A model generated the notes under the pieces. It was not told the DNA's origin. It searched no databases and saw only the letters and a program-made list of their open reading frames with translations. Made by a program: the position numbers and the translations under genes. A stretch of 64,000 nt of DNA from Stappia sediminis (GTDB lineage Bacteria; Pseudomonadota; Alphaproteobacteria; Rhizobiales; Stappiaceae): the NCBI RefSeq assembly GCF_009826895.1, contig NZ_WUMV01000001.1:186001-250000 (forward strand), in the 5' to 3' direction. Below are positions 1 to 64,000 of this stretch, piece by piece (within the stretch, counting starts at the first letter, position 1; each line of letters opens with the position of its first letter).

Positions 1-2046
1 GGTTACGTCGGCGGTTATCAGGGCGCGCCGATCTCGCATCTGATGGATGTCTTGTCTGACGCAGAGGAATTGCTTGGCGAATACGGCGTGCGTTTCGAGG
101 CGAGCGCGTCGGAGGCGACTGCCGCCGCGACGCTTGCTGCATCGGTGCATTATCCCATTCGCGGTGCGGTCACCTTCAAATCGACGGTCGGCCTGAACGT
201 CGCTTCCGATGCGCTTGCAAATCTGGCTTCGGGCGGGGTCACTGGCGGTGCGTTGCTGATCATCGGCGAGGATTACGGCGAAGGTTCCTCCATCATGCAG
301 GAACGCAGCCACGCCTTTGCCATGAAGTCCCAGGTCTGGCTTCTGGATCCGCGCCCGAACCTGCCCTCGATCGTCAAGGCCGTGGAAGACGGCTTCGAGC
401 TTAGCGAGGCCTCCAACACGCCGGTCATGCTCCAGGTTCGCATTCGTGCGTGCCATGTCACTGGCTCCTTCCCGGCGAAGGATAACAAGCGCCCGCCGAT
501 GACGGTGGCGGAAGCCCAGAACGCGCCCCGGCGCGACACGCAGCGCGTCGTCCTGCCGCCTGCGTCTTACCAACACGAGCAGGAGAAGATCGCGAAGCGC
601 TGGCCGGCTGCGGAAAGCTTCATTCGTGAGCGTGGGCTGAACGAGCGTTTCGGCCCGGAAAAGGCTCCCGTCGGCATCGTCCTTCAAGGCGGCATGTACA
701 ACGGCGTCATCCGCGCGCTGCAGCGTCTCGGCCTTGCCGACATCCACGGCGAGACGAGCGTTCCCCTTTATGTCCTTAACGTTACCTATCCGCTGATCGA
801 AAGCGAATTCCTTGAATTCTGCGAGGGCAAGCGGTCGGTTCTGGTGGTGGAAGAGGGCCAGCCGGATCATATCGCGCAAACCTTCGGCGCGATGCTTCAC
901 AAGGCTGGCTCGTCCGTGAAGCTTGCGGGCAAGGATTTCCTGCCGATGGCCGGCGAATACACTGGCCGTGTGATGCTGGAAGGGATCGGCAAGTTCCTCC
1001 ATGCCCACGGGGCCGAGCTTCTGCCGGATGCCGCCCGCGCGCCCAACGAGCCGCAGTCGTCAAAGCCCGATACGCCGGATCTGTCAGGCGTCGTGCCGCC
1101 GCGCCCGCCGGGCTTTTGCACGGGCTGTCCCGAACGGCCGATCTTCGCCGCCACCAAGCTCGTCGAGCAGGAACTCGGTTCCCACCACATAGCGGGTGAC
1201 ATCGGCTGCCATCTCTTCGCCTCGCTGCCGCCGTTCGAGATCGGCTCGTCGACGATGGGATATGGCCTCGGCCCGGCTTCCGCATCCGCCTTCAACGCGG
1301 CGGGCGCGAAACGCACGATCTCCTTCATCGGCGATGGCGGCTTCTGGCACAACGGGTTGAATTCCTCCATCGGCAACGCGGTCTACAACAAGGCAGACGG
1401 CGTCATCGTCGTCGTCGACAACAATTACTCTGCCGCCACCGGCGGGCAGGACATACTGTCGACCCGCGCGCCGAACGCAAGCCGCTCCACGGGCCATTCC
1501 ATCGTCGATGCGGTGAAGGGGCTTGGCGTTAAATGGGTGCGCCACATCGACCGCACATATGACGTGCCGAAAATGCGCGACACGTTGCGCGAGGCGCTGA
1601 CAACAGAGACGGAAGGCCCCAAGGTCATCGTCGCCTCGTCGGAATGCATGTTGAACCGGCAGCGGCGCGAAAAGCCGATTGCGACGAAAGCGATCAAGTT
1701 GGGAGAGCGTGTCGTCAGGCCGCGCTTCGGCGTGGATGAGGATGTCTGCACGGGCGATCATGCCTGCATGCGGCTTTCGGGGTGTCCTTCGCTCACGGTG
1801 AAGCATCTCGACGATCCGTTGAGGGACGATCCGGTCGCCCATATCGATGAATCTTGCGTCGGCTGCGGCAACTGCGGCGAAGTGGCCGATGCCGCCGTGC
1901 TTTGTCCCTCTTTCTACCGGGCCGATGTGGTTCACAACCCGCGCGGGTTCGAGCGTTGGTTGTCGGGCTTTCGCTCCCGCATCATCGCCCGGCTTCAGGC
2001 GCGCCGGGCCAGGCGGCGCCTGACTTTCGATGAGGTGTCGGCATGA
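1..2046 (+). CDS. Indolepyruvate:ferredoxin oxidoreductase-type enzyme, TPP-binding part (5' end cut by window)
   Basis: The product should oxidatively decarboxylate an aromatic 2-oxo acid, such as indolepyruvate, to the acyl-CoA and reduce ferredoxin in the cytoplasm. The frame is open from base 1 and begins inside the N-terminal pyrimidine-binding domain (GYVGGYQGAPIS), so the true start lies upstream of the window. The TPP motif GDGGFWHNG, followed about 30 residues later by NN, is near 1330-1425. The C-terminus has two cysteine groups, C-x5-C-x5-C near 1747 and CVGCGNCG...CP near 1855, that fit iron-sulfur clusters. The stop overlaps the next start (ATGA), so the two genes are translationally coupled. 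Family assignment is firm; the substrate is inferred from the family name only. Confidence 0.88.
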   Translation, partial: GYVGGYQGAPISHLMDVLSDAEELLGEYGVRFEASASEATAAATLAASVHYPIRGAVTFKSTVGLNVASDALANLASGGVTGGALLIIGEDYGEGSSIMQERSHAFAMKSQVWLLDPRPNLPSIVKAVEDGFELSEASNTPVMLQVRIRACHVTGSFPAKDNKRPPMTVAEAQNAPRRDTQRVVLPPASYQHEQEKIAKRWPAAESFIRERGLNERFGPEKAPVGIVLQGGMYNGVIRALQRLGLADIHGETSVPLYVLNVTYPLIESEFLEFCEGKRSVLVVEEGQPDHIAQTFGAMLHKAGSSVKLAGKDFLPMAGEYTGRVMLEGIGKFLHAHGAELLPDAARAPNEPQSSKPDTPDLSGVVPPRPPGFCTGCPERPIFAATKLVEQELGSHHIAGDIGCHLFASLPPFEIGSSTMGYGLGPASASAFNAAGAKRTISFIGDGGFWHNGLNSSIGNAVYNKADGVIVVVDNNYSAATGGQDILSTRAPNASRSTGHSIVDAVKGLGVKWVRHIDRTYDVPKMRDTLREALTTETEGPKVIVASSECMLNRQRREKPIATKAIKLGERVVRPRFGVDEDVCTGDHACMRLSGCPSLTVKHLDDPLRDDPVAHIDESCVGCGNCGEVADAAVLCPSFYRADVVHNPRGFERWLSGFRSRIIARLQARRARRRLTFDEVSA

Positions 2047-3581
2047 CCGCGCGCCCAGGCGAAATTCATTCCCAGATGGCTGGTGTCATCAAGATCGCCG
2101 TGCTTGCGCTGGGCGGGCAGGGCGGCGGCGTGCTGTCTACGTGGATCGCCGATCTCGCGCGGCGTCGCGGCTGGCTCGCGCAGGTCACTTCCGTTGCCGG
2201 TGTCGCGCAGCGCACGGGCGCGACGATCTACTATATCGAGGCAGCGCCGGATAAGGGCCGCGCGCCCGTTTTCGCGCTGTCTCCGGCGGAAGGCGATGTC
2301 GATATCCTGCTCGCCGCCGAGCTTATGGAGGCCGGACGCGCCATCCAGCGCGGTTTCGTCACGCCGGACCGCACGGTGTTGATCGCCTCCTCGCACCGGG
2401 CTTATGCCACGGCTGAAAAGACGGTGCCGGGTGATGGGCTCGCCTCGTCGGAAGAGGTTGCGACGGCGGCGGCCATCGCCGCGAAGGAGCTTGTGCTCTT
2501 CGACATGCAGAAGATCGCCGAGGGTGCGGGCAGTGTGATTTCGGCAAGCCTCTTCGGCGCGCTCGGCGGTTCCGGCGCGCTGCCGTTCCCGCGTTCGGAG
2601 TTCGAGGCGACGATCCGCGCAAGCGGGCGCGGTGTGGAGGCGAGCCTCAGCGCCTTTGCCGATGCCTGGGCGCGGGCGGAAGAAGGCGAGACTTCGAAAC
2701 AGGGCGAGGGCGCTCCCGGCACCCCGCGTGTTGGCGAACCTCAAGGCCCCGCGAAGGCGCTGGAGGAATGGCGCAGGCTTGAAGCGCGCGCCGCCGCGCT
2801 GCCGGAGCCTGCGCGGGATATGGCCCAAGCGGGTTTGAGGAAGGTCGTGGATTTTCTCGATCCCGCCTATGGCGCGGAATATCTCGACCGTCTCGATCGG
2901 GTGCTTGCGATCGACAGCGCCAATCGCGATTGGGCGCTGACGGACATGGCAGCGAAGTATCTCGCCAACGCCATGGTCTATGACGATGTCATCCGCGTCG
3001 CGGACCTGAAGACACGGGCTTCCCGCTTTTCGCGCATTCGCGGCGAGATGCACGTCAGCGGCGAGCACGTCCTGCATCTCACGGAATTCATGCATCCGCG
3101 CGCGGAAGAGGCGATAGGCGTTCTGCCGGCCAAATGGGCGCGTTGGATCGAGGCACGGCCTCGTCTCTTCGCCTGGATTGACCGGCGCATCAACTGCGGG
3201 CGCCGCGTGCGGACGGACGGTCTCTTCTGGTTCGGCGCGCTTTACCTGCTTGCGGGCTTGCGTCGGTATCGCCGCTCGCTCCGCCGTCACGAGATCGAGC
3301 TGGAACATCTTGAGCGCTGGTACGCACTAGCTCTCGACACGGCGAAACGCGACTATGCGCTGGGCGTGGAAATTCTCGCCTGCCGCCGGTTGATCAAAGG
3401 ATATAGCGACACTCATTCGCGCGGGACCTCGAAGTTCGACCGCGTGCTTTCGGCGCTCGAAATGCTTGATGGCCGGGCGGATGCGGCGGACTGGCTTCGC
3501 CGCCTGCGCGAAGCCGCTCTCCAGGATGAAAAGGGGGAAGCCCTGGAAGGGGCGTTGAAAACAGTGAAATCCTTCGCGTGA
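2043..3581 (+). CDS. Indolepyruvate oxidoreductase-type subunit, gamma domain plus C-terminal helical domain
   Basis: Partner of the preceding gene. Residues about 15-210 form the 2-oxoacid oxidoreductase gamma domain (KIAVLALGGQGGGVLSTW near the N-terminus). Residues about 240-500 are an alpha-helical extension of the DUF6537 type usual in the long alphaproteobacterial enzymes. In many relatives these parts sit in one long polypeptide; here they are split into two genes with a 4-base overlap. A run of Glu/Gly/Lys/Pro-rich sequence near residues 215-240 looks like a linker. Together the two proteins should form one cytoplasmic complex. A TRAP transporter begins 40 bases downstream in the same direction, so importer and enzyme are probably one operon. 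Confidence 0.85.
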   Translation: MTARPGEIHSQMAGVIKIAVLALGGQGGGVLSTWIADLARRRGWLAQVTSVAGVAQRTGATIYYIEAAPDKGRAPVFALSPAEGDVDILLAAELMEAGRAIQRGFVTPDRTVLIASSHRAYATAEKTVPGDGLASSEEVATAAAIAAKELVLFDMQKIAEGAGSVISASLFGALGGSGALPFPRSEFEATIRASGRGVEASLSAFADAWARAEEGETSKQGEGAPGTPRVGEPQGPAKALEEWRRLEARAAALPEPARDMAQAGLRKVVDFLDPAYGAEYLDRLDRVLAIDSANRDWALTDMAAKYLANAMVYDDVIRVADLKTRASRFSRIRGEMHVSGEHVLHLTEFMHPRAEEAIGVLPAKWARWIEARPRLFAWIDRRINCGRRVRTDGLFWFGALYLLAGLRRYRRSLRRHEIELEHLERWYALALDTAKRDYALGVEILACRRLIKGYSDTHSRGTSKFDRVLSALEMLDGRADAADWLRRLREAALQDEKGEALEGALKTVKSFA

Positions 3582-3620
3582 GGAGCGCGAACCGGAAAAC
3601 CGCAAACGGGAGGACATGAA

Positions 3621-4577
3621 ATGAAACGCATTCTGCTCGCCGCCGCCATAGCGGCTATTACCGCCTCGCCTGTATTGGCCGAGGAAGTCACGCTTCGCGG
3701 CGTCAGCGCCTTTGCGGCGGGCACCACCTTTTCGCGCCCCTTCGAGGCTTTCGTCGATTGGGTCAATGATAACGGCAAGGGCGTGGTGCAGATCGAACTT
3801 GTCGGCGGGCCGGAAGCCGTGCCGCCGTTCGAGCTCGGCAACGCCGTATCGACCGGTGTCGTCGATATCGCCAACAACACGACCGCCTATTATCCGAACC
3901 TGCTTGCCTGGGGCGATGCGCTGCATCTTGCCACCAACACCGTGCAGGAACAGCGTGAAAACGGCTGTTTCGACCTCATCGACCAGCGCCACCAGCAGGA
4001 TATGAACGTGAAGTTCCTGGCCCGCACCGGTGACCACATCGAGTTCCATCTTTATCTGACGAAGCCCATCGACAAGCCAGACCTTTCGGGCCTCACGATC
4101 CGCACCACGCCGGTCTACCGCGCCATGTTCGAAAAGCTCGGCGCAACGCTCGTTCGCACGGCTCCGGGCGAGGTCTATACCGCGCTGGAACGCGGCGCGA
4201 TCGATGGATACGGCTGGCCGGTCCAGGGCGTGACCGATCTCGGCTGGGACGAGCAGACCAAATACCGCATCGATCCCGGCTTCTATCAGGTCGACGTGAA
4301 TTTCCTCGTCAATCTCGACAAGTGGAACGAACTGACGGACGAGCAGCGCGCCGTTCTTGAGGAGGGCGCGAAGTGGATCGAGGCGAAGAACGCCGAGAAC
4401 GTCGACATCAATGCGAAGGAAGCCGGAAAACAGGCCGAGGCGGGTATCGAGACCATTGAATTTTCGGATGCCGACCGCGATCTGTGGCTTGAAACCGCAC
4501 AGACCGAAGGCTGGGCCGCGGTGACGGCGGTCGATGCGGACTTGTCCGAAAAGCTTCAGGCCTGCCTCGTCAAGTAA
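3621..4577 (+). CDS. TRAP transporter solute-binding protein (DctP family), first system
   Basis: Periplasmic receptor that captures a carboxylate-bearing solute for the DctQM permease encoded next. A Sec signal peptide ends at ...ASPVLA, about residue 20. The mature part has the TRAP-receptor segment LSGLTIRTTPVYRAMFEKLG, whose arginine in this family pairs with the ligand carboxylate, and later GAIDGYGWP. Length 318 aa is normal. The start follows a strong GGGAGG. Its place behind an indolepyruvate-oxidoreductase-type pair suggests an aromatic or branched oxo-acid as ligand, but the sequence does not fix the substrate. The small permease starts only 9 bases after the stop. Confidence 0.88.
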   Translation: MKRILLAAAIAAITASPVLAEEVTLRGVSAFAAGTTFSRPFEAFVDWVNDNGKGVVQIELVGGPEAVPPFELGNAVSTGVVDIANNTTAYYPNLLAWGDALHLATNTVQEQRENGCFDLIDQRHQQDMNVKFLARTGDHIEFHLYLTKPIDKPDLSGLTIRTTPVYRAMFEKLGATLVRTAPGEVYTALERGAIDGYGWPVQGVTDLGWDEQTKYRIDPGFYQVDVNFLVNLDKWNELTDEQRAVLEEGAKWIEAKNAENVDINAKEAGKQAEAGIETIEFSDADRDLWLETAQTEGWAAVTAVDADLSEKLQACLVK

Positions 4578-4586
4578 GGTCCGGCA

Positions 4587-5087
4587 ATGAACCGCTTCGA
4601 CCAATGGTTCGATCGGCTCCTGGTCGCGCTCGCCGCTTTGGCGGGCGCGATCTTCGCGAGCATAGCGATCCTCATCCCCGTGAATGTCGTCCTGCGCAAT
4701 GCGTTCGGCACGTCGATCTACGGTCTTCTGGATGCGATCGAATACGGCCTTCTCGCCGCAACCTTCCTGGCCGCTCCCTGGGTATTGGCGAACAACGCCC
4801 ATGTGACGGTCGACCTTCTGACCGGAAGCCTCAGGCCCGGAGCGCGCCGCATCGCCGATATCGCCGTAAACCTGCTCGGCGCGGCTGTCTCGGCTGTCTT
4901 CCTCTGGTACGCGCTTGAGGCGCTGGACCTCTCCTTCACGCGCGGATCCATGATCCGTACCGCCTTCGTCATTCCGGAGTGGTGGACGCTCACCGTCGCT
5001 CCCTTGTCGATGGCGCTCATCTTCATCGAATTCCTGCGCAAGCTCGCGCGACCGGCATCGGCTGAGCGTGCCGCGACCGGCCTTTAG
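4587..5087 (+). CDS. TRAP transporter small permease (DctQ family), first system
   Basis: Inner-membrane protein of 166 aa with four hydrophobic segments, at about residues 10-35, 45-65, 85-110 and 125-150, the standard DctQ layout. It forms the stator-like partner of the large permease in a sodium-driven, binding-protein-dependent importer. The motif WVLANNAHVTVDLL after the second segment is typical of the family. It lies between the receptor and the large subunit with very short gaps on both sides, so it is co-transcribed. Confidence 0.85.
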   Translation: MNRFDQWFDRLLVALAALAGAIFASIAILIPVNVVLRNAFGTSIYGLLDAIEYGLLAATFLAAPWVLANNAHVTVDLLTGSLRPGARRIADIAVNLLGAAVSAVFLWYALEALDLSFTRGSMIRTAFVIPEWWTLTVAPLSMALIFIEFLRKLARPASAERAATGL

Positions 5088-5099
5088 GACAACTCGCAT

Positions 5100-6416
5100 A
5101 TGGAATGGCAACTCGCGCTTGCGCTGATGCTTGGCGGTCTCGGTGCCCTGCTTCTTCTTGGCCTGCCGGTGGCTTTCGCCTTTCTTGCCGTTACCCTTGT
5201 GGGCGCGTTCGAGGTTCTGGGCGGCGAGCGCGGCCTCGTTCAGCTTGCGCGCAACGCCGCGCAGTCGATTGCCAATTTCCAGCTCGCGCCGATCCCGCTT
5301 TTCATCCTCATGGGCGAGCTTTTGTTCCAGACCGGCGTCGCCCATCGCGCCATTGACGCCGTAGAACGCATCGTCACCCGCATTCCCGGCAGGCTCAGCG
5401 TCGTCACCGTCTTCGGCGGCACGATCTTCGCCGCCCTTTCCGGCTCCACCATCGCCAATACGGCCATGCTCGGCTCCACCCTTTTGCCGGGCATGCTCAA
5501 GCGCGGCTATCATCCGTCGATGGCCATGGGGCCGATCATGGCTTCCGGCGCCATCGCCATGCTGATCCCGCCCTCGGCATTGGCCGTTCTTGTCGGCAGC
5601 CTCGCCGGCATTTCCATCGCTGGCCTGCTCGTTGCCGGCGTTATTCCGGCACTTCTGCTTGCCGTGCTTTTCGTCGTGTGGATTGTCGGGCGCAGCATCG
5701 CCAACCCCAAGCTTGCCCCGCCGGACGATCTTCCCGAGATGACGCTTGCCGAGCGCTGGCGTCCGTTCTTCATCTATGTCGCGCCGCTCTCTATCCTCTT
5801 CGCCGTCGTCATCGGCAGCCTGCTTGCCGGCATCGCAACGCCCACGGAATCGGCGGCCCTTGGCTGCCTCGCCTCGCTCGGCGTGGGTGCCGCCTATCGT
5901 TCGCTCAGCTGGGAGGGGTTGAAGAAGGCGATCATGGAGACGGTCACGCTTTCGGTGATGATCCTCTTCATCATCGCCGCCAGCCAGACGTTCTCGCAGG
6001 TGCTTTCCTTTTCGGGCGCAACCGGCGGCCTCATCCGCACGATCTCAGCCTTCGAGCTTGGACCGACCGAGGTGCTGGTCGGCATGATCCTGCTTCTCCT
6101 CCTGCTCGGCTGCTTCGTCGATCAGGTCTCCATGCTCATGGTCACCGTGCCGGTCTTCGTGCCGCTTGCCGAAAGTGTCGGCATCAACGATCTCGTGCTC
6201 GGCGTCGTCTACCTGCTGACGATGGAAATCGGCCTGCTCACTCCGCCCTTCGGCCTTTTGTTGTTCGTCATGCGCGGTGTCGCGCCTCCGGGCATCGGCA
6301 TGCGCCAGATTTACGCTGCCATACTACCATTCGTAGTCATCAAGCTAGCCGTTCTCGCAGCCATCGTCTGGCTGCCGGGCTTGGGTACCTGGCTGCCCGC
6401 CCAGATCGCCCGGTAG
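5100..6416 (+). CDS. TRAP transporter large permease (DctM family), first system
   Basis: The transport subunit of the TRAP system: 438 aa, about twelve hydrophobic segments, with the family signatures GGLGALLLLGLPVAFAFL at the N-terminus, FGGTIFAALSGSTIANTAMLG near residue 105 and PTESAALGCLASLG near residue 245. It is predicted to lie in the inner membrane and move solute with sodium. The ATG at 5100 was chosen because the family's first helix begins almost at once; AGGA precedes it. It closes the dctPQM set; a secreted hydrolase follows after 71 bases. Confidence 0.88.
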   Translation: MEWQLALALMLGGLGALLLLGLPVAFAFLAVTLVGAFEVLGGERGLVQLARNAAQSIANFQLAPIPLFILMGELLFQTGVAHRAIDAVERIVTRIPGRLSVVTVFGGTIFAALSGSTIANTAMLGSTLLPGMLKRGYHPSMAMGPIMASGAIAMLIPPSALAVLVGSLAGISIAGLLVAGVIPALLLAVLFVVWIVGRSIANPKLAPPDDLPEMTLAERWRPFFIYVAPLSILFAVVIGSLLAGIATPTESAALGCLASLGVGAAYRSLSWEGLKKAIMETVTLSVMILFIIAASQTFSQVLSFSGATGGLIRTISAFELGPTEVLVGMILLLLLLGCFVDQVSMLMVTVPVFVPLAESVGINDLVLGVVYLLTMEIGLLTPPFGLLLFVMRGVAPPGIGMRQIYAAILPFVVIKLAVLAAIVWLPGLGTWLPAQIAR

Positions 6417-6487
6417 GCCTCCGCCTTTCGGGACAATGGCGACTTCTGCCTTTGGGCGTTGATCGCAATTTCAAGGGAGGATGGAAC

Positions 6488-7579
6488 ATGAGGAAGCTCG
6501 CACTTCTAACAGGCCTCGCGGCATTGCTCGCCTCGGGTGTGGCATTTGCGCAGAGCGATGAGGATCGCGCGTTGCTCCAGCGTTCGCTCGAACAGACCCC
6601 CACAGCGCCTTGGGCGGATGGCGATCAGGCGGGCATGGCCAACACGCAAGGGCCCGGCACCTGGCTGCGTTGCGCGGCTCATCTCACGAAGCCGGGTGCA
6701 AAGGTCTATGAGCTCAGCCACCTTCGCTCCAACGACATGCCGATGTCGCCCTTCGGCGCGCCGCTTGCCTATGAGTACCGCCCGACGGTCGGCATTCCCG
6801 GAACCCGCCATGCCTTCAACGGCGAGAATGTTAAGTCCGGCGAACCGGGCGCTCAGGGCACGCAGATGGATGCGCTCGGCCATTTCGCCTACCTCGGTGA
6901 GCCGTGGACGGGCGAGGGCGATTTTCCGGCTGATGGCGCGACATATTACGGCGGGCGTCCGCAGTCGGAGGTGAAGCCCACTCCGGACAGCCCGCTTTTG
7001 AAGCTCGGCATCGAGCATGCCCAGCCGGTCGTCACCTCCGCCGTGCTGCTGGACGCTGCGGCGCATCTGAACGGCGGTAAGCCGCTCGAACCTGGCACGC
7101 TCGTCACCGCCGCCGATATCGAGGCGATGCTGGAAGCGCAGGGGCTTTCCTGGCGCGGGATCGTGCCGGGCGACGTCGTCTTCATCCATACCGGCTGGGG
7201 CGCGCTCTGGGACGATGCGGAAGCATCCAAGCGTTATTACACCATGGGGCCGGGGCTCGCGCGTGACGCCGCGGAAATGCTGGCTGAGAAAAACGTCGTG
7301 CTGATCGCCCTCGACAATCCCTTCACCGATCCGGTCGCCGATGGCCAGCTTCAGGGCAAGGCCGCCCCACCGCAGGGTATGGAGGAGGGGCTTCCCTTCG
7401 TCATCCACCATCTGAACCTTGCGGTGAACGGCATCCACAACATCCAGAACGTTCGACTGAAGGAGATCGCCGCCGACAAGGTCTGGACCTCCTGCGCGAT
7501 CATCCTGCCGCTTCGCTCCAAAGGCGCATCGGGTTCGCCGGTCCGGCCCGTGGCGATCGGCGCGCCTCAGGGCGGCTGA
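6488..7579 (+). CDS. Secreted cyclase-family (kynurenine formamidase/isatin hydrolase-like) hydrolase
   Basis: A 363-aa member of the cyclase/kynurenine-formamidase fold family with a clear Sec signal peptide (MRKLALLTGLAALLASGVAFA). The frame is open well upstream, but ATG 6488 follows GGGAGG and starts the signal peptide. The metal-binding region reads QGTQMDALGHF near residues 128-138. Compared with the classical HxGTHxDxxxHF, the two first histidines are replaced (A and Q), while D and the last H remain. A later HTGWGALW matches the family. Known members hydrolyse amides such as N-formylkynurenine or isatin. Its link to an indolepyruvate-type oxidoreductase would suit an indole-related pathway, but that is inference. 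Confidence 0.75.
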   Translation: MRKLALLTGLAALLASGVAFAQSDEDRALLQRSLEQTPTAPWADGDQAGMANTQGPGTWLRCAAHLTKPGAKVYELSHLRSNDMPMSPFGAPLAYEYRPTVGIPGTRHAFNGENVKSGEPGAQGTQMDALGHFAYLGEPWTGEGDFPADGATYYGGRPQSEVKPTPDSPLLKLGIEHAQPVVTSAVLLDAAAHLNGGKPLEPGTLVTAADIEAMLEAQGLSWRGIVPGDVVFIHTGWGALWDDAEASKRYYTMGPGLARDAAEMLAEKNVVLIALDNPFTDPVADGQLQGKAAPPQGMEEGLPFVIHHLNLAVNGIHNIQNVRLKEIAADKVWTSCAIILPLRSKGASGSPVRPVAIGAPQGG

Positions 7580-7670
7580 GCGATACTGCGCATGCATTGC
7601 AGCCCGGCCGGAGGGCGCTTCGGTCGGGCGCGAGCCTTAGTTGCTGGAAGACAGGCAGGAATTCAATGGA

Positions 7671-8501
7671 CTAAGGAGACAGTATGCAACCGCCGCCCTT
7701 TCTTTGATACGGGCGGTTGCATTTCCAGTCTTTGCCGAGAAAATCGATATGGGCATTCGCGGGTACGGCGATCCTTGTGCAGGCGCCAAGATGTTCGCGA
7801 AATCCGTGTTCGCACTCCCAGCCTTTGCTGTCGCCCGATTGCGAAAGATAACCGTTCTGGGGAACCGATATGGCTTCGCATTTGTCCTCGACCGCCCGGT
7901 ATCCTCGCTCGCAAGTCCAGCCCGATCCGTAGGTGTCATTCGAAAGATATGCATGCTCGGGCACCTTGATTAATTCGCATCCATCGCCAACGGGGCGATA
8001 CCCTCTGTCGCATTCCCATCCGTCGCCGTAGGATCGGGCGTTCAAATAGCCGTTTTCAGGAATTTTGATCGCGACGCAGCCGCTGTTTGTAGCTTGATAG
8101 CCCCTACGACATTTCCAGCCGAGACCGTGATAGCTGTCTTCCAGGTAGGCGTTTTCCGGAACCTTGATGGTCGCGCAGGCCGTGCCTTCTTGTCGAAAGC
8201 CGAAATTGCACTCCCAGCCGCCGTCGTAGCGATTGCCTGTCAGATAAGCGTTTTCGGGCGCCGTTATCGCCAAGCACTTTCCTTTGTCCTCGATGTAGCC
8301 GTCATCGCACTCCCATCCTTGCCCGTAATCTTTGGTATGTGCGTTTTGAGGTATTTCTGCCGCAAAGGCGCCCAATGAGGCGGAAAAAATGAGCGCAAAT
8401 GCTATTGCCAAAATCATGCATAAAGTTTTTTTGAAATTATTTATTAGATTAAGTTTTGGAAAAAGGGCGTCATAATTAGGCATTTTTTGTATCAGAAACA
8501 T
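7671..8501 (-). CDS. Secreted protein of seven two-cysteine repeats
   Basis: A 276-aa protein with a long N-region and a hydrophobic signal segment (about residues 28-48, ending AFAAE). The rest consists of seven repeats of about 33 residues of the pattern (K/S)VPENAYL-x5-YGxGWECxRGYR-x5-C-x-I, each with two cysteines and a Gly-Trp pair. The even spacing suggests one disulfide per repeat in a periplasmic or surface protein. The start at 8501 is supported by AAGGAAG six bases upstream. It lies alone, with AT-rich DNA in front. I know similar motifs only from uncharacterised secreted proteins and assign no function. Confidence 0.75.
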   Translation of the reverse strand: MFLIQKMPNYDALFPKLNLINNFKKTLCMILAIAFALIFSASLGAFAAEIPQNAHTKDYGQGWECDDGYIEDKGKCLAITAPENAYLTGNRYDGGWECNFGFRQEGTACATIKVPENAYLEDSYHGLGWKCRRGYQATNSGCVAIKIPENGYLNARSYGDGWECDRGYRPVGDGCELIKVPEHAYLSNDTYGSGWTCERGYRAVEDKCEAISVPQNGYLSQSGDSKGWECEHGFREHLGACTRIAVPANAHIDFLGKDWKCNRPYQRKGGGCILSP

Positions 8502-8926
8502 ATTATTTCTTCCTTTTTGGCGCCATTTGTCAATATTACGTTACAATAAATATCAGGCAATATCTATAATTACGTTTATTTCTGCTGGCTCGCAGAACGT
8601 CCGCTGCTTCCGTTCGTAATGTCCGTGAATGCGTCAATTCAAAACGCTCACAGAGGGAAGATCGTCTTTCCTGGGCGAACATTGACGGGAAGGCTCCCGC
8701 CCCGATCATTTCGATGGGTTAACCCCTGGAGCGCGTGGTTTTTTATCGCAAATTTGGCGTTCGGCCTGCAGGAATTAAAAGGCGTTCGAATTATCCCGCC
8801 CGGAATTATCGGTTGCCCGGGTTGCCGTGAAATTGACCTTTCTCGACGCCGGTTGCTGCTATCCTTGCCGGTGATCCGCAATGCGCCGAAAGGCGTAGGA
8901 AATTGCGATCAACCGGGAAATCGAAC
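8502..8926. other. Intergenic region between two divergent secreted-protein genes
   Basis: This 425-base gap separates the minus-strand repeat-protein gene from the plus-strand glutathione peroxidase. The part next to 8502 is AT-rich and should hold the promoter of the repeat protein. A reading frame of 120 codons crosses it on the + strand but resembles no protein I know. A short GGGA-aggc-TCCC hairpin lies near 8689-8700. I see no other feature. Confidence 0.5.
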
Positions 8927-9502
8927 ATGCTGGTACGGCTTGCCATGGTGCTATCACTGTTCTTCGGCGCTTCTTCGGTGAACGCGGCGGATACCGGCAG
9001 ATCCGCGCATGACTTCACCTTCACCGCCATCGAAGGCCACGAATTGCCGCTTTCAGGCTATGCCGGCAAGGCCGTTCTTGTCGTCAACACAGCAAGTTTC
9101 TGCGGTTTTACCCATCAGTATTCGGATCTTCAGGCCCTTTGGGAAAAATACCGCGACCGTGGCCTCGTCGTCCTCGGCGTTCCGTCCAATGACTTCGGCA
9201 GCCAGGAGCCGGGAAGCGAGACGGAGATCAAGCAATTCTGCGAGGTCAATTTCTCGATCGACTTTCCCTTGACGGAAAAGGAAGTCGTGAAAGGCGACGG
9301 TGCTCATCCGTTCTACGTCTGGGCGCGGGAAGCGCTTGGCGCGAAAGCCGCACCCCGCTGGAACTTTCACAAGTACCTCGTCGGCCCGGACGGCGCTCTC
9401 GTGGCGTGGTTTCCGACGACGGTCAGCCCGTCGTCGAAGCGCGTGACGAAGGCGATCGAGGATCAACTGTCGAAAATCGGCTCCGACAAATCCGGTTCCT
9501 GA
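8927..9502 (+). CDS. Glutathione peroxidase-family thiol peroxidase, exported
   Basis: A 191-aa GPx-fold protein that should reduce peroxides, probably with thioredoxin-like donors. The ATG at 8927 starts a signal peptide (MLVRLAMVLSLFFGASSVNAA); an in-frame TTG lies 24 bases earlier. The peroxidatic cysteine is in NTASFCGFTHQY, the conserved glutamine in FGSQEPG and the tryptophan in WNFHKYLV. The position that is Cys in FPCNQF of many bacterial GPx proteins is Ser here (VPSNDF), so a resolving cysteine, if any, must be elsewhere, perhaps in KQFCEVN. The exported location is unusual but not unique. It converges with the universal stress protein gene, leaving 12 bases between stops. Confidence 0.85.
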   Translation: MLVRLAMVLSLFFGASSVNAADTGRSAHDFTFTAIEGHELPLSGYAGKAVLVVNTASFCGFTHQYSDLQALWEKYRDRGLVVLGVPSNDFGSQEPGSETEIKQFCEVNFSIDFPLTEKEVVKGDGAHPFYVWAREALGAKAAPRWNFHKYLVGPDGALVAWFPTTVSPSSKRVTKAIEDQLSKIGSDKSGS

Positions 9503-9514
9503 CGCAGCGGTTTC

Positions 9515-10387
9515 TTACCGGAACAGCATCACCGGGATCTTGCACGAGCGGACCATCTCCGTCGTCGTGGAGCCGATGATCAGGCTGCGCATGCGCGAAT
9601 GGCCGTATGCGCCCATCACCAGAATGCCGATGTCGTCGGAATCGACCGTCGCCGCGATCGCCGTTTCCGGCGTTCCCTGCACGATGCCGGAGCGAACTTC
9701 ATAGCCGCCGGCTTCCAGCACGGTGCGTGCGTCGTCGAGTTTCTTTCGTGTTTCCGCCGTCTCCGTGCCGACCATGAGAAGCCGGCATTCCAGGCCCGCG
9801 AACAGCGGGCTGCGCGAAACATGATCGACCGCCTTCATGCTGCTCGTCCCGCCGTCGAAGGCGATCAGGAAGCGCTTGATCGGCTTGAACGCGCGGGACG
9901 CCACGAAGACCGGCTTTTTCGACGCACGGGCGACCCGCTCAAGGTTGGAGCCGAGGTGCAGCTTGGCGAAATCGGCTGCTTCGCCGCGCTTGCCGATCAC
10001 CACCATTTCGGCATTCTTTTCAAACTCGCTCACGGTCTCGACGATGTCGCCGATCCTGAGTTTCGCCGAAACCTTGTTGATGCCGTCGGCCTCGATGATT
10101 TCCTTGGCATCTTCGAGGATCGCGCGGCCGCGCTTTTGGGCGAGCTTGGCCTTCTGCTCGTCCAGCGCGCTCAACTCCTCCAGAAGGGCGGTGCGCGCGC
10201 CAAGCGTGATATTGCCGCTCAGGTTCGTCGGCGCGCTCGCCGTTTCGCGGCGCCCGATGACATGCAGAAGGTCCACGGCTGCGGAGGTGCGCCCGGCAAT
10301 CCATGCGGCATGATCGCACACGCTCTTCGAATAGACGGAGCCGTCGACAAGGGCGATCAGCCGTTTTTCGGTGTTTTCAGTGCTCAT
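9515..10387 (-). CDS. Tandem-domain universal stress protein (UspA family)
   Basis: A 290-aa cytoplasmic protein with two Usp domains (about residues 1-150 and 155-290). The second ends with the nucleotide-binding pattern GILVMGAYGHSRMRSLIIGSTT, i.e. the G-x2-G-x9-G-S/T type seen in ATP-binding Usp proteins; the first has the looser VIGKRGEAADFAKLHLGSN. It starts at the stop codon of the SulP gene (TGATG overlap), so the two are co-translated. That coupling suggests a Usp protein serving an anion permease, in response to stress or energy state. No partner is shown directly by the sequence. Confidence 0.85.
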   Translation of the reverse strand: MSTENTEKRLIALVDGSVYSKSVCDHAAWIAGRTSAAVDLLHVIGRRETASAPTNLSGNITLGARTALLEELSALDEQKAKLAQKRGRAILEDAKEIIEADGINKVSAKLRIGDIVETVSEFEKNAEMVVIGKRGEAADFAKLHLGSNLERVARASKKPVFVASRAFKPIKRFLIAFDGGTSSMKAVDHVSRSPLFAGLECRLLMVGTETAETRKKLDDARTVLEAGGYEVRSGIVQGTPETAIAATVDSDDIGILVMGAYGHSRMRSLIIGSTTTEMVRSCKIPVMLFR

Positions 10388-11871
10388 CAGTGCCCCATCA
10401 GCTTTTCGAGTGCGCCGGGCTTGTCGTGAATGGCGAGCTGATCGACGATCGTCTCGCTTGCCTTGTTGAGCCCTACGATCTTCACCTCCGCCCCTTCGCG
10501 GCGGAACTTCAGCACGATCATGTCGAGCGCTGCGACGCTCGAAATATCCCAGATGTGCGCGCGGCTCACGTCGATCGTGACCTTCTCCAGCGCCTCCTTG
10601 AAGTCGAAGCCGGCGGCGAAATCATCGGCGGAAGCAAAGAAGATCTGCCCTTCCACGACATAGGTGCGCGCCGTTCCGTCTTCCGAAAGCGTCGAGGTGA
10701 CGCGGAAAATCTGTGCGATCTTCCAGGCAAAAAAGATGCCGGAAAGGAGCACGCCGGCAAGCACGCCGATTGCGAGATTATGCGTGAAGACCACCGAGAC
10801 GACGGTCGCCAGCATCACCAGAGACGAAGAACGCGGATGATCCTTGAGGTTCTTGATGGACGACCAGCTGAAGGTGCCGACGGACACCATGATCATGATC
10901 GCGACGAGGGCCGCCATCGGGATCTGCTTCACCCATTCGCCAAGGACGACGATCATGAAGAGCAGGAAGATGCCGGCGCAGAAGGTGGAAAGCCGCCCGC
11001 GCCCGCCGGATTTCACGTTGATCATGGACTGGCCGATCATCGCACAGCCGGCCATGCCGCCGATGAAGGCGGTCGCCGTATTGGCGACGCCCTGGCCGAT
11101 GCACTCCTGGTTCCGGTCGCTGGGCGTATCCGTGAGATCGTCGACGATCTGCGCCGTCATCAGCGATTCCAGCAGGCCCACCGCCGCGACGGCCGCCGAA
11201 TAGGGAAGGATGATCATCAGCGTCTCGAGGTTGAGCGGGATATCCGGAATGAGAAAAACAGGCAGTGTGGAGGGCAACTCGCCCATATCGCCGACGGTGC
11301 GCAGATCGAGTCCGAGCGCAATCGACACCGTGGTCAGCACGATAATGCAGATCAGCGGGGAGGGGATGGATTTCGTGACGAACGGGAAAAGATAAATGAT
11401 TGCAAGGCCTGCAGCGACCATAACATAGGTAAGAGACGGCACGCCGATGAGTTCTGGAAGCTGCGCCATGAAGATCAGGATCGCCAGCGCGTTCACGAAA
11501 CCCGTCATCACCGAGCGCGAGACGAAGCGCATCACGTAGCCGAGCTTCAAGAGGCCCGCGCCGATCTGAATGAACCCGGCAAGCACGGTCGCCGCCAGCA
11601 GGTACTGCAGCCCGTATTCCTTTACGAGCGTGACCATCAGCACGGCGGTCGCGGCCGTTGCGGCGGAAATCATTCCGGGTCGTCCGCCTGTAATTGCCGT
11701 GATCACGGCAATCGAGAAGGAGGCGTAGAGCCCGACCTTCGGGTCGACACCGGCGATGATCGAAAAGGCGATGGCTTCGGGAATGAGGGCAAGTGCTACG
11801 ACGAGACCGGCAAGGACATCCGCGCGGATGTTGCCGAACCACTGCTGGCGATAGGCATCGATTGAGAACAT
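10387..11871 (-). CDS. SulP-family anion permease with C-terminal STAS domain
   Basis: A 494-aa inner-membrane protein of the SLC26/SulP family, importing sulfate, bicarbonate or another anion. I chose the start at 11871 ([36 protein letters not shown]); the upstream in-frame extension to 11991 has no such character and covers the leader. About ten to twelve hydrophobic segments fill residues 25-400, and the STAS domain follows ([17 protein letters not shown], near residues 430-450). It overlaps the Usp gene by one base pair of codons (TGATG). The 5' leader contains three hairpins (see the separate entry), so attenuation or riboswitch-like control is possible. Confidence 0.88.
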
Positions 11872-12000
11872 GAACCGTCCAGGATCAAAACATGGTACGG
11901 CGCGGATCGGGCAGGGCAATCCGCGCGGCGAACTGAAGATTGTCAGGGTTTCCGGCGGATAAGCGGCCGGAATAGCCACCCGGAATTTCACCGGGACCGG
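11872..12000 (-). promoter_or_regulatory. Structured leader of the sulP-usp operon
   Basis: Three hairpins stand in series in front of the SulP start: arms CCCGG/CCGGG with a 7-base loop (11979-11995), TCCGGC/GCCGGA (11951-11971), and a perfect 8-bp stem GCGCGGAT/ATCCGCGC (11900-11926). Alphaproteobacterial sulP genes are known to carry a conserved leader RNA called the sul1 motif. I cannot confirm from memory that these hairpins match its consensus. Confidence 0.35.
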
Positions 12001-12133
12001 ATGAGATGCATGGGGAATACTACGGATTTATACCGCAATGCAACATGAGGGGCGCGTAAATCTCGTGCAATTCGGAGTGAAAATTTGTGCTGTCGGGGCC
12101 GATTTGCTTGGAGGATTGCGAGGTATTTTGTCG

Positions 12134-12988
12134 TCAGTGAATTTGAAGTGCCGCGATATGCTCATGCACGCGGTCCGCGCCGACTTCGCAAACCCGGATC
12201 AGGTGATCGAACCGCGCGGTCAGCGCCCGGATCTGATCCACCGAGTGAACCACCATATACATGCTGCCGAGGTAGATGGCCGCCCGCTTGGGCCCGAAGA
12301 TCGTCAGCGGCGCGCAAAAGTGCTGCCGCCCGTCATAAAGAAACAGCCGGAACGTCGGGTAGAGCTCCTCCAGCAGGTCCGCCATATAAAGAAGCTGCGC
12401 CTCGCGTTCGCCGCGCGACAGGCCACCCCATATACCGGACCCTGACGCGAGGTCTTCAAGCCGCTGGCGGGGCATGACCACTTCCATGTCCGTTTCGGGC
12501 CGGCGCGAATAGTCGAGCTGGCTTTTCGTCTGGTCCGACTTCGCGTCGAGAAGGGCGGGCTGCGCCTCGCCGAACTCGTACCGCAACAGCGCGTCGGTGC
12601 GCAGGAGATCGGGCACCGTCGCCGGCACGTAGCGGATCTTGTAGCCGATCGCCTCCCTGTGCCATTCGGCAAGTTTGGGCTCGTGCGCCCCGTTTCCCGA
12701 AAGCTCGATGCCGACCTGCGGCGCGACTTCGCCAAGCGCGTTTTCGCTCTGGCTCAAGCCCAAGAGCCAGTCCACGCTCACGCTCTCGGTTATGGCGATT
12801 GCGCTCAGCGTTTCCGCGCGCGGCAGGCGCGTGCCGTCCTTGTCGAGGAACTGGCTGAGTGCCGAACGGTCGAGGCCGCATCGCTTCGCAAATCCCGAAA
12901 GCGTAAGCGACTGGCGTTCCAGAAGCTGAATGAGGCGCGCTCGGAAGCTTTCCGCGATCTGGCGTTTGTCAGGAGCAGGGCGAGCCAT
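12134..12988 (-). CDS. XRE-family (HTH_3) transcriptional regulator with C-terminal sensing domain
   Basis: A 284-aa DNA-binding protein. Residues about 17-75 are a Cro/C1-type helix-turn-helix (LTLSGFAKRCGLDRSALSQFLDKD), followed by a long domain that I do not recognise but that is shared by chromosomal regulators of this size in rhizobia. It is divergent from the fatty-acid desaturase gene with 161 bases between starts, so it probably controls that gene and itself. The gap contains inverted and directly repeated motifs (see 13044-13085). Activator or repressor cannot be decided from sequence. Confidence 0.8.
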   Translation of the reverse strand: MARPAPDKRQIAESFRARLIQLLERQSLTLSGFAKRCGLDRSALSQFLDKDGTRLPRAETLSAIAITESVSVDWLLGLSQSENALGEVAPQVGIELSGNGAHEPKLAEWHREAIGYKIRYVPATVPDLLRTDALLRYEFGEAQPALLDAKSDQTKSQLDYSRRPETDMEVVMPRQRLEDLASGSGIWGGLSRGEREAQLLYMADLLEELYPTFRLFLYDGRQHFCAPLTIFGPKRAAIYLGSMYMVVHSVDQIRALTARFDHLIRVCEVGADRVHEHIAALQIH

Positions 12989-13043
12989 TGTACGTCAATC
13001 CCGACCTTATGCGTTTAACAGCAGTATTTTTGTTTTATCCGTA

Positions 13044-13085
13044 TTTGCTGCGCAAACACAGCAAATTTGGCGTTTGGTTGCGCAA
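13044..13085. promoter_or_regulatory. Candidate operator between XRE regulator and desaturase
   Basis: TTTGCTG and CAGCAAA form an inverted repeat with an 8-base spacer (13044-13065). TGCGCAA occurs at 13049-13055 and again at 13079-13085, exactly 30 bases apart, or about three helical turns; the second copy lies in the palindrome TTGCGCAA. This is what a binding region for the divergent regulator would look like. Confidence 0.4.
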
Positions 13086-13149
13086 TGACTCGTTGTGACG
13101 TAACGGAATTTTATGGCGACTTCAATCGTGAAGCGATTGGAGATGCGGA

Positions 13150-14070
13150 ATGATTCGAATGATCGCGCGGTATATCGAATGGCCGACCTTCGTGCTGATC
13201 CTGGGGTGTTACGCGGCCTGGTTCTGGCTGGCCCTGGGCGGTGGGCAGGGTCTTCCCGCGCCATTGTGGGTGGTGGCGACCGGTCTTTTCACGACGCTCC
13301 ACTGGTCGCTGATGCATGAGGCCGTCCATGGTCATCCGACCCGCATCGGGTTCGTGAACGCGGCCTTGGTCGCCATTCCGATCGGATGGATTTTTCCCTA
13401 TGGCCGGTTTCGCGACACGCATCTTGCCCATCACGCGACCGGCGAGCTGACCGATCCGTTCGACGATCCGGAAAGCTGGTATCTTGCGGGTGCAAGCTGG
13501 CAGGGGCTTTGCCGCCCTTTGAAGGCGGTCCTTGCCTTCAACAATACGCTGGCCGGCAGGCTCACGTTCGGGCCTGCCATTGCGACATTTAGGTTCGTCC
13601 TGTCGGATATCCGGTTGATTTTGAAACGCGATGACCGGGCCCGTCAGGCCCGAAGATCCTGGTGCTTCCACCTGATCGCGCTCTGCCTGCTGGCATTGGC
13701 GCTGAGCGAAGGTTCTGGCTTGCCGTTCTGGCAATTTGCAGCAGCCACCTATCTCGGGTTCTCAATCTTGCTGATACGCACTTTCGCGGAACATCAGGCG
13801 GCGGAACGGGCGGGAGAGCGTACCGTCGTCATCGAGGATCATGGGCCGCTTGCCTGGCTCTTCCTCTTCAACAACTTTCATGCGGCCCATCACTTGCGCC
13901 CTGGCCTTGCCTGGTATCGCCTGCCGTCATTCTACCGGCGTCATCGCGACGATTTGCTGGTTCGAAACGGCGGTTATGCCTTTCCGACATATCTCGCGCT
14001 GCTGCGAAGGTATTTCCTGCGGCCCAAGGAACCTGTGCCGCATCCCTTCGCGCGCCGATACGAAGGTTGA
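13150..14070 (+). CDS. Membrane fatty-acid desaturase-family protein
   Basis: A 306-aa integral-membrane di-iron protein. The three histidine boxes are all present: HEAVHGH (about residue 58), HLAHH (about 92) and HAAHH (about 242). Hydrophobic segments lie at about residues 10-30, 35-55, 65-85, 175-190 and 195-215. Members insert double bonds or hydroxyls into acyl chains or related lipids. GGAG seven bases before the ATG supports the start. Transcription is divergent from an XRE-type regulator, which fits control of membrane fluidity or lipid modification. The chain specificity cannot be told. Confidence 0.86.
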   Translation: MIRMIARYIEWPTFVLILGCYAAWFWLALGGGQGLPAPLWVVATGLFTTLHWSLMHEAVHGHPTRIGFVNAALVAIPIGWIFPYGRFRDTHLAHHATGELTDPFDDPESWYLAGASWQGLCRPLKAVLAFNNTLAGRLTFGPAIATFRFVLSDIRLILKRDDRARQARRSWCFHLIALCLLALALSEGSGLPFWQFAAATYLGFSILLIRTFAEHQAAERAGERTVVIEDHGPLAWLFLFNNFHAAHHLRPGLAWYRLPSFYRRHRDDLLVRNGGYAFPTYLALLRRYFLRPKEPVPHPFARRYEG

Positions 14071-14079
14071 CACGCAAAA

Positions 14080-14102
14080 AAGGCCGGCGAGGGGCCGGCC
14101 TT
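14080..14102 (-). terminator. Rho-independent terminator, shared by convergent genes
   Basis: Perfect 9-bp stem AAGGCCGGC/GCCGGCCTT with a 5-base loop. The run of six A on the left is a T-tract for minus-strand transcripts, so it best terminates the small ORF at 14124-14342. It may also serve the desaturase from the other side. Confidence 0.75.
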
Positions 14103-14123
14103 CGTGTATTCGATCTACGATCG

Positions 14124-14342
14124 CTACTCAGGTTGCTGGTATTGGGCAATCCGCTCAAGCGCGTCATGGGCCTGATCGAGGGAAGGTGACGATTCCGCAG
14201 CGGTCGTGTCGGATGCATTGTCACTCAGCGCGGTCGGCCGCCGTTTTCCCCGTTGCCGGCGAACGTGACCGCTTGGCGACCCGTTAGAAAGAGCATCCTT
14301 GTCACCCGACCAATGGTCGACCCACAGCAAAGACCAGCTCAT
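14124..14342 (-). CDS. Small hypothetical protein (72 aa)
   Basis: A short gene of unknown function. The ATG at 14342 is preceded at six bases by AAGGGGG, a strong ribosome binding site (a GTG stands directly in front at 14345), and its stop is followed after about 20 bases by an intrinsic terminator with the T-tract on this strand. The protein is hydrophilic, with basic residues in the middle (GHVRRQRGKRRPTAL) and an acidic/Gln-rich tail (LDQAHDALERIAQYQQPE). No signal peptide or membrane segment. The reading frame on its own could be chance; the SD and terminator make it plausible. Confidence 0.45.
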   Translation of the reverse strand: MSWSLLWVDHWSGDKDALSNGSPSGHVRRQRGKRRPTALSDNASDTTAAESSPSLDQAHDALERIAQYQQPE

Positions 14343-14345
14343 CAC

Positions 14346-14664
14346 AAACCCCCTTGTCGCTTCGCTCGATCAGCCGGTTCCAGGACGCAAATCCGGGAAG
14401 TTCGGGCCGTTCACTGTCAAAACGTGGAAACATCCTGCGCCCGCAAAGGCACAGGATGCTCCAGGTGTGCTGCCGCCTATTTTATAGGCCGCCTCCGTGT
14501 CGATCCCATGACCTTATGCGATCAGCTTCGCGGATGCTGTTGAACAGTTAGTGATCGCAAAAACGTTACCTGACGGAAGAGATGCAGCCGCCCGCTGCGC
14601 AAGATGCTGCCGATTCAAACGGTTAAATCCACATCTGCCGGCGCTATCGTACGGGTAAGATCTT
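14346..14664. other. Intergenic region without recognised feature
   Basis: About 320 bases between the small ORF and the glycine-zipper lipoprotein. Three overlapping plus-strand frames of 62-96 codons are open but share no family features. The promoter of the small ORF should lie at its left end. Confidence 0.4.
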
Positions 14665-14922
14665 TCAGCAGCGGTTCGGGCGCTGCGGTCCGAGGTCGAT
14701 GTCGCATTCGCTCGTCAGTGCGCCGACCGCCGCGCCGCCGAGCGCTCCGACCGCCGCACCCGCCAGAATGGGGCCGCCCGCCGCCGCAACGACGCCGGCT
14801 CCCGCGAGGCCGCCTATACCGGCGCCCGACGCGCCGCGTTCGAAGCGACTGGAACCGCAAGCGGCAAGCGCAAGGGCGAGGCCGCAGATGGCGAGCGTAT
14901 TCAGGATTGGCTTTGCACGCAT
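14665..14922 (-). CDS. Glycine-zipper lipoprotein
   Basis: An 85-aa outer-membrane-type lipoprotein. I chose ATG 14922 because AAGGAG stands six bases before it; an in-frame ATG 15 bases upstream lacks this. The signal peptide ends in the lipobox LAAC (cysteine near residue 22). The rest is a glycine-zipper segment (GAGIGGLAGAGVVAAAGG...GAAVGALGGAAVGAL) and a short tail ending in cysteine. Such small proteins are common in rhizobial envelopes and may pack in membranes as helical hairpins; no defined function is known to me. Confidence 0.75.
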   Translation of the reverse strand: MRAKPILNTLAICGLALALAACGSSRFERGASGAGIGGLAGAGVVAAAGGPILAGAAVGALGGAAVGALTSECDIDLGPQRPNRC

Positions 14923-15133
14923 GTCGTACTCCTTCAAGCCGCGCCCCCCGTTTCGAGGGCGAAGGTGTACGAAATCCTTAAATCATTGGTAAAAGTCCGG
15001 GTATCGGCCGGCAAATTTCCGGAGGTGGCGAAAGGGTATCACTTCGCTCTTCTATTGATACGCGCGGGGCGTTCGACTAAGACTGCGCGCCAGTTTCCCG
15101 CAATCTGGAATCCACGGAGCACCAAGTCCCGAA

Positions 15134-16789
<1,656 letters not shown>

Positions 16790-16801
16790 GCCGATCAAGA
16801 T

Positions 16802-16828
16802 AAACGGCGGGCACGGCCCGCCGTTTTT
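16802..16828 (+). terminator. Rho-independent terminator of ettA
   Basis: Stem AAACGGCGGGC/GCCCGCCGTTT (11 bp) with a 3-base loop and a following T run. It sits between convergent ettA and the tautomerase gene; the A run on its left would also let it stop minus-strand transcripts. Confidence 0.88.
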
Positions 16829-16849
16829 ATTCGGTCTTCTACAAGGGTT

Positions 16850-17074
16850 CTACTTGCCGCCGCTGGCTTGCTCGGCGAGTTTCTTGCGGTATTCGGCGGT
16901 CGGCAGCCCTCCGACGCCCCAATTGTCCATTTCCACTTCATCGATGACGACGACTGTGGTGGCGGGGTTCTTGTCTAGAACCTTCACCAGAAGGTCCGTC
17001 GCGCCCTTGATAAGCGCTTTCTTCTGTTCCGCTGTCACGCCTTCCCGGGTGACCTTGATATTTACAAAAGGCAT
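16850..17074 (-). CDS. 4-oxalocrotonate tautomerase-family protein
   Basis: A 74-aa member of the 4-OT family, with catalytic Pro2 directly after the start methionine (MPFVNIKVTREG), basic residues that could correspond to substrate-binding arginines, and the helix AEQKKALIKGATDLLVKVL. The family keto-enol tautomerises oxo-acids and normally assembles as hexamers. GGAG seven bases upstream supports the start. There is no aromatic-degradation cluster beside it, so its physiological substrate is open. It shares the terminator with ettA. Confidence 0.85.
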   Translation of the reverse strand: MPFVNIKVTREGVTAEQKKALIKGATDLLVKVLDKNPATTVVVIDEVEMDNWGVGGLPTAEYRKKLAEQASGGK

Positions 17075-17231
17075 GGAGTTTCTCCGTTGCGAATTGCCGC
17101 CGGCATGTTCGCCGGAAGCTTCGCAGCGAAGCTAGAAAGGCCCAAGTCGTGTTTGAAGAGTAAGGTAGCCGGTCGGGCGATTTTCCGGTTTCGGTACGGT
17201 AACGTGTGCAATCCGGAAATAGACGCTGCTT

Positions 17232-17570
17232 TCAGCCGATTTCGCCGGCATCGAGGCCGGCGTCGTTGGGGTCTACGCGCCGGCCCGAGCCCCAGTCGGT
17301 CAATATGTCGTTCATAGCATCGATTACGAAGAAACGGGCGGAATCCCGATCGTAGCCTTCTTCCAGCAGGGCTTCGTATTCGGTATGGGCATGACGCACG
17401 CGCGCGGTCGTCGCCTGCCAGAGAGCGATCGATGGTGGAAGATGCCGCAAGTGCCGCGATTGCGCTACTTCCAGGATGGCTTCGGCGTCGAGCAGCGGCA
17501 CGCGCGGCAGGAGTTGGTTGAGTGCCTTGCGCATTTCCCGTTGGCGCTTGGTCCCGGAGCTCATTTTCAT
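17232..17570 (-). CDS. DUF2293-domain protein
   Basis: A 112-aa protein that I assign to DUF2293 from LLDAEAILEVAQSRHLRHLPPS and the C-terminal DRDSARFFVIDAMNDIL. The N-terminus is basic (SSGTKRQREMRKAL). It is soluble and likely cytoplasmic; no function is known for the family. ATG 17570 or the ATG two codons later could be the start, as neither has a strong ribosome binding site. It lies alone between the tautomerase and a LuxR-type regulator, all on the minus strand. Confidence 0.65.
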   Translation of the reverse strand: MKMSSGTKRQREMRKALNQLLPRVPLLDAEAILEVAQSRHLRHLPPSIALWQATTARVRHAHTEYEALLEEGYDRDSARFFVIDAMNDILTDWGSGRRVDPNDAGLDAGEIG

Positions 17571-17633
17571 GTCGCAGAAAGAATTCGAGGTTCTGGAAAG
17601 TTATCCCGGGATCAGGGTCTCGACCCTAGGTTT

Positions 17634-18287
17634 TCAGGCCAATCGGCGCAACAGGAGAGTGAGGTCGACGCGATTGGCGACATTGAGCTTTGCGTAGATC
17701 GTCTTGCGATGGGAGCGCAGCGTATTGGTGGAAATGCCGAGCGAATTCGCAATTTCGGCTTCAGTCAAGGGAGTTGCCATGAGCCGCGCGATATCGGCCT
17801 CCCTTTTCGTAAGGTCGAACACATGCTGAAGCCGCGCCATCGGGCCGATCGCGGTTTCGTTCAGGTCCACGGCTGTCACGAGAAAACGGTCCTCTCCGGA
17901 AATCTTCTGGATTTCCATATGAATTGGCCGCCGCCCGGTGCTCGGGCATTCTATGATGAACTCCTCCTGAGAGCCGGTCGATTTCGCACAAAGCTGCCGC
18001 AGTGTGTCGGAAAACCGGCTCTGTCCGTTCTTCTCGGCAAATTCGATGAAATTGTCCCTCAAACGCAGGTCGGTCCCGCATTTGAGCAGCCGATCGGCGT
18101 ATTCGTTTGCTTCGATCAGGTGGGCGTCGCCGTCAACGACGAATGCGGCACGTTCGTAGCGGTCGTTCAGTTCGAGCAAAGGCGCATGATCCTGCGTTCC
18201 GCCTTGCCGGCTTTTGACGTCGATGTCTGTCATCTTCATGCTTTCGAACGGCTTTTCCGCGGAGGGCGCTTCCTTGGCGCCAGTCAT
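17634..18287 (-). CDS. LuxR-family transcriptional regulator with PAS-like N-terminus
   Basis: A regulator of about 217 aa. The C-terminal 65 residues are a LuxR/GerE helix-turn-helix (LTKREADIARLMATPLTEAEIANSLGISTNTLRSHRKTIYAKL). The N-terminal part (about residues 40-140, ELNDRYERAAFVVDGDAHLIEAN) resembles a PAS-type sensory domain. The frame is open up to 18461, but the extra N-terminus is AT-rich and unlike protein; at 18287 the ATG has AGAAGG eight bases before it. A later Met pair near 18239 is also possible. No quorum-sensing synthase lies nearby, and its targets are unknown. Confidence 0.8.
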   Translation of the reverse strand: MTGAKEAPSAEKPFESMKMTDIDVKSRQGGTQDHAPLLELNDRYERAAFVVDGDAHLIEANEYADRLLKCGTDLRLRDNFIEFAEKNGQSRFSDTLRQLCAKSTGSQEEFIIECPSTGRRPIHMEIQKISGEDRFLVTAVDLNETAIGPMARLQHVFDLTKREADIARLMATPLTEAEIANSLGISTNTLRSHRKTIYAKLNVANRVDLTLLLRRLA

Positions 18288-18665
18288 CGGGACAGCCTTC
18301 TCAGGGCGCAGATCTTTCTGTTTCAAACCCCGGCAGCGTCGGGAACTGTGGAGCGGATAGTATGAAAAGTTGTACCGGAAGTTGTCCGATACTTGTGAAT
18401 CTAGCGTTATTTCATGAAAAAGCAATATAAATAGATTTAATATTCGCAGATATGAGTTCATATAATAGTAATATTTAATTTTGCAAGTAAATTTTTTGAG
18501 ATTGCGAAAGGGAAGGGAATGAAAGTCAAAATGTCATTTTTTTGTCGCGCGAGCGAAAATCTGTTGATTTGCGTTGTGCCTCCCATTCGGGAGCTCTCAA
18601 GCGCTTCTCCTTGCATCTCTTTATCGTTTGCAGCGCCATTCCGGCCTTATTTATAAGTCCGTGAC
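18288..18665. other. AT-rich intergenic region upstream of the LuxR regulator
   Basis: This 378-base gap is AT-rich over roughly 18380-18560 and should hold the regulator's promoter. It also takes the 3' end of the oxyR transcript. I see only a small CTTAT-tt-ATAAG palindrome near 18646 and no clear terminator. Confidence 0.4.
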
Positions 18666-19556
18666 CTAAGATGCAGTGGATTGGCGGATGCTTTCGCCGA
18701 GCGCCGCGAAATCGTGCTTTCGCGGCGAAGACTTACGCCAAACCAGACCAACCGTGCGTTCCGGCTGCGGGTCCTTGAAGCGAAGCAGGGCTACCCTCTC
18801 GTCGCGCACCTCGACGGAAGCGCAGAGTTCCGGAAGCAAGGTGACGCCGTAGCCCGCGGCGACCATCTGCATGACCGTGGACAGGCTTGTGGCTCCGAAG
18901 GTCGATTCGCCTGACGGCTTGAGCCCGTGACAGTAGTTGAGCGCCTGGTCGCGCAGGCAGTGGCCTTCTTCGAGCAGAAGCAGATTCCTGGCCTCGATCG
19001 ATGCGGCATCCACCCGGATGCGCTCGTCCAGCTCGGGTTCGGCATGCACCGCCAGCAGAAAACGGTCGGCAAAAAGGCTTTCGCATTCGAACTCCTTTTC
19101 ATCGACGGGCAGGGCAATGAGGATAACGTCCAGTTCGCCGTGGCGAAGCTCGCTTATGAGCGTATCCGTCATGGTTTCCCGGACCCTGAGGTCAAGATCA
19201 GGGTAGTTGCGCATCAGGCTTGGCAGAATGCGTGGCAGCAGATAGGGCGCGATGGAAGGTATGATGCCGAGGCGCAGCGGCCCGCCGAGAACACGTGCGG
19301 CATGGCGCCCATAGTCTTCCAGATCCCGGATTTCGGAAAGGATGGAGGCAGCGCGCCTGGCAACCTCGCTTCCTTCGCGCGTAAGTCTGGTCGAATGGAC
19401 GGAGCGCTCCACGAGCTGGATGCCGAGATCGGCTTCAAGCTCCTTTATCTGCATGGAAAGTGCGGGTTGGGAAATCGCCACGTCTTCCGCCGCCCGGCCA
19501 AAATGCATGTGGCGTGCCAGAGCATCGAAGTAGCGAAGCTGTCTGAATGTGAGCAT
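18666..19556 (-). CDS. oxyR: OxyR-type hydrogen peroxide-sensing LysR regulator
   Basis: A 296-aa LysR-family protein with an N-terminal winged helix-turn-helix (FGRAAEDVAISQPALSMQIKELE) and a substrate-binding-like C-terminal domain. The OxyR redox pair is present: Cys200 and Cys209 in EEGHCLRDQALNYC, eight residues apart as in E. coli OxyR. It should activate peroxide defence genes when the disulfide forms. No catalase or ahpC gene is adjacent; the exported glutathione peroxidase at 8927 is 10 kb away. The assignment to OxyR rather than another LysR rests on the cysteine pair. Confidence 0.88.
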   Translation of the reverse strand: MLTFRQLRYFDALARHMHFGRAAEDVAISQPALSMQIKELEADLGIQLVERSVHSTRLTREGSEVARRAASILSEIRDLEDYGRHAARVLGGPLRLGIIPSIAPYLLPRILPSLMRNYPDLDLRVRETMTDTLISELRHGELDVILIALPVDEKEFECESLFADRFLLAVHAEPELDERIRVDAASIEARNLLLLEEGHCLRDQALNYCHGLKPSGESTFGATSLSTVMQMVAAGYGVTLLPELCASVEVRDERVALLRFKDPQPERTVGLVWRKSSPRKHDFAALGESIRQSTAS

Positions 19557-19972
19557 AGACGATCAGATAATCTTATCGTTTCGCATATTCAATGGCATTG
19601 AGGTTAATGGATCGGCGTTGCCGCCCATTGGAGAGAGCTGATCGGCCTCTCGGCTGCGGCGCTTCCTCTCCCAATGTGCTGACGTGCCAAGCTTTTTGAG
19701 CTCGAATACATTGAGTAAATTTCAGCGGTTCCAGTCTCTGTCAAGCATATGTTTTGGTGCAGAGTTCGATGGGCGATATCGAGGAATTATTCCAGGATAT
19801 TGCCAGTTTTACCGGTGTATCTACTTTTTATTTTCTTTTATATTTGATTTAATTAAATTTATCATCAAATGATATATGTATTTCTATTGAAATTCGCGTG
19901 TGGATATTACTGATTTATTTAAGTCGCTCGGTGTATGAATGGATTGTATCGATGTTCGATAAGGGTGACGCC
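19557..19972. other. AT-rich intergenic region with an imperfect inverted repeat
   Basis: A 416-base gap between the divergent oxyR and DUF2336 genes. CATTGG-AGAG (from 19626) and CTCTCCCAATG (ending 19676) form an inverted repeat with one bulged base and a GC-rich centre. The stretch 19770-19940 is strongly AT-rich and includes oligo-T runs. A 62-codon frame at 19684-19872 has no protein-like features. Promoters of both genes should be here. Confidence 0.45.
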
Positions 19973-21058
19973 ATGTCGAGAGCGCTGGAAACAGAGCTGG
20001 TTAATTTTGAAGCGCTTGCGCAAAACGGCGACAAGTCGCGGGGCAATGAGCTGGCGAGACACGTCGCCATGCTTTTCTCGTTAACCTCCGAAAACTGTTC
20101 CGAAGAACAGATGGAGATTTATGATTCCGTGCTGACGCGCCTTGCCGGCATGGTCGAGGAGGAGGCTCGCTGCTTCATCGCCGAAAGGCTTTGCAAGCTT
20201 CGCCGGGCGCCTGAGTCGACGATCAAGACGCTCGCCTCGGACACCTTCAAGGTCGCGGAATCGGTCTTGCGCCATTCCACGGTGTTGCGTGATCCGGACC
20301 TAGTCGAGATCGCTCGCGGCAAGGGCGAGGATTATCAGATAGCGATCGCGACGCGGGAAGTTCTTTCGGAGATCGTTACCGACGTTCTGATCGAAGAAGG
20401 CGGTTCGACCGTAAAGCGCAAGGTTGCGGAGAATGAGGGAGCCGCCGTCTCGGAGGCCGGCCTCAACAAGCTCATGGAGGCCGCTCGCGAGGACGAAGAC
20501 CTTCAGCTTGCCATCGGCTCGCGCACGGACCTTGCCGAACAGAACATCCTGGCGCTCGTGGAGATCGCCAGCGAAAGGGTGCGTGCGCGCCTGATCGAAA
20601 ACGACGACACCGCGGGCGTGAGCCGGCTGCCGCAAGCGACACGGCTTGCCGCGCAACGCATGTCGAATGAATACTGGCTTGCGCGATATGACTTCGAAAC
20701 GGCGACCGGCCGCGTTGGCGCACTTGCGCGCGGGGAAGGTTTGAGCGAAGCGGTTCTGCGCCGGTTTTCGGCAGAGGACCGCTTTCCGGAAGCGGTTGCC
20801 ACCTTTGCGCTCATTTGCGATATCGGTCTTGAAGAAGCCAAGCACTGGCTTGTGCGCCTCGATACCGATCCCTTCCTTATCGCTGCCAAGGCGAACGGCT
20901 TTTCTCCGATGACAATTCAGGCGCTTCTGAAGATCGGCCCCTGGCGTCACCGCCTTGGCAACGAGGCACGCCGCGACGCGCTTGCCCGCTATGAAAGCAT
21001 ACAGGCAACCACAGCGCGGCGGATGCTCGACCAGTGGCAGGGACGCATCGCCGTTTAG
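19973..21058 (+). CDS. DUF2336-domain protein, first paralogue
   Basis: A soluble protein of 361 aa, nearly all alpha-helical, assigned to DUF2336 from its HEAT-like repeats with the pattern xLARxxVxLLFxLTSENCSEEQ at the N-terminus and later DLVEIARGKGEDYQIAIATR. Two upstream in-frame ATGs exist (19898, 19952), but only ATG 19973 has a good ribosome binding site (AAGGGTG, eight bases away). The family is restricted mainly to alphaproteobacteria and its function is not established. A second member is at 32385. A terminator follows the stop. Confidence 0.75.
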   Translation: MSRALETELVNFEALAQNGDKSRGNELARHVAMLFSLTSENCSEEQMEIYDSVLTRLAGMVEEEARCFIAERLCKLRRAPESTIKTLASDTFKVAESVLRHSTVLRDPDLVEIARGKGEDYQIAIATREVLSEIVTDVLIEEGGSTVKRKVAENEGAAVSEAGLNKLMEAAREDEDLQLAIGSRTDLAEQNILALVEIASERVRARLIENDDTAGVSRLPQATRLAAQRMSNEYWLARYDFETATGRVGALARGEGLSEAVLRRFSAEDRFPEAVATFALICDIGLEEAKHWLVRLDTDPFLIAAKANGFSPMTIQALLKIGPWRHRLGNEARRDALARYESIQATTARRMLDQWQGRIAV

Positions 21059-21124
21059 GCCGGTTCGTCAATGCCGAACCTCGACCATCGCTAAGCTCTT
21101 GTTGTTCATGCCTCTTGCCAACTC

Positions 21125-21150
21125 GGGCCTCCCTTGCGGAGGCCCTTTTT
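21125..21150 (+). terminator. Rho-independent terminator after the first DUF2336 gene
   Basis: Stem GGGCCTCC/GGAGGCCC with a 5-base loop, then five T. It separates the DUF2336 gene from the MscS-type channel gene. Confidence 0.88.
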
Positions 21151-21290
21151 ATTGTTCGCTGCTCGTTGCGCGCTGCGAAAACGTAAGTGCTTGATCCGGG
21201 TGGAATTCCGCCGTCAAATGTAATTTACGTAACGTTATATTTGATTTGGCATGCGATGCCATTCACGGTCAGCACTGGAGGCGGGGCGTA

Positions 21291-23618
21291 ATGAATTGGT
21301 TGTTGAAAGGTGCCTGCGCCCTGCTTGCGGCGGCGGGTATTGTATTTGTCCTGTTTCTGCTCCCTCAACCAGGACAAGCTCAATCGGCCGAGACGCCCGC
21401 AGCCGTGGCCGCTCAGCCCGCTTCCCCTTCCGTTGAAAAGGCAGCCGCTACTCAAAACGCTCCGGGCGAGGCGGTTGCCGCTGACGCCATGGAAGCAACA
21501 ATGTCCAAGGCCTTCAGGGCACGTACGGCTGCCGCGAACGTCTTGATGGGCCTTGATGGCGCCTGGGACCGTTCTTACGCCAAATTGGCCGAACTCGGAG
21601 GCGGAAACGCAGACTGGCTTTGGACGGCGCTTTTCGTACTCGTCGGTGCGGTCGTGGCCGGCATCGCCGCCTTGAAGCTTTTCGAACGGTGGGCAAGCCA
21701 TCGGTTTTTGCGCAACTTCGATCCGGCGCCGGGAACGCGGGCCGATCAACTCGGCTATCTTTTCACCCGCGCCATCGTGATGCTCGGTGGCGTGCTCGCC
21801 TTCGCCGCCGTCGGCATCCTTGTCGTGCTTGCCTTCGATGTAGGTCACCCCGGAATTCGCGTGACGGGTTTTCAAGGGCTTCGGGCGGTTGCAACGGTCC
21901 TTCTGCTCAGGCTCGTCTTCAAGGGCATCACTTCGCCGGACAACTCGGCATATCGCGTCGTAGGCTTGTCCGACCGGGAAGCAAGCGGGCTCTATCGAAG
22001 CCTGATTTCGGTCGCGGCCGTGGCCTACGTCGTTTTCGCGGTCTGCGTCTGGATGTTCAAGCTGGGCCTCGACGAGAATGCCCACAAGGTTCTGGTGATC
22101 GCATCCACGCTGTTCACCTGCCTTGCGCTCAGTGTAGTAGCCGTCGTCTATTCGCCGGCCATATCGCGCGTGCTCGGCAGGAACGAAGGAGATCTGCCCC
22201 TGTGGCGCCGGGCGGTCCTGCGGTTGTGGCTGCCGCTTACGGTCGTGTATTTCCTCTTTGCCTTTTTCTCTTCGACCGTCAGGACCCTTCTCGATCTGCC
22301 GGCGGCGACAGGGCTTGTCGGCGCGCCGATCATGGCGCTTCTCCTGGGGTTCGTGCTTTACGGCCTGATGGTTTATGCGATCGAAGGCTGGTTCCTGCCA
22401 CGCCGCGACAGTGTGTCGGCGCAGCAGGTGATAATAGAAGATCTGGAGCGTGCCGCGACGACGGAAGGGGAAGAGATCGATCCCCATGCCCTTGCCGCGC
22501 AGGCCGAAGCGGAGGCCATGGAGCGGGAAGTCGCGCGCGCGCCCTATCGCGCCCTGCTCGACCACGCGGGCGCAATCATCGCCTTCGCCGCCGCGATTGC
22601 CTATTTGCTGTTCACCTGGGGCGTGCCGCTAACCGGCAACCGGTTCATTCTGAGCAATCTGTTCGAAGTGCTCCTCGTCGTCTTCGCCGGCTACATGGCC
22701 TACAGGTCCGTGCAGGTCGCCGTCGACCAGCGGATAAAGCTTGAAAAAGGCGAAGAGGAGCCTTCCGGTGAAGAGATGGAAATCGGCGGCAAGGGCGAAA
22801 GCCGGCTTGCGACGCTTCTGCCGATTTTCCGTAACTTCCTGCTGATCACCATCGTCGTCATCGTCGGCATGATTGCGCTATCCGAACTTGGCGTGAACAT
22901 CGCACCGCTTTTCGCCGGTGCCGGTGTTGTCGGTCTTGCGGTCGGCTTCGGTGCACAGACGCTGATCCGCGATATCTTTTCAGGCGCTTTCTTCCTCATC
23001 GACGATGCCTTCCGCAAGGGCGAATACATCGATATCGGCTCGGTAAAAGGTACGGTGGAGAAAATCTCCATCCGCTCCATGCAGCTTCGCCACCACCGCG
23101 GCCCGCTCAACACGGTGCCCTTCGGCGAAATCCAGTATGTGACCAACTATTCGCGCGACTGGGCGATCATGAAGCTGGCATTCCGCGTCACCTACGACAC
23201 GGACGTGGAAAAGATGCGCAAGCTCATCAAGAAGTTCGGCCAGGAATTGCTGCAGAATCCCGATTACGGGCCTAAGTTCCTGCAGCCCGTGAAATCGCAG
23301 GGTGTTACCGCGCTCGAGGACTCCGCCATGATCGTGCGCGTCAAGTTCATGACGCGCCCCGGTGATCAGTTCGAGCTTCGCAAAGTGGTATACGCCGGTA
23401 TTCGCGACCTTTGCGCGCGCGAGGGCATAAAATTCGCTCACCGCGAGGTTACGGTGCGTGTCGCCCATGAAGACGAGGAAGAGGATGAGGCGAACGGCAA
23501 CGGCGACGAAAAACAGTTGACCGAGGCGGAGAAGAAAGCGATCGGTGCCGCCGTGCTGCCGATTGTCGAAGAACAGGCGGCCCGGGAAAAATCTCCCGGA
23601 ACCGCCGATACCCGGTAA
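21291..23618 (+). CDS. Large mechanosensitive channel, MscS family
   Basis: A 775-aa membrane protein. ATG 21291 has GGAGG upstream and starts a signal-like segment ending about ...PGQAQ; an earlier in-frame codon at 21246 lacks both. The central part has about ten hydrophobic segments. The MscS pore and beta domain begin near residue 530 (GVNIAPLFAGAGVVGLAVGFGAQ, then GAFFLIDDAFRKGEYIDIG and VPFGEIQYVTNYSRDW). The tail is acidic (DEEEDEANGNGDE). It should open under membrane tension on osmotic downshock. A palindrome TTACGTAA at 21225-21232 lies in the promoter region. A smaller channel is at 59146. Confidence 0.88.
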   Translation: MNWLLKGACALLAAAGIVFVLFLLPQPGQAQSAETPAAVAAQPASPSVEKAAATQNAPGEAVAADAMEATMSKAFRARTAAANVLMGLDGAWDRSYAKLAELGGGNADWLWTALFVLVGAVVAGIAALKLFERWASHRFLRNFDPAPGTRADQLGYLFTRAIVMLGGVLAFAAVGILVVLAFDVGHPGIRVTGFQGLRAVATVLLLRLVFKGITSPDNSAYRVVGLSDREASGLYRSLISVAAVAYVVFAVCVWMFKLGLDENAHKVLVIASTLFTCLALSVVAVVYSPAISRVLGRNEGDLPLWRRAVLRLWLPLTVVYFLFAFFSSTVRTLLDLPAATGLVGAPIMALLLGFVLYGLMVYAIEGWFLPRRDSVSAQQVIIEDLERAATTEGEEIDPHALAAQAEAEAMEREVARAPYRALLDHAGAIIAFAAAIAYLLFTWGVPLTGNRFILSNLFEVLLVVFAGYMAYRSVQVAVDQRIKLEKGEEEPSGEEMEIGGKGESRLATLLPIFRNFLLITIVVIVGMIALSELGVNIAPLFAGAGVVGLAVGFGAQTLIRDIFSGAFFLIDDAFRKGEYIDIGSVKGTVEKISIRSMQLRHHRGPLNTVPFGEIQYVTNYSRDWAIMKLAFRVTYDTDVEKMRKLIKKFGQELLQNPDYGPKFLQPVKSQGVTALEDSAMIVRVKFMTRPGDQFELRKVVYAGIRDLCAREGIKFAHREVTVRVAHEDEEEDEANGNGDEKQLTEAEKKAIGAAVLPIVEEQAAREKSPGTADTR

Positions 23619-23634
23619 GTGAAGCCTTGCGCGC

Positions 23635-24279
23635 TCAGGCGCTTGCGGCCTCTTGCGGCGGCGGGGGAAGGGTGGCCTTCGCGCTCTCGCGCGCGGCAAG
23701 TCGGTCGTGCAATGCAAGGAGATTGGGCGAAGCGTTCAACATTTCGCCGGATTCGGGCATTTGCCGCAGATAGTGCAGCATCGTGAAGAGGTTCCAGTCG
23801 GCGAAACCGGGCGCAGAGCCGGCGAAATAACCTGTGGCGGCGAGCGCTGTGTCGACTGCCTGGAACAAGGGGCGCATCTCTTCGACAGCGGTATCGATCG
23901 CTGCGCGGTCCAGCGCGCCGTTTTCGCTTTTCGGGAAAATATAGGCGAAGAGATAGCGGCGGATGAACAGTGGATCGAGAACCGTATTCGTCAGCGATAT
24001 CCATTGTTCGGCCTTTGCGGCTTCCACCGGATCGGCGGGAAACAGCTTCGGACCATCGAATACGGTGTCGATATATCCGGCGATCGCCCGCGACTCCGCC
24101 AGTTCCACATCGCCATGCCGCATGACCGGGATGCGGCCTGCCGGCGAAATACGGTTGACGGGCTCGCTGTGGGGCGCGGCCGGGACAAGCGTGTAGGTCA
24201 CGCCCTTTTCCAATGCGGCAATACGCACGGCCCGCACGTAAGTCGAAATCGGCAAGCCGATGATTTCCAGTTCAGCCAT
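23635..24279 (-). CDS. Glutathione S-transferase family protein
   Basis: A 214-aa cytoplasmic protein with an N-terminal thioredoxin-like domain (ELEIIGLPISTYVRAVRIAALEKG; cis-Pro region GRIPVMRHGDVELAESRAIAGYID) and a C-terminal helical domain (GSAPGFADWNLFTMLHYL). The motif -ES-RAI- fits glutathione binding. I chose ATG 24279, preceded at seven bases by AAGGAA, over the TTG two codons upstream. It would conjugate or otherwise handle glutathione adducts; the class and substrate are not clear. It converges with the MscS gene with 16 bases between stops. Confidence 0.88.
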   Translation of the reverse strand: MAELEIIGLPISTYVRAVRIAALEKGVTYTLVPAAPHSEPVNRISPAGRIPVMRHGDVELAESRAIAGYIDTVFDGPKLFPADPVEAAKAEQWISLTNTVLDPLFIRRYLFAYIFPKSENGALDRAAIDTAVEEMRPLFQAVDTALAATGYFAGSAPGFADWNLFTMLHYLRQMPESGEMLNASPNLLALHDRLAARESAKATLPPPPQEAASA

Positions 24280-24331
24280 GGTCAAATTCCTTCAATACAG
24301 GTGAATGGGCCGCAACAACGGTGGGCGAAGT

Positions 24332-24781
24332 TCAGGCGAACATGCGCTCCAGCTTGTTGAACGAGGAGGTCCAGCCCTTTTGGTGGTTGTCGCGGTGCTC
24401 GGCTTCCTTGAAGACCTTCTGCACAAGCGTCATCAGCGTCTTGTTCCCCTTGGCGGCGAAGGCGACCTCGACCTCCGTCTCGTGCCCCCGCGATCCGTCG
24501 TCCTGCATCCAGGCCCAGGTGAAGACCAGGCGGTTCGGGCGGTCGATAGCCTTGTAGACGCCGCTTACGTGGTGGCGGCTTCCCTCAGGCGACAGCATTA
24601 CCGTGGACCAGGCGCCTCCTTCGCGCACGTCCATCTTGAGTTCAGGGGCGGTGAAGCCTTCCGGACCCCACCACTTGGCAAGGGTTTGCGGGTTGATCCA
24701 GGCATCGAAAGCGGAATTTGGATCGGTATTGAGCGTGCGGGTAAGCGTGAGCGTGCGAGCTTCTATCGTGTCAGCGGCCAT
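24332..24781 (-). CDS. SRPBCC/AHSA1-type protein
   Basis: A 149-aa protein of the START-like SRPBCC fold, AHSA1 (activator of Hsp90 ATPase homologue-like) branch: FDAWINPQTLAKWWGPEGFTAPELKMDVREGG and the terminal KGWTSSFNKLERMFA are typical. Start ATG 24781 is preceded by GAGGAGG. The gene overlaps the 3' end of the ArsR-type gene in front by 11 bases, the usual ArsR-AHSA1 pairing in proteobacteria. The fold has a hydrophobic cavity, so it may bind a lipid-like ligand; no enzymatic role is shown. Confidence 0.85.
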   Translation of the reverse strand: MAADTIEARTLTLTRTLNTDPNSAFDAWINPQTLAKWWGPEGFTAPELKMDVREGGAWSTVMLSPEGSRHHVSGVYKAIDRPNRLVFTWAWMQDDGSRGHETEVEVAFAAKGNKTLMTLVQKVFKEAEHRDNHQKGWTSSFNKLERMFA

Positions 24782-25151
24782 GATTATCCTCCTCGTTCTT
24801 TGATTTTCCGTTTGGCTCTTCGGCCTCGGCGGGCGGAAACAGTTTCTCCAACCGGTCGAAAGAGGTTTCCCAGAAGCGGCGGTAATGTTCGATCCAGCTT
24901 GCAAGGTCATTCATCGTGTCGTTACGCACGCGCAGAAACCGGAATTGACGGTCAACCCTGCGCTCGATGACGCCGGCTTTTTCCAGAACCGAGATGTGGC
25001 GGGATATGGCCGGCTTCGAGATGGAGAAGGGAGCCGCGATCTCACCGGCGGAAACCTCGCCTTCCTTCATCAGCCGTTCCACGATCGCAAGCCGCACCGG
25101 ATCGCCGAGTGCGTCGAAAACGTCGGGCAGGGAATTTCGCGTTTCGGGCAT
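24771..25151 (-). CDS. ArsR-family transcriptional regulator of the AHSA1 pair
   Basis: A 126-aa winged-helix regulator (VFDALGDPVRLAIVERLMKEGEV, then FSISKPAISRHISVLEKAGVIERR). The cysteine metal-binding box of classic ArsR is absent; there is no Cys in the recognition helix, so it probably senses a non-metal signal. The tail is acidic. It overlaps the SRPBCC gene and should repress the pair. Upstream sequence 25152-25200 is AT-rich with an imperfect TTAATTA-rich stretch that may hold operator and promoter. Confidence 0.87.
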   Translation of the reverse strand: MPETRNSLPDVFDALGDPVRLAIVERLMKEGEVSAGEIAAPFSISKPAISRHISVLEKAGVIERRVDRQFRFLRVRNDTMNDLASWIEHYRRFWETSFDRLEKLFPPAEAEEPNGKSKNEEDNHGR

Positions 25152-25334
25152 GTGACCATCATCATTAATTAGCTGAATCGTTAAATAACAAATTAGTTAA
25201 ATAAATGCAAGCCGCGGATTTCTGCCTTCGCTCGCCGCGGCTTCATGTGCGATCGGGCCCGCCGCCGTTCACAGCGTTCTTCGCGTGCCGGACGCCAAGT
25301 GGGCTCAAGCCGCTTGCAAATCAGGCTATGTACG

Positions 25335-25352
25335 TATAAAGATATCTTTATA
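25335..25352. promoter_or_regulatory. Perfect 18-bp palindrome, probable SahR operator
   Basis: TATAAAGATATCTTTATA is its own reverse complement and lies 25 bases before the ATG of the ArsR-methyltransferase gene. SahR, an ArsR-family repressor of methionine-cycle genes that responds to S-adenosylhomocysteine, is known in proteobacteria; I recall an AAGATATCTT-like core for it but cannot check. The position fits autoregulation of the whole sahR-metF-metH operon. Confidence 0.65.
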
Positions 25353-25376
25353 TCCACTTTCCTTGCTGTGGGCGCT

Positions 25377-26387
25377 ATGACTGACGAAACCGTTCTGGGC
25401 CTCGAACAACTGCTTTCCGGTCTCAAGACCGTGGGAGAGCCGACAAGGCTCAGGCTTATCGCGCTGCTTGCCGAAAGCGAGCTGACCGTGAAGGATGCCA
25501 CGGCCATTTTGGGGCAGAGCCAGCCGCGGATATCCCGGCACCTGAAGCTTTTGACCGAAGCGGGCCTCGTGCAGCGTTTTCCCGAAGGGTCCTGGGTTTT
25601 CTATCGGCTCGGCGACGGCGCGATGGGCGCCCTAGCCCGCGACCTGCTCAACAGGCTCGATGGGGAAGAGCCGATCCTGACGGCGGACCGGATGCGCCTC
25701 GATGCGATCCGCAAGGCCAAGGCGGAGGAAGCCGCGCGCTACTTCGCGGACCGGGCCAAGACCTGGGACCAGGAGCGTTCCATGCACGTACCGGAAGAGG
25801 CCGTGGAGGACGCGCTCAAGGATATGCTGGGTAAAAAGCCTTTTGACGCCATGCTCGACCTCGGGACGGGGACGGGCCGGCTTCTGGAGGTATTTCGCGA
25901 TCAATACGCACGCGCGCTTGGCGTCGACGCCAGCCACGACATGCTTTCGGTTGCGCGCGCCAACCTCGCGAAGGCCGGTATCGGCGAGGCGCAGGTGCGC
26001 CATGGCGATGTCTATGCGCTCACCGTTGCACGCGAAAGCTACGACGTCGTGTGTATTCACCAGGTGCTTCACTTCCTCGACGATCCGCGTCGCGCCATCG
26101 GTGAAGCTGCGCGGGTGCTGCGGCCGGGCGGGCGGCTTTTGATCGTTGATTTCGCCCCGCACGATTTCGAATTCCTGCGCGAGGCGCATGCGCACAGGCG
26201 CCTTGGTTTCACCCATGAACAGATGGCGCGCTGGCTGGAAGAGGCCGGTCTCGACGTGGTCGAGGTCCGTGACCTGACCGCGGAGGATCACAACGAGGGA
26301 ATGCTGACGGTTTCCGTCTGGCTCGCCCGCGATCCGCGCATCATCACCGATTTGCCACAGAAAAATACGACCCGGGAGGTCGCATAA
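25377..26387 (+). CDS. sahR: ArsR-type regulator fused to SAM-dependent methyltransferase domain (SahR-like)
   Basis: A 336-aa fusion: residues 5-85 are an ArsR winged helix (LKTVGEPTRLRLIALLAESELTVKDATAILGQSQPRISRHLKLL in outline) and residues about 145-320 a class I methyltransferase domain (LDLGTGTGRLLEVF, then VDASHDMLSVARANL). In rhizobia this architecture heads the metF-metH operon, and the methyltransferase fold probably senses SAH or SAM. The frame is open from 25245, but the palindromic operator lies inside that extension, so ATG 25377 is preferred despite a weak ribosome binding site. The stop is directly followed by the metF ATG. The symbol is by homology of context. Confidence 0.8.
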   Translation: MTDETVLGLEQLLSGLKTVGEPTRLRLIALLAESELTVKDATAILGQSQPRISRHLKLLTEAGLVQRFPEGSWVFYRLGDGAMGALARDLLNRLDGEEPILTADRMRLDAIRKAKAEEAARYFADRAKTWDQERSMHVPEEAVEDALKDMLGKKPFDAMLDLGTGTGRLLEVFRDQYARALGVDASHDMLSVARANLAKAGIGEAQVRHGDVYALTVARESYDVVCIHQVLHFLDDPRRAIGEAARVLRPGGRLLIVDFAPHDFEFLREAHAHRRLGFTHEQMARWLEEAGLDVVEVRDLTAEDHNEGMLTVSVWLARDPRIITDLPQKNTTREVA

Positions 26388-27302
26388 ATGACGCTTAGCC
26401 ATTCGATCCGCCGCTTTCAGCTCGGCGAGAAGAGCGACATATCCGTTTCCTTCGAGTTTTTTCCGCCGAAGAACGACAAGATGGAAGCTTCGCTCTGGTC
26501 GGCGATCGAGCGCCTTGAACCGCTCGCCCCGAATTTCGTTTCCGTGACCTACGGCGCGGGCGGCTCTACTCGCGAGCGCACCCACCGCACGGTTGCGCGC
26601 CTTGTCAACGAGACGGGCCTTCACCCGGCCGCGCATCTGACGTGCGTGGGCGCGTCGCGCGGGGAGATCGATGCGGTCGTGCGCGACTACCGAGATCTTG
26701 GCGTGAAGCATATCGTGGCGCTGCGCGGTGACCCGCTGGAGGGCATCGGCGCGATCTACAAGCCGCGCGAGGACGGTTACGCATATGCGTGCGATCTCGT
26801 GGAAGGGATCCGCAGGATCGGCGATTTCGAGATTTCCGTCGCCGCATATCCGGAGCGCCACCCCGAAAGCCCGGACTGGAGCTTCGAGATCGACAATCTC
26901 AAGCGCAAGGTGGATGCGGGCGCAACGCGCGTCATCACCCAGTACTTCTTCGACAACGACCAGTTCGAGGAATTCCTGAACCGGGTGCGCGCCGCCGGCA
27001 TAAACGTGCCGGTCGTGCCGGGCATTCTGCCGATCACCAATTTCGAACAGACGGTGGTTTTCTCCGCCAAATGCGGGACCTCGATACCGGACTGGCTGAC
27101 GCGCCGCTTCAAGGGTCTGGAAACGGATCCCGAGACCCGCAAGCTCGTCTCATCCGCCGTCGTCGGCGAGCAGGTGCTTGATCTCGTCGACCGCGGCGTC
27201 AACGAATTCCATTTCTACACGATGAACCGGGCGGAGCTGACGTTCGCGATCTGCCACATGCTCGGCGTGCGTCCCGTCGCACCTGAAAAACAAGCTGCCT
27301 GA
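26388..27302 (+). CDS. metF: Methylenetetrahydrofolate reductase
   Basis: A 304-aa flavoprotein that reduces 5,10-methylene-THF to 5-methyl-THF, the methyl donor for the MetH enzyme encoded next. Characteristic segments are [13 protein letters not shown] at the N-terminus (with the catalytic Glu), [24 protein letters not shown] near residue 107 and [11 protein letters not shown] near residue 186. The start immediately abuts the previous stop, with GGGAGG inside the end of the regulator gene. Length and order are standard for rhizobia. Confidence 0.95.
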
Positions 27303-27312
27303 AGAGAAGAAA

Positions 27313-31044
<3,732 letters not shown>

Positions 31045-31203
31045 CAACTACCAGTCCGCTGCGGCGCCGGACTGCTCTCCGGTGCCGCGGCGGTGAATGC
31101 ATTGTTCATGAAATCGAGCCTAATCATTCTTTCAGGCCTGATTATCTTTTCCTGCAGTTGAACAAATGCGAGGTGCGCCGCACCCCGATGCAGGAGAGAT
31201 ACG

Positions 31204-31818
31204 ATGGAAAAGCCCCTCAAGATTCTGCAGGTTGAATCCTCCGCCCGGAAAACCGATTCCGTGACACGCAGACTTTCACAGGACCTGATCGGCAGGCTTG
31301 CCGCCAATCGTCCGGTGAACGTCGTCAGGCGCGACGTATCCCCGGGCCTGCCGGTGATTGACGAAGCCTGGGTGGCCGCGAATTTCACCGATCCGGCGGA
31401 GCGAAACGGCGAACAGAAGGCCAGGCTTGCCCTGTCCGATGAACTGGTGGCCGAGTTGAAGGAAGCGGATATCCTCGTGATCGGCGCCCCGGTCTATAAT
31501 TTCGGGATCCCGGCCTCTCTCAAAGCCTGGGTCGACCTTATCGCCCGCGCGCGGGAGACCTTCAGATACACGCAAAGCGGCCCAGAAGGCCTGCTCAAAG
31601 GAAAGAAGGCCTATGTGGTTCTCGCTTCGGGCGGAACGGAGGTCGGCTCGCAGATCGACTTCGCAAGTGGTTATCTGCGCCATATCCTCGGTTTTGTGGG
31701 GATCGACGACGTCGAGATGATCGCCGCGGACCGACTGATGGCCTCGGCGGATACCGCGATCGCAATGGCTGAGGCGGCGCTCGACGACATGGAAGAGCGC
31801 TTCAAGGCCGCAGCCTGA
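31204..31818 (+). CDS. azoR: FMN-dependent NADH-azoreductase (AzoR family)
   Basis: A 204-aa flavodoxin-fold quinone/azo reductase. The N-terminus KILQVESSARKTDSVTRRLSQDL, then APVYNFGIPASLKAWVDLIARARETFRYT, is diagnostic and binds FMN. The enzyme transfers electrons from NAD(P)H to quinones, azo compounds or nitro compounds and protects against thiol-reactive stress. GGAGAG lies five bases before the ATG. It stands alone downstream of metH, after a 159-base gap with only a weak CAGTCCG/CGGACTG hairpin at 31052-31074. Confidence 0.88.
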   Translation: MEKPLKILQVESSARKTDSVTRRLSQDLIGRLAANRPVNVVRRDVSPGLPVIDEAWVAANFTDPAERNGEQKARLALSDELVAELKEADILVIGAPVYNFGIPASLKAWVDLIARARETFRYTQSGPEGLLKGKKAYVVLASGGTEVGSQIDFASGYLRHILGFVGIDDVEMIAADRLMASADTAIAMAEAALDDMEERFKAAA

Positions 31819-31983
31819 TGTTGCAAGTGTTGACTGGAAAGCATGGCCGGGAAAAAACGGGCCGGGAAACGTAGCAAAATATTTCGCCGGTGGAATCTTG
31901 GATGAATTCCATCGGCGAATTGGCGCGATCAGTTCCCGGCTGTTGCCGGAAACCGCAATTTGCGACGGTTGTCCCGCCTGTTT

Positions 31984-32067
31984 TTAGACAACTCCGAGAA
32001 CGATGCCTGTGACGAATAAAAACGCGATCAGGAACACGATAAGGTTCAGATTGCGGACGTTGGTCAT
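31984..32067 (-). CDS. 27-residue single-pass membrane peptide
   Basis: A tiny gene: ATG at 32067 with GGGAGG seven bases upstream and TAA at 31984-31986. The product starts with a polar MTNVRNLN and continues as one hydrophobic helix of about 18 residues (LIVFLIAFLFVTGIVLGVV), so it should be an inner-membrane microprotein. It lies in the gap between the azoreductase and the second DUF2336 gene, on the opposite strand to both. The strong ribosome binding site and the coherent hydrophobic pattern argue that it is real; its function is unknown. Confidence 0.6.
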   Translation of the reverse strand: MTNVRNLNLIVFLIAFLFVTGIVLGVV

Positions 32068-32384
32068 TCTATGGCCTCCCGCTCTTCAGGCGTTTGTGAG
32101 TGTATGTGAGGTGCCGATCCGCGAAAAGGTAAAAAAGTTGTTGCAGCGCCGAAGACCACCGCAGTGAAAAAACAACGTTGCGTCAATCTTGCGTAGCTAT
32201 CGTAACGATATCAGTGTGTAAGAGATTTTGGAGAAATATGTATGATTAAATCGGACCGGCTCCGGTTGCCGCTCCCGTGAAGGTCGATACCTCGGCCAAG
32301 GCGAGAATCTCCGGTCATTAACTACCGGGCAATACCTCTTCGCGACAATTCCGGGAAGAAAACAACTTGTGGTGAGGGTCCAGG
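32068..32384. other. Intergenic region, promoter for divergent genes
   Basis: A 317-base gap between the membrane peptide and the second DUF2336 gene, with an AT-rich part around 32205-32245. No ORF or structure beyond that is convincing. Confidence 0.4.
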
Positions 32385-33446
32385 ATGGATCTGGCGCAAC
32401 TGAATGACCTTGCACGCGATAGCTCCGAAGACGGGCGCGATGCTTTGGTTTCTGCATTGACCGATCTGTTCCTCGCGTCCGGAGGCGAAGAATCGGAACG
32501 CGTGAGCGAACTGTATGGCGACATCGTCTGCCAGGTGTTCGACCAATTGCAGACCGATGCGAGGCAGTCGCTCGCCGATCGGGTATCCGATCATCCGGAA
32601 GCCCCGCGCGACCTCATGCGCCGGCTTGCCCATGACGTCATCGACGTTGCGCGTCCCGTGCTGCAACGCGCCGTCGTTCTTTCTTCCGACGATCTCGTCG
32701 ATGTCGCGCGACAGCGCTCGCAGGAGCATCTGTCCGAGATTGCGAAGCGCGATGGTATCGATGCCGAAGTTTCCAAGGCGGTGGCCAAGCGGGGCCAACT
32801 TGAGGTTCTGCTGACGATCCTGAAAAACGCCGGCGCAAGCATTGACGATGAAGGGTTCAGGCACATCGCCAACCGTGCCCGCCAGGTGCCGAAACTGCAG
32901 GAAGCCCTGGTGGAGCGAACGGACCTGACGCGGGCGGCTGCCGATGCGCTGGTTCCTTTCCTGACGCGCGAACTGGAGAACCGCGTACGTGAACGCGGCA
33001 ATAACGAGACCGTCCTGAAAGCCCTTGAAGAGCGCCCGCGCCACAAGGTCAATGTCCATTTGCACGACCTTGGCGACAAACCCTCAAAGGTGCAGCTTCT
33101 CATCGAGAGTGTGGTGGCCGGTAAAACGAAGATCGACGAGGCGGTCGAGATTTTCACCACCCGCGACCGGCCGATCGATCTCGGCAACATGATCTCCAAG
33201 GTCGTGGGAGTGCCCGAGAATTCGGTGCTCAGGATTATCTTCAGGGAGGAAGACGCGCCTCTCGTCATCCTCTGCCGCGCCGCCGGCGTGTCGGACAAGG
33301 CGTATGAGAAAATCATCGCGATGCGCGCGAAACGCCTGAAGATGACGTCTTCCGCCATTTCCGACGCGTTGCAGCGCTATCGGTCGATGACGAGCGAACT
33401 GGCGGCCCGCTCGCTGGAAACGATAAGGCCGAAACTCGCTTCCTGA
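32385..33446 (+). CDS. DUF2336-domain protein, second paralogue
   Basis: A 353-aa soluble, alpha-helical protein of the same DUF2336 family as the protein encoded at 19973. Its N-terminus MDLAQLNDLARDSSEDGRDALVSALTDLFL and the LxxRVSDHPEAPRDLMRRLAHD segment carry the HEAT-like helix pattern. The C-terminal part (ISKVVGVPENSVLRIIF, then ALQRYRSMTSELAARSLE) parallels the first paralogue's LIAAKANGFSPMTIQALLKI and RYESIQATTARRML. A GAGGG lies close before the ATG. Function is not established; the two paralogues are not neighbours, so tandem duplication is not recent. Confidence 0.75.
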   Translation: MDLAQLNDLARDSSEDGRDALVSALTDLFLASGGEESERVSELYGDIVCQVFDQLQTDARQSLADRVSDHPEAPRDLMRRLAHDVIDVARPVLQRAVVLSSDDLVDVARQRSQEHLSEIAKRDGIDAEVSKAVAKRGQLEVLLTILKNAGASIDDEGFRHIANRARQVPKLQEALVERTDLTRAAADALVPFLTRELENRVRERGNNETVLKALEERPRHKVNVHLHDLGDKPSKVQLLIESVVAGKTKIDEAVEIFTTRDRPIDLGNMISKVVGVPENSVLRIIFREEDAPLVILCRAAGVSDKAYEKIIAMRAKRLKMTSSAISDALQRYRSMTSELAARSLETIRPKLAS

Positions 33447-33469
33447 AGGGTGAAGGAGCGCACTGGCCG

Positions 33470-34726
33470 TCAACCTTGTTTCCGCAGCAAGCCTTCCAGC
33501 CAAAGGGCGGCAAGCAGCGTCTTTCGGTCTTCGCCGTAAGGCCCGACGATCTGGACGCCTAGCGGCAAGTGGTTCGCCGACATCAGGCCGGGCACGTTGA
33601 CGCAGGGAACGCCCATCAACGTCCACAGCCTGTTGAAGATGGAGGAGCCCGTGGAGCCGAGGCCAGAAGGTGCTGCACCGGGTGCGGACGGTGTCAGGAT
33701 GACATCGAATTCCTTGAAAAGACCGGCGAGGTTCTGCCGCGCCTTCCGGGCGGTATCCTGAGCAATGTCATAATTATCAGGCGGAATTTCGCGGCCCGCC
33801 GCCAGCGTTTCCCGCAGCACCTGACTTAGTGAAACGTTATGGCGGTCGAATTCGAAGCCGAGAGCGAGTGCCGCCTCGTAGTCCTGGATCACCTGATGGG
33901 CGGCGAATGCGTCTGAAAAGATGCCCGGAAGCTCGACTGTGCTGACCTTCGCTCCCGCCTTTTCGGCAAGCCGTGCCGCGGTTTCGACCGCCTGGCGCAT
34001 TTCGCCGCTCGCCTCCTTCCAAAGGTGACTATGGACGACGGCGATATGCGGTGCGGCGGGAGAGGCGCCGTCAACCCGCCAGTTCCGGCCGGAAAGCGCT
34101 GCCGCGCCGAACGCAGCGTCTTCAACGCCCTTGCCGAAGACGCCGATGGTGTCGAGGCTCCAGGAAAAGATCTTCAATCCTTCGCGCGGCAAGCGGCCGA
34201 AGGTTGGCTTGAAGCCCGCGATTCCGCAGAAACTGGCGGGTCTGACGACCGAACCACCGGTTTGTGTGCCGAGGCTCAAGGGAAAGAACCCGGCGGCAAT
34301 TCCCGCCGCCGAACCGGAGGAAGAGCCGCCGGGAGTGTGAAGCGGGTTCCAGGGGTTCCGCGTCGGTCCCGGTTCGAAAAAAGCGAATTCGGTCGTCACC
34401 GTCTTGCCGATTATCCCCGCGCCGAGACGCCGCGCGAGCGCGACGACGGCGGCGTCGGCAGCGGGCGTGCGACCCTCGTAGATCTGCGAGCCATAGGCCG
34501 TCGGCATGTCGGCGGTGTCGAGATTGTCTTTGACGGCAAGCGGCAGCCCCATAAGCGGACCGTGACCGTTTTCAGCCGCTTTCCGTGCCTGATCCAGCGC
34601 CTGATGGGTGAAGGCGGAGATCGTTTCCTCACGCTCGGCAATCGCCGCCGCGCAAGTTTCGAAAACCGCTCTGACGGACGTTGTGCCGGCTTCGATTTCC
34701 CGGGCGAGTTTGACGGCTGAGAGCAT
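33470..34726 (-). CDS. Amidase signature-family hydrolase
   Basis: A 418-aa amidase. The Ser-cisSer-Lys triad is present: Lys in LPLAVKDNLDTADMPTAYGS (about residue 63), the Gly/Ser-rich GGSSSGSAAGIAAGF (about 130-144) and the nucleophile region GTQTGGSVVRPASFCG (about 154-168). I chose ATG 34726 with CCGGAGG before it; the frame extends 17 codons further without such a site. Members hydrolyse amides, indoleacetamide or aryl-acylamides, among others; the substrate is not evident. It is divergent from the alcohol dehydrogenase gene. Confidence 0.87.
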   Translation of the reverse strand: MLSAVKLAREIEAGTTSVRAVFETCAAAIAEREETISAFTHQALDQARKAAENGHGPLMGLPLAVKDNLDTADMPTAYGSQIYEGRTPAADAAVVALARRLGAGIIGKTVTTEFAFFEPGPTRNPWNPLHTPGGSSSGSAAGIAAGFFPLSLGTQTGGSVVRPASFCGIAGFKPTFGRLPREGLKIFSWSLDTIGVFGKGVEDAAFGAAALSGRNWRVDGASPAAPHIAVVHSHLWKEASGEMRQAVETAARLAEKAGAKVSTVELPGIFSDAFAAHQVIQDYEAALALGFEFDRHNVSLSQVLRETLAAGREIPPDNYDIAQDTARKARQNLAGLFKEFDVILTPSAPGAAPSGLGSTGSSIFNRLWTLMGVPCVNVPGLMSANHLPLGVQIVGPYGEDRKTLLAALWLEGLLRKQG

Positions 34727-34947
34727 GTTATCCTCCGGCTGAAGCGCCAAGATTGACCAGGAATTGCAGGAACGCAAGCGCGCAGGATGCGGCGTCGAAA
34801 AAGGTGCAATTGATGGAAAATCGGAGGATTTGGAGGGTAATCAGGGTGACTTTCGTTGCCTTGCCGCGCAATTGCGATTGATGGGCATCAAGGCGCGGGT
34901 AACGATTGGGAGCGAGGATAACCCGGCTCGAACGAAGGGGGATAACG

Positions 34948-35931
34948 ATGCGAGCGATGGTCCTGGAGCGGGCAGGGCAGCCACTCAAGATGACGCAACG
35001 GGAAATGCCGTCACCCGGACCGGGTCAGCTGCTGATCGAAATTTCGGCCTGCGGCGTGTGCCGGACGGACCTTCACGTGGTTGACGGCGAGCTGCCGGAT
35101 CCGAAACTGCCGATCGTGCCCGGTCACGAAATCGTCGGCCGGATTATCGAACCCGGAAGCGGCGTTGCCGGGTTTTCGAAAGGCGAGCGCGTCGGCGTTC
35201 CATGGCTCGGCCACACATGCGGAACTTGCGCCTATTGCCGGCGGCATCAGGAAAACCTGTGCGACCGGCCGGGCTTCACCGGCTATACGATCGATGGTGG
35301 CTACGCGAGCCACTGCGTGGCCGATGCCGACTATACCTTCAAGCTGCCCGAGGGCTTTTCGGATTCGCAAGCTGCGCCCTTGCTCTGCGCCGGGCTGATC
35401 GGCCACCGCTCGCTGAAAATGGCAGGCGACGCCGTGAAACTCGGCATCTACGGTTTTGGCGCCGCGGCCCACATCGTGGCGCAAGTCGCGAAGTATGAAG
35501 GCCGCGAGGTCTATGCCTTCACGAGGCCGGGTGACCGTCAGGCCCAGGATTTCGCAAGATCGCTGGGTGCTGTCTGGGCCGGCGGCTCGGACGAAAATGC
35601 ACCGGAGGAACTGGACGCAGCGATCATCTTCGCTCCCGTTGGCGCACTGGTGCCGCTGGCGCTGAAAGCGGTGCGAAAGGGTGCCACGGTGGTGTGCGGC
35701 GGCATCCACATGTCGGATATTCCGGGCTTTCCTTATGCGGACCTGTGGGGCGAGCGGGTGATCCGCTCTGTCGCGAACCTGACGCGGAACGATGCGATCG
35801 AGTTCCTCGACATCGCGCTGAAGGCGGGCGTGACGACCCATGTCACCGAATACCCTCTGGAACAGGCGAACGAAGCGCTTGCGGACCTGCGAGAAGGACG
35901 CCTGAGCGGGGCCGCAGTGCTGATCACCTGA
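34948..35931 (+). CDS. Zinc-dependent alcohol dehydrogenase family protein
   Basis: A 327-aa medium-chain dehydrogenase. Catalytic-zinc ligands are in CGVCRTDLH (about residue 36) and GHE; the structural-zinc cysteines are in CGTCAYCRRHQENLC (about residues 90-104). The coenzyme domain has GIYGFGAAAHIVAQ. It should interconvert alcohols and aldehydes with NAD(P)H. ATG 34948 follows AAGGGGG by six bases; the frame is open 14 codons upstream. The subfamily resembles AdhA-like enzymes lacking the long loop of classical forms, and the physiological alcohol is unknown. Confidence 0.87.
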   Translation: MRAMVLERAGQPLKMTQREMPSPGPGQLLIEISACGVCRTDLHVVDGELPDPKLPIVPGHEIVGRIIEPGSGVAGFSKGERVGVPWLGHTCGTCAYCRRHQENLCDRPGFTGYTIDGGYASHCVADADYTFKLPEGFSDSQAAPLLCAGLIGHRSLKMAGDAVKLGIYGFGAAAHIVAQVAKYEGREVYAFTRPGDRQAQDFARSLGAVWAGGSDENAPEELDAAIIFAPVGALVPLALKAVRKGATVVCGGIHMSDIPGFPYADLWGERVIRSVANLTRNDAIEFLDIALKAGVTTHVTEYPLEQANEALADLREGRLSGAAVLIT

Positions 35932-35940
35932 AAAATTCCC

Positions 35941-36567
35941 TCAGCCCGCCGCGCGGCGGAGCGTCGCCGTCATGATACCGGCGGCGACGAGGACGCTGCC
36001 GCCAAGCCGGTTCATTGTCCTGAGTGTGGAAGGCTTGCGCACCCGCTCGCGCACGGAAGAGGCCAGATGGGCGTAAAGCGCGGCATTGACCATGCCGAGA
36101 ACGACGAAGGTGGTGCCGAGAATGAAGAACTGCGGCACGACCGGGCTTTCCGGTACGATGAAATGCGGCAGGAAGGCCACGAAGAACGCAATCCCCTTGG
36201 GGTTGAGCGCGGTGACGGCGAAGGTGTGAAGGAAGACCTTGCGGCTACTAGCCGTCTTCGTCTCAACCGTTTCAAGCGCATGGGGCTTTGCCCGCCACAT
36301 CTGAACGCCGAGATAAATGATATAAAGCGCGCCGACCCACTTCAGGACCGTGAAAAGCGTGGCGGAGGCGGCAAGCACGGCGCCAAGGCCCATGAGGGAC
36401 GCTCCGGCGGCGACAGCATCACCCACGCCGACGCCGGCAACGCTTGCCGCCGCCGACTTGCGCCCCTGCGCCAGCGCGTAGCTGACGACGAGCATCACCG
36501 TCGGCCCCGGAACGGCAAGCAGGATGATGGTGGCGACGATATAGGCGGAAAAAATCTCAAGCGTCAT
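35941..36567 (-). CDS. LysE/RhtB-family amino-acid exporter
   Basis: A 208-aa inner-membrane protein with about six hydrophobic segments. The family start MTLEIFSAYIVATIILLAVPGPTVMLVVSYALAQGRK (in outline) and the central NPKGIAFFVAFLPHFI match LysE/RhtB translocators, which export amino acids or homoserine lactones. I chose ATG 36567 over an in-frame codon 12 residues upstream because the conserved N-terminus begins here. It converges with the dehydrogenase gene with 9 bases between the stops. Substrate unknown. Confidence 0.87.
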   Translation of the reverse strand: MTLEIFSAYIVATIILLAVPGPTVMLVVSYALAQGRKSAAASVAGVGVGDAVAAGASLMGLGAVLAASATLFTVLKWVGALYIIYLGVQMWRAKPHALETVETKTASSRKVFLHTFAVTALNPKGIAFFVAFLPHFIVPESPVVPQFFILGTTFVVLGMVNAALYAHLASSVRERVRKPSTLRTMNRLGGSVLVAAGIMTATLRRAAG

Positions 36568-36833
36568 GGGACAATGGCCTTGTGGCGAAGATGTATTTCG
36601 CAAGCAAACGACCGCTACCTCTTATCATCCCGTATGCTTTGCACAAAGGCCTGTGCGTTCACGAAGTGGAGCGAGGTTTGTGAATGCAAAGGTCTGTTAT
36701 CTCTCCATCGCTCCGCTATCCCTTGCCGGCAATGGGGTGGCGTCCGGCGCTGGATTGAGCAAAGTTGGGACAAACAGCGACTCGCGCACCGTAAACCGGT
36801 TGGCATGCGGGCGAAACTGCGGAGAGGCGGCAT

Positions 36834-37301
36834 ATGCATCGGGTCGGGATCATTCCCTTCGACACGCGCGACCAGTTGATCGCGGTTCTTTTCGTCACCT
36901 CGCAGACGCGGGGACGGTGGATTCTGCCCAAGGGCCTGCTGAAGCCCGGCGAAAGCCACATCGAGGCGTGCCACCGGGAAGGCTTCGAGGAGGCGGGCGT
37001 GCAGGGTTCCGTGCTGGAGGATTTTCCGATCACCGTGCCTGTTACCAAACAGGCGCAGTCGGGGAAGGTGACGGTGCCCGTCACCTATTACCCGTTTCTG
37101 GTGAGCGAACAGGCCGAAAACTGGCCGGAGAAGGACAGGCGCCAGCGCCACTGGGCGTTGCTTCAGGATGCCGAGCGCGTGGCGTATCGCGAAGACTATC
37201 TGGAAGTCATCAAGCGGTTCGAGGCGCTGAAACCCTGGATCACAGAAGCCGCAGCAGCCAGTAAAGCACCGCTGCCAGAAGAGCCGACGCCGGGACGGTG
37301 A
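36834..37301 (+). CDS. Nudix hydrolase
   Basis: A 155-aa Nudix protein with a full box at residues 34-56 (GLLKPGESHIEACHREGFEEAGV), which binds Mg2+ and cleaves nucleoside-diphosphate-linked substrates. Its layout, with FVTSQTRGRWILPKG before the box, resembles the diphosphoinositol-polyphosphate/diadenosine-polyphosphate group. The last 62 bases overlap the 3' end of the phosphate-transporter gene on the other strand, so the Nudix tail (EAAAASKAPLPEEPTPGR) is written over the transporter's C-terminus. The overlap suggests the tail arose by stop-codon loss. Confidence 0.85.
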   Translation: MHRVGIIPFDTRDQLIAVLFVTSQTRGRWILPKGLLKPGESHIEACHREGFEEAGVQGSVLEDFPITVPVTKQAQSGKVTVPVTYYPFLVSEQAENWPEKDRRQRHWALLQDAERVAYREDYLEVIKRFEALKPWITEAAAASKAPLPEEPTPGR

Positions 37302-38733
37302 TGAACCAGGCGGCTGCGATCGACAGGGCAAACCGCCGCCGGACAAGCCGCCTGACAGAGCGGAAGCTTATGCTGTTGAACGCATCTTCCGCGGTCTCGT
37401 TCAGCTTGTGACCCGGCCGCAGGGTGCGCTTGTTCGGATTTTCCAGGAACTCGCGCAGGAAACCGACGCCGAAGACGGCGCCGACGGCAATATGCGTCGA
37501 ACTGACGGGAAGGCCGAACGACGTTGCGATCAGCACCGTTATCGCCGCTGACAGAGCCACGGAAAAGGCCCTCGGCGAATTGAGCCGGGTGATCTTCTGG
37601 CCGACGACGCGGATCAGCTTCGGCCCGAAAAGGCCGAGCCCGAAGGATATGCCGACCGCGCCGACGACCATGACCCAAAGCGGGATGGAAACCACGCTCG
37701 CGATGCCAGACTGGTCCTGAACGGTGGAGACGATGGCGGCAAGCGGGCCGACCGCATTGGCGACATCGTTCGCCCCATGAGCGAAAGACAGAAGTGCCGC
37801 ACCCGCGATCAAGGGCGCATCGAACAGGCCGTAAATGTCCTTCTTGCGGTTCTGCAGCCGAGTGGTGCGCGCTGCGACGACCGGACGGGAGGCGAGATAG
37901 GCGATCAGGAAGGCGGCGCCGGAATAGATGACGATTTCGACCAGGGACGGCCCCCAGATCTTCTTCAGGCCCTTCATGGCCATATAGGCGGTGAAGGCGC
38001 TGGCCATCACCGCGATCAGGACCGGCACCCAGAACCTTGCCGCTTCCAGCCTGTCTTCGACGTTGAGGATGCGCTTCTTGATGAAAAACAGGATGGCGGC
38101 GGCGCATGCCGCGCCGAAAACCGGCGAGATGACCCAGCTTGCCGCGATCTGGGACATGGTGACCCAGTTGATCAGCCCGAAGCCCGACGCCGCGATGCCG
38201 CCGCCAAGCACGCCGCCGACAATGGAATGCGTGGTCGAGACCGGCGCGCTAAGCATGGTGGCGAGATTGATCCACAGCGCTGCGGCGAAAAGCGCGCTCA
38301 GCATAAGATCGCGGAACTGCGAGACGTCGATGCTCGTGCCCGGCGAAATGATGCCCTTGGACACCGTCTTGACGACATCGCCGCCCGCAAGGATCGCACC
38401 CGCACTTTCGCACACGGCAGCGATCAATACGGCGGCCAGCACGGTCAGAACCTTGCCGCCGACCGCCGGCCCCATGTTGTTGGCGACATCGTTCGCGCCG
38501 ATGTTCAAGGCCATGTAGCCGCCGACGACGGCGGCGACCGCCACGATCAGCCATTCCTGGCCGAAACTGTCTTGCGACCAGGCGACGAAGATGGCGATCA
38601 GCAGCAGGAAAATGCCCGATAGCGCGATGGGAACCAGGGAGCGAAGAACGCTGGGGAACTGCGACTGGCCGACGCCGTAGCGCTTGAGATCGCTTACGTA
38701 GCGGTTGGCGGGGTTTTTCTGCTGACTGCTCAC
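37240..38733 (-). CDS. pit: PiT-family inorganic phosphate transporter
   Basis: A 497-aa low-affinity phosphate permease driven by H+ and taking up phosphate-metal complexes in its family. The duplicated PiT signature is visible: GANDVANNMGPAVGGK (about residue 78) and HGANDVANAVGPLAAI (about 320). About ten to twelve hydrophobic segments. The N-terminus is long and polar (SSQQKNPANRYVSDLKRYGVGQ). The DUF47/PhoU-like gene that usually accompanies rhizobial pit genes is absent here. The 3' end overlaps the Nudix gene. Confidence 0.9.
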   Translation of the reverse strand: MSSQQKNPANRYVSDLKRYGVGQSQFPSVLRSLVPIALSGIFLLLIAIFVAWSQDSFGQEWLIVAVAAVVGGYMALNIGANDVANNMGPAVGGKVLTVLAAVLIAAVCESAGAILAGGDVVKTVSKGIISPGTSIDVSQFRDLMLSALFAAALWINLATMLSAPVSTTHSIVGGVLGGGIAASGFGLINWVTMSQIAASWVISPVFGAACAAAILFFIKKRILNVEDRLEAARFWVPVLIAVMASAFTAYMAMKGLKKIWGPSLVEIVIYSGAAFLIAYLASRPVVAARTTRLQNRKKDIYGLFDAPLIAGAALLSFAHGANDVANAVGPLAAIVSTVQDQSGIASVVSIPLWVMVVGAVGISFGLGLFGPKLIRVVGQKITRLNSPRAFSVALSAAITVLIATSFGLPVSSTHIAVGAVFGVGFLREFLENPNKRTLRPGHKLNETAEDAFNSISFRSVRRLVRRRFALSIAAAWFITVPASALLAAVLYWLLRLL

Positions 38734-38975
38734 GGCATCTTACGTTTAATGGTTCTTAGTCACCTCATCCCATATCGATGTCGCGATGTAAATCCGCAGT
38801 CTGTTTGACGGTGCGAGGATGTGAGTTGTTTCAGTGCAGATGCAAAATCATCGCAAGGCACATAGGGGAAACACGGAATTGATAGCTATCTCCCGAGCAG
38901 GTTTAATGATGACGTAAAGGAAATAATAGATTTTTTCCGGGGGCAGGATAACCAAGTCGATTGGAGGACTGTCGC

Positions 38976-40898
38976 ATGCGCCGTTTATTTGTCGGAGCCG
39001 CACTCGCCACCTTGTTGACGGCACCAGCCGCGGCCCAGTTCATCCCTTCGGAGTCATCGCTATCGGGCATGTACCCGGGCAAGGCCTATTCACCCTATGC
39101 CGAGCGCGACTTTCCCGACCGGGTTTTTTTTGGCGACACCCATTTGCACACCGGGCTTTCGGTTGATGCCGGGCTGTTCGGTGCGCGCCTTGGTCTTGAC
39201 GATGCCTACCGTTTCGCCAAGGGAGAGCAGGTGATCTCCAACACCGGGCAGCCGGTGAAGCTTTCCCGCCCGCTCGACTGGTTGGTGATCGCCGATCATT
39301 CCGACGCCATGGGCTTTTTCAACGACCTGTCGAAGGGCGCCCCCAATATTCTCGCCTTCGAGGAAGGAAAGCGCTGGTACGAAGGCTTGCAGGCGGGCGG
39401 CGAGGCTTCCGCCAATGCGGCGCTGGACCTGATCACGACTTTCGCGCAAGGCAAGATTCCCCCTGACCTTCTGGCGGATTATTCGCCCGGCGCGAAGAAC
39501 TACGCTAGCGTCTGGGAAAAGGTCGTGAATGCGGCAGAGGCCCACAACGACCCGGGCAACTTTTCGACGATCATCGGCTTCGAGTGGACATCGCTCGTCA
39601 GCGGCAACAACCTGCACCGCAACGTCCTGTTCCGCGACGGGGCGGAAAAGGCCGGCCAGGTGGTGCCCTATACGACGCAGCCGCCTGTCGGCTCGACCGA
39701 CCCGCTCGACCTTTACAAGTGGCTTGAGAACTACGAGGCGAAGACGGGCGGCACCGTGCTGGCGCTTGCCCACAACGGCAACCTTTCCAACGGGCTGATG
39801 TTTCCCGTCGACGCGCAATATACGGGCCGTGCGCTCGACGCCGAATACGTTGAAAAGCGCGCACGCTGGGAAAAGATGTACGAAACGACGCAGATCAAGG
39901 GCGACGGCGAGGCCCACCCGCTGCTTTCCCCGGATGACGCTTTCGCGAACTATGAGACCTGGGACGTCGGCAACCTGGACCTGACCCAGGCGAAGACGCC
40001 GGAAATGCTGCAATACGAATATACCCGCGAGGCGCTGAAGAACGGGCTGAAGCTGGAAGCGCGGCTCGGCACCAACCCGTATAAATTCGGCATTGTCGGC
40101 TCCACCGACAGCCACACCGCACTTTCCACCGCCGAGGAGGACAATTTCTTCGGGAAGGCGGCCAACGCCGAGCCGAAACCGGAGCGCATGCTCCACCCCT
40201 TCACAAAGACGGACATCGGCGCCTTCGAAGGCTACCAGCTCGTTTCCTCCGGCTATGCGGCCGTCTGGGCGGTGGAGAACACGCGCACGGCGATTTTCGA
40301 CGCCATGGCGCGCAAGGAAGTCTACGCGACGACCGGCCCGCGCATGATCGTGCGCTTCTTCGGCGGATGGGACTTCACGGACGATGACCTCAAAAGCCGT
40401 CAGCCGGCCTTCCGTGGATATGGCAAGGGCGTGCCCATGGGGGGCGACCTGAGGCCGCGATCCGGCGATGGCGCGCCGACCTTCATGGTCTATGCGCTGC
40501 GCGATCCGATCGGCGCCAACCTCGACCGCATCCAGATCATCAAGGGCTGGCTGGACGGCGAAGGCAACACGCACGAAAAGGTCTATGACGTCGCGTGGTC
40601 GCCGGGACGCGAACCGGATGCCAATGGCGTGCTTCCCGATGTCGGCAACACGGTGGACGTCGCGGCGGCGAACTGGACCAACACCATCGGCGCATCGGAG
40701 CTTGCGACTGTGTGGACCGACCCGGACTTCGATCCCGCGCAACCGGCCTTCTACTATGCCCGCGTTCTGGAGATCCCGACACCGCGATGGGTGGTCTATG
40801 ACGCATTCCGCTTTGGTGTCGAAATTCCCGAGGCGGCCGAAACCAGCGCTCAGGAACGCGCCTACACATCGCCGATCTGGTACGGGCCTGAAGGTTAG
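38976..40898 (+). CDS. Secreted DUF3604 protein (PHP-like metal-dependent fold)
   Basis: A 640-aa protein with a Sec signal peptide ([21 protein letters not shown]). ATG 38976 lies eight bases after GGAGG; the frame starts 15 bases earlier with TTG. The N-terminal motifs [10 protein letters not shown] and VIADHSD, together with GSTDSHTAL further on (about residues 376-384), form the histidine/aspartate set of PHP-type phosphoesterases to which DUF3604 is related, so it may bind metals and hydrolyse a phosphorylated or lactone-like substrate in the periplasm. Substrate not known. The upstream 242 bases hold its own promoter. Confidence 0.82.
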
Positions 40899-41137
40899 GT
40901 CCTGGGCCTGTAAGCAGGCTTGAAACGGCATGCGTGGGTTTGCTCGGTTTCCGAAGAGTTGTTCGCGAAGGCGATGCCGTTTTCTTGGGAAATCTTCCAG
41001 TAGAAAATGGACGGATGTGATCGCGAACCCACACTCTGGCAAACAATCGGGGTGAGCTGCGCTAATATACTAATGTTGGGTTGTAAATTGCTTCGAACGA
41101 TGAATTAATTTGCCCTCAAGTCAGGCAGGGGCGGAAC

Positions 41138-41992
41138 ATGTTTCGAAGTAAAGCGCGGAACCTGCAAGGAAAAACCGCCGGGGACGGTTTTGTCGCGTTT
41201 CGCCGGCCATCGGTAGCCGGCATGATGTTTGCGGCGTTTCTGGCGCCCGTCACGTCCGTCGTGGCGGAGCAGGAAAACGCAGGATCGCTCGAGACCGCGG
41301 CGATGCCGATGGCGGCGACACAAGCGAGCGAGCCACCGCCGCGGGGGGCGGACGGGCAAGGTGCCGCGGTTGCCCTGCCCAGGGCGAAGGCGGCGTCCAG
41401 GGAACGCATCGGCGTCACCTTCGAGCTTATCGATTTCGAAAGGAAGCACGACGGGCCGGTGTGTTACATGAACTCCGGCGAACGCCGCGTATTGCCCGAA
41501 ACGCTCGTGACGGACGGATGCGGAATATCCGCTCCCGTGGATGTGGATTCCTTTGGACCGGGCGGCACCGTGAGGCTGGCGAAAAGCGTGGTGCTCGATT
41601 GCGATTTCGCCATCGCCGTCGAAGCTTTCGTCGCAAACGAGATGAGCGACATGACGCTGATCCAGTTCGGTCAACGTCTCGTCGGGCTCGAAGCCGACGC
41701 ATCCTCCGTCTGCCCGCAAGGCGATGCCGGCGCATCGGACGCGGAGGCAGCCACCGGCGGACGGGCGATCGAATTCACGGGCTTCACGCTTGCCGACAAC
41801 AGCGAGGTCACCGTTTCCGACAACTGGGGCAAGCATACGCCCGAAGGAAACTTCCTCATGGTGCTGCAGAGAAAAGGATGCACGCGCTTTGAGGAAGTGC
41901 ATGCGCCGGGCGAGCAGCGGCACGGAGGCGACGGGCTTCGCTTCGCGGCCCCCTGCGAGGGCGACAATTGCAAGGGCCGCCCTTGCCCGTGA
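41138..41992 (+). CDS. Extensin-like C-terminal domain protein lacking catalytic residues
   Basis: A 284-aa exported protein with a hydrophobic segment (about 28-43), an Ala/Pro-rich linker and a domain that aligns in order with the extensin-like (M15/VanY-related) lipoprotein encoded next. It keeps GCGISAPVDVDSF, TGFTLADNSEVTVSDNWG and CTRFEEV. It loses the SYSCR and SEHAFANALD blocks and the final HDHFHLD, which reads GLRFAAP here. The metal ligands are thus gone, and a cysteine-rich end (CEGDNCKGRPCP) is added. I read it as a pseudo-enzyme, perhaps a binding or scaffold protein. The start is supported by AGGGGCGG. Confidence 0.7.
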   Translation: MFRSKARNLQGKTAGDGFVAFRRPSVAGMMFAAFLAPVTSVVAEQENAGSLETAAMPMAATQASEPPPRGADGQGAAVALPRAKAASRERIGVTFELIDFERKHDGPVCYMNSGERRVLPETLVTDGCGISAPVDVDSFGPGGTVRLAKSVVLDCDFAIAVEAFVANEMSDMTLIQFGQRLVGLEADASSVCPQGDAGASDAEAATGGRAIEFTGFTLADNSEVTVSDNWGKHTPEGNFLMVLQRKGCTRFEEVHAPGEQRHGGDGLRFAAPCEGDNCKGRPCP

Positions 41993-42037
41993 AACAGCGT
42001 TAAGCCTTTCTTATTTCCGCTGCGTGACAGTGCGTGC

Positions 42038-42700
42038 ATGCCTGCACGGACTCTCAAGATCGCGCTTGCGAGCGCTTGTTTCATGATACTGGCCGGGTGC
42101 GGCGCGCTTTGGGACACGGAAGAGCGCGAACCCTGGCGGGCGCGCGAAGAAGCGCAGTGCCTGGCGTCCGGCGAGGTGGAACGCACCCCTTTCATTCAAC
42201 CGGCGCGCACGATTTCCGGCCCCGGCATCTGCGGTATCGACCACCCCTTCGAGGTGGCCGCGCTGCAGGGCGGGCAAGTCGGGTTGTCGGCACCGGCGAC
42301 GATGAGCTGTTCCCATGTCCGGGAAACGGAAAACTGGCTTTCTGAAAGCGTTCAGCCGGCGGCCATGGCGATTTTCGGGTCCGCCGTCACGGAGCTTACG
42401 GTCGCCGCCTCCTACTCATGCCGCGGGCGGAACGGGGCGAGCAAGGGGCCGCTTTCCGAACATGCGTTCGCGAACGCTCTCGACATTTCGTCCTTCAAGC
42501 TGGCCGACGGGCGCAAGATCGCCGTCGAAAGCGGGTGGGGCGACATCTACGAAGGCGCATTTCTGCGCACGGCGCACAACGGAGCGTGCGAGCGGTTTTC
42601 GACGGTTCTCGGGCCGGAGGCCGATCGCCACCACCATGACCATTTCCATCTCGACCTTGCCCGGCACGGGCGCAACGGCGACCACCGCGTGTGCCAGTGA
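42038..42700 (+). CDS. Extensin-like lipoprotein (VanY/M15-related)
   Basis: A 220-aa envelope protein with a lipoprotein signal (lipobox LAGC, Cys at about residue 21) and an intact extensin-like C-terminal domain: GICGIDHPFEV, SYSCRGRNG, LSEHAFANALDISSFKLADGR and HHHDHFHLDLARHG. The conserved His/Asp set is that of the DD-carboxypeptidase-related M15 superfamily, so peptidoglycan or a related polymer is the likely substrate. It is 45 bases downstream of the degenerate relative and on the same strand, so both may be produced together. No strong ribosome binding site precedes the ATG. Confidence 0.85.
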   Translation: MPARTLKIALASACFMILAGCGALWDTEEREPWRAREEAQCLASGEVERTPFIQPARTISGPGICGIDHPFEVAALQGGQVGLSAPATMSCSHVRETENWLSESVQPAAMAIFGSAVTELTVAASYSCRGRNGASKGPLSEHAFANALDISSFKLADGRKIAVESGWGDIYEGAFLRTAHNGACERFSTVLGPEADRHHHDHFHLDLARHGRNGDHRVCQ

Positions 42701-42732
42701 GAAGGCCGGTCGATATCCGTACCATGATCATG

Positions 42733-42763
42733 AAAAAGCCGCGCGCCCGAAGGGACGCGCGGC
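42733..42763 (-). terminator. Terminator of the first BA14K gene
   Basis: Stem GCCGCGCG/CGCGCGGC (8 bp, more pairs inside) with a five-base A run on its left, i.e. a T run for the minus-strand BA14K transcript. It may also stop the extensin-like gene from the left. Confidence 0.75.
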
Positions 42764-42785
42764 CTTGTTTGTCATCGTCCAGTCG

Positions 42786-43187
42786 TTACCGGCAGAAGCG
42801 GTACTCGCCCGAATAAGCGACGAAATAGCCGGAGCGCGGATCGAAGCTGCGGTACTTGCGGCTGCAATAGGAGTACCACTCCGGCGTCCATGGTTCCGGC
42901 GCGTATTCGACGTATACGCGCTCGCGGTAGACCGGCGCCGGCTCCACGTAATAGTCGCGGTAAACGCGCCGGGGCGGGGGAGGAGCGACATAGACCGGCG
43001 CCGGCGGGTCGATGTAGCGGGGACCGGACAGCATGGTCCCGAGCAGGGTTCCGGCGGCAAGGCCGGCCGCACCCGCCGCGATTGCCGTTCCCGGATCGCC
43101 GGCATCCGCCGTGGAGGCCATCGGCAGCATCATCGCGCCGGCGAGGGCGGCGGTCAGGCCTTTCGATATCGTCATTCCGCGAAGCAT
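42786..43187 (-). CDS. BA14K-domain secreted protein, copy 1
   Basis: A 133-aa protein with a signal peptide (about 1-29), a glycine/alanine zipper (GTAIAAGAAGLAAGTLLGTML), a Pro/Tyr/Arg-rich spacer and the C-terminal BA14K motif PWTPEWYSYCSRKYRSFDP...YSGEYRFC. BA14K was named for an immunoreactive, lectin-like Brucella protein. ATG 43187 follows GGAG by seven bases. It is the last of four adjacent BA14K genes and has its own terminator. Likely location periplasm or outer membrane. Confidence 0.82.
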   Translation of the reverse strand: MLRGMTISKGLTAALAGAMMLPMASTADAGDPGTAIAAGAAGLAAGTLLGTMLSGPRYIDPPAPVYVAPPPPRRVYRDYYVEPAPVYRERVYVEYAPEPWTPEWYSYCSRKYRSFDPRSGYFVAYSGEYRFCR

Positions 43188-43274
43188 TCGTCTTCTCCGA
43201 AGATAGTTCCGGGCCGGTTCTCACGGCCGATACAAGTGTTTCGATTCTTCGAACCGGATTAGAGGACCGGAAAA

Positions 43275-43294
43275 CGCCGAAACCATGTCCGGCG
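43275..43294 (-). terminator. Weak terminator of the second BA14K gene
   Basis: A 5-bp stem CGCCG/CGGCG with a 10-base loop and, on the minus strand, a following TTTT. Short, so only a possible terminator. Confidence 0.4.
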
Positions 43295-43320
43295 CTTGGC
43301 GAACCCGGGGAAATTTCAGC

Positions 43321-43788
43321 TTATTGGCAAAGCTTCCTGACACCCGAGTAGGTGGTGTAGAGGCCGGTTTCCGGCTCGAAGGAGCGGTACTTCCCCGAGC
43401 AGTAGCGATACCATTCCGGCGTCCAGGGGCGCGGCGAATAGTCCACTACAACCGGCCCGCCGTAATTGCCGTAGGCAGGGCCGCGGGGCGGCGCATAGAC
43501 AGGGCGCGGCGGGTCGATGTATTCGCGCGGCTGCGACAGCGCGGAACCGAGGATCGCGCCGGCGGCAAGGCCGATCACGCCTGCGGCAACCGCCGCGCCC
43601 GCGTCGTTGTCGTGGCGCCTGCCATGGCGGGGGCGGTGATTGTGATGATGGCCGTGGTTGTTGCGCCAGCCATGGCGGTGGCCGGCTTCGGCGGAGGTGG
43701 TAACGCTCGGCAGGACGATGGCGCCGGCAAGGACGGCGGCAAGGGCCTTGGTGGCGAAGGTCCTGGAGATCGTGGTCTTGGAGGTCAT
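43321..43788 (-). CDS. BA14K-domain secreted protein, copy 2
   Basis: A 155-aa paralogue. The signal peptide ends near ...TSAEA; a histidine/arginine-rich tract (HGWRNNHGHHHNHRPRHGRR) follows, then the zipper GAAVAAGVIGLAAGAILGSAL and BA14K motif PWTPEWYRYCSGKYRSFEP...YSGVRKLC. The histidine tract suggests metal binding, which I infer only from composition. The same frame is open far upstream into the next gene, but ATG 43788 starts a proper signal peptide. Confidence 0.82.
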   Translation of the reverse strand: MTSKTTISRTFATKALAAVLAGAIVLPSVTTSAEAGHRHGWRNNHGHHHNHRPRHGRRHDNDAGAAVAAGVIGLAAGAILGSALSQPREYIDPPRPVYAPPRGPAYGNYGGPVVVDYSPRPWTPEWYRYCSGKYRSFEPETGLYTTYSGVRKLCQ

Positions 43789-43923
43789 GGGCTTCGGTCT
43801 CCGATTGCATCGCGGGGGCGGTGCGTTGAATTCGATGAGACCGTTATAGACAGGGGACCGTGAACCCGTTCTGAGATGCGCGTTCATCTGGCGTTCAGGT
43901 TTCGCGGCAGCAGGAGCGCAAGA

Positions 43924-43949
43924 AGAAAGCGCCGGGGCCGGCGCTTTCT
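43924..43949 (-). terminator. Terminator of the third BA14K gene
   Basis: A 10-bp stem AGAAAGCGCC/GGCGCTTTCT with a 6-base loop, followed on the minus strand by TTCTTG. It lies 30 bases after the stop of the third copy. Confidence 0.65.
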
Positions 43950-43979
43950 CATTCGCTTCGAAGCCGATTGTTCCGCCGT

Positions 43980-44519
43980 TCAGTAGCAGAACCTGTACTG
44001 GCCTGAATAGGCAAGGAAATAGCCCGTATCCGGGTTGAAGCTGCGATAGCGCGAGCTGCAATAGCTGTACCATTCCGGCGTCCAGGGCGCATAGGCCCCG
44101 CGCCGATAAACCGGCGCCGGAGCAACATAGCGAGGTTGCGCAAGACTGCCGGCGATGATGGCGCCCGTCGCAAGGCCGATGATGCCTGCGGCAGCCGCGG
44201 CGCCCGGATTGTAGTAGTTTCCGCCGTAATAGTATCTGCGTCCGCCGTAGTAGCGCTTGCCTCGATAATAACGACGCCCCCCGCGATAGCCGCGCTTGCC
44301 CCGATAGCCGCGTCCTCCGCGAGCATAGCGCTTGCCTTTCCGCCAGCGACGCCCGCGCGACTGCACCTTCTGCACCAGAGCAGAGCTGTCTTGCGACGCG
44401 GTGACGGGCACCAGGGATTTGACAACGGGCATGGCGGCAAGAGCCGGCGTCTGTGGCAGGAACGACGTCACCGTAAACGCCAGGGCGACTGCCAGGGCAG
44501 GTGTTTTTCTTCCAGGCAT
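43980..44519 (-). CDS. BA14K-domain secreted protein, copy 3
   Basis: A 179-aa paralogue with a signal peptide (PGRKTPALAVALAFTVTSFL...ALA), a segment SSALVQKVQSRGRRWRKGKR shared with copy 4, a remarkable Arg/Gly/Tyr tract (RGYRGKRGYRGGRRYYRGKR and more), the zipper and the BA14K motif PWTPEWYSYCSSRYRSFNP...YSGQYRFC. I chose ATG 44519, preceded by AAGGGATG, rather than the one nine codons earlier. The RGY tract is low-complexity and could be disordered or adhesive. Confidence 0.82.
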   Translation of the reverse strand: MPGRKTPALAVALAFTVTSFLPQTPALAAMPVVKSLVPVTASQDSSALVQKVQSRGRRWRKGKRYARGGRGYRGKRGYRGGRRYYRGKRYYGGRRYYYGGNYYNPGAAAAAGIIGLATGAIIAGSLAQPRYVAPAPVYRRGAYAPWTPEWYSYCSSRYRSFNPDTGYFLAYSGQYRFCY

Positions 44520-44691
44520 GGGACCATCCCTTTCTGTTGCGCGCATTTTCCCGCAACAGGAGCAGCGCCAGAAAATGGCCGCCAGCCTATAATTTTGTTT
44601 TCGTGCCTCCAGCCGGCGTCCGGGGAAATTAACTATACGACATATTGTCCAATTTTTCGAGTATTCGATAAAAATACGTCAGAATGGCTGA

Positions 44692-44721
44692 CAAAAGAGT
44701 GCCAGACGATATCTGGCTCTC
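44692..44721 (-). terminator. Terminator of the fourth BA14K gene
   Basis: Stem AGAG-GCCAGA/TCTGGC-TCT with one bulged T and a 5-base loop; the AAAA to its left is the T run on the minus strand. It lies 35 bases after the stop. Confidence 0.7.
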
Positions 44722-44756
44722 TTTATGAAATCAGGCGTGAATTTGCGTGTATCTTG

Positions 44757-45281
44757 TCAGTTGCAGAAGCGATACTGCCCGGAATACGCGAGATAGTATC
44801 CGGTGTCCGGATCAAAGCTGCGGTACTTCGCTCTGCAGTAGCGAAACCACGCGGGCGACCAGGGCTCATAGCCGCCGGCGGGTATCGGCGGATCGATGTA
44901 TTCGCGCTGCTGGGGCTTCGAAAGCGTGCTGCCGAGGATGGCGCCTGCCGCAAGCCCGATGATGCCGGCGGCGACGGCGGCGCCGGCGTTGTCCTTGCCG
45001 CGCTTCTTGCGGGGAGGCTGATGATAATGATCGTGCCCGTGATGGCGGCGGTCGTCCCGGCGGGAGTGGCGGCGGTCGTCGCGGCGCGAATGACGCCGGT
45101 CCTTGCGCCACCTTCGATCGCGGCGATGATCCACCTTCTGAACGAGAGCGGAAGTATCGCCATCCGTTACGGCAATTACAGGAGGCGCAATTGCCGGCAT
45201 GGCAATGGCGGGCGGAGGCGGGGCAAGCGATGTCGCGACGAGCGCCAGGGCGGCGAGCGTAATGGGCAACTTTCTACTCAC
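44757..45281 (-). CDS. BA14K-domain secreted protein, copy 4
   Basis: About 174 aa. The frame is open to 45539. An ATG at 45296 has no ribosome binding site, but a GTG at 45281 is preceded at seven bases by GGAGAG and gives a clean signal peptide (SRKLPITLAALALVATSLA), so I prefer it. It shares SALVQKV with copy 3, then has a repeat of RRHSRRDD units and a His-rich stretch, the zipper GAAVAAGIIGLAAGAILGSTL and the BA14K motif PWSPAWFRYCRAKYRSFDP...YSGQYRFC. Start codon choice is the main doubt. Confidence 0.78.
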   Translation of the reverse strand: MSRKLPITLAALALVATSLAPPPPAIAMPAIAPPVIAVTDGDTSALVQKVDHRRDRRWRKDRRHSRRDDRRHSRRDDRRHHGHDHYHQPPRKKRGKDNAGAAVAAGIIGLAAGAILGSTLSKPQQREYIDPPIPAGGYEPWSPAWFRYCRAKYRSFDPDTGYYLAYSGQYRFCN

Positions 45282-45463
45282 GAAAAAACTCTCCATTCGT
45301 GTTCGAACGCACCAAAATTGCATGTGCGGAGGATTCATAGCGGTCGCCCGTGTGCGACCTGTGGCGGAATTCGTGACAGCCTGCAACCGATATTGACGAT
45401 AAGATGGCTGGCCGGATGTGTAACGGCTTGACGGGATCAACGTTCCATCACAACCGTGAGAGA

Positions 45464-45543
45464 GCCAGTGTGGTGAATTTGAAATACGCCTCGTTCTGGC
45501 GGCATCCTCCGAAGCGTATTTCAAATTCGAAGACCACACTGGC
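45464..45543. repeat. Long imperfect palindrome, element A
   Basis: Arms of 26 and 30 bases (45464-45489 and 45514-45543) pair completely except for a 4-base insertion (CTTC on the complement of the right arm); the loop is 24 bases. The arms include CCAGTGTGGT and GAATTTGAAATACGC. It looks like a palindromic intergenic element of the rhizobial kind or a remnant miniature element. There is no T run. Confidence 0.7.
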
Positions 45544-45554
45544 AGCTTTATTTT

Positions 45555-45632
45555 GCCAGTTACCCTTTTGAACCCGAAGTTCGTTCAGATCACGCTGCGA
45601 CGGGAGACGAACTTCAGATTCGGGTAACTGGG
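45555..45632. repeat. Long imperfect palindrome, element B
   Basis: Arms begin CCAGTTACCC and GAAGTTCGT on the left and are answered by ACGAACTTC and GGGTAACTGG on the right, with an asymmetric internal loop between the two paired blocks. It lies 12 bases after element A and its right end touches the ribosome binding site of the hugZ-like gene, so it could also affect translation of that gene. Confidence 0.6.
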
Positions 45633-45644
45633 CGAGGAGGATGA

Positions 45645-46406
45645 ATGACAGACACCGGCGACGTGATACGCCCGACCGACGAGGGGGCGAGAAGGCTCGC
45701 CAGGCGATTGATACGTGCGGCGCGATTCGCCGCGATCGCCGTGAAAGAGGCGGAAAGCCAGGTGCCTTTCGTCTCGCGCGTCGCATGCGCAACGGATATC
45801 GACGGATCGCCTTTGATCCTGATCTCGACGCTTTCCGCGCATACGCGGGGTCTGATCGAATATCCCGTCTGTTCGCTCATGTTCGGCGAACCGGGCAAGG
45901 GCGATCCGCTGGCCCATCCGCGCGTGACCGTCATCGGCCAGGCGGAACGGCTGGAGCGCGGCAGCGCGGACGAGGGCCTTGCGCGGGAGCGCTATCTCGC
46001 CCGCCAGCCGAAGGCGAAGCTTTACGCCGATTTCGGCGATTTCGCGCTCTACCGGATCAGGGTCGAACGGGCGAGCCTCAACGGCGGCTTCGGCAAGGCC
46101 TTCGAACTGGTGCGCGATGACATTATGGTGGCCGCCGACAGGCTTGGCGGATTCGCCGAGATGGAAGCTGGCGCGGTGGCCCATATGAACGAGGACCATG
46201 CAGACGCAATCGCGCTTTATGCCCGCACTTTCGGCAAGGCGGACGAAGCCGCCGGCTGGGCGATGACCGGGCTCGATCCCGACGGTTTCGACCTGATGGC
46301 GGGGGATCGGGTGCTGCGGATCGATTTCGACCCGCCATTGTCATCGGTGGACGATGTCCGGCCGAGGCTCGTGGAAATGGCAAAGCAAGCCCGCGCGGAT
46401 GGTTGA
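45645..46406 (+). CDS. HugZ-like heme-utilisation protein (PNPOx-like plus DUF2470)
   Basis: A 253-aa cytoplasmic protein: residues about 15-160 have the split-barrel pyridoxamine-phosphate-oxidase-like fold (PFVSRVACATDIDGSPLILISTLSAHTRGL), and residues about 170-250 a DUF2470 domain with HMNEDHADAIALYA. HugZ proteins bind and degrade heme to release iron. ATG 45645 follows GGAGG closely; an overlapping ATG in another frame lies at 45641. No heme-uptake genes are adjacent. The assignment to a true heme oxygenase is by family only. Confidence 0.82.
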   Translation: MTDTGDVIRPTDEGARRLARRLIRAARFAAIAVKEAESQVPFVSRVACATDIDGSPLILISTLSAHTRGLIEYPVCSLMFGEPGKGDPLAHPRVTVIGQAERLERGSADEGLARERYLARQPKAKLYADFGDFALYRIRVERASLNGGFGKAFELVRDDIMVAADRLGGFAEMEAGAVAHMNEDHADAIALYARTFGKADEAAGWAMTGLDPDGFDLMAGDRVLRIDFDPPLSSVDDVRPRLVEMAKQARADG

Positions 46407-46503
46407 CCCCCGGCCGGCTCCCTTCACGCGCGGTTTCGATTGATGCGCGCAAGGCGAGCCGGTAGGTTTCTCGTCGATGAATTTAGCGAATCCGGGACGT
46501 TTC

Positions 46504-47400
46504 ATGAGCCGACTTTCTCGCACGATCGCCATTCTTCTGGCTGCGGTGCTGGCGACGACCGGCATGGCGCAAGCCGCCTTCAGGCTCGATTCACACAAGG
46601 ACCGGCTGTTTCGCTATCCGGGCCTTCTTGCCGGAAAGCCCGGCGACGATTTCGTCATCGTCGACTACGACAAGCGCCGCGACATCCACCGCCGCGACAA
46701 GGAATGGGAGCGCAAGGTCCACGGCGAATACGTGTCCACCTACCCCAACCGCTCGCAAGAAGACCTGAAGCTGAAGGCGAACGGGCGCACCGTCAGCTAC
46801 ATCCGCGTCGGCAATGCGGAGCGCAACGCGAAAGCAATCGTCATTTATATCCACGGGCAGGGCGGAAACCGCTTCCAGGGCAACAACGACTGGAGCTTCG
46901 GCGGCAACTTCAACCGCATCAAGAACCTGATGGCGCGAAACGGCGGGCTCTATATCTCGCCGGATTTCGCCGACTTCAAGGGCCGCGGCGAGGCGGACAT
47001 TGCCGCCATCATGCGCCACTACAAACAGACATCGCCGAACGCGCCGATCTTCGTCGCCTGCGGCTCCATGGGCAGTTTCCTCTGCTGGCGCCTTGCCAAG
47101 AATCCCTCCACCGCGTCGATGATGGGCGGCATGCTGCTGATGGGCGCGGCGTGGGACGACAGCTTCTTCTCAAGCTCCACGTTCAGGGCACGCAAGCTGC
47201 CGATCTATTTCGGCCACGGAAGCTGGGACAAGGTCTATGACTGGCAGAGGCAGGCGGCGTTCTACACAAAGCTCAAGAAACTATCGCCCGGTTATCCGGC
47301 CAAGTTCGCGCTCTTCGAAACAGGCACGCATGGCACGCCGATCCGCATGACCGACTGGCGGCTGATCCTCAACTGGATGCTGGAGGTCGGCGGTTATTGA
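46504..47400 (+). CDS. Secreted alpha/beta-hydrolase-like protein
   Basis: A protein of about 298 aa with a signal peptide (MSRLSRTIAILLAAVLATTGMAQA). ATG 46504 opens the signal; an in-frame ATG nine codons upstream is possible. The core resembles an alpha/beta hydrolase: IYIHGQGGN near residue 115 for the oxyanion region, CGSMGSF around 190 as nucleophile elbow (a departure from GxSxG), then FGHGSWDKVYDW and a late ETGTHGTP with the candidate histidine. Substrate unknown. A TSUP gene starts six bases after its stop. Confidence 0.75.
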   Translation: MSRLSRTIAILLAAVLATTGMAQAAFRLDSHKDRLFRYPGLLAGKPGDDFVIVDYDKRRDIHRRDKEWERKVHGEYVSTYPNRSQEDLKLKANGRTVSYIRVGNAERNAKAIVIYIHGQGGNRFQGNNDWSFGGNFNRIKNLMARNGGLYISPDFADFKGRGEADIAAIMRHYKQTSPNAPIFVACGSMGSFLCWRLAKNPSTASMMGGMLLMGAAWDDSFFSSSTFRARKLPIYFGHGSWDKVYDWQRQAAFYTKLKKLSPGYPAKFALFETGTHGTPIRMTDWRLILNWMLEVGGY

Positions 47401-47406
47401 GCGCGC

Positions 47407-48174
47407 ATGCCTGATCTTTCCGGTTTCGATCCGCACTTCACGCTTGCCCAGTTTGCGGTGATCGCCTTCGGCTTCGCTTTCGCGGCCTTCTTGAAGGGGG
47501 CGACGGGCCTCGGATTCTCGACGACCTGCCTGCCGTTCCTCGTTCTGGCGGTGGGCCTCAAATCCGCGCTGCCGCTGATCATCCTGCCGTCGATTGCAAG
47601 CAACATCTTCGTCATGCGCCAGGCCGGGCACTTTCGTGAGACGGTCGCCCGCTTCTGGCCGATGCTGCTGGCGAGCGTGCCGGGGCTCATCCTCGGGCTT
47701 TGGCTGCTCGACACGGTCGACGGGGAGCAGGCGGCGATCGTGCTCGGCGGCGTGCTCGTCGCCTATAGCCTTTATGCGCTGAGGAGCCCTGATTTCACGC
47801 TCTCGGAGCCCGCGGCGCGGGCGCTCGCGCCGGTGTCGGGCTTCGCCACCGGGCTCGTCAACGGGGTGACGGGCTCGCAGATCATGCCGGTGCTGCCCTA
47901 TCTCATTTCGCTCAAGCTTTCGCGCGAACGCTTCGTCCAGGCGATCAACTGTTCTTTCACGATTGGCAGCATCGTCATGGCGCTCGGTCTTTCGAAGCTG
48001 GGGCTGATGACGGTGGCGAGCCTTGCCGTCTCGGTTGGCGGGCTCGGCTTTGTCTACGCGGGCACAAGGGCGGGCGGGGTCTTGCGCCGCCGCCTCGACG
48101 AGACGGCGTTCCGCCGGCTGGTGCTGATCCTGCTTCTGACGCTCGGCATGGCGCTGGTGGTGCGGGGGATTTGA
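47407..48174 (+). CDS. TSUP-family membrane transporter (TauE/SafE-like)
   Basis: A 255-aa inner-membrane protein with about eight hydrophobic segments. The duplicated TSUP motifs are visible as FLKGATGLGFSTTCLPFL (about residue 29) and GFATGLVNGVTGSQIMPVLPYL (about residue 145). Members export sulfite, sulfoacetate or similar anions. The gene closely follows that of the secreted hydrolase, so the two form an operon. It ends at the left border of the AT-rich insert. Confidence 0.87.
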   Translation: MPDLSGFDPHFTLAQFAVIAFGFAFAAFLKGATGLGFSTTCLPFLVLAVGLKSALPLIILPSIASNIFVMRQAGHFRETVARFWPMLLASVPGLILGLWLLDTVDGEQAAIVLGGVLVAYSLYALRSPDFTLSEPAARALAPVSGFATGLVNGVTGSQIMPVLPYLISLKLSRERFVQAINCSFTIGSIVMALGLSKLGLMTVASLAVSVGGLGFVYAGTRAGGVLRRRLDETAFRRLVLILLLTLGMALVVRGI

Positions 48175-48230
48175 GAAATAACTTCTTTATTCATTATAGG
48201 TTATTTTTGCATTAAGCTTTTCGAAATCAT

Positions 48231-49121
48231 TTATAGGTCAAGCATTCTTGGTTGATGTCTATTTTCAGGATCAATTACTTTATGGACCTTTATTATTTCG
48301 TGACGTGAACTCAGAAGAGCGCCAGAATTATCATATTCATACTGGTATCTTACGGTGCAGCGAAGCGATGTTCCAGGTTTCACAATCACGCGGCCTGACC
48401 TAAATTCACTTAGCCAATCTTCATCTTGAATATGAGCAGTTATCGGAGTTTTGCCATGCTTGAATTCCCATAGAGCGTTTCCGAGCATATCTGGCTTACG
48501 AACAAGCAATGTCATATCCATATCGCCTGTAGAAATTCTATCACGTTCTTCCGGAAGTATGTCGCTAATTAGTTCATTACTATTTTTATCTACATGGTAA
48601 GTTTCGCTTTTTGACTGAAGTGTAACAAAATCTTTTGGGCCCAGTAATTTTTTTGCGCCTTGGAACTGATCCATTGGAGGAATTATGTATCTAAGGGGTA
48701 TCTGGCCAGGAAGTGGAAAAGGTCCAATTCCTGCATTTTTCGCAAGCGTATATAGATCCTCTTGTAGCTGATTTATTCTATTTCTATTTTCTTCTTTTTC
48801 TTTTTCATCAAGAAATTTTATTATTAAGTATTTAGCCTTTACCGCGTATGCGCCAATCTGTTGCTTTATATCGAATTCTTTTAAAGCGGCGTCGTCAATT
48901 TTTTCAATTTTGTTTTTTATCCATGATGTAATAGATGCAGATTCTATATTTTCCAGAACCATTATTGGCTTAATATTTGGATCGATAGAATTAAAGAATA
49001 GCTCATCGAACCGATGAAATGCAGAAAGCATCTCCGACATAGCGGTGAATACTTTTATGGGGTCTGAATTTCCGCGGTCGAATTCAATTTTAATACCGAT
49101 ATCTGCATCTTCTGGGCCCAT
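48231..49121 (-). CDS. Uncharacterised protein with AT-rich, foreign codon use
   Basis: A 296-aa soluble protein that I do not recognise. The first half is helical (FTAMSEMLSAFHRFDELFF, then ENIESASITSWIKNKIEK and a Lys/Glu-rich stretch near residues 100-115). The second half looks beta-rich with charged turns (SKSETYHVDKNSNELISDIL; WEFKHGKTPITAHIQDEDW). No signal peptide or membrane helix. TAGGAT lies about eight bases before the ATG. Codon use and base composition differ from everything around it, so it was acquired by transfer. A host-defence or stress role is possible for a single-gene cargo, but nothing in the sequence proves it. Confidence 0.7.
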   Translation of the reverse strand: MGPEDADIGIKIEFDRGNSDPIKVFTAMSEMLSAFHRFDELFFNSIDPNIKPIMVLENIESASITSWIKNKIEKIDDAALKEFDIKQQIGAYAVKAKYLIIKFLDEKEKEENRNRINQLQEDLYTLAKNAGIGPFPLPGQIPLRYIIPPMDQFQGAKKLLGPKDFVTLQSKSETYHVDKNSNELISDILPEERDRISTGDMDMTLLVRKPDMLGNALWEFKHGKTPITAHIQDEDWLSEFRSGRVIVKPGTSLRCTVRYQYEYDNSGALLSSRHEIIKVHKVIDPENRHQPRMLDL

Positions 49122-49152
49122 CTGTATTGTATCCTATAGCACAATAAATTAA

Positions 49153-49183
49153 GTGGTTGAGTTGTGTGTTTATTATCAACCAC
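49153..49183 (-). terminator. Hairpin at the end of the truncated SDR gene
   Basis: Perfect 8-bp arms GTGGTTGA/TCAACCAC with a 15-base loop, followed on the minus strand by TTAATTTATT. It overlaps the SDR gene's stop and could end its transcript. Confidence 0.5.
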
Positions 49184-49751
49184 GATAATTCAAAATGTCT
49201 ACAGGGCGCAATTTCAGATCATCTCTTCCAAGCAGCTGCACGAGGGGAAACGCGGCGAGCGCGCGCAACAGGGCGGTTCCGCCATAGGCGGCAGGCGCAA
49301 TGACGACGCCGGGGCGAAGGACCAACCACGCAAGCGCGCTTTCCTTCAAGGCGGCATCGGCGGCGGCTTTCGTCCGGTAGAAGGCCGTGGAGGACGTCGC
49401 GGATGCGCCCGGCGCCGAGATCTGAATGAATTTTTGCGAACCACCGCTTTCGCAGGCTTTGATCAGCGCCTTGATCGACCGTTCGTGGATGTCCGAAAGA
49501 CTGTCCCGTGCCCCGTCCTGAAGGGCGCCGGCGGCGTTGATCACCGCATCGACGCCTTCAAGATACGGCGCCCATGCTTCGGGTGTGATGAGCGACGAAA
49601 TGTCGGCAGCGATCCATTCGGCCCGCGGAAATATCCGCTCGCCCTTCTTCGGATTCCGCCCCAGCCCGACGATCTCGTGTCCTGAGCGCGAAAGCCGGCG
49701 GACGAGACCCATGCCGATGAGCCCGTATCCGCCGAGAATCAATATACGCAT
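49176..49751 (-). pseudogene. SDR-type NAD(P)-binding oxidoreductase, apparently truncated
   Basis: A Rossmann-fold protein of 191 aa (LILGGYGLIGMGLVRRL at the N-terminus; FIQISAPGA and FYRTKAAADAAL further on, with the Tyr-x3-Lys pair of the fold; then LRPGVVIAPAAYGGTALLRAL). Rhizobial homologues that I recall are about 420-440 aa and continue with a second, DoxX-like membrane part. Here the family-like sequence stops near residue 175 (FPLVQLL), followed by an unrelated tail and TGA exactly where the AT-rich insert begins. I infer truncation by that insertion; a short functional form cannot be excluded. Confidence 0.6.
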
Positions 49752-49815
49752 GATTAGCCCCCTGAAATAGCTGCAGTTTCAGGGGAGCAAGCGAAGATTG
49801 TCCACCGTGCCTGGA

Positions 49816-50229
49816 TTACTTGGGCGGGAAACTCCGCGCGGCCTTGCCCTGGCCGAGGACCTTGTCGCCGGTTTCGCCGTATGCCGTGACTTCGAACTCG
49901 TAGCGGTGCGCGCCGTCGGGCGGGCAGGGGCCGGTGTAGGTGAATGCGCCTTCCGGGATCTTGCCCGTGCCGGTGTAAGGCACCGTCCCGCCGCCATGCG
50001 GGAAAGAGGGGGCGTCCAGATCCGTCATCTTGAACTCAAGCGTCTTCGTGCCCTTCGGAACGCCCGAGATGTAAAACGCTGGCGGAACCGAAGAACACTT
50101 GTGAGACTCGTTCCAGGAAAAGCTTACGCCCATCGGGGCGACGGTTTCTTTTTCACTGAAAAGTAACGTTTGGCATCCCGAAAGAACAAACGCCGAAAGC
50201 GCCACCACCGATATTCCGCTAAATTTCAT
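49816..50229 (-). CDS. PEBP-like (YbhB/YbcL) lipoprotein
   Basis: A 137-aa lipoprotein (lipobox LSGC) with a phosphatidylethanolamine-binding-protein-like fold: PPAFYISGVPKGTKTLEFKMTDLDAP, then HGGGTVPYTGTG and GPCPPDGAHRYEFEV, the last with the conserved P-x-G-x-HRY. ATG 50229 lies six bases after GAGGAG; an in-frame extension of 17 codons lacks this. It may bind an anionic small ligand at the outer-membrane periplasmic face; no activity is known. Confidence 0.8.
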   Translation of the reverse strand: MKFSGISVVALSAFVLSGCQTLLFSEKETVAPMGVSFSWNESHKCSSVPPAFYISGVPKGTKTLEFKMTDLDAPSFPHGGGTVPYTGTGKIPEGAFTYTGPCPPDGAHRYEFEVTAYGETGDKVLGQGKAARSFPPK

Positions 50230-50484
50230 GCTTTGCTCCTCTGTCGGAAACCGAAGCGATCTCCCGAAAGAATCCATCAAGCGATATCAAATACATATTA
50301 CTTATAGTGCAAACAACTGATAAAACGGCATTACCTAAAGTAAATATGACTGTAAAATTTCTTACGTTGTTTTATTTTTTGTAATCAGAAATATAAAATA
50401 TCGTAATTTGATTATATATTGCGGTAATGAAAAGATATTTTGATCGGAATATTGTATTTTCAGGACTTAAAAGGCATTTGGAAC
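50230..50484. other. AT-rich intergenic region
   Basis: About 250 bases, strongly AT-rich, between the PEBP-like gene start and the hydantoinase terminator. It should contain the promoter of the PEBP-like gene. I see no ORF or palindrome worth naming. Confidence 0.45.
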
Positions 50485-50520
50485 AAAGAAACGGCCGCCT
50501 TCATGTGCGAAGGCGGCCGT
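50485..50520 (-). terminator. Rho-independent terminator of the hydantoinase gene
   Basis: A 12-bp stem ACGGCCGCCTTC/GAAGGCGGCCGT with a 6-base loop (50491-50520); on the minus strand it is followed by TTTCTTTG. It is about 50 bases after the hydantoinase stop. Confidence 0.85.
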
Positions 50521-50570
50521 TCTTGTGAGTTGTCGGCGAATTATCGTCGGAAAATCTGGGCTGTTCTTGC

Positions 50571-53500
50571 TTACGCCTTGCCCCAGCCGCCGGCTGTCGG
50601 CGTGACGACGATGACGGCTTCGCCGGCTTTGAGCACCGTCTGGTCGCAGCCCTTCAACTCTTCCATCTCGCCGGTGTCGCGACGCACATAGGTGTGGCCG
50701 ACTTCGCCGTCCGCCCCGCCGTCGAGGCCTTTCGGAGGCACGGTGCGATGGGAAGACAGGATCGCGCAGTCCATCTCCTGAAGGAAACGGATCGTGCGGC
50801 GCGTACCGTCGCCCGCCGACCATTTGCCCTTGCCGCCCGAACCTTCGCGGATGTGGAAGTCTTCCAGCAGGACCGGATAGCGGAATTCCAGCACCTCCGG
50901 ATCGGTAAGGCGCGAATTCGTCATGTGGACATGCACGCCGTCCGTCCCGTCGAAGCCGGGGCCCGCAGGAGAGCCGGAGCAGATCGTCTCGTAATACTGG
51001 TACTGGTCGTTGCCGAAGGTGAGGTTGTTCATCGTGCCCTGGCTGTTGGCCATGGCCTTGAGAGCACCGAATAGCGCGTTCGTCACGTGCTGGCTCGTTT
51101 CCACATTGCCGGCGACGACGGCTGCCGGGTAGGCGGGCTTCAGCATGCATCCGTCGGGTATCACGATGTTGATGGGGCGCAGACACCCCGCGTTCATCGG
51201 GATGTGGCCTTCCACCATGACGCGGAAGCAGTAAAGCACCGCCGCGCGGGTGACGGGCTCCGGCGCGTTGAAGTTGTTCGGCTTCACGTCCGACGTGCCG
51301 GTGAAATCGACGGTCGCCTCGCGAGCCGCCTTGTCCACCGTGATCCTGACCTTGATCACCGAGCCCTGGTCGGTCGGATACTCGTATTCGGACTCCGTCA
51401 GCGCCTCGATCACCCGGCGCACGCTTTCCTCCGCGTTGTCCTGCACGTGGCCCATGTAGGCCTGCACGACGTCGAGCCCGAAGTGGGCGACCATCTTGCG
51501 AAGCTCCTTCACGCCTTTCTCGTTGGCGGCGATCTGGGCCTTCAGGTCGGCGACGTTCTGCGTGACGTTCCTCACCGGGTAGGGGTGGTCGGTGAGGATC
51601 TTCACCAGGGCCTCTTCTTGGAAGGCGCCCCTGTCGACCATCTTGAAATTGTCGATCAGGACGCCTTCCTCGTCGACCGTGGTCGCGCGCGGCGTCATGG
51701 AACCGGGCGCGGTGCCGCCGACATCGGCATGGTGGCCGCGCGAGGCCGTCCAGAAGAGGATCTCCTTGCCCGCGTCATCGAAGACGGGCGTGACCACGGT
51801 GATGTCCGGCAGATGGGTGCCGCCGTTGTAGGGCGCGTTCAGCGCGAAGACGTCACCGGGGCGGATATCGCCCTTGTTCAGCCGGATAACGGTCTCGACC
51901 GAGCGGTCCATGGAACCCAGGTGCACCGGCATGTGCGGGGCGTTGGCGACAAGCGCGCCGTCGGAATCGAAGACTGCGCAGGAGAAGTCGAGCCGCTCCT
52001 TCACATTGACCGAATAGGCCGTGTTCTGGAGCGTCACGCCCATCTGCTCGGCGATCGACATGAAGAGGTTGTTGAAGACCTCGAGCATGACCGGATCGGC
52101 CCTGGTGCCGATCGCCTCCGTGCGCTTAAGGGCGACGACGCGGTTGAGGATCACGTGATCCTTGGCCGTGATCTCCGCCTGCCAGCCGGGCTCGACCACG
52201 ATGGTCTGATGCGGCTCCATGACAAGCGCGGGGCCGGGAACCTTGTGGCCGGAGGCAAGATCGGCGCGCAGATAAACCCGCGCCTCGTGCCATTCGCCAT
52301 CGGCGAAGAAGCGGGTCGTGCGCTCGATATCTGCGTCGGCCGTCGCAAGGTCGCGGTCGCTTTCCTCGATGCCCGCACCGCCGCCGATGGTCTCGACCTC
52401 AAGCGCCTCGACGACGATCGGCTTCTCGTCATAGGCGAAGCCGAACTGTGCCTTGTGAGCCTCCTCGAAGGCCGAAATCATCGAGGGAATATCCCCACGC
52501 TCGACGGGAAGGGGCGTGTCCGTGCCCTCGTAGCGAAGGTGCGCGCGAACCACCGTCTGGCGCTCGGAAGCCGGAATGCCCTGCTGCTCCAGTTCCTCCT
52601 CCGTCTCCTTCGAAAGGGCCGCGCCCAGCTTGTCGAGTTCGGGAAGGACTGTATCTTCAAGCCGCTTGACGACGGCTTGCTGGCGGGTTGCGCGGATATC
52701 GGCAAGGCCCATGCCGTAGGCCGAAAGGATGCCGGAAAGGGGATGGACGATGACCGTCTTCATGCCAAGGCTGTCGGCAACCGCGCAGGCGTGCTGGCCG
52801 CCCGCCCCACCGAAGCAGGTGAGCGCATAATGCGTGACGTCATAACCGCGCTGGACGGAAATCTTCTTGATGGCGTTCGCCATGTTTTCAACGGCGATCT
52901 TGAGGAAGCCGTCTGCGACGTCCTCCGGCGAGCGGCCGTCGCCGATCTTCTCCGCCATTTCCTTGAACGCGGCCTTCACGGCGTCGGCATCGAGCGCCTC
53001 GTCGCGGCCCGGGCCGAAGATCTTCGGGAAGAAATCCGGAATGAGCTTGCCGACCATGACGTTGGCATCGGTAACCGCAAGGGGGCCGCCGCGCCGGTAG
53101 CACTTCGGGCCGGGATTGGCGCCCGCGCTGTCCGGGCCCACCTGGAAGCGGTTGTCCTTGTAATGCAGGATCGAGCCGCCGCCGGCCGCGACCGTGTGGA
53201 TCATCATCATCGGCGCGCGCATGCGCACGCCAGCGACTTCCGTCTCGAACGTGCGCTCATAGTCGCCGTCATAGTGGGAAACGTCAGTCGACGTACCGCC
53301 CATATCGAAGCCGATCACGGATTCGAAACCAGCCATCTTCGAGGTCTCGACCGCGCCGACGACGCCGCCCGCGGGGCCGGACAGGATCGCATCCTTGCCC
53401 TGGAAGAGATCTGCTGCGGTAAGCCCGCCCGAAGACTGCATGAACATCAGCCGGCAGCCGGTACCTTCGATCTGAAGTTCGCCCGCGACCTGCTCCACGT

Positions 53501-54179
53501 AGCGGCGCAGGATCGGCGAGAGATAGGCATCGACGACCGTAGTATCGCCGCGCCCGACGAGCTTCATGAGCGGTGAAACCTCATGGCTGACGGAAACCTG
53601 CGGGAAACCGACCTCGCGGGCGACGCGCGCAACCTGCTTTTCATGCTCGGGGTAGGCGTAGGCATGCATGAAGACGATGGCCAGGGAACGGATGCCGTCG
53701 TCATAGGCCTTCTGCAAATCTTCGCGAACCGCCTCAAGGTCGGGTGCGGCCTCGACCGTGCCGTCGGCGCGGGTGCGCTCGTCCACTTCCACGACCTGTT
53801 CGTAGAGAAGCTCCGGCTTGATGATTTCCTTGGCGAAAATGTCGGGCCGCGCCTGATAGCCGATCTCCAGCGCGTCGCGGAAGCCCTTCGTGATGACAAG
53901 AAGCGTGCGGTCGCCCTTGCGTTCCAGCAGCGCGTTGGTGGCAACGGTCGTGCCCATCTTCACGGTGGCGATCTTTTCCGCCGGGATACGCTCCCCGGCG
54001 GCAATGCCCATCAGGTCGCGGATACCCTGGATGGCGGCGTCGCGATAGGCTTCCGGGTTTTCGGACAGCACCTTATGGGCCTTGATTTCCCCGTCCGGCG
54101 TGCGTGCGACGATATCGGTGAAAGTGCCGCCGCGATCGATCCAGAAGTCCCACTTGGCTTCAGAGTTCGCCGTTCCCAT
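50571..54179 (-). CDS. Fused hydantoinase A/B (5-oxoprolinase family)
   Basis: A 1202-aa cytoplasmic enzyme. Residues 1-690 form the HyuA part with actin-like ATPase motifs ([13 protein letters not shown] at the N-terminus and [17 protein letters not shown] near residue 295). Residues 700-1200 are the HyuB part ([22 protein letters not shown] at its beginning, then [20 protein letters not shown] near the end). Members use ATP to open lactam or hydantoin rings (5-oxoproline, N-methylhydantoin) or carboxylate ketones. Length matches the fused oxoprolinases. GGAG supports the ATG. The neighbouring TRAP transporter and MBL hydrolase form a likely uptake-and-hydrolysis set; the actual substrate is open. 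Confidence 0.9.
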
Positions 54180-54273
54180 GATGTGCTCCGTCCCGTTGCA
54201 GGGCCTGCGCTGTCTGGACGATTAAGTCTCATTCGCGCGCGGGCCGATCCGTTATGGCGCCGACATTGATAAA

Positions 54274-54296
54274 TTATCGATAAAATGTCAACGTCA
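54274..54296. promoter_or_regulatory. Operator-like site upstream of the hydantoinase gene
   Basis: Contains the palindrome TTATCGATAA and continues AATGTCAACGTCA. A similar string, TCGATAAATCGTTGACG, occurs at 55093-55109 in the MBL/TRAP promoter region. The common pattern TCGATAAA followed after a few bases by GTxxACG suggests one regulator. Confidence 0.5.
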
Positions 54297-54307
54297 GTCT
54301 CGTCCGC

Positions 54308-54994
54308 TCATCGGAAAAGGAGCGGCATTTCCTGAACGCCCGTCCAGGAAAGCCTGCCGCTCTCGTCCGTGCGGATGGTCGGGAAATGGCCCGGCACGAT
54401 GATGCGCCCGCGCCTCAACACTTCACGCAAGGAAGCGGCGCCGCGCTTTTCCGGGTCGAATTCGAGATCCGGGATGCAGGTGGAGGCCTCGCGCGCGGTC
54501 TTGAGCGCGTCGGCGGCAAGCACGACCGGGCCTTCGGGCGAGGACAGCTCCAGAGAAATATGCCCCGGCGCGTGACCGGGCGTGGGAAAGGCGGTTACGC
54601 CGGGCAGGATTTCCTCCTCGCCGTCGGTGAGGCGCAACTCGCGACCCTCAAGCAGCATCGGCAGGATGCGCGGCGTGACCCAGTCCTCATCGAAGGGCGT
54701 TTCGACATATTCGCGCTCGGTGAGGCTCATGACGACGGGTGCGCCCGGAAAAAGATCAAGGTTGAGGACATGGTCGAAATGGCCATGGGACAGGATCACG
54801 AGGTCGATGTCGCCCGGCGCAAGGCCGCGCGCTTCGAGCGCGTTCAAAAGAAGTTTTCGGGTAACGCCGTGACCGCAGTCGAACAGGGCGCGCGTCTTGC
54901 CGGACGTAACGAGGACGATGGAGGAAATGCCGAAAAAGCCACCGTGGAAGGCAAGGCTCGAACCTTCGACGAGGACGTCGTATTGCGGGGTCAA
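54308..54994 (-). CDS. MBL-fold metallohydrolase
   Basis: A 228-aa metallo-beta-lactamase-fold enzyme with the zinc motif SHGHFDH (about residues 68-74), then PTPGHAPGH and a final VPGHFPT. There is no ATG near the conserved N-terminus (TPQYDVLVEGSS); the only plausible start is TTG at 54994, with AAGGAA about ten bases upstream. It hydrolyses esters, thioesters or lactones in its family. It is divergent from the second TRAP set and may act on the same compound as the hydantoinase, e.g. opening a lactone or lactam. Confidence 0.83.
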   Translation of the reverse strand: MTPQYDVLVEGSSLAFHGGFFGISSIVLVTSGKTRALFDCGHGVTRKLLLNALEARGLAPGDIDLVILSHGHFDHVLNLDLFPGAPVVMSLTEREYVETPFDEDWVTPRILPMLLEGRELRLTDGEEEILPGVTAFPTPGHAPGHISLELSSPEGPVVLAADALKTAREASTCIPDLEFDPEKRGAASLREVLRRGRIIVPGHFPTIRTDESGRLSWTGVQEMPLLFR

Positions 54995-55083
54995 TGTAAA
55001 CGTTTCCTTGTTTGCGGATCTCTCCGAAGTACCCGGGTGCGACGATTACCATCCTATCGACCAAAGGCGATGGCGGCCAATAA

Positions 55084-55110
55084 CGACAATTTGTCGATAA
55101 ATCGTTGACG
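55084..55110. promoter_or_regulatory. Operator-like site between the MBL and TRAP genes
   Basis: CGACAATTTGTCG (55084-55096) is a perfect palindrome. It merges into TCGATAAATCGTTGACG, which resembles the site in front of the hydantoinase. It probably lies over the promoter of the TRAP operon and/or the divergent MBL gene. Confidence 0.5.
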
Positions 55111-55207
55111 TTTGTAAAATCTGCGCATACCCTTCCCCCGTGGCATCATGAGGCGCGCGCGGACAGGTTCCGCAAAAACGCGCACAAAATAAAGAGGGGA
55201 TTCCACG

Positions 55208-56194
55208 ATGACATTCACGAGAAGGACTCTCATGGCAGGTGCCGCGGCCGTTGCCTTCGCAGCAGGAACCGCGACCGCCGCCTTCGCCGAAACCAAGTGG
55301 GACATGCCCACGCCCTATGGCGACAACAACTTCCACACGATGAACATTGCCGAATTCGCCGGGGACGTCGGCGAGGCGACCGGCGGATCGCTGACGATCC
55401 AGGTTCATTCGGCAGGCTCGCTCTTCAAGCATCCGGAAATCAAGAACGCCGTGCGCAAGGGCCTTGCGCCGATCGGCGAGGTGCTGATCTCCCGCCTTTC
55501 CAACGAAGACCCGATCTTCGGCCTCGATTCCGTACCGTTCCTGGCAACTTCCTATGACGATGCCAAGAAGCTTTACGACGCCTCGCGCCCGCTTCTGGAA
55601 AAGAAGCTCGAGGAGCAGGGCCTGCAGCTTCTCTTCGCCGTGCCGTGGCCCCCGCAAGGCATCTACGCCAAGAAGGAAGTGACGTCCCTTGACGACCTGA
55701 AGGGCGTGAAGTTCCGCGCCTATAACGCCGCAACCGAGCAGATCGCCCAGCTTGCGGGCGCCGTGCCGACGCAGGTCGAGGTGCCGGATATTCCGACCGC
55801 CTTCTCCACTGGCCGGGTGGACGCCATGATCACCTCGCCGTCGACGGGCGCCAACACCAAGGCCTGGGATTTCCTCTCCCACTACCACGACACGCAGGCG
55901 TGGCTTCCGAAAAACATGGTGATCGTCAACAAGGCCGCCTTCGACGCGCTTTCCGACGACGAGAAGAAAGCCGTCCTGGACGCGGCGGCCGAAGCCGAAA
56001 CGCGCGGCTGGGAAGCCTCCAAGACCGAGACGGCCGACAAGACCAAGGTGCTTTCCGACAACGGCATCACCGTTGTGGCTCCGAGCGACGCTCTCATGGG
56101 CGGCTTTGCCGAGATCGGCGCGACGATGGTCGAGGAATGGAAAGCCTCCGCCGGCGACGAGGGCGCGGCGGTAATCGATGCCTACAGGAACTGA
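55208..56194 (+). CDS. TRAP transporter solute-binding protein (DctP family), second system
   Basis: A 328-aa periplasmic receptor. The signal peptide contains a twin arginine (TFTRRTLMAGAAAVAFAAG), so export may be by Tat. DLKGVKFRAYNAATEQIAQLAG carries the ligand-binding arginine, and VDAMITSPSTGANTKAWDFLSHY fits the family. It should bind an acidic solute, presumably what the linked hydantoinase processes. A hairpin directly after its stop may limit read-through to the permease genes, as in other binding-protein operons. The sequence differs clearly from the first system's receptor. Confidence 0.88.
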   Translation: MTFTRRTLMAGAAAVAFAAGTATAAFAETKWDMPTPYGDNNFHTMNIAEFAGDVGEATGGSLTIQVHSAGSLFKHPEIKNAVRKGLAPIGEVLISRLSNEDPIFGLDSVPFLATSYDDAKKLYDASRPLLEKKLEEQGLQLLFAVPWPPQGIYAKKEVTSLDDLKGVKFRAYNAATEQIAQLAGAVPTQVEVPDIPTAFSTGRVDAMITSPSTGANTKAWDFLSHYHDTQAWLPKNMVIVNKAAFDALSDDEKKAVLDAAAEAETRGWEASKTETADKTKVLSDNGITVVAPSDALMGGFAEIGATMVEEWKASAGDEGAAVIDAYRN

Positions 56195-56200
56195 CCGACG

Positions 56201-56227
56201 AAGGGCCGGTGTCTCAACCGGCCCTTC
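56201..56227 (+). terminator. Hairpin between receptor and permease genes
   Basis: Stem AAGGGCCGGT/ACCGGCCCTT with the loop gtctcaa region of about six bases, followed by CTTGCTT. It is probably a partial terminator or a 3' stabiliser that keeps receptor mRNA in excess. Confidence 0.65.
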
Positions 56228-56275
56228 TTGCTTCCGGGGCCGCCATTCCATGCCCCATTATTCTGGTTGGTCGTG

Positions 56276-56833
56276 ATGCGCCCGATACTCACCCGCGCCT
56301 ACGCGCTTGCCGAAATGCTTGCGGCAAGCTGCCTCGTCATCATCGCCGCACTCGTGCTTTTGCAGGTCATGGGCCGCATCGCCGACGGGACGCTCAAGCT
56401 CTTCGGCTTCGAAGCCGTCGGCTTCCTCGTGCCCTCGCTTGCCGAGATCGCGGGCTTCCTGCTGGTCGGCGCCTCGTTCCTGGCGCTCGCCTCCACACTT
56501 CGCCACGCGGTGCATATCCGGGTCTCGCTGGCGATATCCCATGCACCGGAAAGCCTTCGAAAGGTCATGGAGACGCTGGTGCTCGTGATCGCACTGGCGC
56601 TGATCGCCTATTTCTCCTGGTATGCCGTGCTGCTTGCGCTCGACAGCTATCAATTCAATGAAGTTTCCTTCGGCATCATCCCGATCCCGCTCTGGATCCC
56701 GCAGGCCGTCATGGCGCTCGGACTGATCGTTTTCGCAATCTCCATGCTCGACGACCTGATCGTGCAGCTTTCCGGCGGAACGCCGAGCTACGTCCTTGCC
56801 GAAGAGGGCAAGGGCATCGAGGGGGCGGACTGA
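56276..56833 (+). CDS. TRAP transporter small permease (DctQ family), second system
   Basis: A 185-aa inner-membrane protein with four hydrophobic segments and the typical GFLLVGASFLALASTLRHAVHIRVSL (in outline). ATG 56276 fits the usual length; the frame extends 16 codons upstream without a ribosome binding site. The last base of its stop is the first base of the large permease ATG (TGATG), so the two are translationally coupled. Confidence 0.83.
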   Translation: MRPILTRAYALAEMLAASCLVIIAALVLLQVMGRIADGTLKLFGFEAVGFLVPSLAEIAGFLLVGASFLALASTLRHAVHIRVSLAISHAPESLRKVMETLVLVIALALIAYFSWYAVLLALDSYQFNEVSFGIIPIPLWIPQAVMALGLIVFAISMLDDLIVQLSGGTPSYVLAEEGKGIEGAD

Positions 56834-58134
56834 TGGATATTTCGCTCTTCGCGCCGCTTCTGGGCGTCGTCCTGCTCGTTTCGCTCGCGCTCGGACTTTG
56901 GGTTTCGGTATCGCTCGCCGCATGCGCGCTGTTCGCGATGTATTTCGTCACGCCGCCCTCCGGCCCGGTGCTTGTGACGACGGTGTGGGGGGCAGCGAAC
57001 TCCTGGGATCTCACGGCCCTGCCGATGTTCATCTGGATGGGCGAGATCCTGTTCCGCTCCAAGCTTTCGGAAAACATGTTCGCGGGGCTTTCGCCCTGGA
57101 TGCGCAACCTTCCCGGCAGGCTCTTCCACGTGAACATCATCGGCTGCGGCATCTTCGCCGCCGTCTCGGGCTCCTCGGCCGCCACCACCGCGACCATCGG
57201 CAAGATGTCGCTGCCCGAACTCCTGAAGCGCGGCTATGACGAGCGGCTCGCGATCGGCACGCTTGCCGGCTCCGGCACGCTTGGCCTCCTCATTCCGCCG
57301 TCGATCATCCTGATCGTCTATGGGGCTGCGACCGAACAATCCATAGCGCGGCTTTTCATCGCCGGCGTATTGCCGGGCGCCATGCTTTGCATCCTGTTCA
57401 TGGGCTACGTGATGGCGTGGTCCTTCCTGAACCACGAGAAGATGCCGGAAGCCGATCCCGCGGTCCCTTTCGTGGAGCGTCTGGTCGCAACGCGCGGCCT
57501 CTTGCCGATCATCGTGCTGATCGTCGGCGTCATCGGCTCGATCTATGCGGGGCTCGCATCGCCCACGGAAGCGGCCGCCGTCGGCGTTTTGCTGTCGCTC
57601 TCGCTGTCGTGGTGGTACGGCACATTGACGAAGGCAAGCTTCACCGATGCGCTTCTTGGCGCGACGCGCACCTCCTGCATGATCGCCTTTATTCTTGCCG
57701 GCGCCGCGATGCTGACGGTCGCCATGGGCTTTACCGGCATCCCGCGCGAGCTTGCAGGCTGGATCGGCTCGATGAACCTTTCGCCTTATGCGCTACTCGC
57801 GGCGCTTACGCTGTTCTTCATCGTGCTCGGTTGTTTTCTCGACGGGATCTCGGTTGTGGTGCTGACCACATCGGTGATCCTGCCGATGGTGGAAGCCGCC
57901 GGCCTCGACCTCATCTGGTTCGGCATCTACCTCGTGCTCGTGGTGGAAATGAGCCAGATCACGCCGCCCGTCGGCTTCAACCTCTTCGTGCTGCAGGCAA
58001 TGACGGGGCGGAACATCTTCCAGATCGCGCGAATGGCGCTGCCGTTCTTCCTGATCATGATCCTGGCGGTCGTGCTGATCGTCGCCTTTCCGGGGCTGGC
58101 GACCTGGCTGCCGCAAACCATGCTGTCGAATTGA
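56833..58134 (+). CDS. TRAP transporter large permease (DctM family), second system
   Basis: A 433-aa membrane protein, about twelve segments, with the DctM signatures GCGIFAAVSGSSAATTATIGKM (in outline, near residue 105) and SPTEAAAVGVLLSLSLS near residue 243. It carries the solute with sodium. Coupled to the small permease gene; followed after 11 bases by the MarR-like regulator, so all four lie in one operon. Confidence 0.87.
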   Translation: MDISLFAPLLGVVLLVSLALGLWVSVSLAACALFAMYFVTPPSGPVLVTTVWGAANSWDLTALPMFIWMGEILFRSKLSENMFAGLSPWMRNLPGRLFHVNIIGCGIFAAVSGSSAATTATIGKMSLPELLKRGYDERLAIGTLAGSGTLGLLIPPSIILIVYGAATEQSIARLFIAGVLPGAMLCILFMGYVMAWSFLNHEKMPEADPAVPFVERLVATRGLLPIIVLIVGVIGSIYAGLASPTEAAAVGVLLSLSLSWWYGTLTKASFTDALLGATRTSCMIAFILAGAAMLTVAMGFTGIPRELAGWIGSMNLSPYALLAALTLFFIVLGCFLDGISVVVLTTSVILPMVEAAGLDLIWFGIYLVLVVEMSQITPPVGFNLFVLQAMTGRNIFQIARMALPFFLIMILAVVLIVAFPGLATWLPQTMLSN

Positions 58135-58145
58135 CGGGAGACGCC

Positions 58146-58694
58146 ATGTCCAGGGAAGAGGCTAAAGCGGGAGGAAACGGTGAGGCCACGACGGTCGGGC
58201 CGGTCGTTTCCGCAGCACATCTGGCGTCCGGAGCCATGCCCGCGCTCTCGGAAGTGGAATTCGCCGTCACCATGATGGTGAACGCCTATCACCGCTGGAT
58301 GGTGCGCTGCATGGCGGCGGCCGGAGCGGCGGGCATGAGCCCGCTCGACACGCTGGTGCTGCATACCGTCAACCACCGCGACAGGCCGAAGACGCTGGCC
58401 GACATCTGCCTCGTCCTCAACATCGAGGATACATATACGGTCACCTACGCGCTCAAGAAGCTGGAGAAGGCGGGGCTTGTGAAATCCGGCAAGCGGGGGA
58501 AGGAAAAGACGGTCGAGATCACGGCGGACGGCGAGGACATCTGCATGGAATACCGTCGCCTGAGGGAGGCGCTGCTGGTCCAGCCCGTCAAGGGGCTCGG
58601 CATGGACGAGACAGAGCTTTCCAAGCTCGCCGCCACGCTGCGCTCCGTTTCCGGCCATTATGATCAGGCTGCCCGCGCGGCCGCAGCGATGTAA
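58146..58694 (+). CDS. MarR-like winged-helix regulator, probable control of the hydantoinase/TRAP cluster
   Basis: A 182-aa protein with a winged helix in the middle (about residues 60-130: LDTLVLHTVNHRDRPKTLADICLVLNIEDTYTVTYALKKLEKAGLVKSGKRGKEKTVEIT in outline). CGGGAG precedes ATG 58146. It lies at the end of the TRAP operon and is the only regulator in the cluster, so it probably binds the similar sites at 54274 and 55084. Its last codons (AAAAM and TAA) lie inside the first copy of the 46-bp tandem repeat, so the repeat supplies the stop codon. Confidence 0.8.
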   Translation: MSREEAKAGGNGEATTVGPVVSAAHLASGAMPALSEVEFAVTMMVNAYHRWMVRCMAAAGAAGMSPLDTLVLHTVNHRDRPKTLADICLVLNIEDTYTVTYALKKLEKAGLVKSGKRGKEKTVEITADGEDICMEYRRLREALLVQPVKGLGMDETELSKLAATLRSVSGHYDQAARAAAAM

Positions 58695-59072
58695 TCGCGA
58701 GGACGCGCAAAGGGAGAACGCCGCGGCCGCAGCGATGTAATCGCGAGGACGCGCAAAGGGAGAACGCCGCGGCCGCAGCGATGTAATCGCGAGGACGCGC
58801 AAAGGGAGAACGCCGCGGCCGCAGCGATGTAATCGCGAGGACGCGCAAAGGGAGAACGCCGCGGCCGCAGCGATGTAATCGCGAGGACGCGCAAAGGGAG
58901 AACGCCGCGGCCGCAGCGATGTAATCGCGAGCACGCGCAAAAGGGGAATGTTGCGGCGGCAGCGATGTAATCGCGAGCGCGCGCAAAAGGGGAATGGCGC
59001 GGCCGCGGCGATGTAATCGCGAGCACGCGCAAAAGGGGAATGGCGCGGCCGCAACGATGTAATCGCGAGCGT
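58677..59072. repeat. Array of nine 46-bp tandem repeats
   Basis: The string GATGTAATCGCGAG recurs at 58688, 58734, 58780, 58826, 58872, 58918, 58964, 59010 and 59056, a constant period of 46. Each unit has a hairpin GCGAT-gta-ATCGC and most have GCGGCCGC before it. Units 1-5 are identical (GGACGCGCAAAGGGAGAACG part), while units 6-9 have diverged (CACGCGCAAAAGGGGAATG) and the last is incomplete. The array starts within the MarR-like gene and ends about 75 bases before the small MscS gene. Confidence 0.95.
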
Positions 59073-59145
59073 GCTAATAGTGCCGTCTTGCCAATTTCGT
59101 ATGACCTAACGATACTTTGCGCCGTTTCAAACCGGGGAGAGGCGC

Positions 59146-59973
59146 ATGAACGAGCAGGTGAACGGGTTGATCGACCAGGCGGTCGAGCTGGTGGCTCTTT
59201 ACGGGCTGAAGGTAATTGGCGCGATCGCGATCCTGATTATCGGTTTCTTCATTGCCGGCAGGGTGGCGGGCTTCACGAAAAAGGGTTTGGCACGCTCAAG
59301 CGTCGATCCGATGCTGCAGGGCTTCATTTCAAGCCTTGTCAAATACACCGTGCTGGCGGTCACCGTGATCGCCGTCCTGAACCAGTTCGGCGTGCAGACG
59401 GCGAGCCTGATCGCCGTTTTGGGTGCCACCGGCCTTGCCATCGGCCTTGCGCTGCAAGGTACGCTTTCGAATGTGGCCGCGGGCGTGATGTTGCTCCTGT
59501 TCCGCCCCTTCAAGGTGGGCGACTATATCGAGGTGGCAGGGCAGGCCGGGACGGTGAAGGACGTCTCCCTCTTCACCTCGGAGCTTGCGACGCCCGATAA
59601 CGTCCAGATCATCGTTCCAAACAGCCAGGTCTGGGGATCGTCCATCGTCAACTATTCCTTCCATTCGACGCGACGCCTCGATCTTGCGCTCGGCATCGCC
59701 TATGAAGACGATATCGGCAAGGCGAAGGCCGCCGTCGAAGACGTCATAAAATCCGACAGCCGCTGCAAGGCCGATCCCGCACCGCTCGTCGCCGTTTCGA
59801 ACCTCGGCGAAAGCTCGGTCGATTTCGTCATTCGCATCTGGTGCGAAGCCGGCGACTATTGGGACCTCAAGTGGGACATGACGCGGGCGCTCAAGGAGCG
59901 GATGGACACCGAAGGCATTACCATTCCCTATCCGCAAAGGGTGGTGCACCGCCTGGCCGACGCCGCCGCATAG
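59146..59973 (+). CDS. mscS: Small-conductance mechanosensitive channel (MscS)
   Basis: A 275-aa inner-membrane protein of near-canonical MscS size with three hydrophobic segments (about 18-40, 62-82, 87-115). The pore helix is LIAVLGATGLAIGLALQGTLSNVAAGVMLLLFRPFKVGDYIE in outline, with the Ala/Gly ridge of MscS. The beta domain has TPDNVQIIVPNSQVWGSSIVNYS. It should form a heptameric osmotic safety valve. A hairpin without a T run follows at 60018-60038. Confidence 0.92.
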   Translation: MNEQVNGLIDQAVELVALYGLKVIGAIAILIIGFFIAGRVAGFTKKGLARSSVDPMLQGFISSLVKYTVLAVTVIAVLNQFGVQTASLIAVLGATGLAIGLALQGTLSNVAAGVMLLLFRPFKVGDYIEVAGQAGTVKDVSLFTSELATPDNVQIIVPNSQVWGSSIVNYSFHSTRRLDLALGIAYEDDIGKAKAAVEDVIKSDSRCKADPAPLVAVSNLGESSVDFVIRIWCEAGDYWDLKWDMTRALKERMDTEGITIPYPQRVVHRLADAAA

Positions 59974-60017
59974 GCTGCCGGGCGCCCATTTGTCCCTATA
60001 TCTCCATTGTAAGAGCG

Positions 60018-60038
60018 CGGCCGGGATCGCCCCGGCCG
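60018..60038 (+). terminator. Hairpin between mscS and fumC
   Basis: Perfect 8-bp stem CGGCCGGG/CCCGGCCG with a 5-base loop, 45 bases after the mscS stop. No T run follows, so termination would be weak. Confidence 0.4.
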
Positions 60039-60061
60039 TGGCCATTTGAGAGGGTTATGCC

Positions 60062-61459
60062 ATGTCGAGTGCGAAAACCCGCAGGGAAACGGATTCCATC
60101 GGCGCGGTGGAGGTGGCCGCCGACAAATACTGGGGCGCGCAGACGGAACGCTCGCTCCACCATTTCGCCATCGGCCACGAGATCATCTCGCTCGAAGTCG
60201 TTCATGCGCTGACGCTTATCAAGAAGGCGGCGGCGCGTGCCAACGCCGACCTCGGCAAGCTCGACAAGGAGCGGGCGAACCTCATCGTCGCGGCGGCCGA
60301 CGAGGTGCTTGGCGGAAAGTTCGACGACCAGTTCCCCCTGCATGTCTGGATGACCGGGTCGGGCACGCAGTCGAACATGAACGTCAACGAGGTGATCTCC
60401 AACCGTGCGATCGAGATGGCCGGCGGGGTGATGGGTTCGAAGGAGCCGGTGCACCCCAACGACCATGTGAACATGTCCCAGTCTTCCAACGATGTGTTTC
60501 CGACGGCGATCAATGTGGCCTCGGCGCGGATGATCGCGGGCCTCCTGATCCCGGCGGTAAGGACGCTGCGCGACGCGCTCGACGAGAAGGCGGACGCCTG
60601 GGCGGATATCGTCAAGATCGGCCGTACGCATATGCAGGACGCCGTGCCGATGACGCTCGGCCAGGAGGTTTCCGGTTATGCCGGCATGCTGGACGATAAT
60701 ATCGAGCGGCTGGAATTCGCGCTTCGAGGGCTGATGAAACTCGCCATCGGCGGGACGGCGCTCGGCACCGGCGTCAATGCGCCGAAGGGGTTCGGCGACA
60801 AGGTGGCGGAATACCTTTCCAAGGATACCGGTCTGCCTTTCGTCTCGGCGAAAAACAAGTTCACGGTCATGGGCGCGCATGACGCCATGGTGATGGCTTC
60901 GGGCTGCCTGCGCACGCTTGCCGTCTCGCTCTACAAGATCGCCAACGACATCCGCCTGCTTTCCTGCGGGCCGAGGGCGGGGTTCGCGGAGATCGAGCTT
61001 CCCGCCAACGAGCCGGGGTCTTCGATCATGCCCGGCAAGGTGAACCCCACGCAGTGCGAGGCGCTGGCGATGCTTTCCGCCCAGGTAATGGGCCTCGATG
61101 TCGCGACGGGTTTCGCGGGTGCCGGCGGCATGCTGGAGATGAACGTCTACAAGCCGATGATGGGCTACAACGTCGTCGAAAGCGCGCGCATGTTGGCCGA
61201 TGGCATGCATGCCTTCACGGTATTCGCCGTCAAAGGCATGAAGGCGAACGAGGCGCGGATCGCAAGGTTCGTGGAAGAATCCTTGATGCTTGTGACGCCG
61301 CTGGCCCCCGTCATCGGCTATGACAAGGCTTCGGAGATCGCCCATCACGCCCACCATCATGGTCTGACGCTTCGCGAGGCGGCACTAGAACTCGGCCATG
61401 TCTCGGCGGAGGAATTCGACCGGATCGTCGTACCCGCCAATATGACGGGGCGAAATTGA
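60062..61459 (+). CDS. fumC: Class II fumarate hydratase
   Basis: A 465-aa TCA-cycle enzyme interconverting fumarate and malate as a homotetramer without iron. The fumarase/aspartase signature [11 protein letters not shown] is at about residue 321; other conserved blocks are [38 protein letters not shown] and [23 protein letters not shown] precedes the ATG by seven bases. Complete and ordinary. Confidence 0.95.
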
Positions 61460-61569
61460 CCGCCGGATTTGACCATGACGGTAGAGGAAGTTAAGAGCCG
61501 GACAGTCACCGTCCGCATGAGGATTCGATTGCGGCTCATTCCGACCGGTCACGGAAAACGGTCCCCGGC

Positions 61570-62271
61570 ATGAACATCTGGTCAAGGATCAGCGCCGTCG
61601 TACAGCAAATCTCCGCGGGCAGCGCGGGGATCGTCGATCGTATCGTGCAATATGTGGCGACCATGGGCGATGGCCGGGAAGGGCGGCGATCGATCGCCTT
61701 CACCGTTGCGATGATCGCACTTTCGGCAAAAATGGCGAAGGCGGACGGCGTGGTGACGGGGGATGAGGAGATCGCCTTTCTCGAACTGTTCGATATTCCC
61801 AAGGGCGAGGAAAAGAACGTCGCCCGCCTCTTCAACCTCGCAAAGCAGGATGTCGCCGGCTACCGCACCTACGCGGAGCGGATCGCTGGCCTTTTTCCGC
61901 AGGACAGCGAGACGCTGGTCGATATTCTCGACGGGCTCTTTCACATTGCCAAGGCGGACGGCGTCGTCCATGAGGCGGAAATCGCATACCTTGGCGATGT
62001 CGCCGGGATCTTCGGTCTGGACGAGCGGGCGTTCAACCAGATCCTCGCCCGGCACACGCGTGACGGTGGCGACCCATATGTGGCGCTCGGTCTCGACAGA
62101 CAAGCGAGCGATGCGGATGTGAGGGCGCAATACCGCCGCCTCGTGCGGGAGACGCACCCCGACCGGCTGATCGCGCGCGGCGTACCGGAGGAATTCGTGA
62201 AGATCGCCAATGACCGCATGGCGGCGCTGAATGCCGCCTATCGGCAGATTACGGCCGAGCGGGGGATCTGA
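61570..62271 (+). CDS. TerB/DnaJ-domain protein (DjlA-like)
   Basis: A 233-aa protein with a TerB-like helical domain (residues about 40-160: AFTVAMIALSAKMAKADGVVTGDEE and LFHIAKADGVVHEAE, two metal-binding-like acidic helices) and a C-terminal J domain (residues about 166-230, with HPD in VRETHPDRLIARG). It can stimulate DnaK ATPase; DjlA of E. coli has an extra N-terminal membrane helix, which is missing here. Its stop and the ATG of the amidase gene are five bases apart. Confidence 0.87.
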   Translation: MNIWSRISAVVQQISAGSAGIVDRIVQYVATMGDGREGRRSIAFTVAMIALSAKMAKADGVVTGDEEIAFLELFDIPKGEEKNVARLFNLAKQDVAGYRTYAERIAGLFPQDSETLVDILDGLFHIAKADGVVHEAEIAYLGDVAGIFGLDERAFNQILARHTRDGGDPYVALGLDRQASDADVRAQYRRLVRETHPDRLIARGVPEEFVKIANDRMAALNAAYRQITAERGI

Positions 62272-62276
62272 CGGTA

Positions 62277-63038
62277 ATGGCGGTCAAGACCGACACCTCC
62301 CTGCCGGCGCGGCTGCAGCCTTCGCCGAACCACGGCGAACGGCGCGGCGATATGCCGATCGACATGATCGTTCTTCATTATACGGGAATGCAGTCGGGCG
62401 AACTTGCGATCAGGCGCCTGTGCGATCCCCGCTCGGAAGTTTCCGCACATTATATTGTCGACGAGGATGGCACGATCCTGCAATGCGTGCCGGAGGCGCG
62501 GCGCGCCTGGCATGCCGGCAAGGCCTTCTGGAAAGGCGAAAGAGACATCAACTCCCGCTCCATCGGCATAGAGATCGTCAATCCGGGCCACGAGTTCGGC
62601 TACCGCCCGTTTCCCGATGCGCAGGTGGCGGCTGTGACCGACCTTTGCCGGGATATCTGCCGCAGACACGGCATTCCGCCCGAGAGGGTGCTGGCCCATT
62701 CCGATGTCTCCGCGGACCGCAAGGAAGATCCGGGAGAGCTGTTCCCCTGGGCGCGGCTTGCGGGCGAAGGCGTCGGGCACTGGGTGGAGCCGGCGCCGAC
62801 CGGAAGCGGGCGCTATTTCCAGCAAGGAGAAGAGGGCCAGCCGGTCGAGGCGCTGCAATCCATGCTGGGGCTCTATGGCTACGATATCGCCGTTACCGGT
62901 GTCTTCGACCGCAAGACGTCCGATGCGGTGAGGGCATTCCAGCGCCACTTCCGTCCCGAGAGGGTCGACGGCATCGCCGATATGTCGACCATCGCCACCC
63001 TGCATTCCCTGCTTTCGGCGCTTCCCAGGCTCGGCTGA
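62277..63038 (+). CDS. ampD: N-acetylmuramoyl-L-alanine amidase, AmpD type, with peptidoglycan-binding domain
   Basis: A 253-aa zinc amidase that cleaves the muramyl-peptide bond of (anhydro)muropeptides. Zinc ligands fit IDMIVLHYTG (His), and AHSDVSADRKEDPGELFPW with the later His/Asp. Residues about 185-245 are a PG_binding_1 domain (GQPVEALQSMLGLYGYDIAVTGVFDRKTSDAVRAFQRHF in outline). No signal peptide, so cytoplasmic recycling is likely, although the binding domain is less common in strictly cytosolic AmpD. It lies in tight order after the DjlA-like gene. Confidence 0.87.
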   Translation: MAVKTDTSLPARLQPSPNHGERRGDMPIDMIVLHYTGMQSGELAIRRLCDPRSEVSAHYIVDEDGTILQCVPEARRAWHAGKAFWKGERDINSRSIGIEIVNPGHEFGYRPFPDAQVAAVTDLCRDICRRHGIPPERVLAHSDVSADRKEDPGELFPWARLAGEGVGHWVEPAPTGSGRYFQQGEEGQPVEALQSMLGLYGYDIAVTGVFDRKTSDAVRAFQRHFRPERVDGIADMSTIATLHSLLSALPRLG

Positions 63039-63273
63039 GAGCCATGTAATATATTTACAGGTGTCGGATTTCCGTCAATGCTGCGATGCAGCATTGCCTA
63101 ATATGCGGCGAAATTGCCATATTTGGCGGTCCAAACGGGCGAAATGTGACCGAAATCCGGCAAAATACTTAGAATTTTGTAACATTTCGTGATTTGAAGT
63201 GCCGGATTTTGGTCTCAGACAGCCTTCATACCCCGCGGCCTCAGATAAGTAAAAATTGAAAAAGGTCGCTCGA

Positions 63274-63774
63274 ATGACGTTTACTCGACGCGCGGTTACT
63301 GCCGCGGCGGTGGCTATGCTTGCGCTTAACGCAGGCGCCTGCCAGTCGGCGCAGATTTCAACCACCACCGTCAACCCCGCAATCCTGGAAAATGCAGGGG
63401 CTGAGAAATACGACAAGATGATCCGCGCAAGCGCGCGCAAGCACGGCGTTCCCGTGGAACTGGCCCATGCCGTGGTGCAGGTTGAAAGCAACTATAACCC
63501 CAAGGCGCGCGGCAGCGCCGGCGAAGTGGGGCTCATGCAGATCAAGCCCGCCACAGCGCGCGACGTCGGCTACAAGGGATCGACGAAGGGGCTTTACGAC
63601 CCGAAGACCAACCTGGAATACGGCATGAAATATCTTGCCGGCGCGCATGAAAGGGCTGGCGGCGATCTTTGCGGGACAATCCTGCGCTACAACGCCGGCC
63701 ACTACGCTAAGCGCATGAACCCGGTGAGCAAGCGCTATTGCTCCAAGGTGAAGCAGATCCTGGCCTCGAACTGA
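63274..63774 (+). CDS. Lytic transglycosylase (SLT domain), exported
   Basis: A 166-aa envelope protein. ATG 63274, eight bases after AAGG, gives a signal ending near ...NAGACQS, whose cysteine may be lipidated, though the lipobox lacks the usual Leu. The domain has the catalytic glutamate in VQVESNYNPKARGSAGEVGLMQIKPATAR and then YNAG. It cleaves peptidoglycan glycan strands to anhydro-muropeptides, the substrate of AmpD upstream. Gap of 235 bases to ampD contains an AT-rich promoter part. Confidence 0.88.
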   Translation: MTFTRRAVTAAAVAMLALNAGACQSAQISTTTVNPAILENAGAEKYDKMIRASARKHGVPVELAHAVVQVESNYNPKARGSAGEVGLMQIKPATARDVGYKGSTKGLYDPKTNLEYGMKYLAGAHERAGGDLCGTILRYNAGHYAKRMNPVSKRYCSKVKQILASN

Positions 63775-64000
63775 GGTTCTGCCGGCTCCTCCTCGTTATC
63801 CTGAGAGGACCGGCATAGGTTCGCGTCGATCCGGCCCGTTCGCGTGAAGAACGCGCGGGCCTGGAAGAAGGTTCCTTGCCGGGCGGGAAGATTTTCGAGG
63901 CAATCCGGCGGCACGGCGGTAATGCTTGTCAGGCTCCCGGCGGGAGGCTGCTTACGAGGTCGGCAAGCTCCCCGGTCATTTGCGTTTTTTCGCTGCGTAG
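63775..64000. other. Window end without assignable gene
   Basis: Two hairpins (63780-63815 and around 63830-63860) follow the transglycosylase gene; neither has a T run. On the minus strand one frame is open from base 64000 to a stop at 63929-63931 (23 codons ending SSLPPGA) and could be the 3' end of a gene beyond the window. Confidence 0.35.

Follow-up and report, generated by a model that had tools for sequence, protein, structure and literature searches.

Many bacteria have minisatellite loci, which serve to tell strains apart, as in the MLVA scheme for Brucella, a genus of the same order as the bacterium studied here (PMC1513380). The mycobacterial MIRUs are minisatellites that lie mostly between genes, are interspersed, and have been described as apparently mobile elements that insert at start codons (PMC3635867, PMC12548453). 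Here we describe a tandem array in Stappia sediminis (Stappiaceae), contained in a stretch of 64,000 nucleotides that we call the window. The gene order in the window is a TRAP transporter operon (dctP, 55208-56194; dctQ; dctM, 56833-58134), a MarR-type gene, the array, mscS and a fumarase-like gene. The features to which we refer are as follows.

58146-58694, + strand: MarR-type winged-helix regulator gene, 182 aa (open reading frame; Pfam HTH_27, 9.7e-20, and MarR_2, 2.8e-7)
58692-58694, + strand: TAA stop codon of the MarR-type gene, in unit 1 (ATGTAA is present again in every unit)
58676-58905, + strand: units 1 to 5, 46 bp each, identical, apparently the youngest part of the array, with a derived G in GAGGACGC
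58906-59043, + strand: units 6 to 8, variants identical to unit 1 at 38 to 41 of 46 positions, apparently an older part of the array
59044-59074, + strand: partial unit 9, about 31 nt, running on into sequence that trails the single copy in Hongsoonwoonella zoysiae
59088-59116, + strand: promoter-like site for mscS, TTGCCA-17-GATACT (consensus match only)
59146-59973, + strand: mscS, small-conductance mechanosensitive channel gene, 275 aa (Pfam MS_channel domains)

Tandem Repeats Finder places the array at 58676-59069, with a period of 46, 8.6 copies, 95% matches, no indels and a score of 648, confirming that it is real and far beyond chance. It was the strongest array by score in a 1.2-Mb sample of its own genome, in which the runner-up scored 321. 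A preliminary description made from the sequence had counted nine units of exactly 46 bases; the period stands, but the tandem-repeat search and cutting the array into units give eight full units, spanning 58676-59043, followed by about 31 nt of a ninth. The five identical units of that description are units 1 to 5, and the divergence it placed on the mscS side is carried by units 6 to 9, which match unit 1 at 41/46, 38/46, 40/46 and 32/46 positions, respectively, the repeat stopping near 59074. Its hairpin, GCGAT-GTA-ATCGC, is found in units 1 to 8, but unit 9 has a shorter stem that lacks the outer pair (ACGAT-GTA-ATCGC). Similarly, its palindrome, GCGGCCGC, occurs in eight of the nine units, but in unit 7 its place is taken by GCGGCGGC.

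With units of over 9 bp arranged head-to-tail at one locus (46 bp x 8.6, no indels), the array is a minisatellite and in this respect resembles the panel-1 loci of the Brucella scheme, also from Hyphomicrobiales (PMC1513380). It differs from them in that a gene's stop codon falls within its unit and its period is not a multiple of 3. As at VNTR loci, copy number differs between relatives, in this case between species (1 versus 8.6). As in MIRUs, the units lie at the junction of two genes, where they touch a reading frame at its end and are expected to affect the genes little; unlike MIRUs, the array occupies a single locus, appears to have grown out of the 3' end of the gene itself, and has no dispersed copies.

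One might ask whether the count of units was created by assembly. The five identical units amount to 230 bp, a length that short reads might fail to span, and the assembly is in 22 contigs. Against a misassembled number of identical units, each of units 6 to 8 has variants of its own, these follow in order, and the sequence on either side of the array is unique; a multi-unit array must therefore exist, and the doubt concerns just how many identical units there are. We regard an artefact of this kind as very improbable.

What the unit is made of can be read from the regulator gene. The first unit had been said to supply the last codons and the stop of the MarR-like gene, and this is correct: the TAA at 58692-58694 lies within unit 1, together with the codons for ...RAAAAM-stop. 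A MarR orthologue is present in 61/61 family genomes searched, and those whose ends were read keep the C-terminus ...YDQAARAAAAM-stop with minor changes; none of the other orthologues read across the family has an array downstream of its stop. The stretch GCGGCCGC-GCGATG-TAA is the coding sequence for QAARAAAAM-stop, the C-terminus conserved throughout the family, and the palindrome GCGGCCGC corresponds to alanine codons. In each unit, about 32 nt thus represent the end of marR and its immediate 3' flank, leaving 14 nt of untraced origin, which in the older units read GCAAAAGGGGAATG. We sought a source for this filler in the sequence flanking the array, the ribosome-binding region of mscS included, where matches to GCAAAAGGGGAATG were no better than those of shuffled queries; the first step was therefore not a simple copy of the present flanking sequence. 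By their sequence, the striking features of the unit, palindrome and hairpin, are explained by its origin from the coding end of marR and the 3' flank. Because the last codons and the TAA are repeated in every unit, a change in copy number would leave the MarR protein essentially untouched, and the array is predicted to be silent for that protein.

The closest relative with this locus is H. zoysiae, another member of the Stappiaceae, which has the same order dctM-marR-mscS and whose MscS and MarR proteins are 94% and 95% identical to those of the window. Its marR ends GCGGCGGCGATGTAATCGCGAGCACGCTTGTCGTGCC, that is, one copy of the gene-derived part of the unit followed directly by the post-array sequence. 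The distance from the marR stop to the mscS start is 83 nt in H. zoysiae versus 451 nt in the window, and the difference, 368 nt, is exactly 8 x 46. When eight units are removed, the sequence from the marR end through mscS aligns with H. zoysiae without gaps, with 148/178 positions identical. In 400 kb of H. zoysiae surveyed for tandem repeats, no array scored above 88. The simplest reading of these alignments is that the lineage of the window gained eight 46-bp units; the alternative is an ancestor with two or more units followed by contraction in H. zoysiae. We consider the H. zoysiae locus decisive for what the sequences indicate about the origin of the array. The copy numbers, 1 in H. zoysiae and 8.6 in the window (from one genome of S. 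sediminis), also make plausible the variable-number locus that had been proposed.

The units differ in ways that suggest a history. Units 6 to 9 and the single H. zoysiae copy have in common a C (GAGC), and units 1 to 5 share a derived G (GAGG, in GAGGACGC), which supports the earlier proposal of recent amplification at the regulator side. Units 6 to 8 differ from one another at 2-4 of 46 positions, whereas units 1 to 5 show no differences, and the window and H. zoysiae have diverged by 26% at mscS third positions and by 17% in the intergenic region. Set against this divergence, units 6 to 8 look older and the five gene-side units look like a recent expansion.

We then considered how far the array extends beyond this locus. 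It was absent from all other genomes among 398 of the order, and searches of plasmids, phages and viral contigs gave no match to the unit, which removes a mobile origin from the candidates. As the preliminary description had proposed, the genome itself was searched for copies of the unit; apart from the array, only matches at chance level were found, and there is no second locus or set of dispersed copies. A single-locus, home-grown array is therefore not a MIRU-type or REP-type interspersed element. Nor is it a CRISPR, as the whole 46-bp period repeats and there are no unique spacers. Absence from all relatives had been expected to mean a private duplication, and the array is indeed missing from all other relatives searched. 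Weak matches of 27-84 nt in six genomes of other families (L139-L144) lie in different contexts without the 46-bp array and were rejected as homologous arrays.

The hairpin invites the possibility that the array is a transcriptional insulator or 3'-end stabiliser, in which a stack of RNA hairpins would protect the TRAP-marR transcript or block read-through into mscS. The hairpin is indeed present in all units (with the shorter stem in unit 9), the array has widened the gap between marR and mscS from 83 to 451 nt, the promoter-like site for mscS comes after the array, and in H. zoysiae the region with one copy has a somewhat more stable fold than its shuffles (z -1.97). The array itself, folded whole as sense RNA, gave z -0.74, with 22/100 dinucleotide shuffles equally good, and no terminator-like site (a stable stem followed by a T run) was found in it. 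Moreover, 26% of 46-bp pieces drawn at random from this genome contain a stem of at least 5 bp, and the array is not conserved in relatives. We therefore did not retain the stack of hairpins at the operon's 3' end that had been suggested, and consider a role of this kind improbable. Selection on the hairpin core was likewise discarded: the longest invariant run within the unit covers 16 columns, as expected by chance (p = 0.18).

Protein binding had also been suggested, and the regular 46-bp spacing and the palindrome in eight of nine units are what an iteron-like array of regulator sites would show. A related idea is an RNA sponge that takes up a protein such as CsrA, favored by a weak CsrC covariance match at 58876-59097 of the window (21.4 bits, E 0.00055), which arises from the repeats and falls well short of the gathering score of 61. 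However, the palindrome is found about 107 times per Mb of this genome and is coding sequence for the conserved C-terminus, no block of columns within the unit is significantly conserved, and neither the genome nor the relatives searched contain a further site or array. Given that the unit is the coding end of a gene plus its 3' flank, the protein-binding claim was not supported. CsrC was the only Rfam lead, and the genome yielded no CsrA at E <= 1 (the control for that search being itself loose), so we rejected a Csr-type sRNA or other RNA family. Either version, binding array or sponge, appears highly unlikely.

On the minus strand, all frames stay open across the array, as had been observed, because the complement of the unit has no stop codon. 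This accounts for the long minus-strand open reading frames, and coding on that strand was rejected, since a stop-free strand is seen in 40% of 46-bp pieces taken at random from this genome. A minus-strand fragment of two units folds well (z -3.94), which we attribute to the repeated GC palindromes. For this genome, none of the three features (hairpin, palindrome, open minus frames) is out of the ordinary.

Taken together, the comparisons make it very probable that the array is a private minisatellite, and a candidate VNTR, that arose by lineage-specific tandem duplication, expanded, and is most likely tolerated as a neutral spacer, its neutrality being deduced from absent signal. The ancestor shared with H. 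zoysiae would have had a single marR end with mscS 83 nt later, as the sister suggests. In the lineage of the window, a 46-bp segment (about 32 nt of gene end and 3' flank plus 14 nt) would have been duplicated head-to-tail, and the pattern of units suggests growth by replication slippage or unequal recombination, the mscS-side units being older and diverged and the five gene-side units stemming from a recent burst. Each unit restores ...AAAM-stop, giving the same MarR protein at any copy number, and the promoter-like site for mscS lies intact, wholly downstream of the array; these two properties are why we favor a neutral spacer. A contingency-type spacer, in which changes in copy number alter read-through from TRAP-marR into mscS with the MarR protein unchanged, seems quite unlikely. 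As an ordinary, lineage-private minisatellite of unusually clear origin, the array offers a clean, small example of minisatellite birth in bacteria, with a single-copy sister, a size difference that equals a whole number of units, and a readable age gradient. It could serve as a strain-typing marker, and it illustrates that such striking features as NotI palindromes, hairpins and stop-free antisense frames can arise as side effects when the GC-rich end of a gene is copied.

The promoter-like site for mscS begins just downstream of the array, and H. zoysiae has the same hexamers and spacing. The mscS product matches the NCBIfam MscS subfamily at 1.3e-73, below the cut-off of that model. A MarR-type gene directly 3' of dctM (56833-58694 in the window) was seen in 13 of 30 family loci checked, across genera (besides the window, L110, L111, L126-L133, L136 and L137). 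Among the same 30 loci, mscS is the next gene after the MarR-type gene only in this genome and in H. zoysiae.

Other repeats were met in the course of these searches. In one of the other-family genomes with weak matches (L139, 1499-1577), a GC-rich duplicated segment, GACGCCCGCAGCGGCAATGCCGCGAGGACGCGC, lies at a stretch that repeats the start of a hisF-like gene; this two-copy repeat and the 46-bp unit have the 16-mer CGCGAGGACGCGCAAA in common, probably by chance. The genome of the window contains other strong tandem arrays, at L167, 614-818, and L156, 2616-2831 (G000:C10), with periods of 24, 30 and 54; as these periods are multiples of 3, the arrays probably lie in coding sequence.
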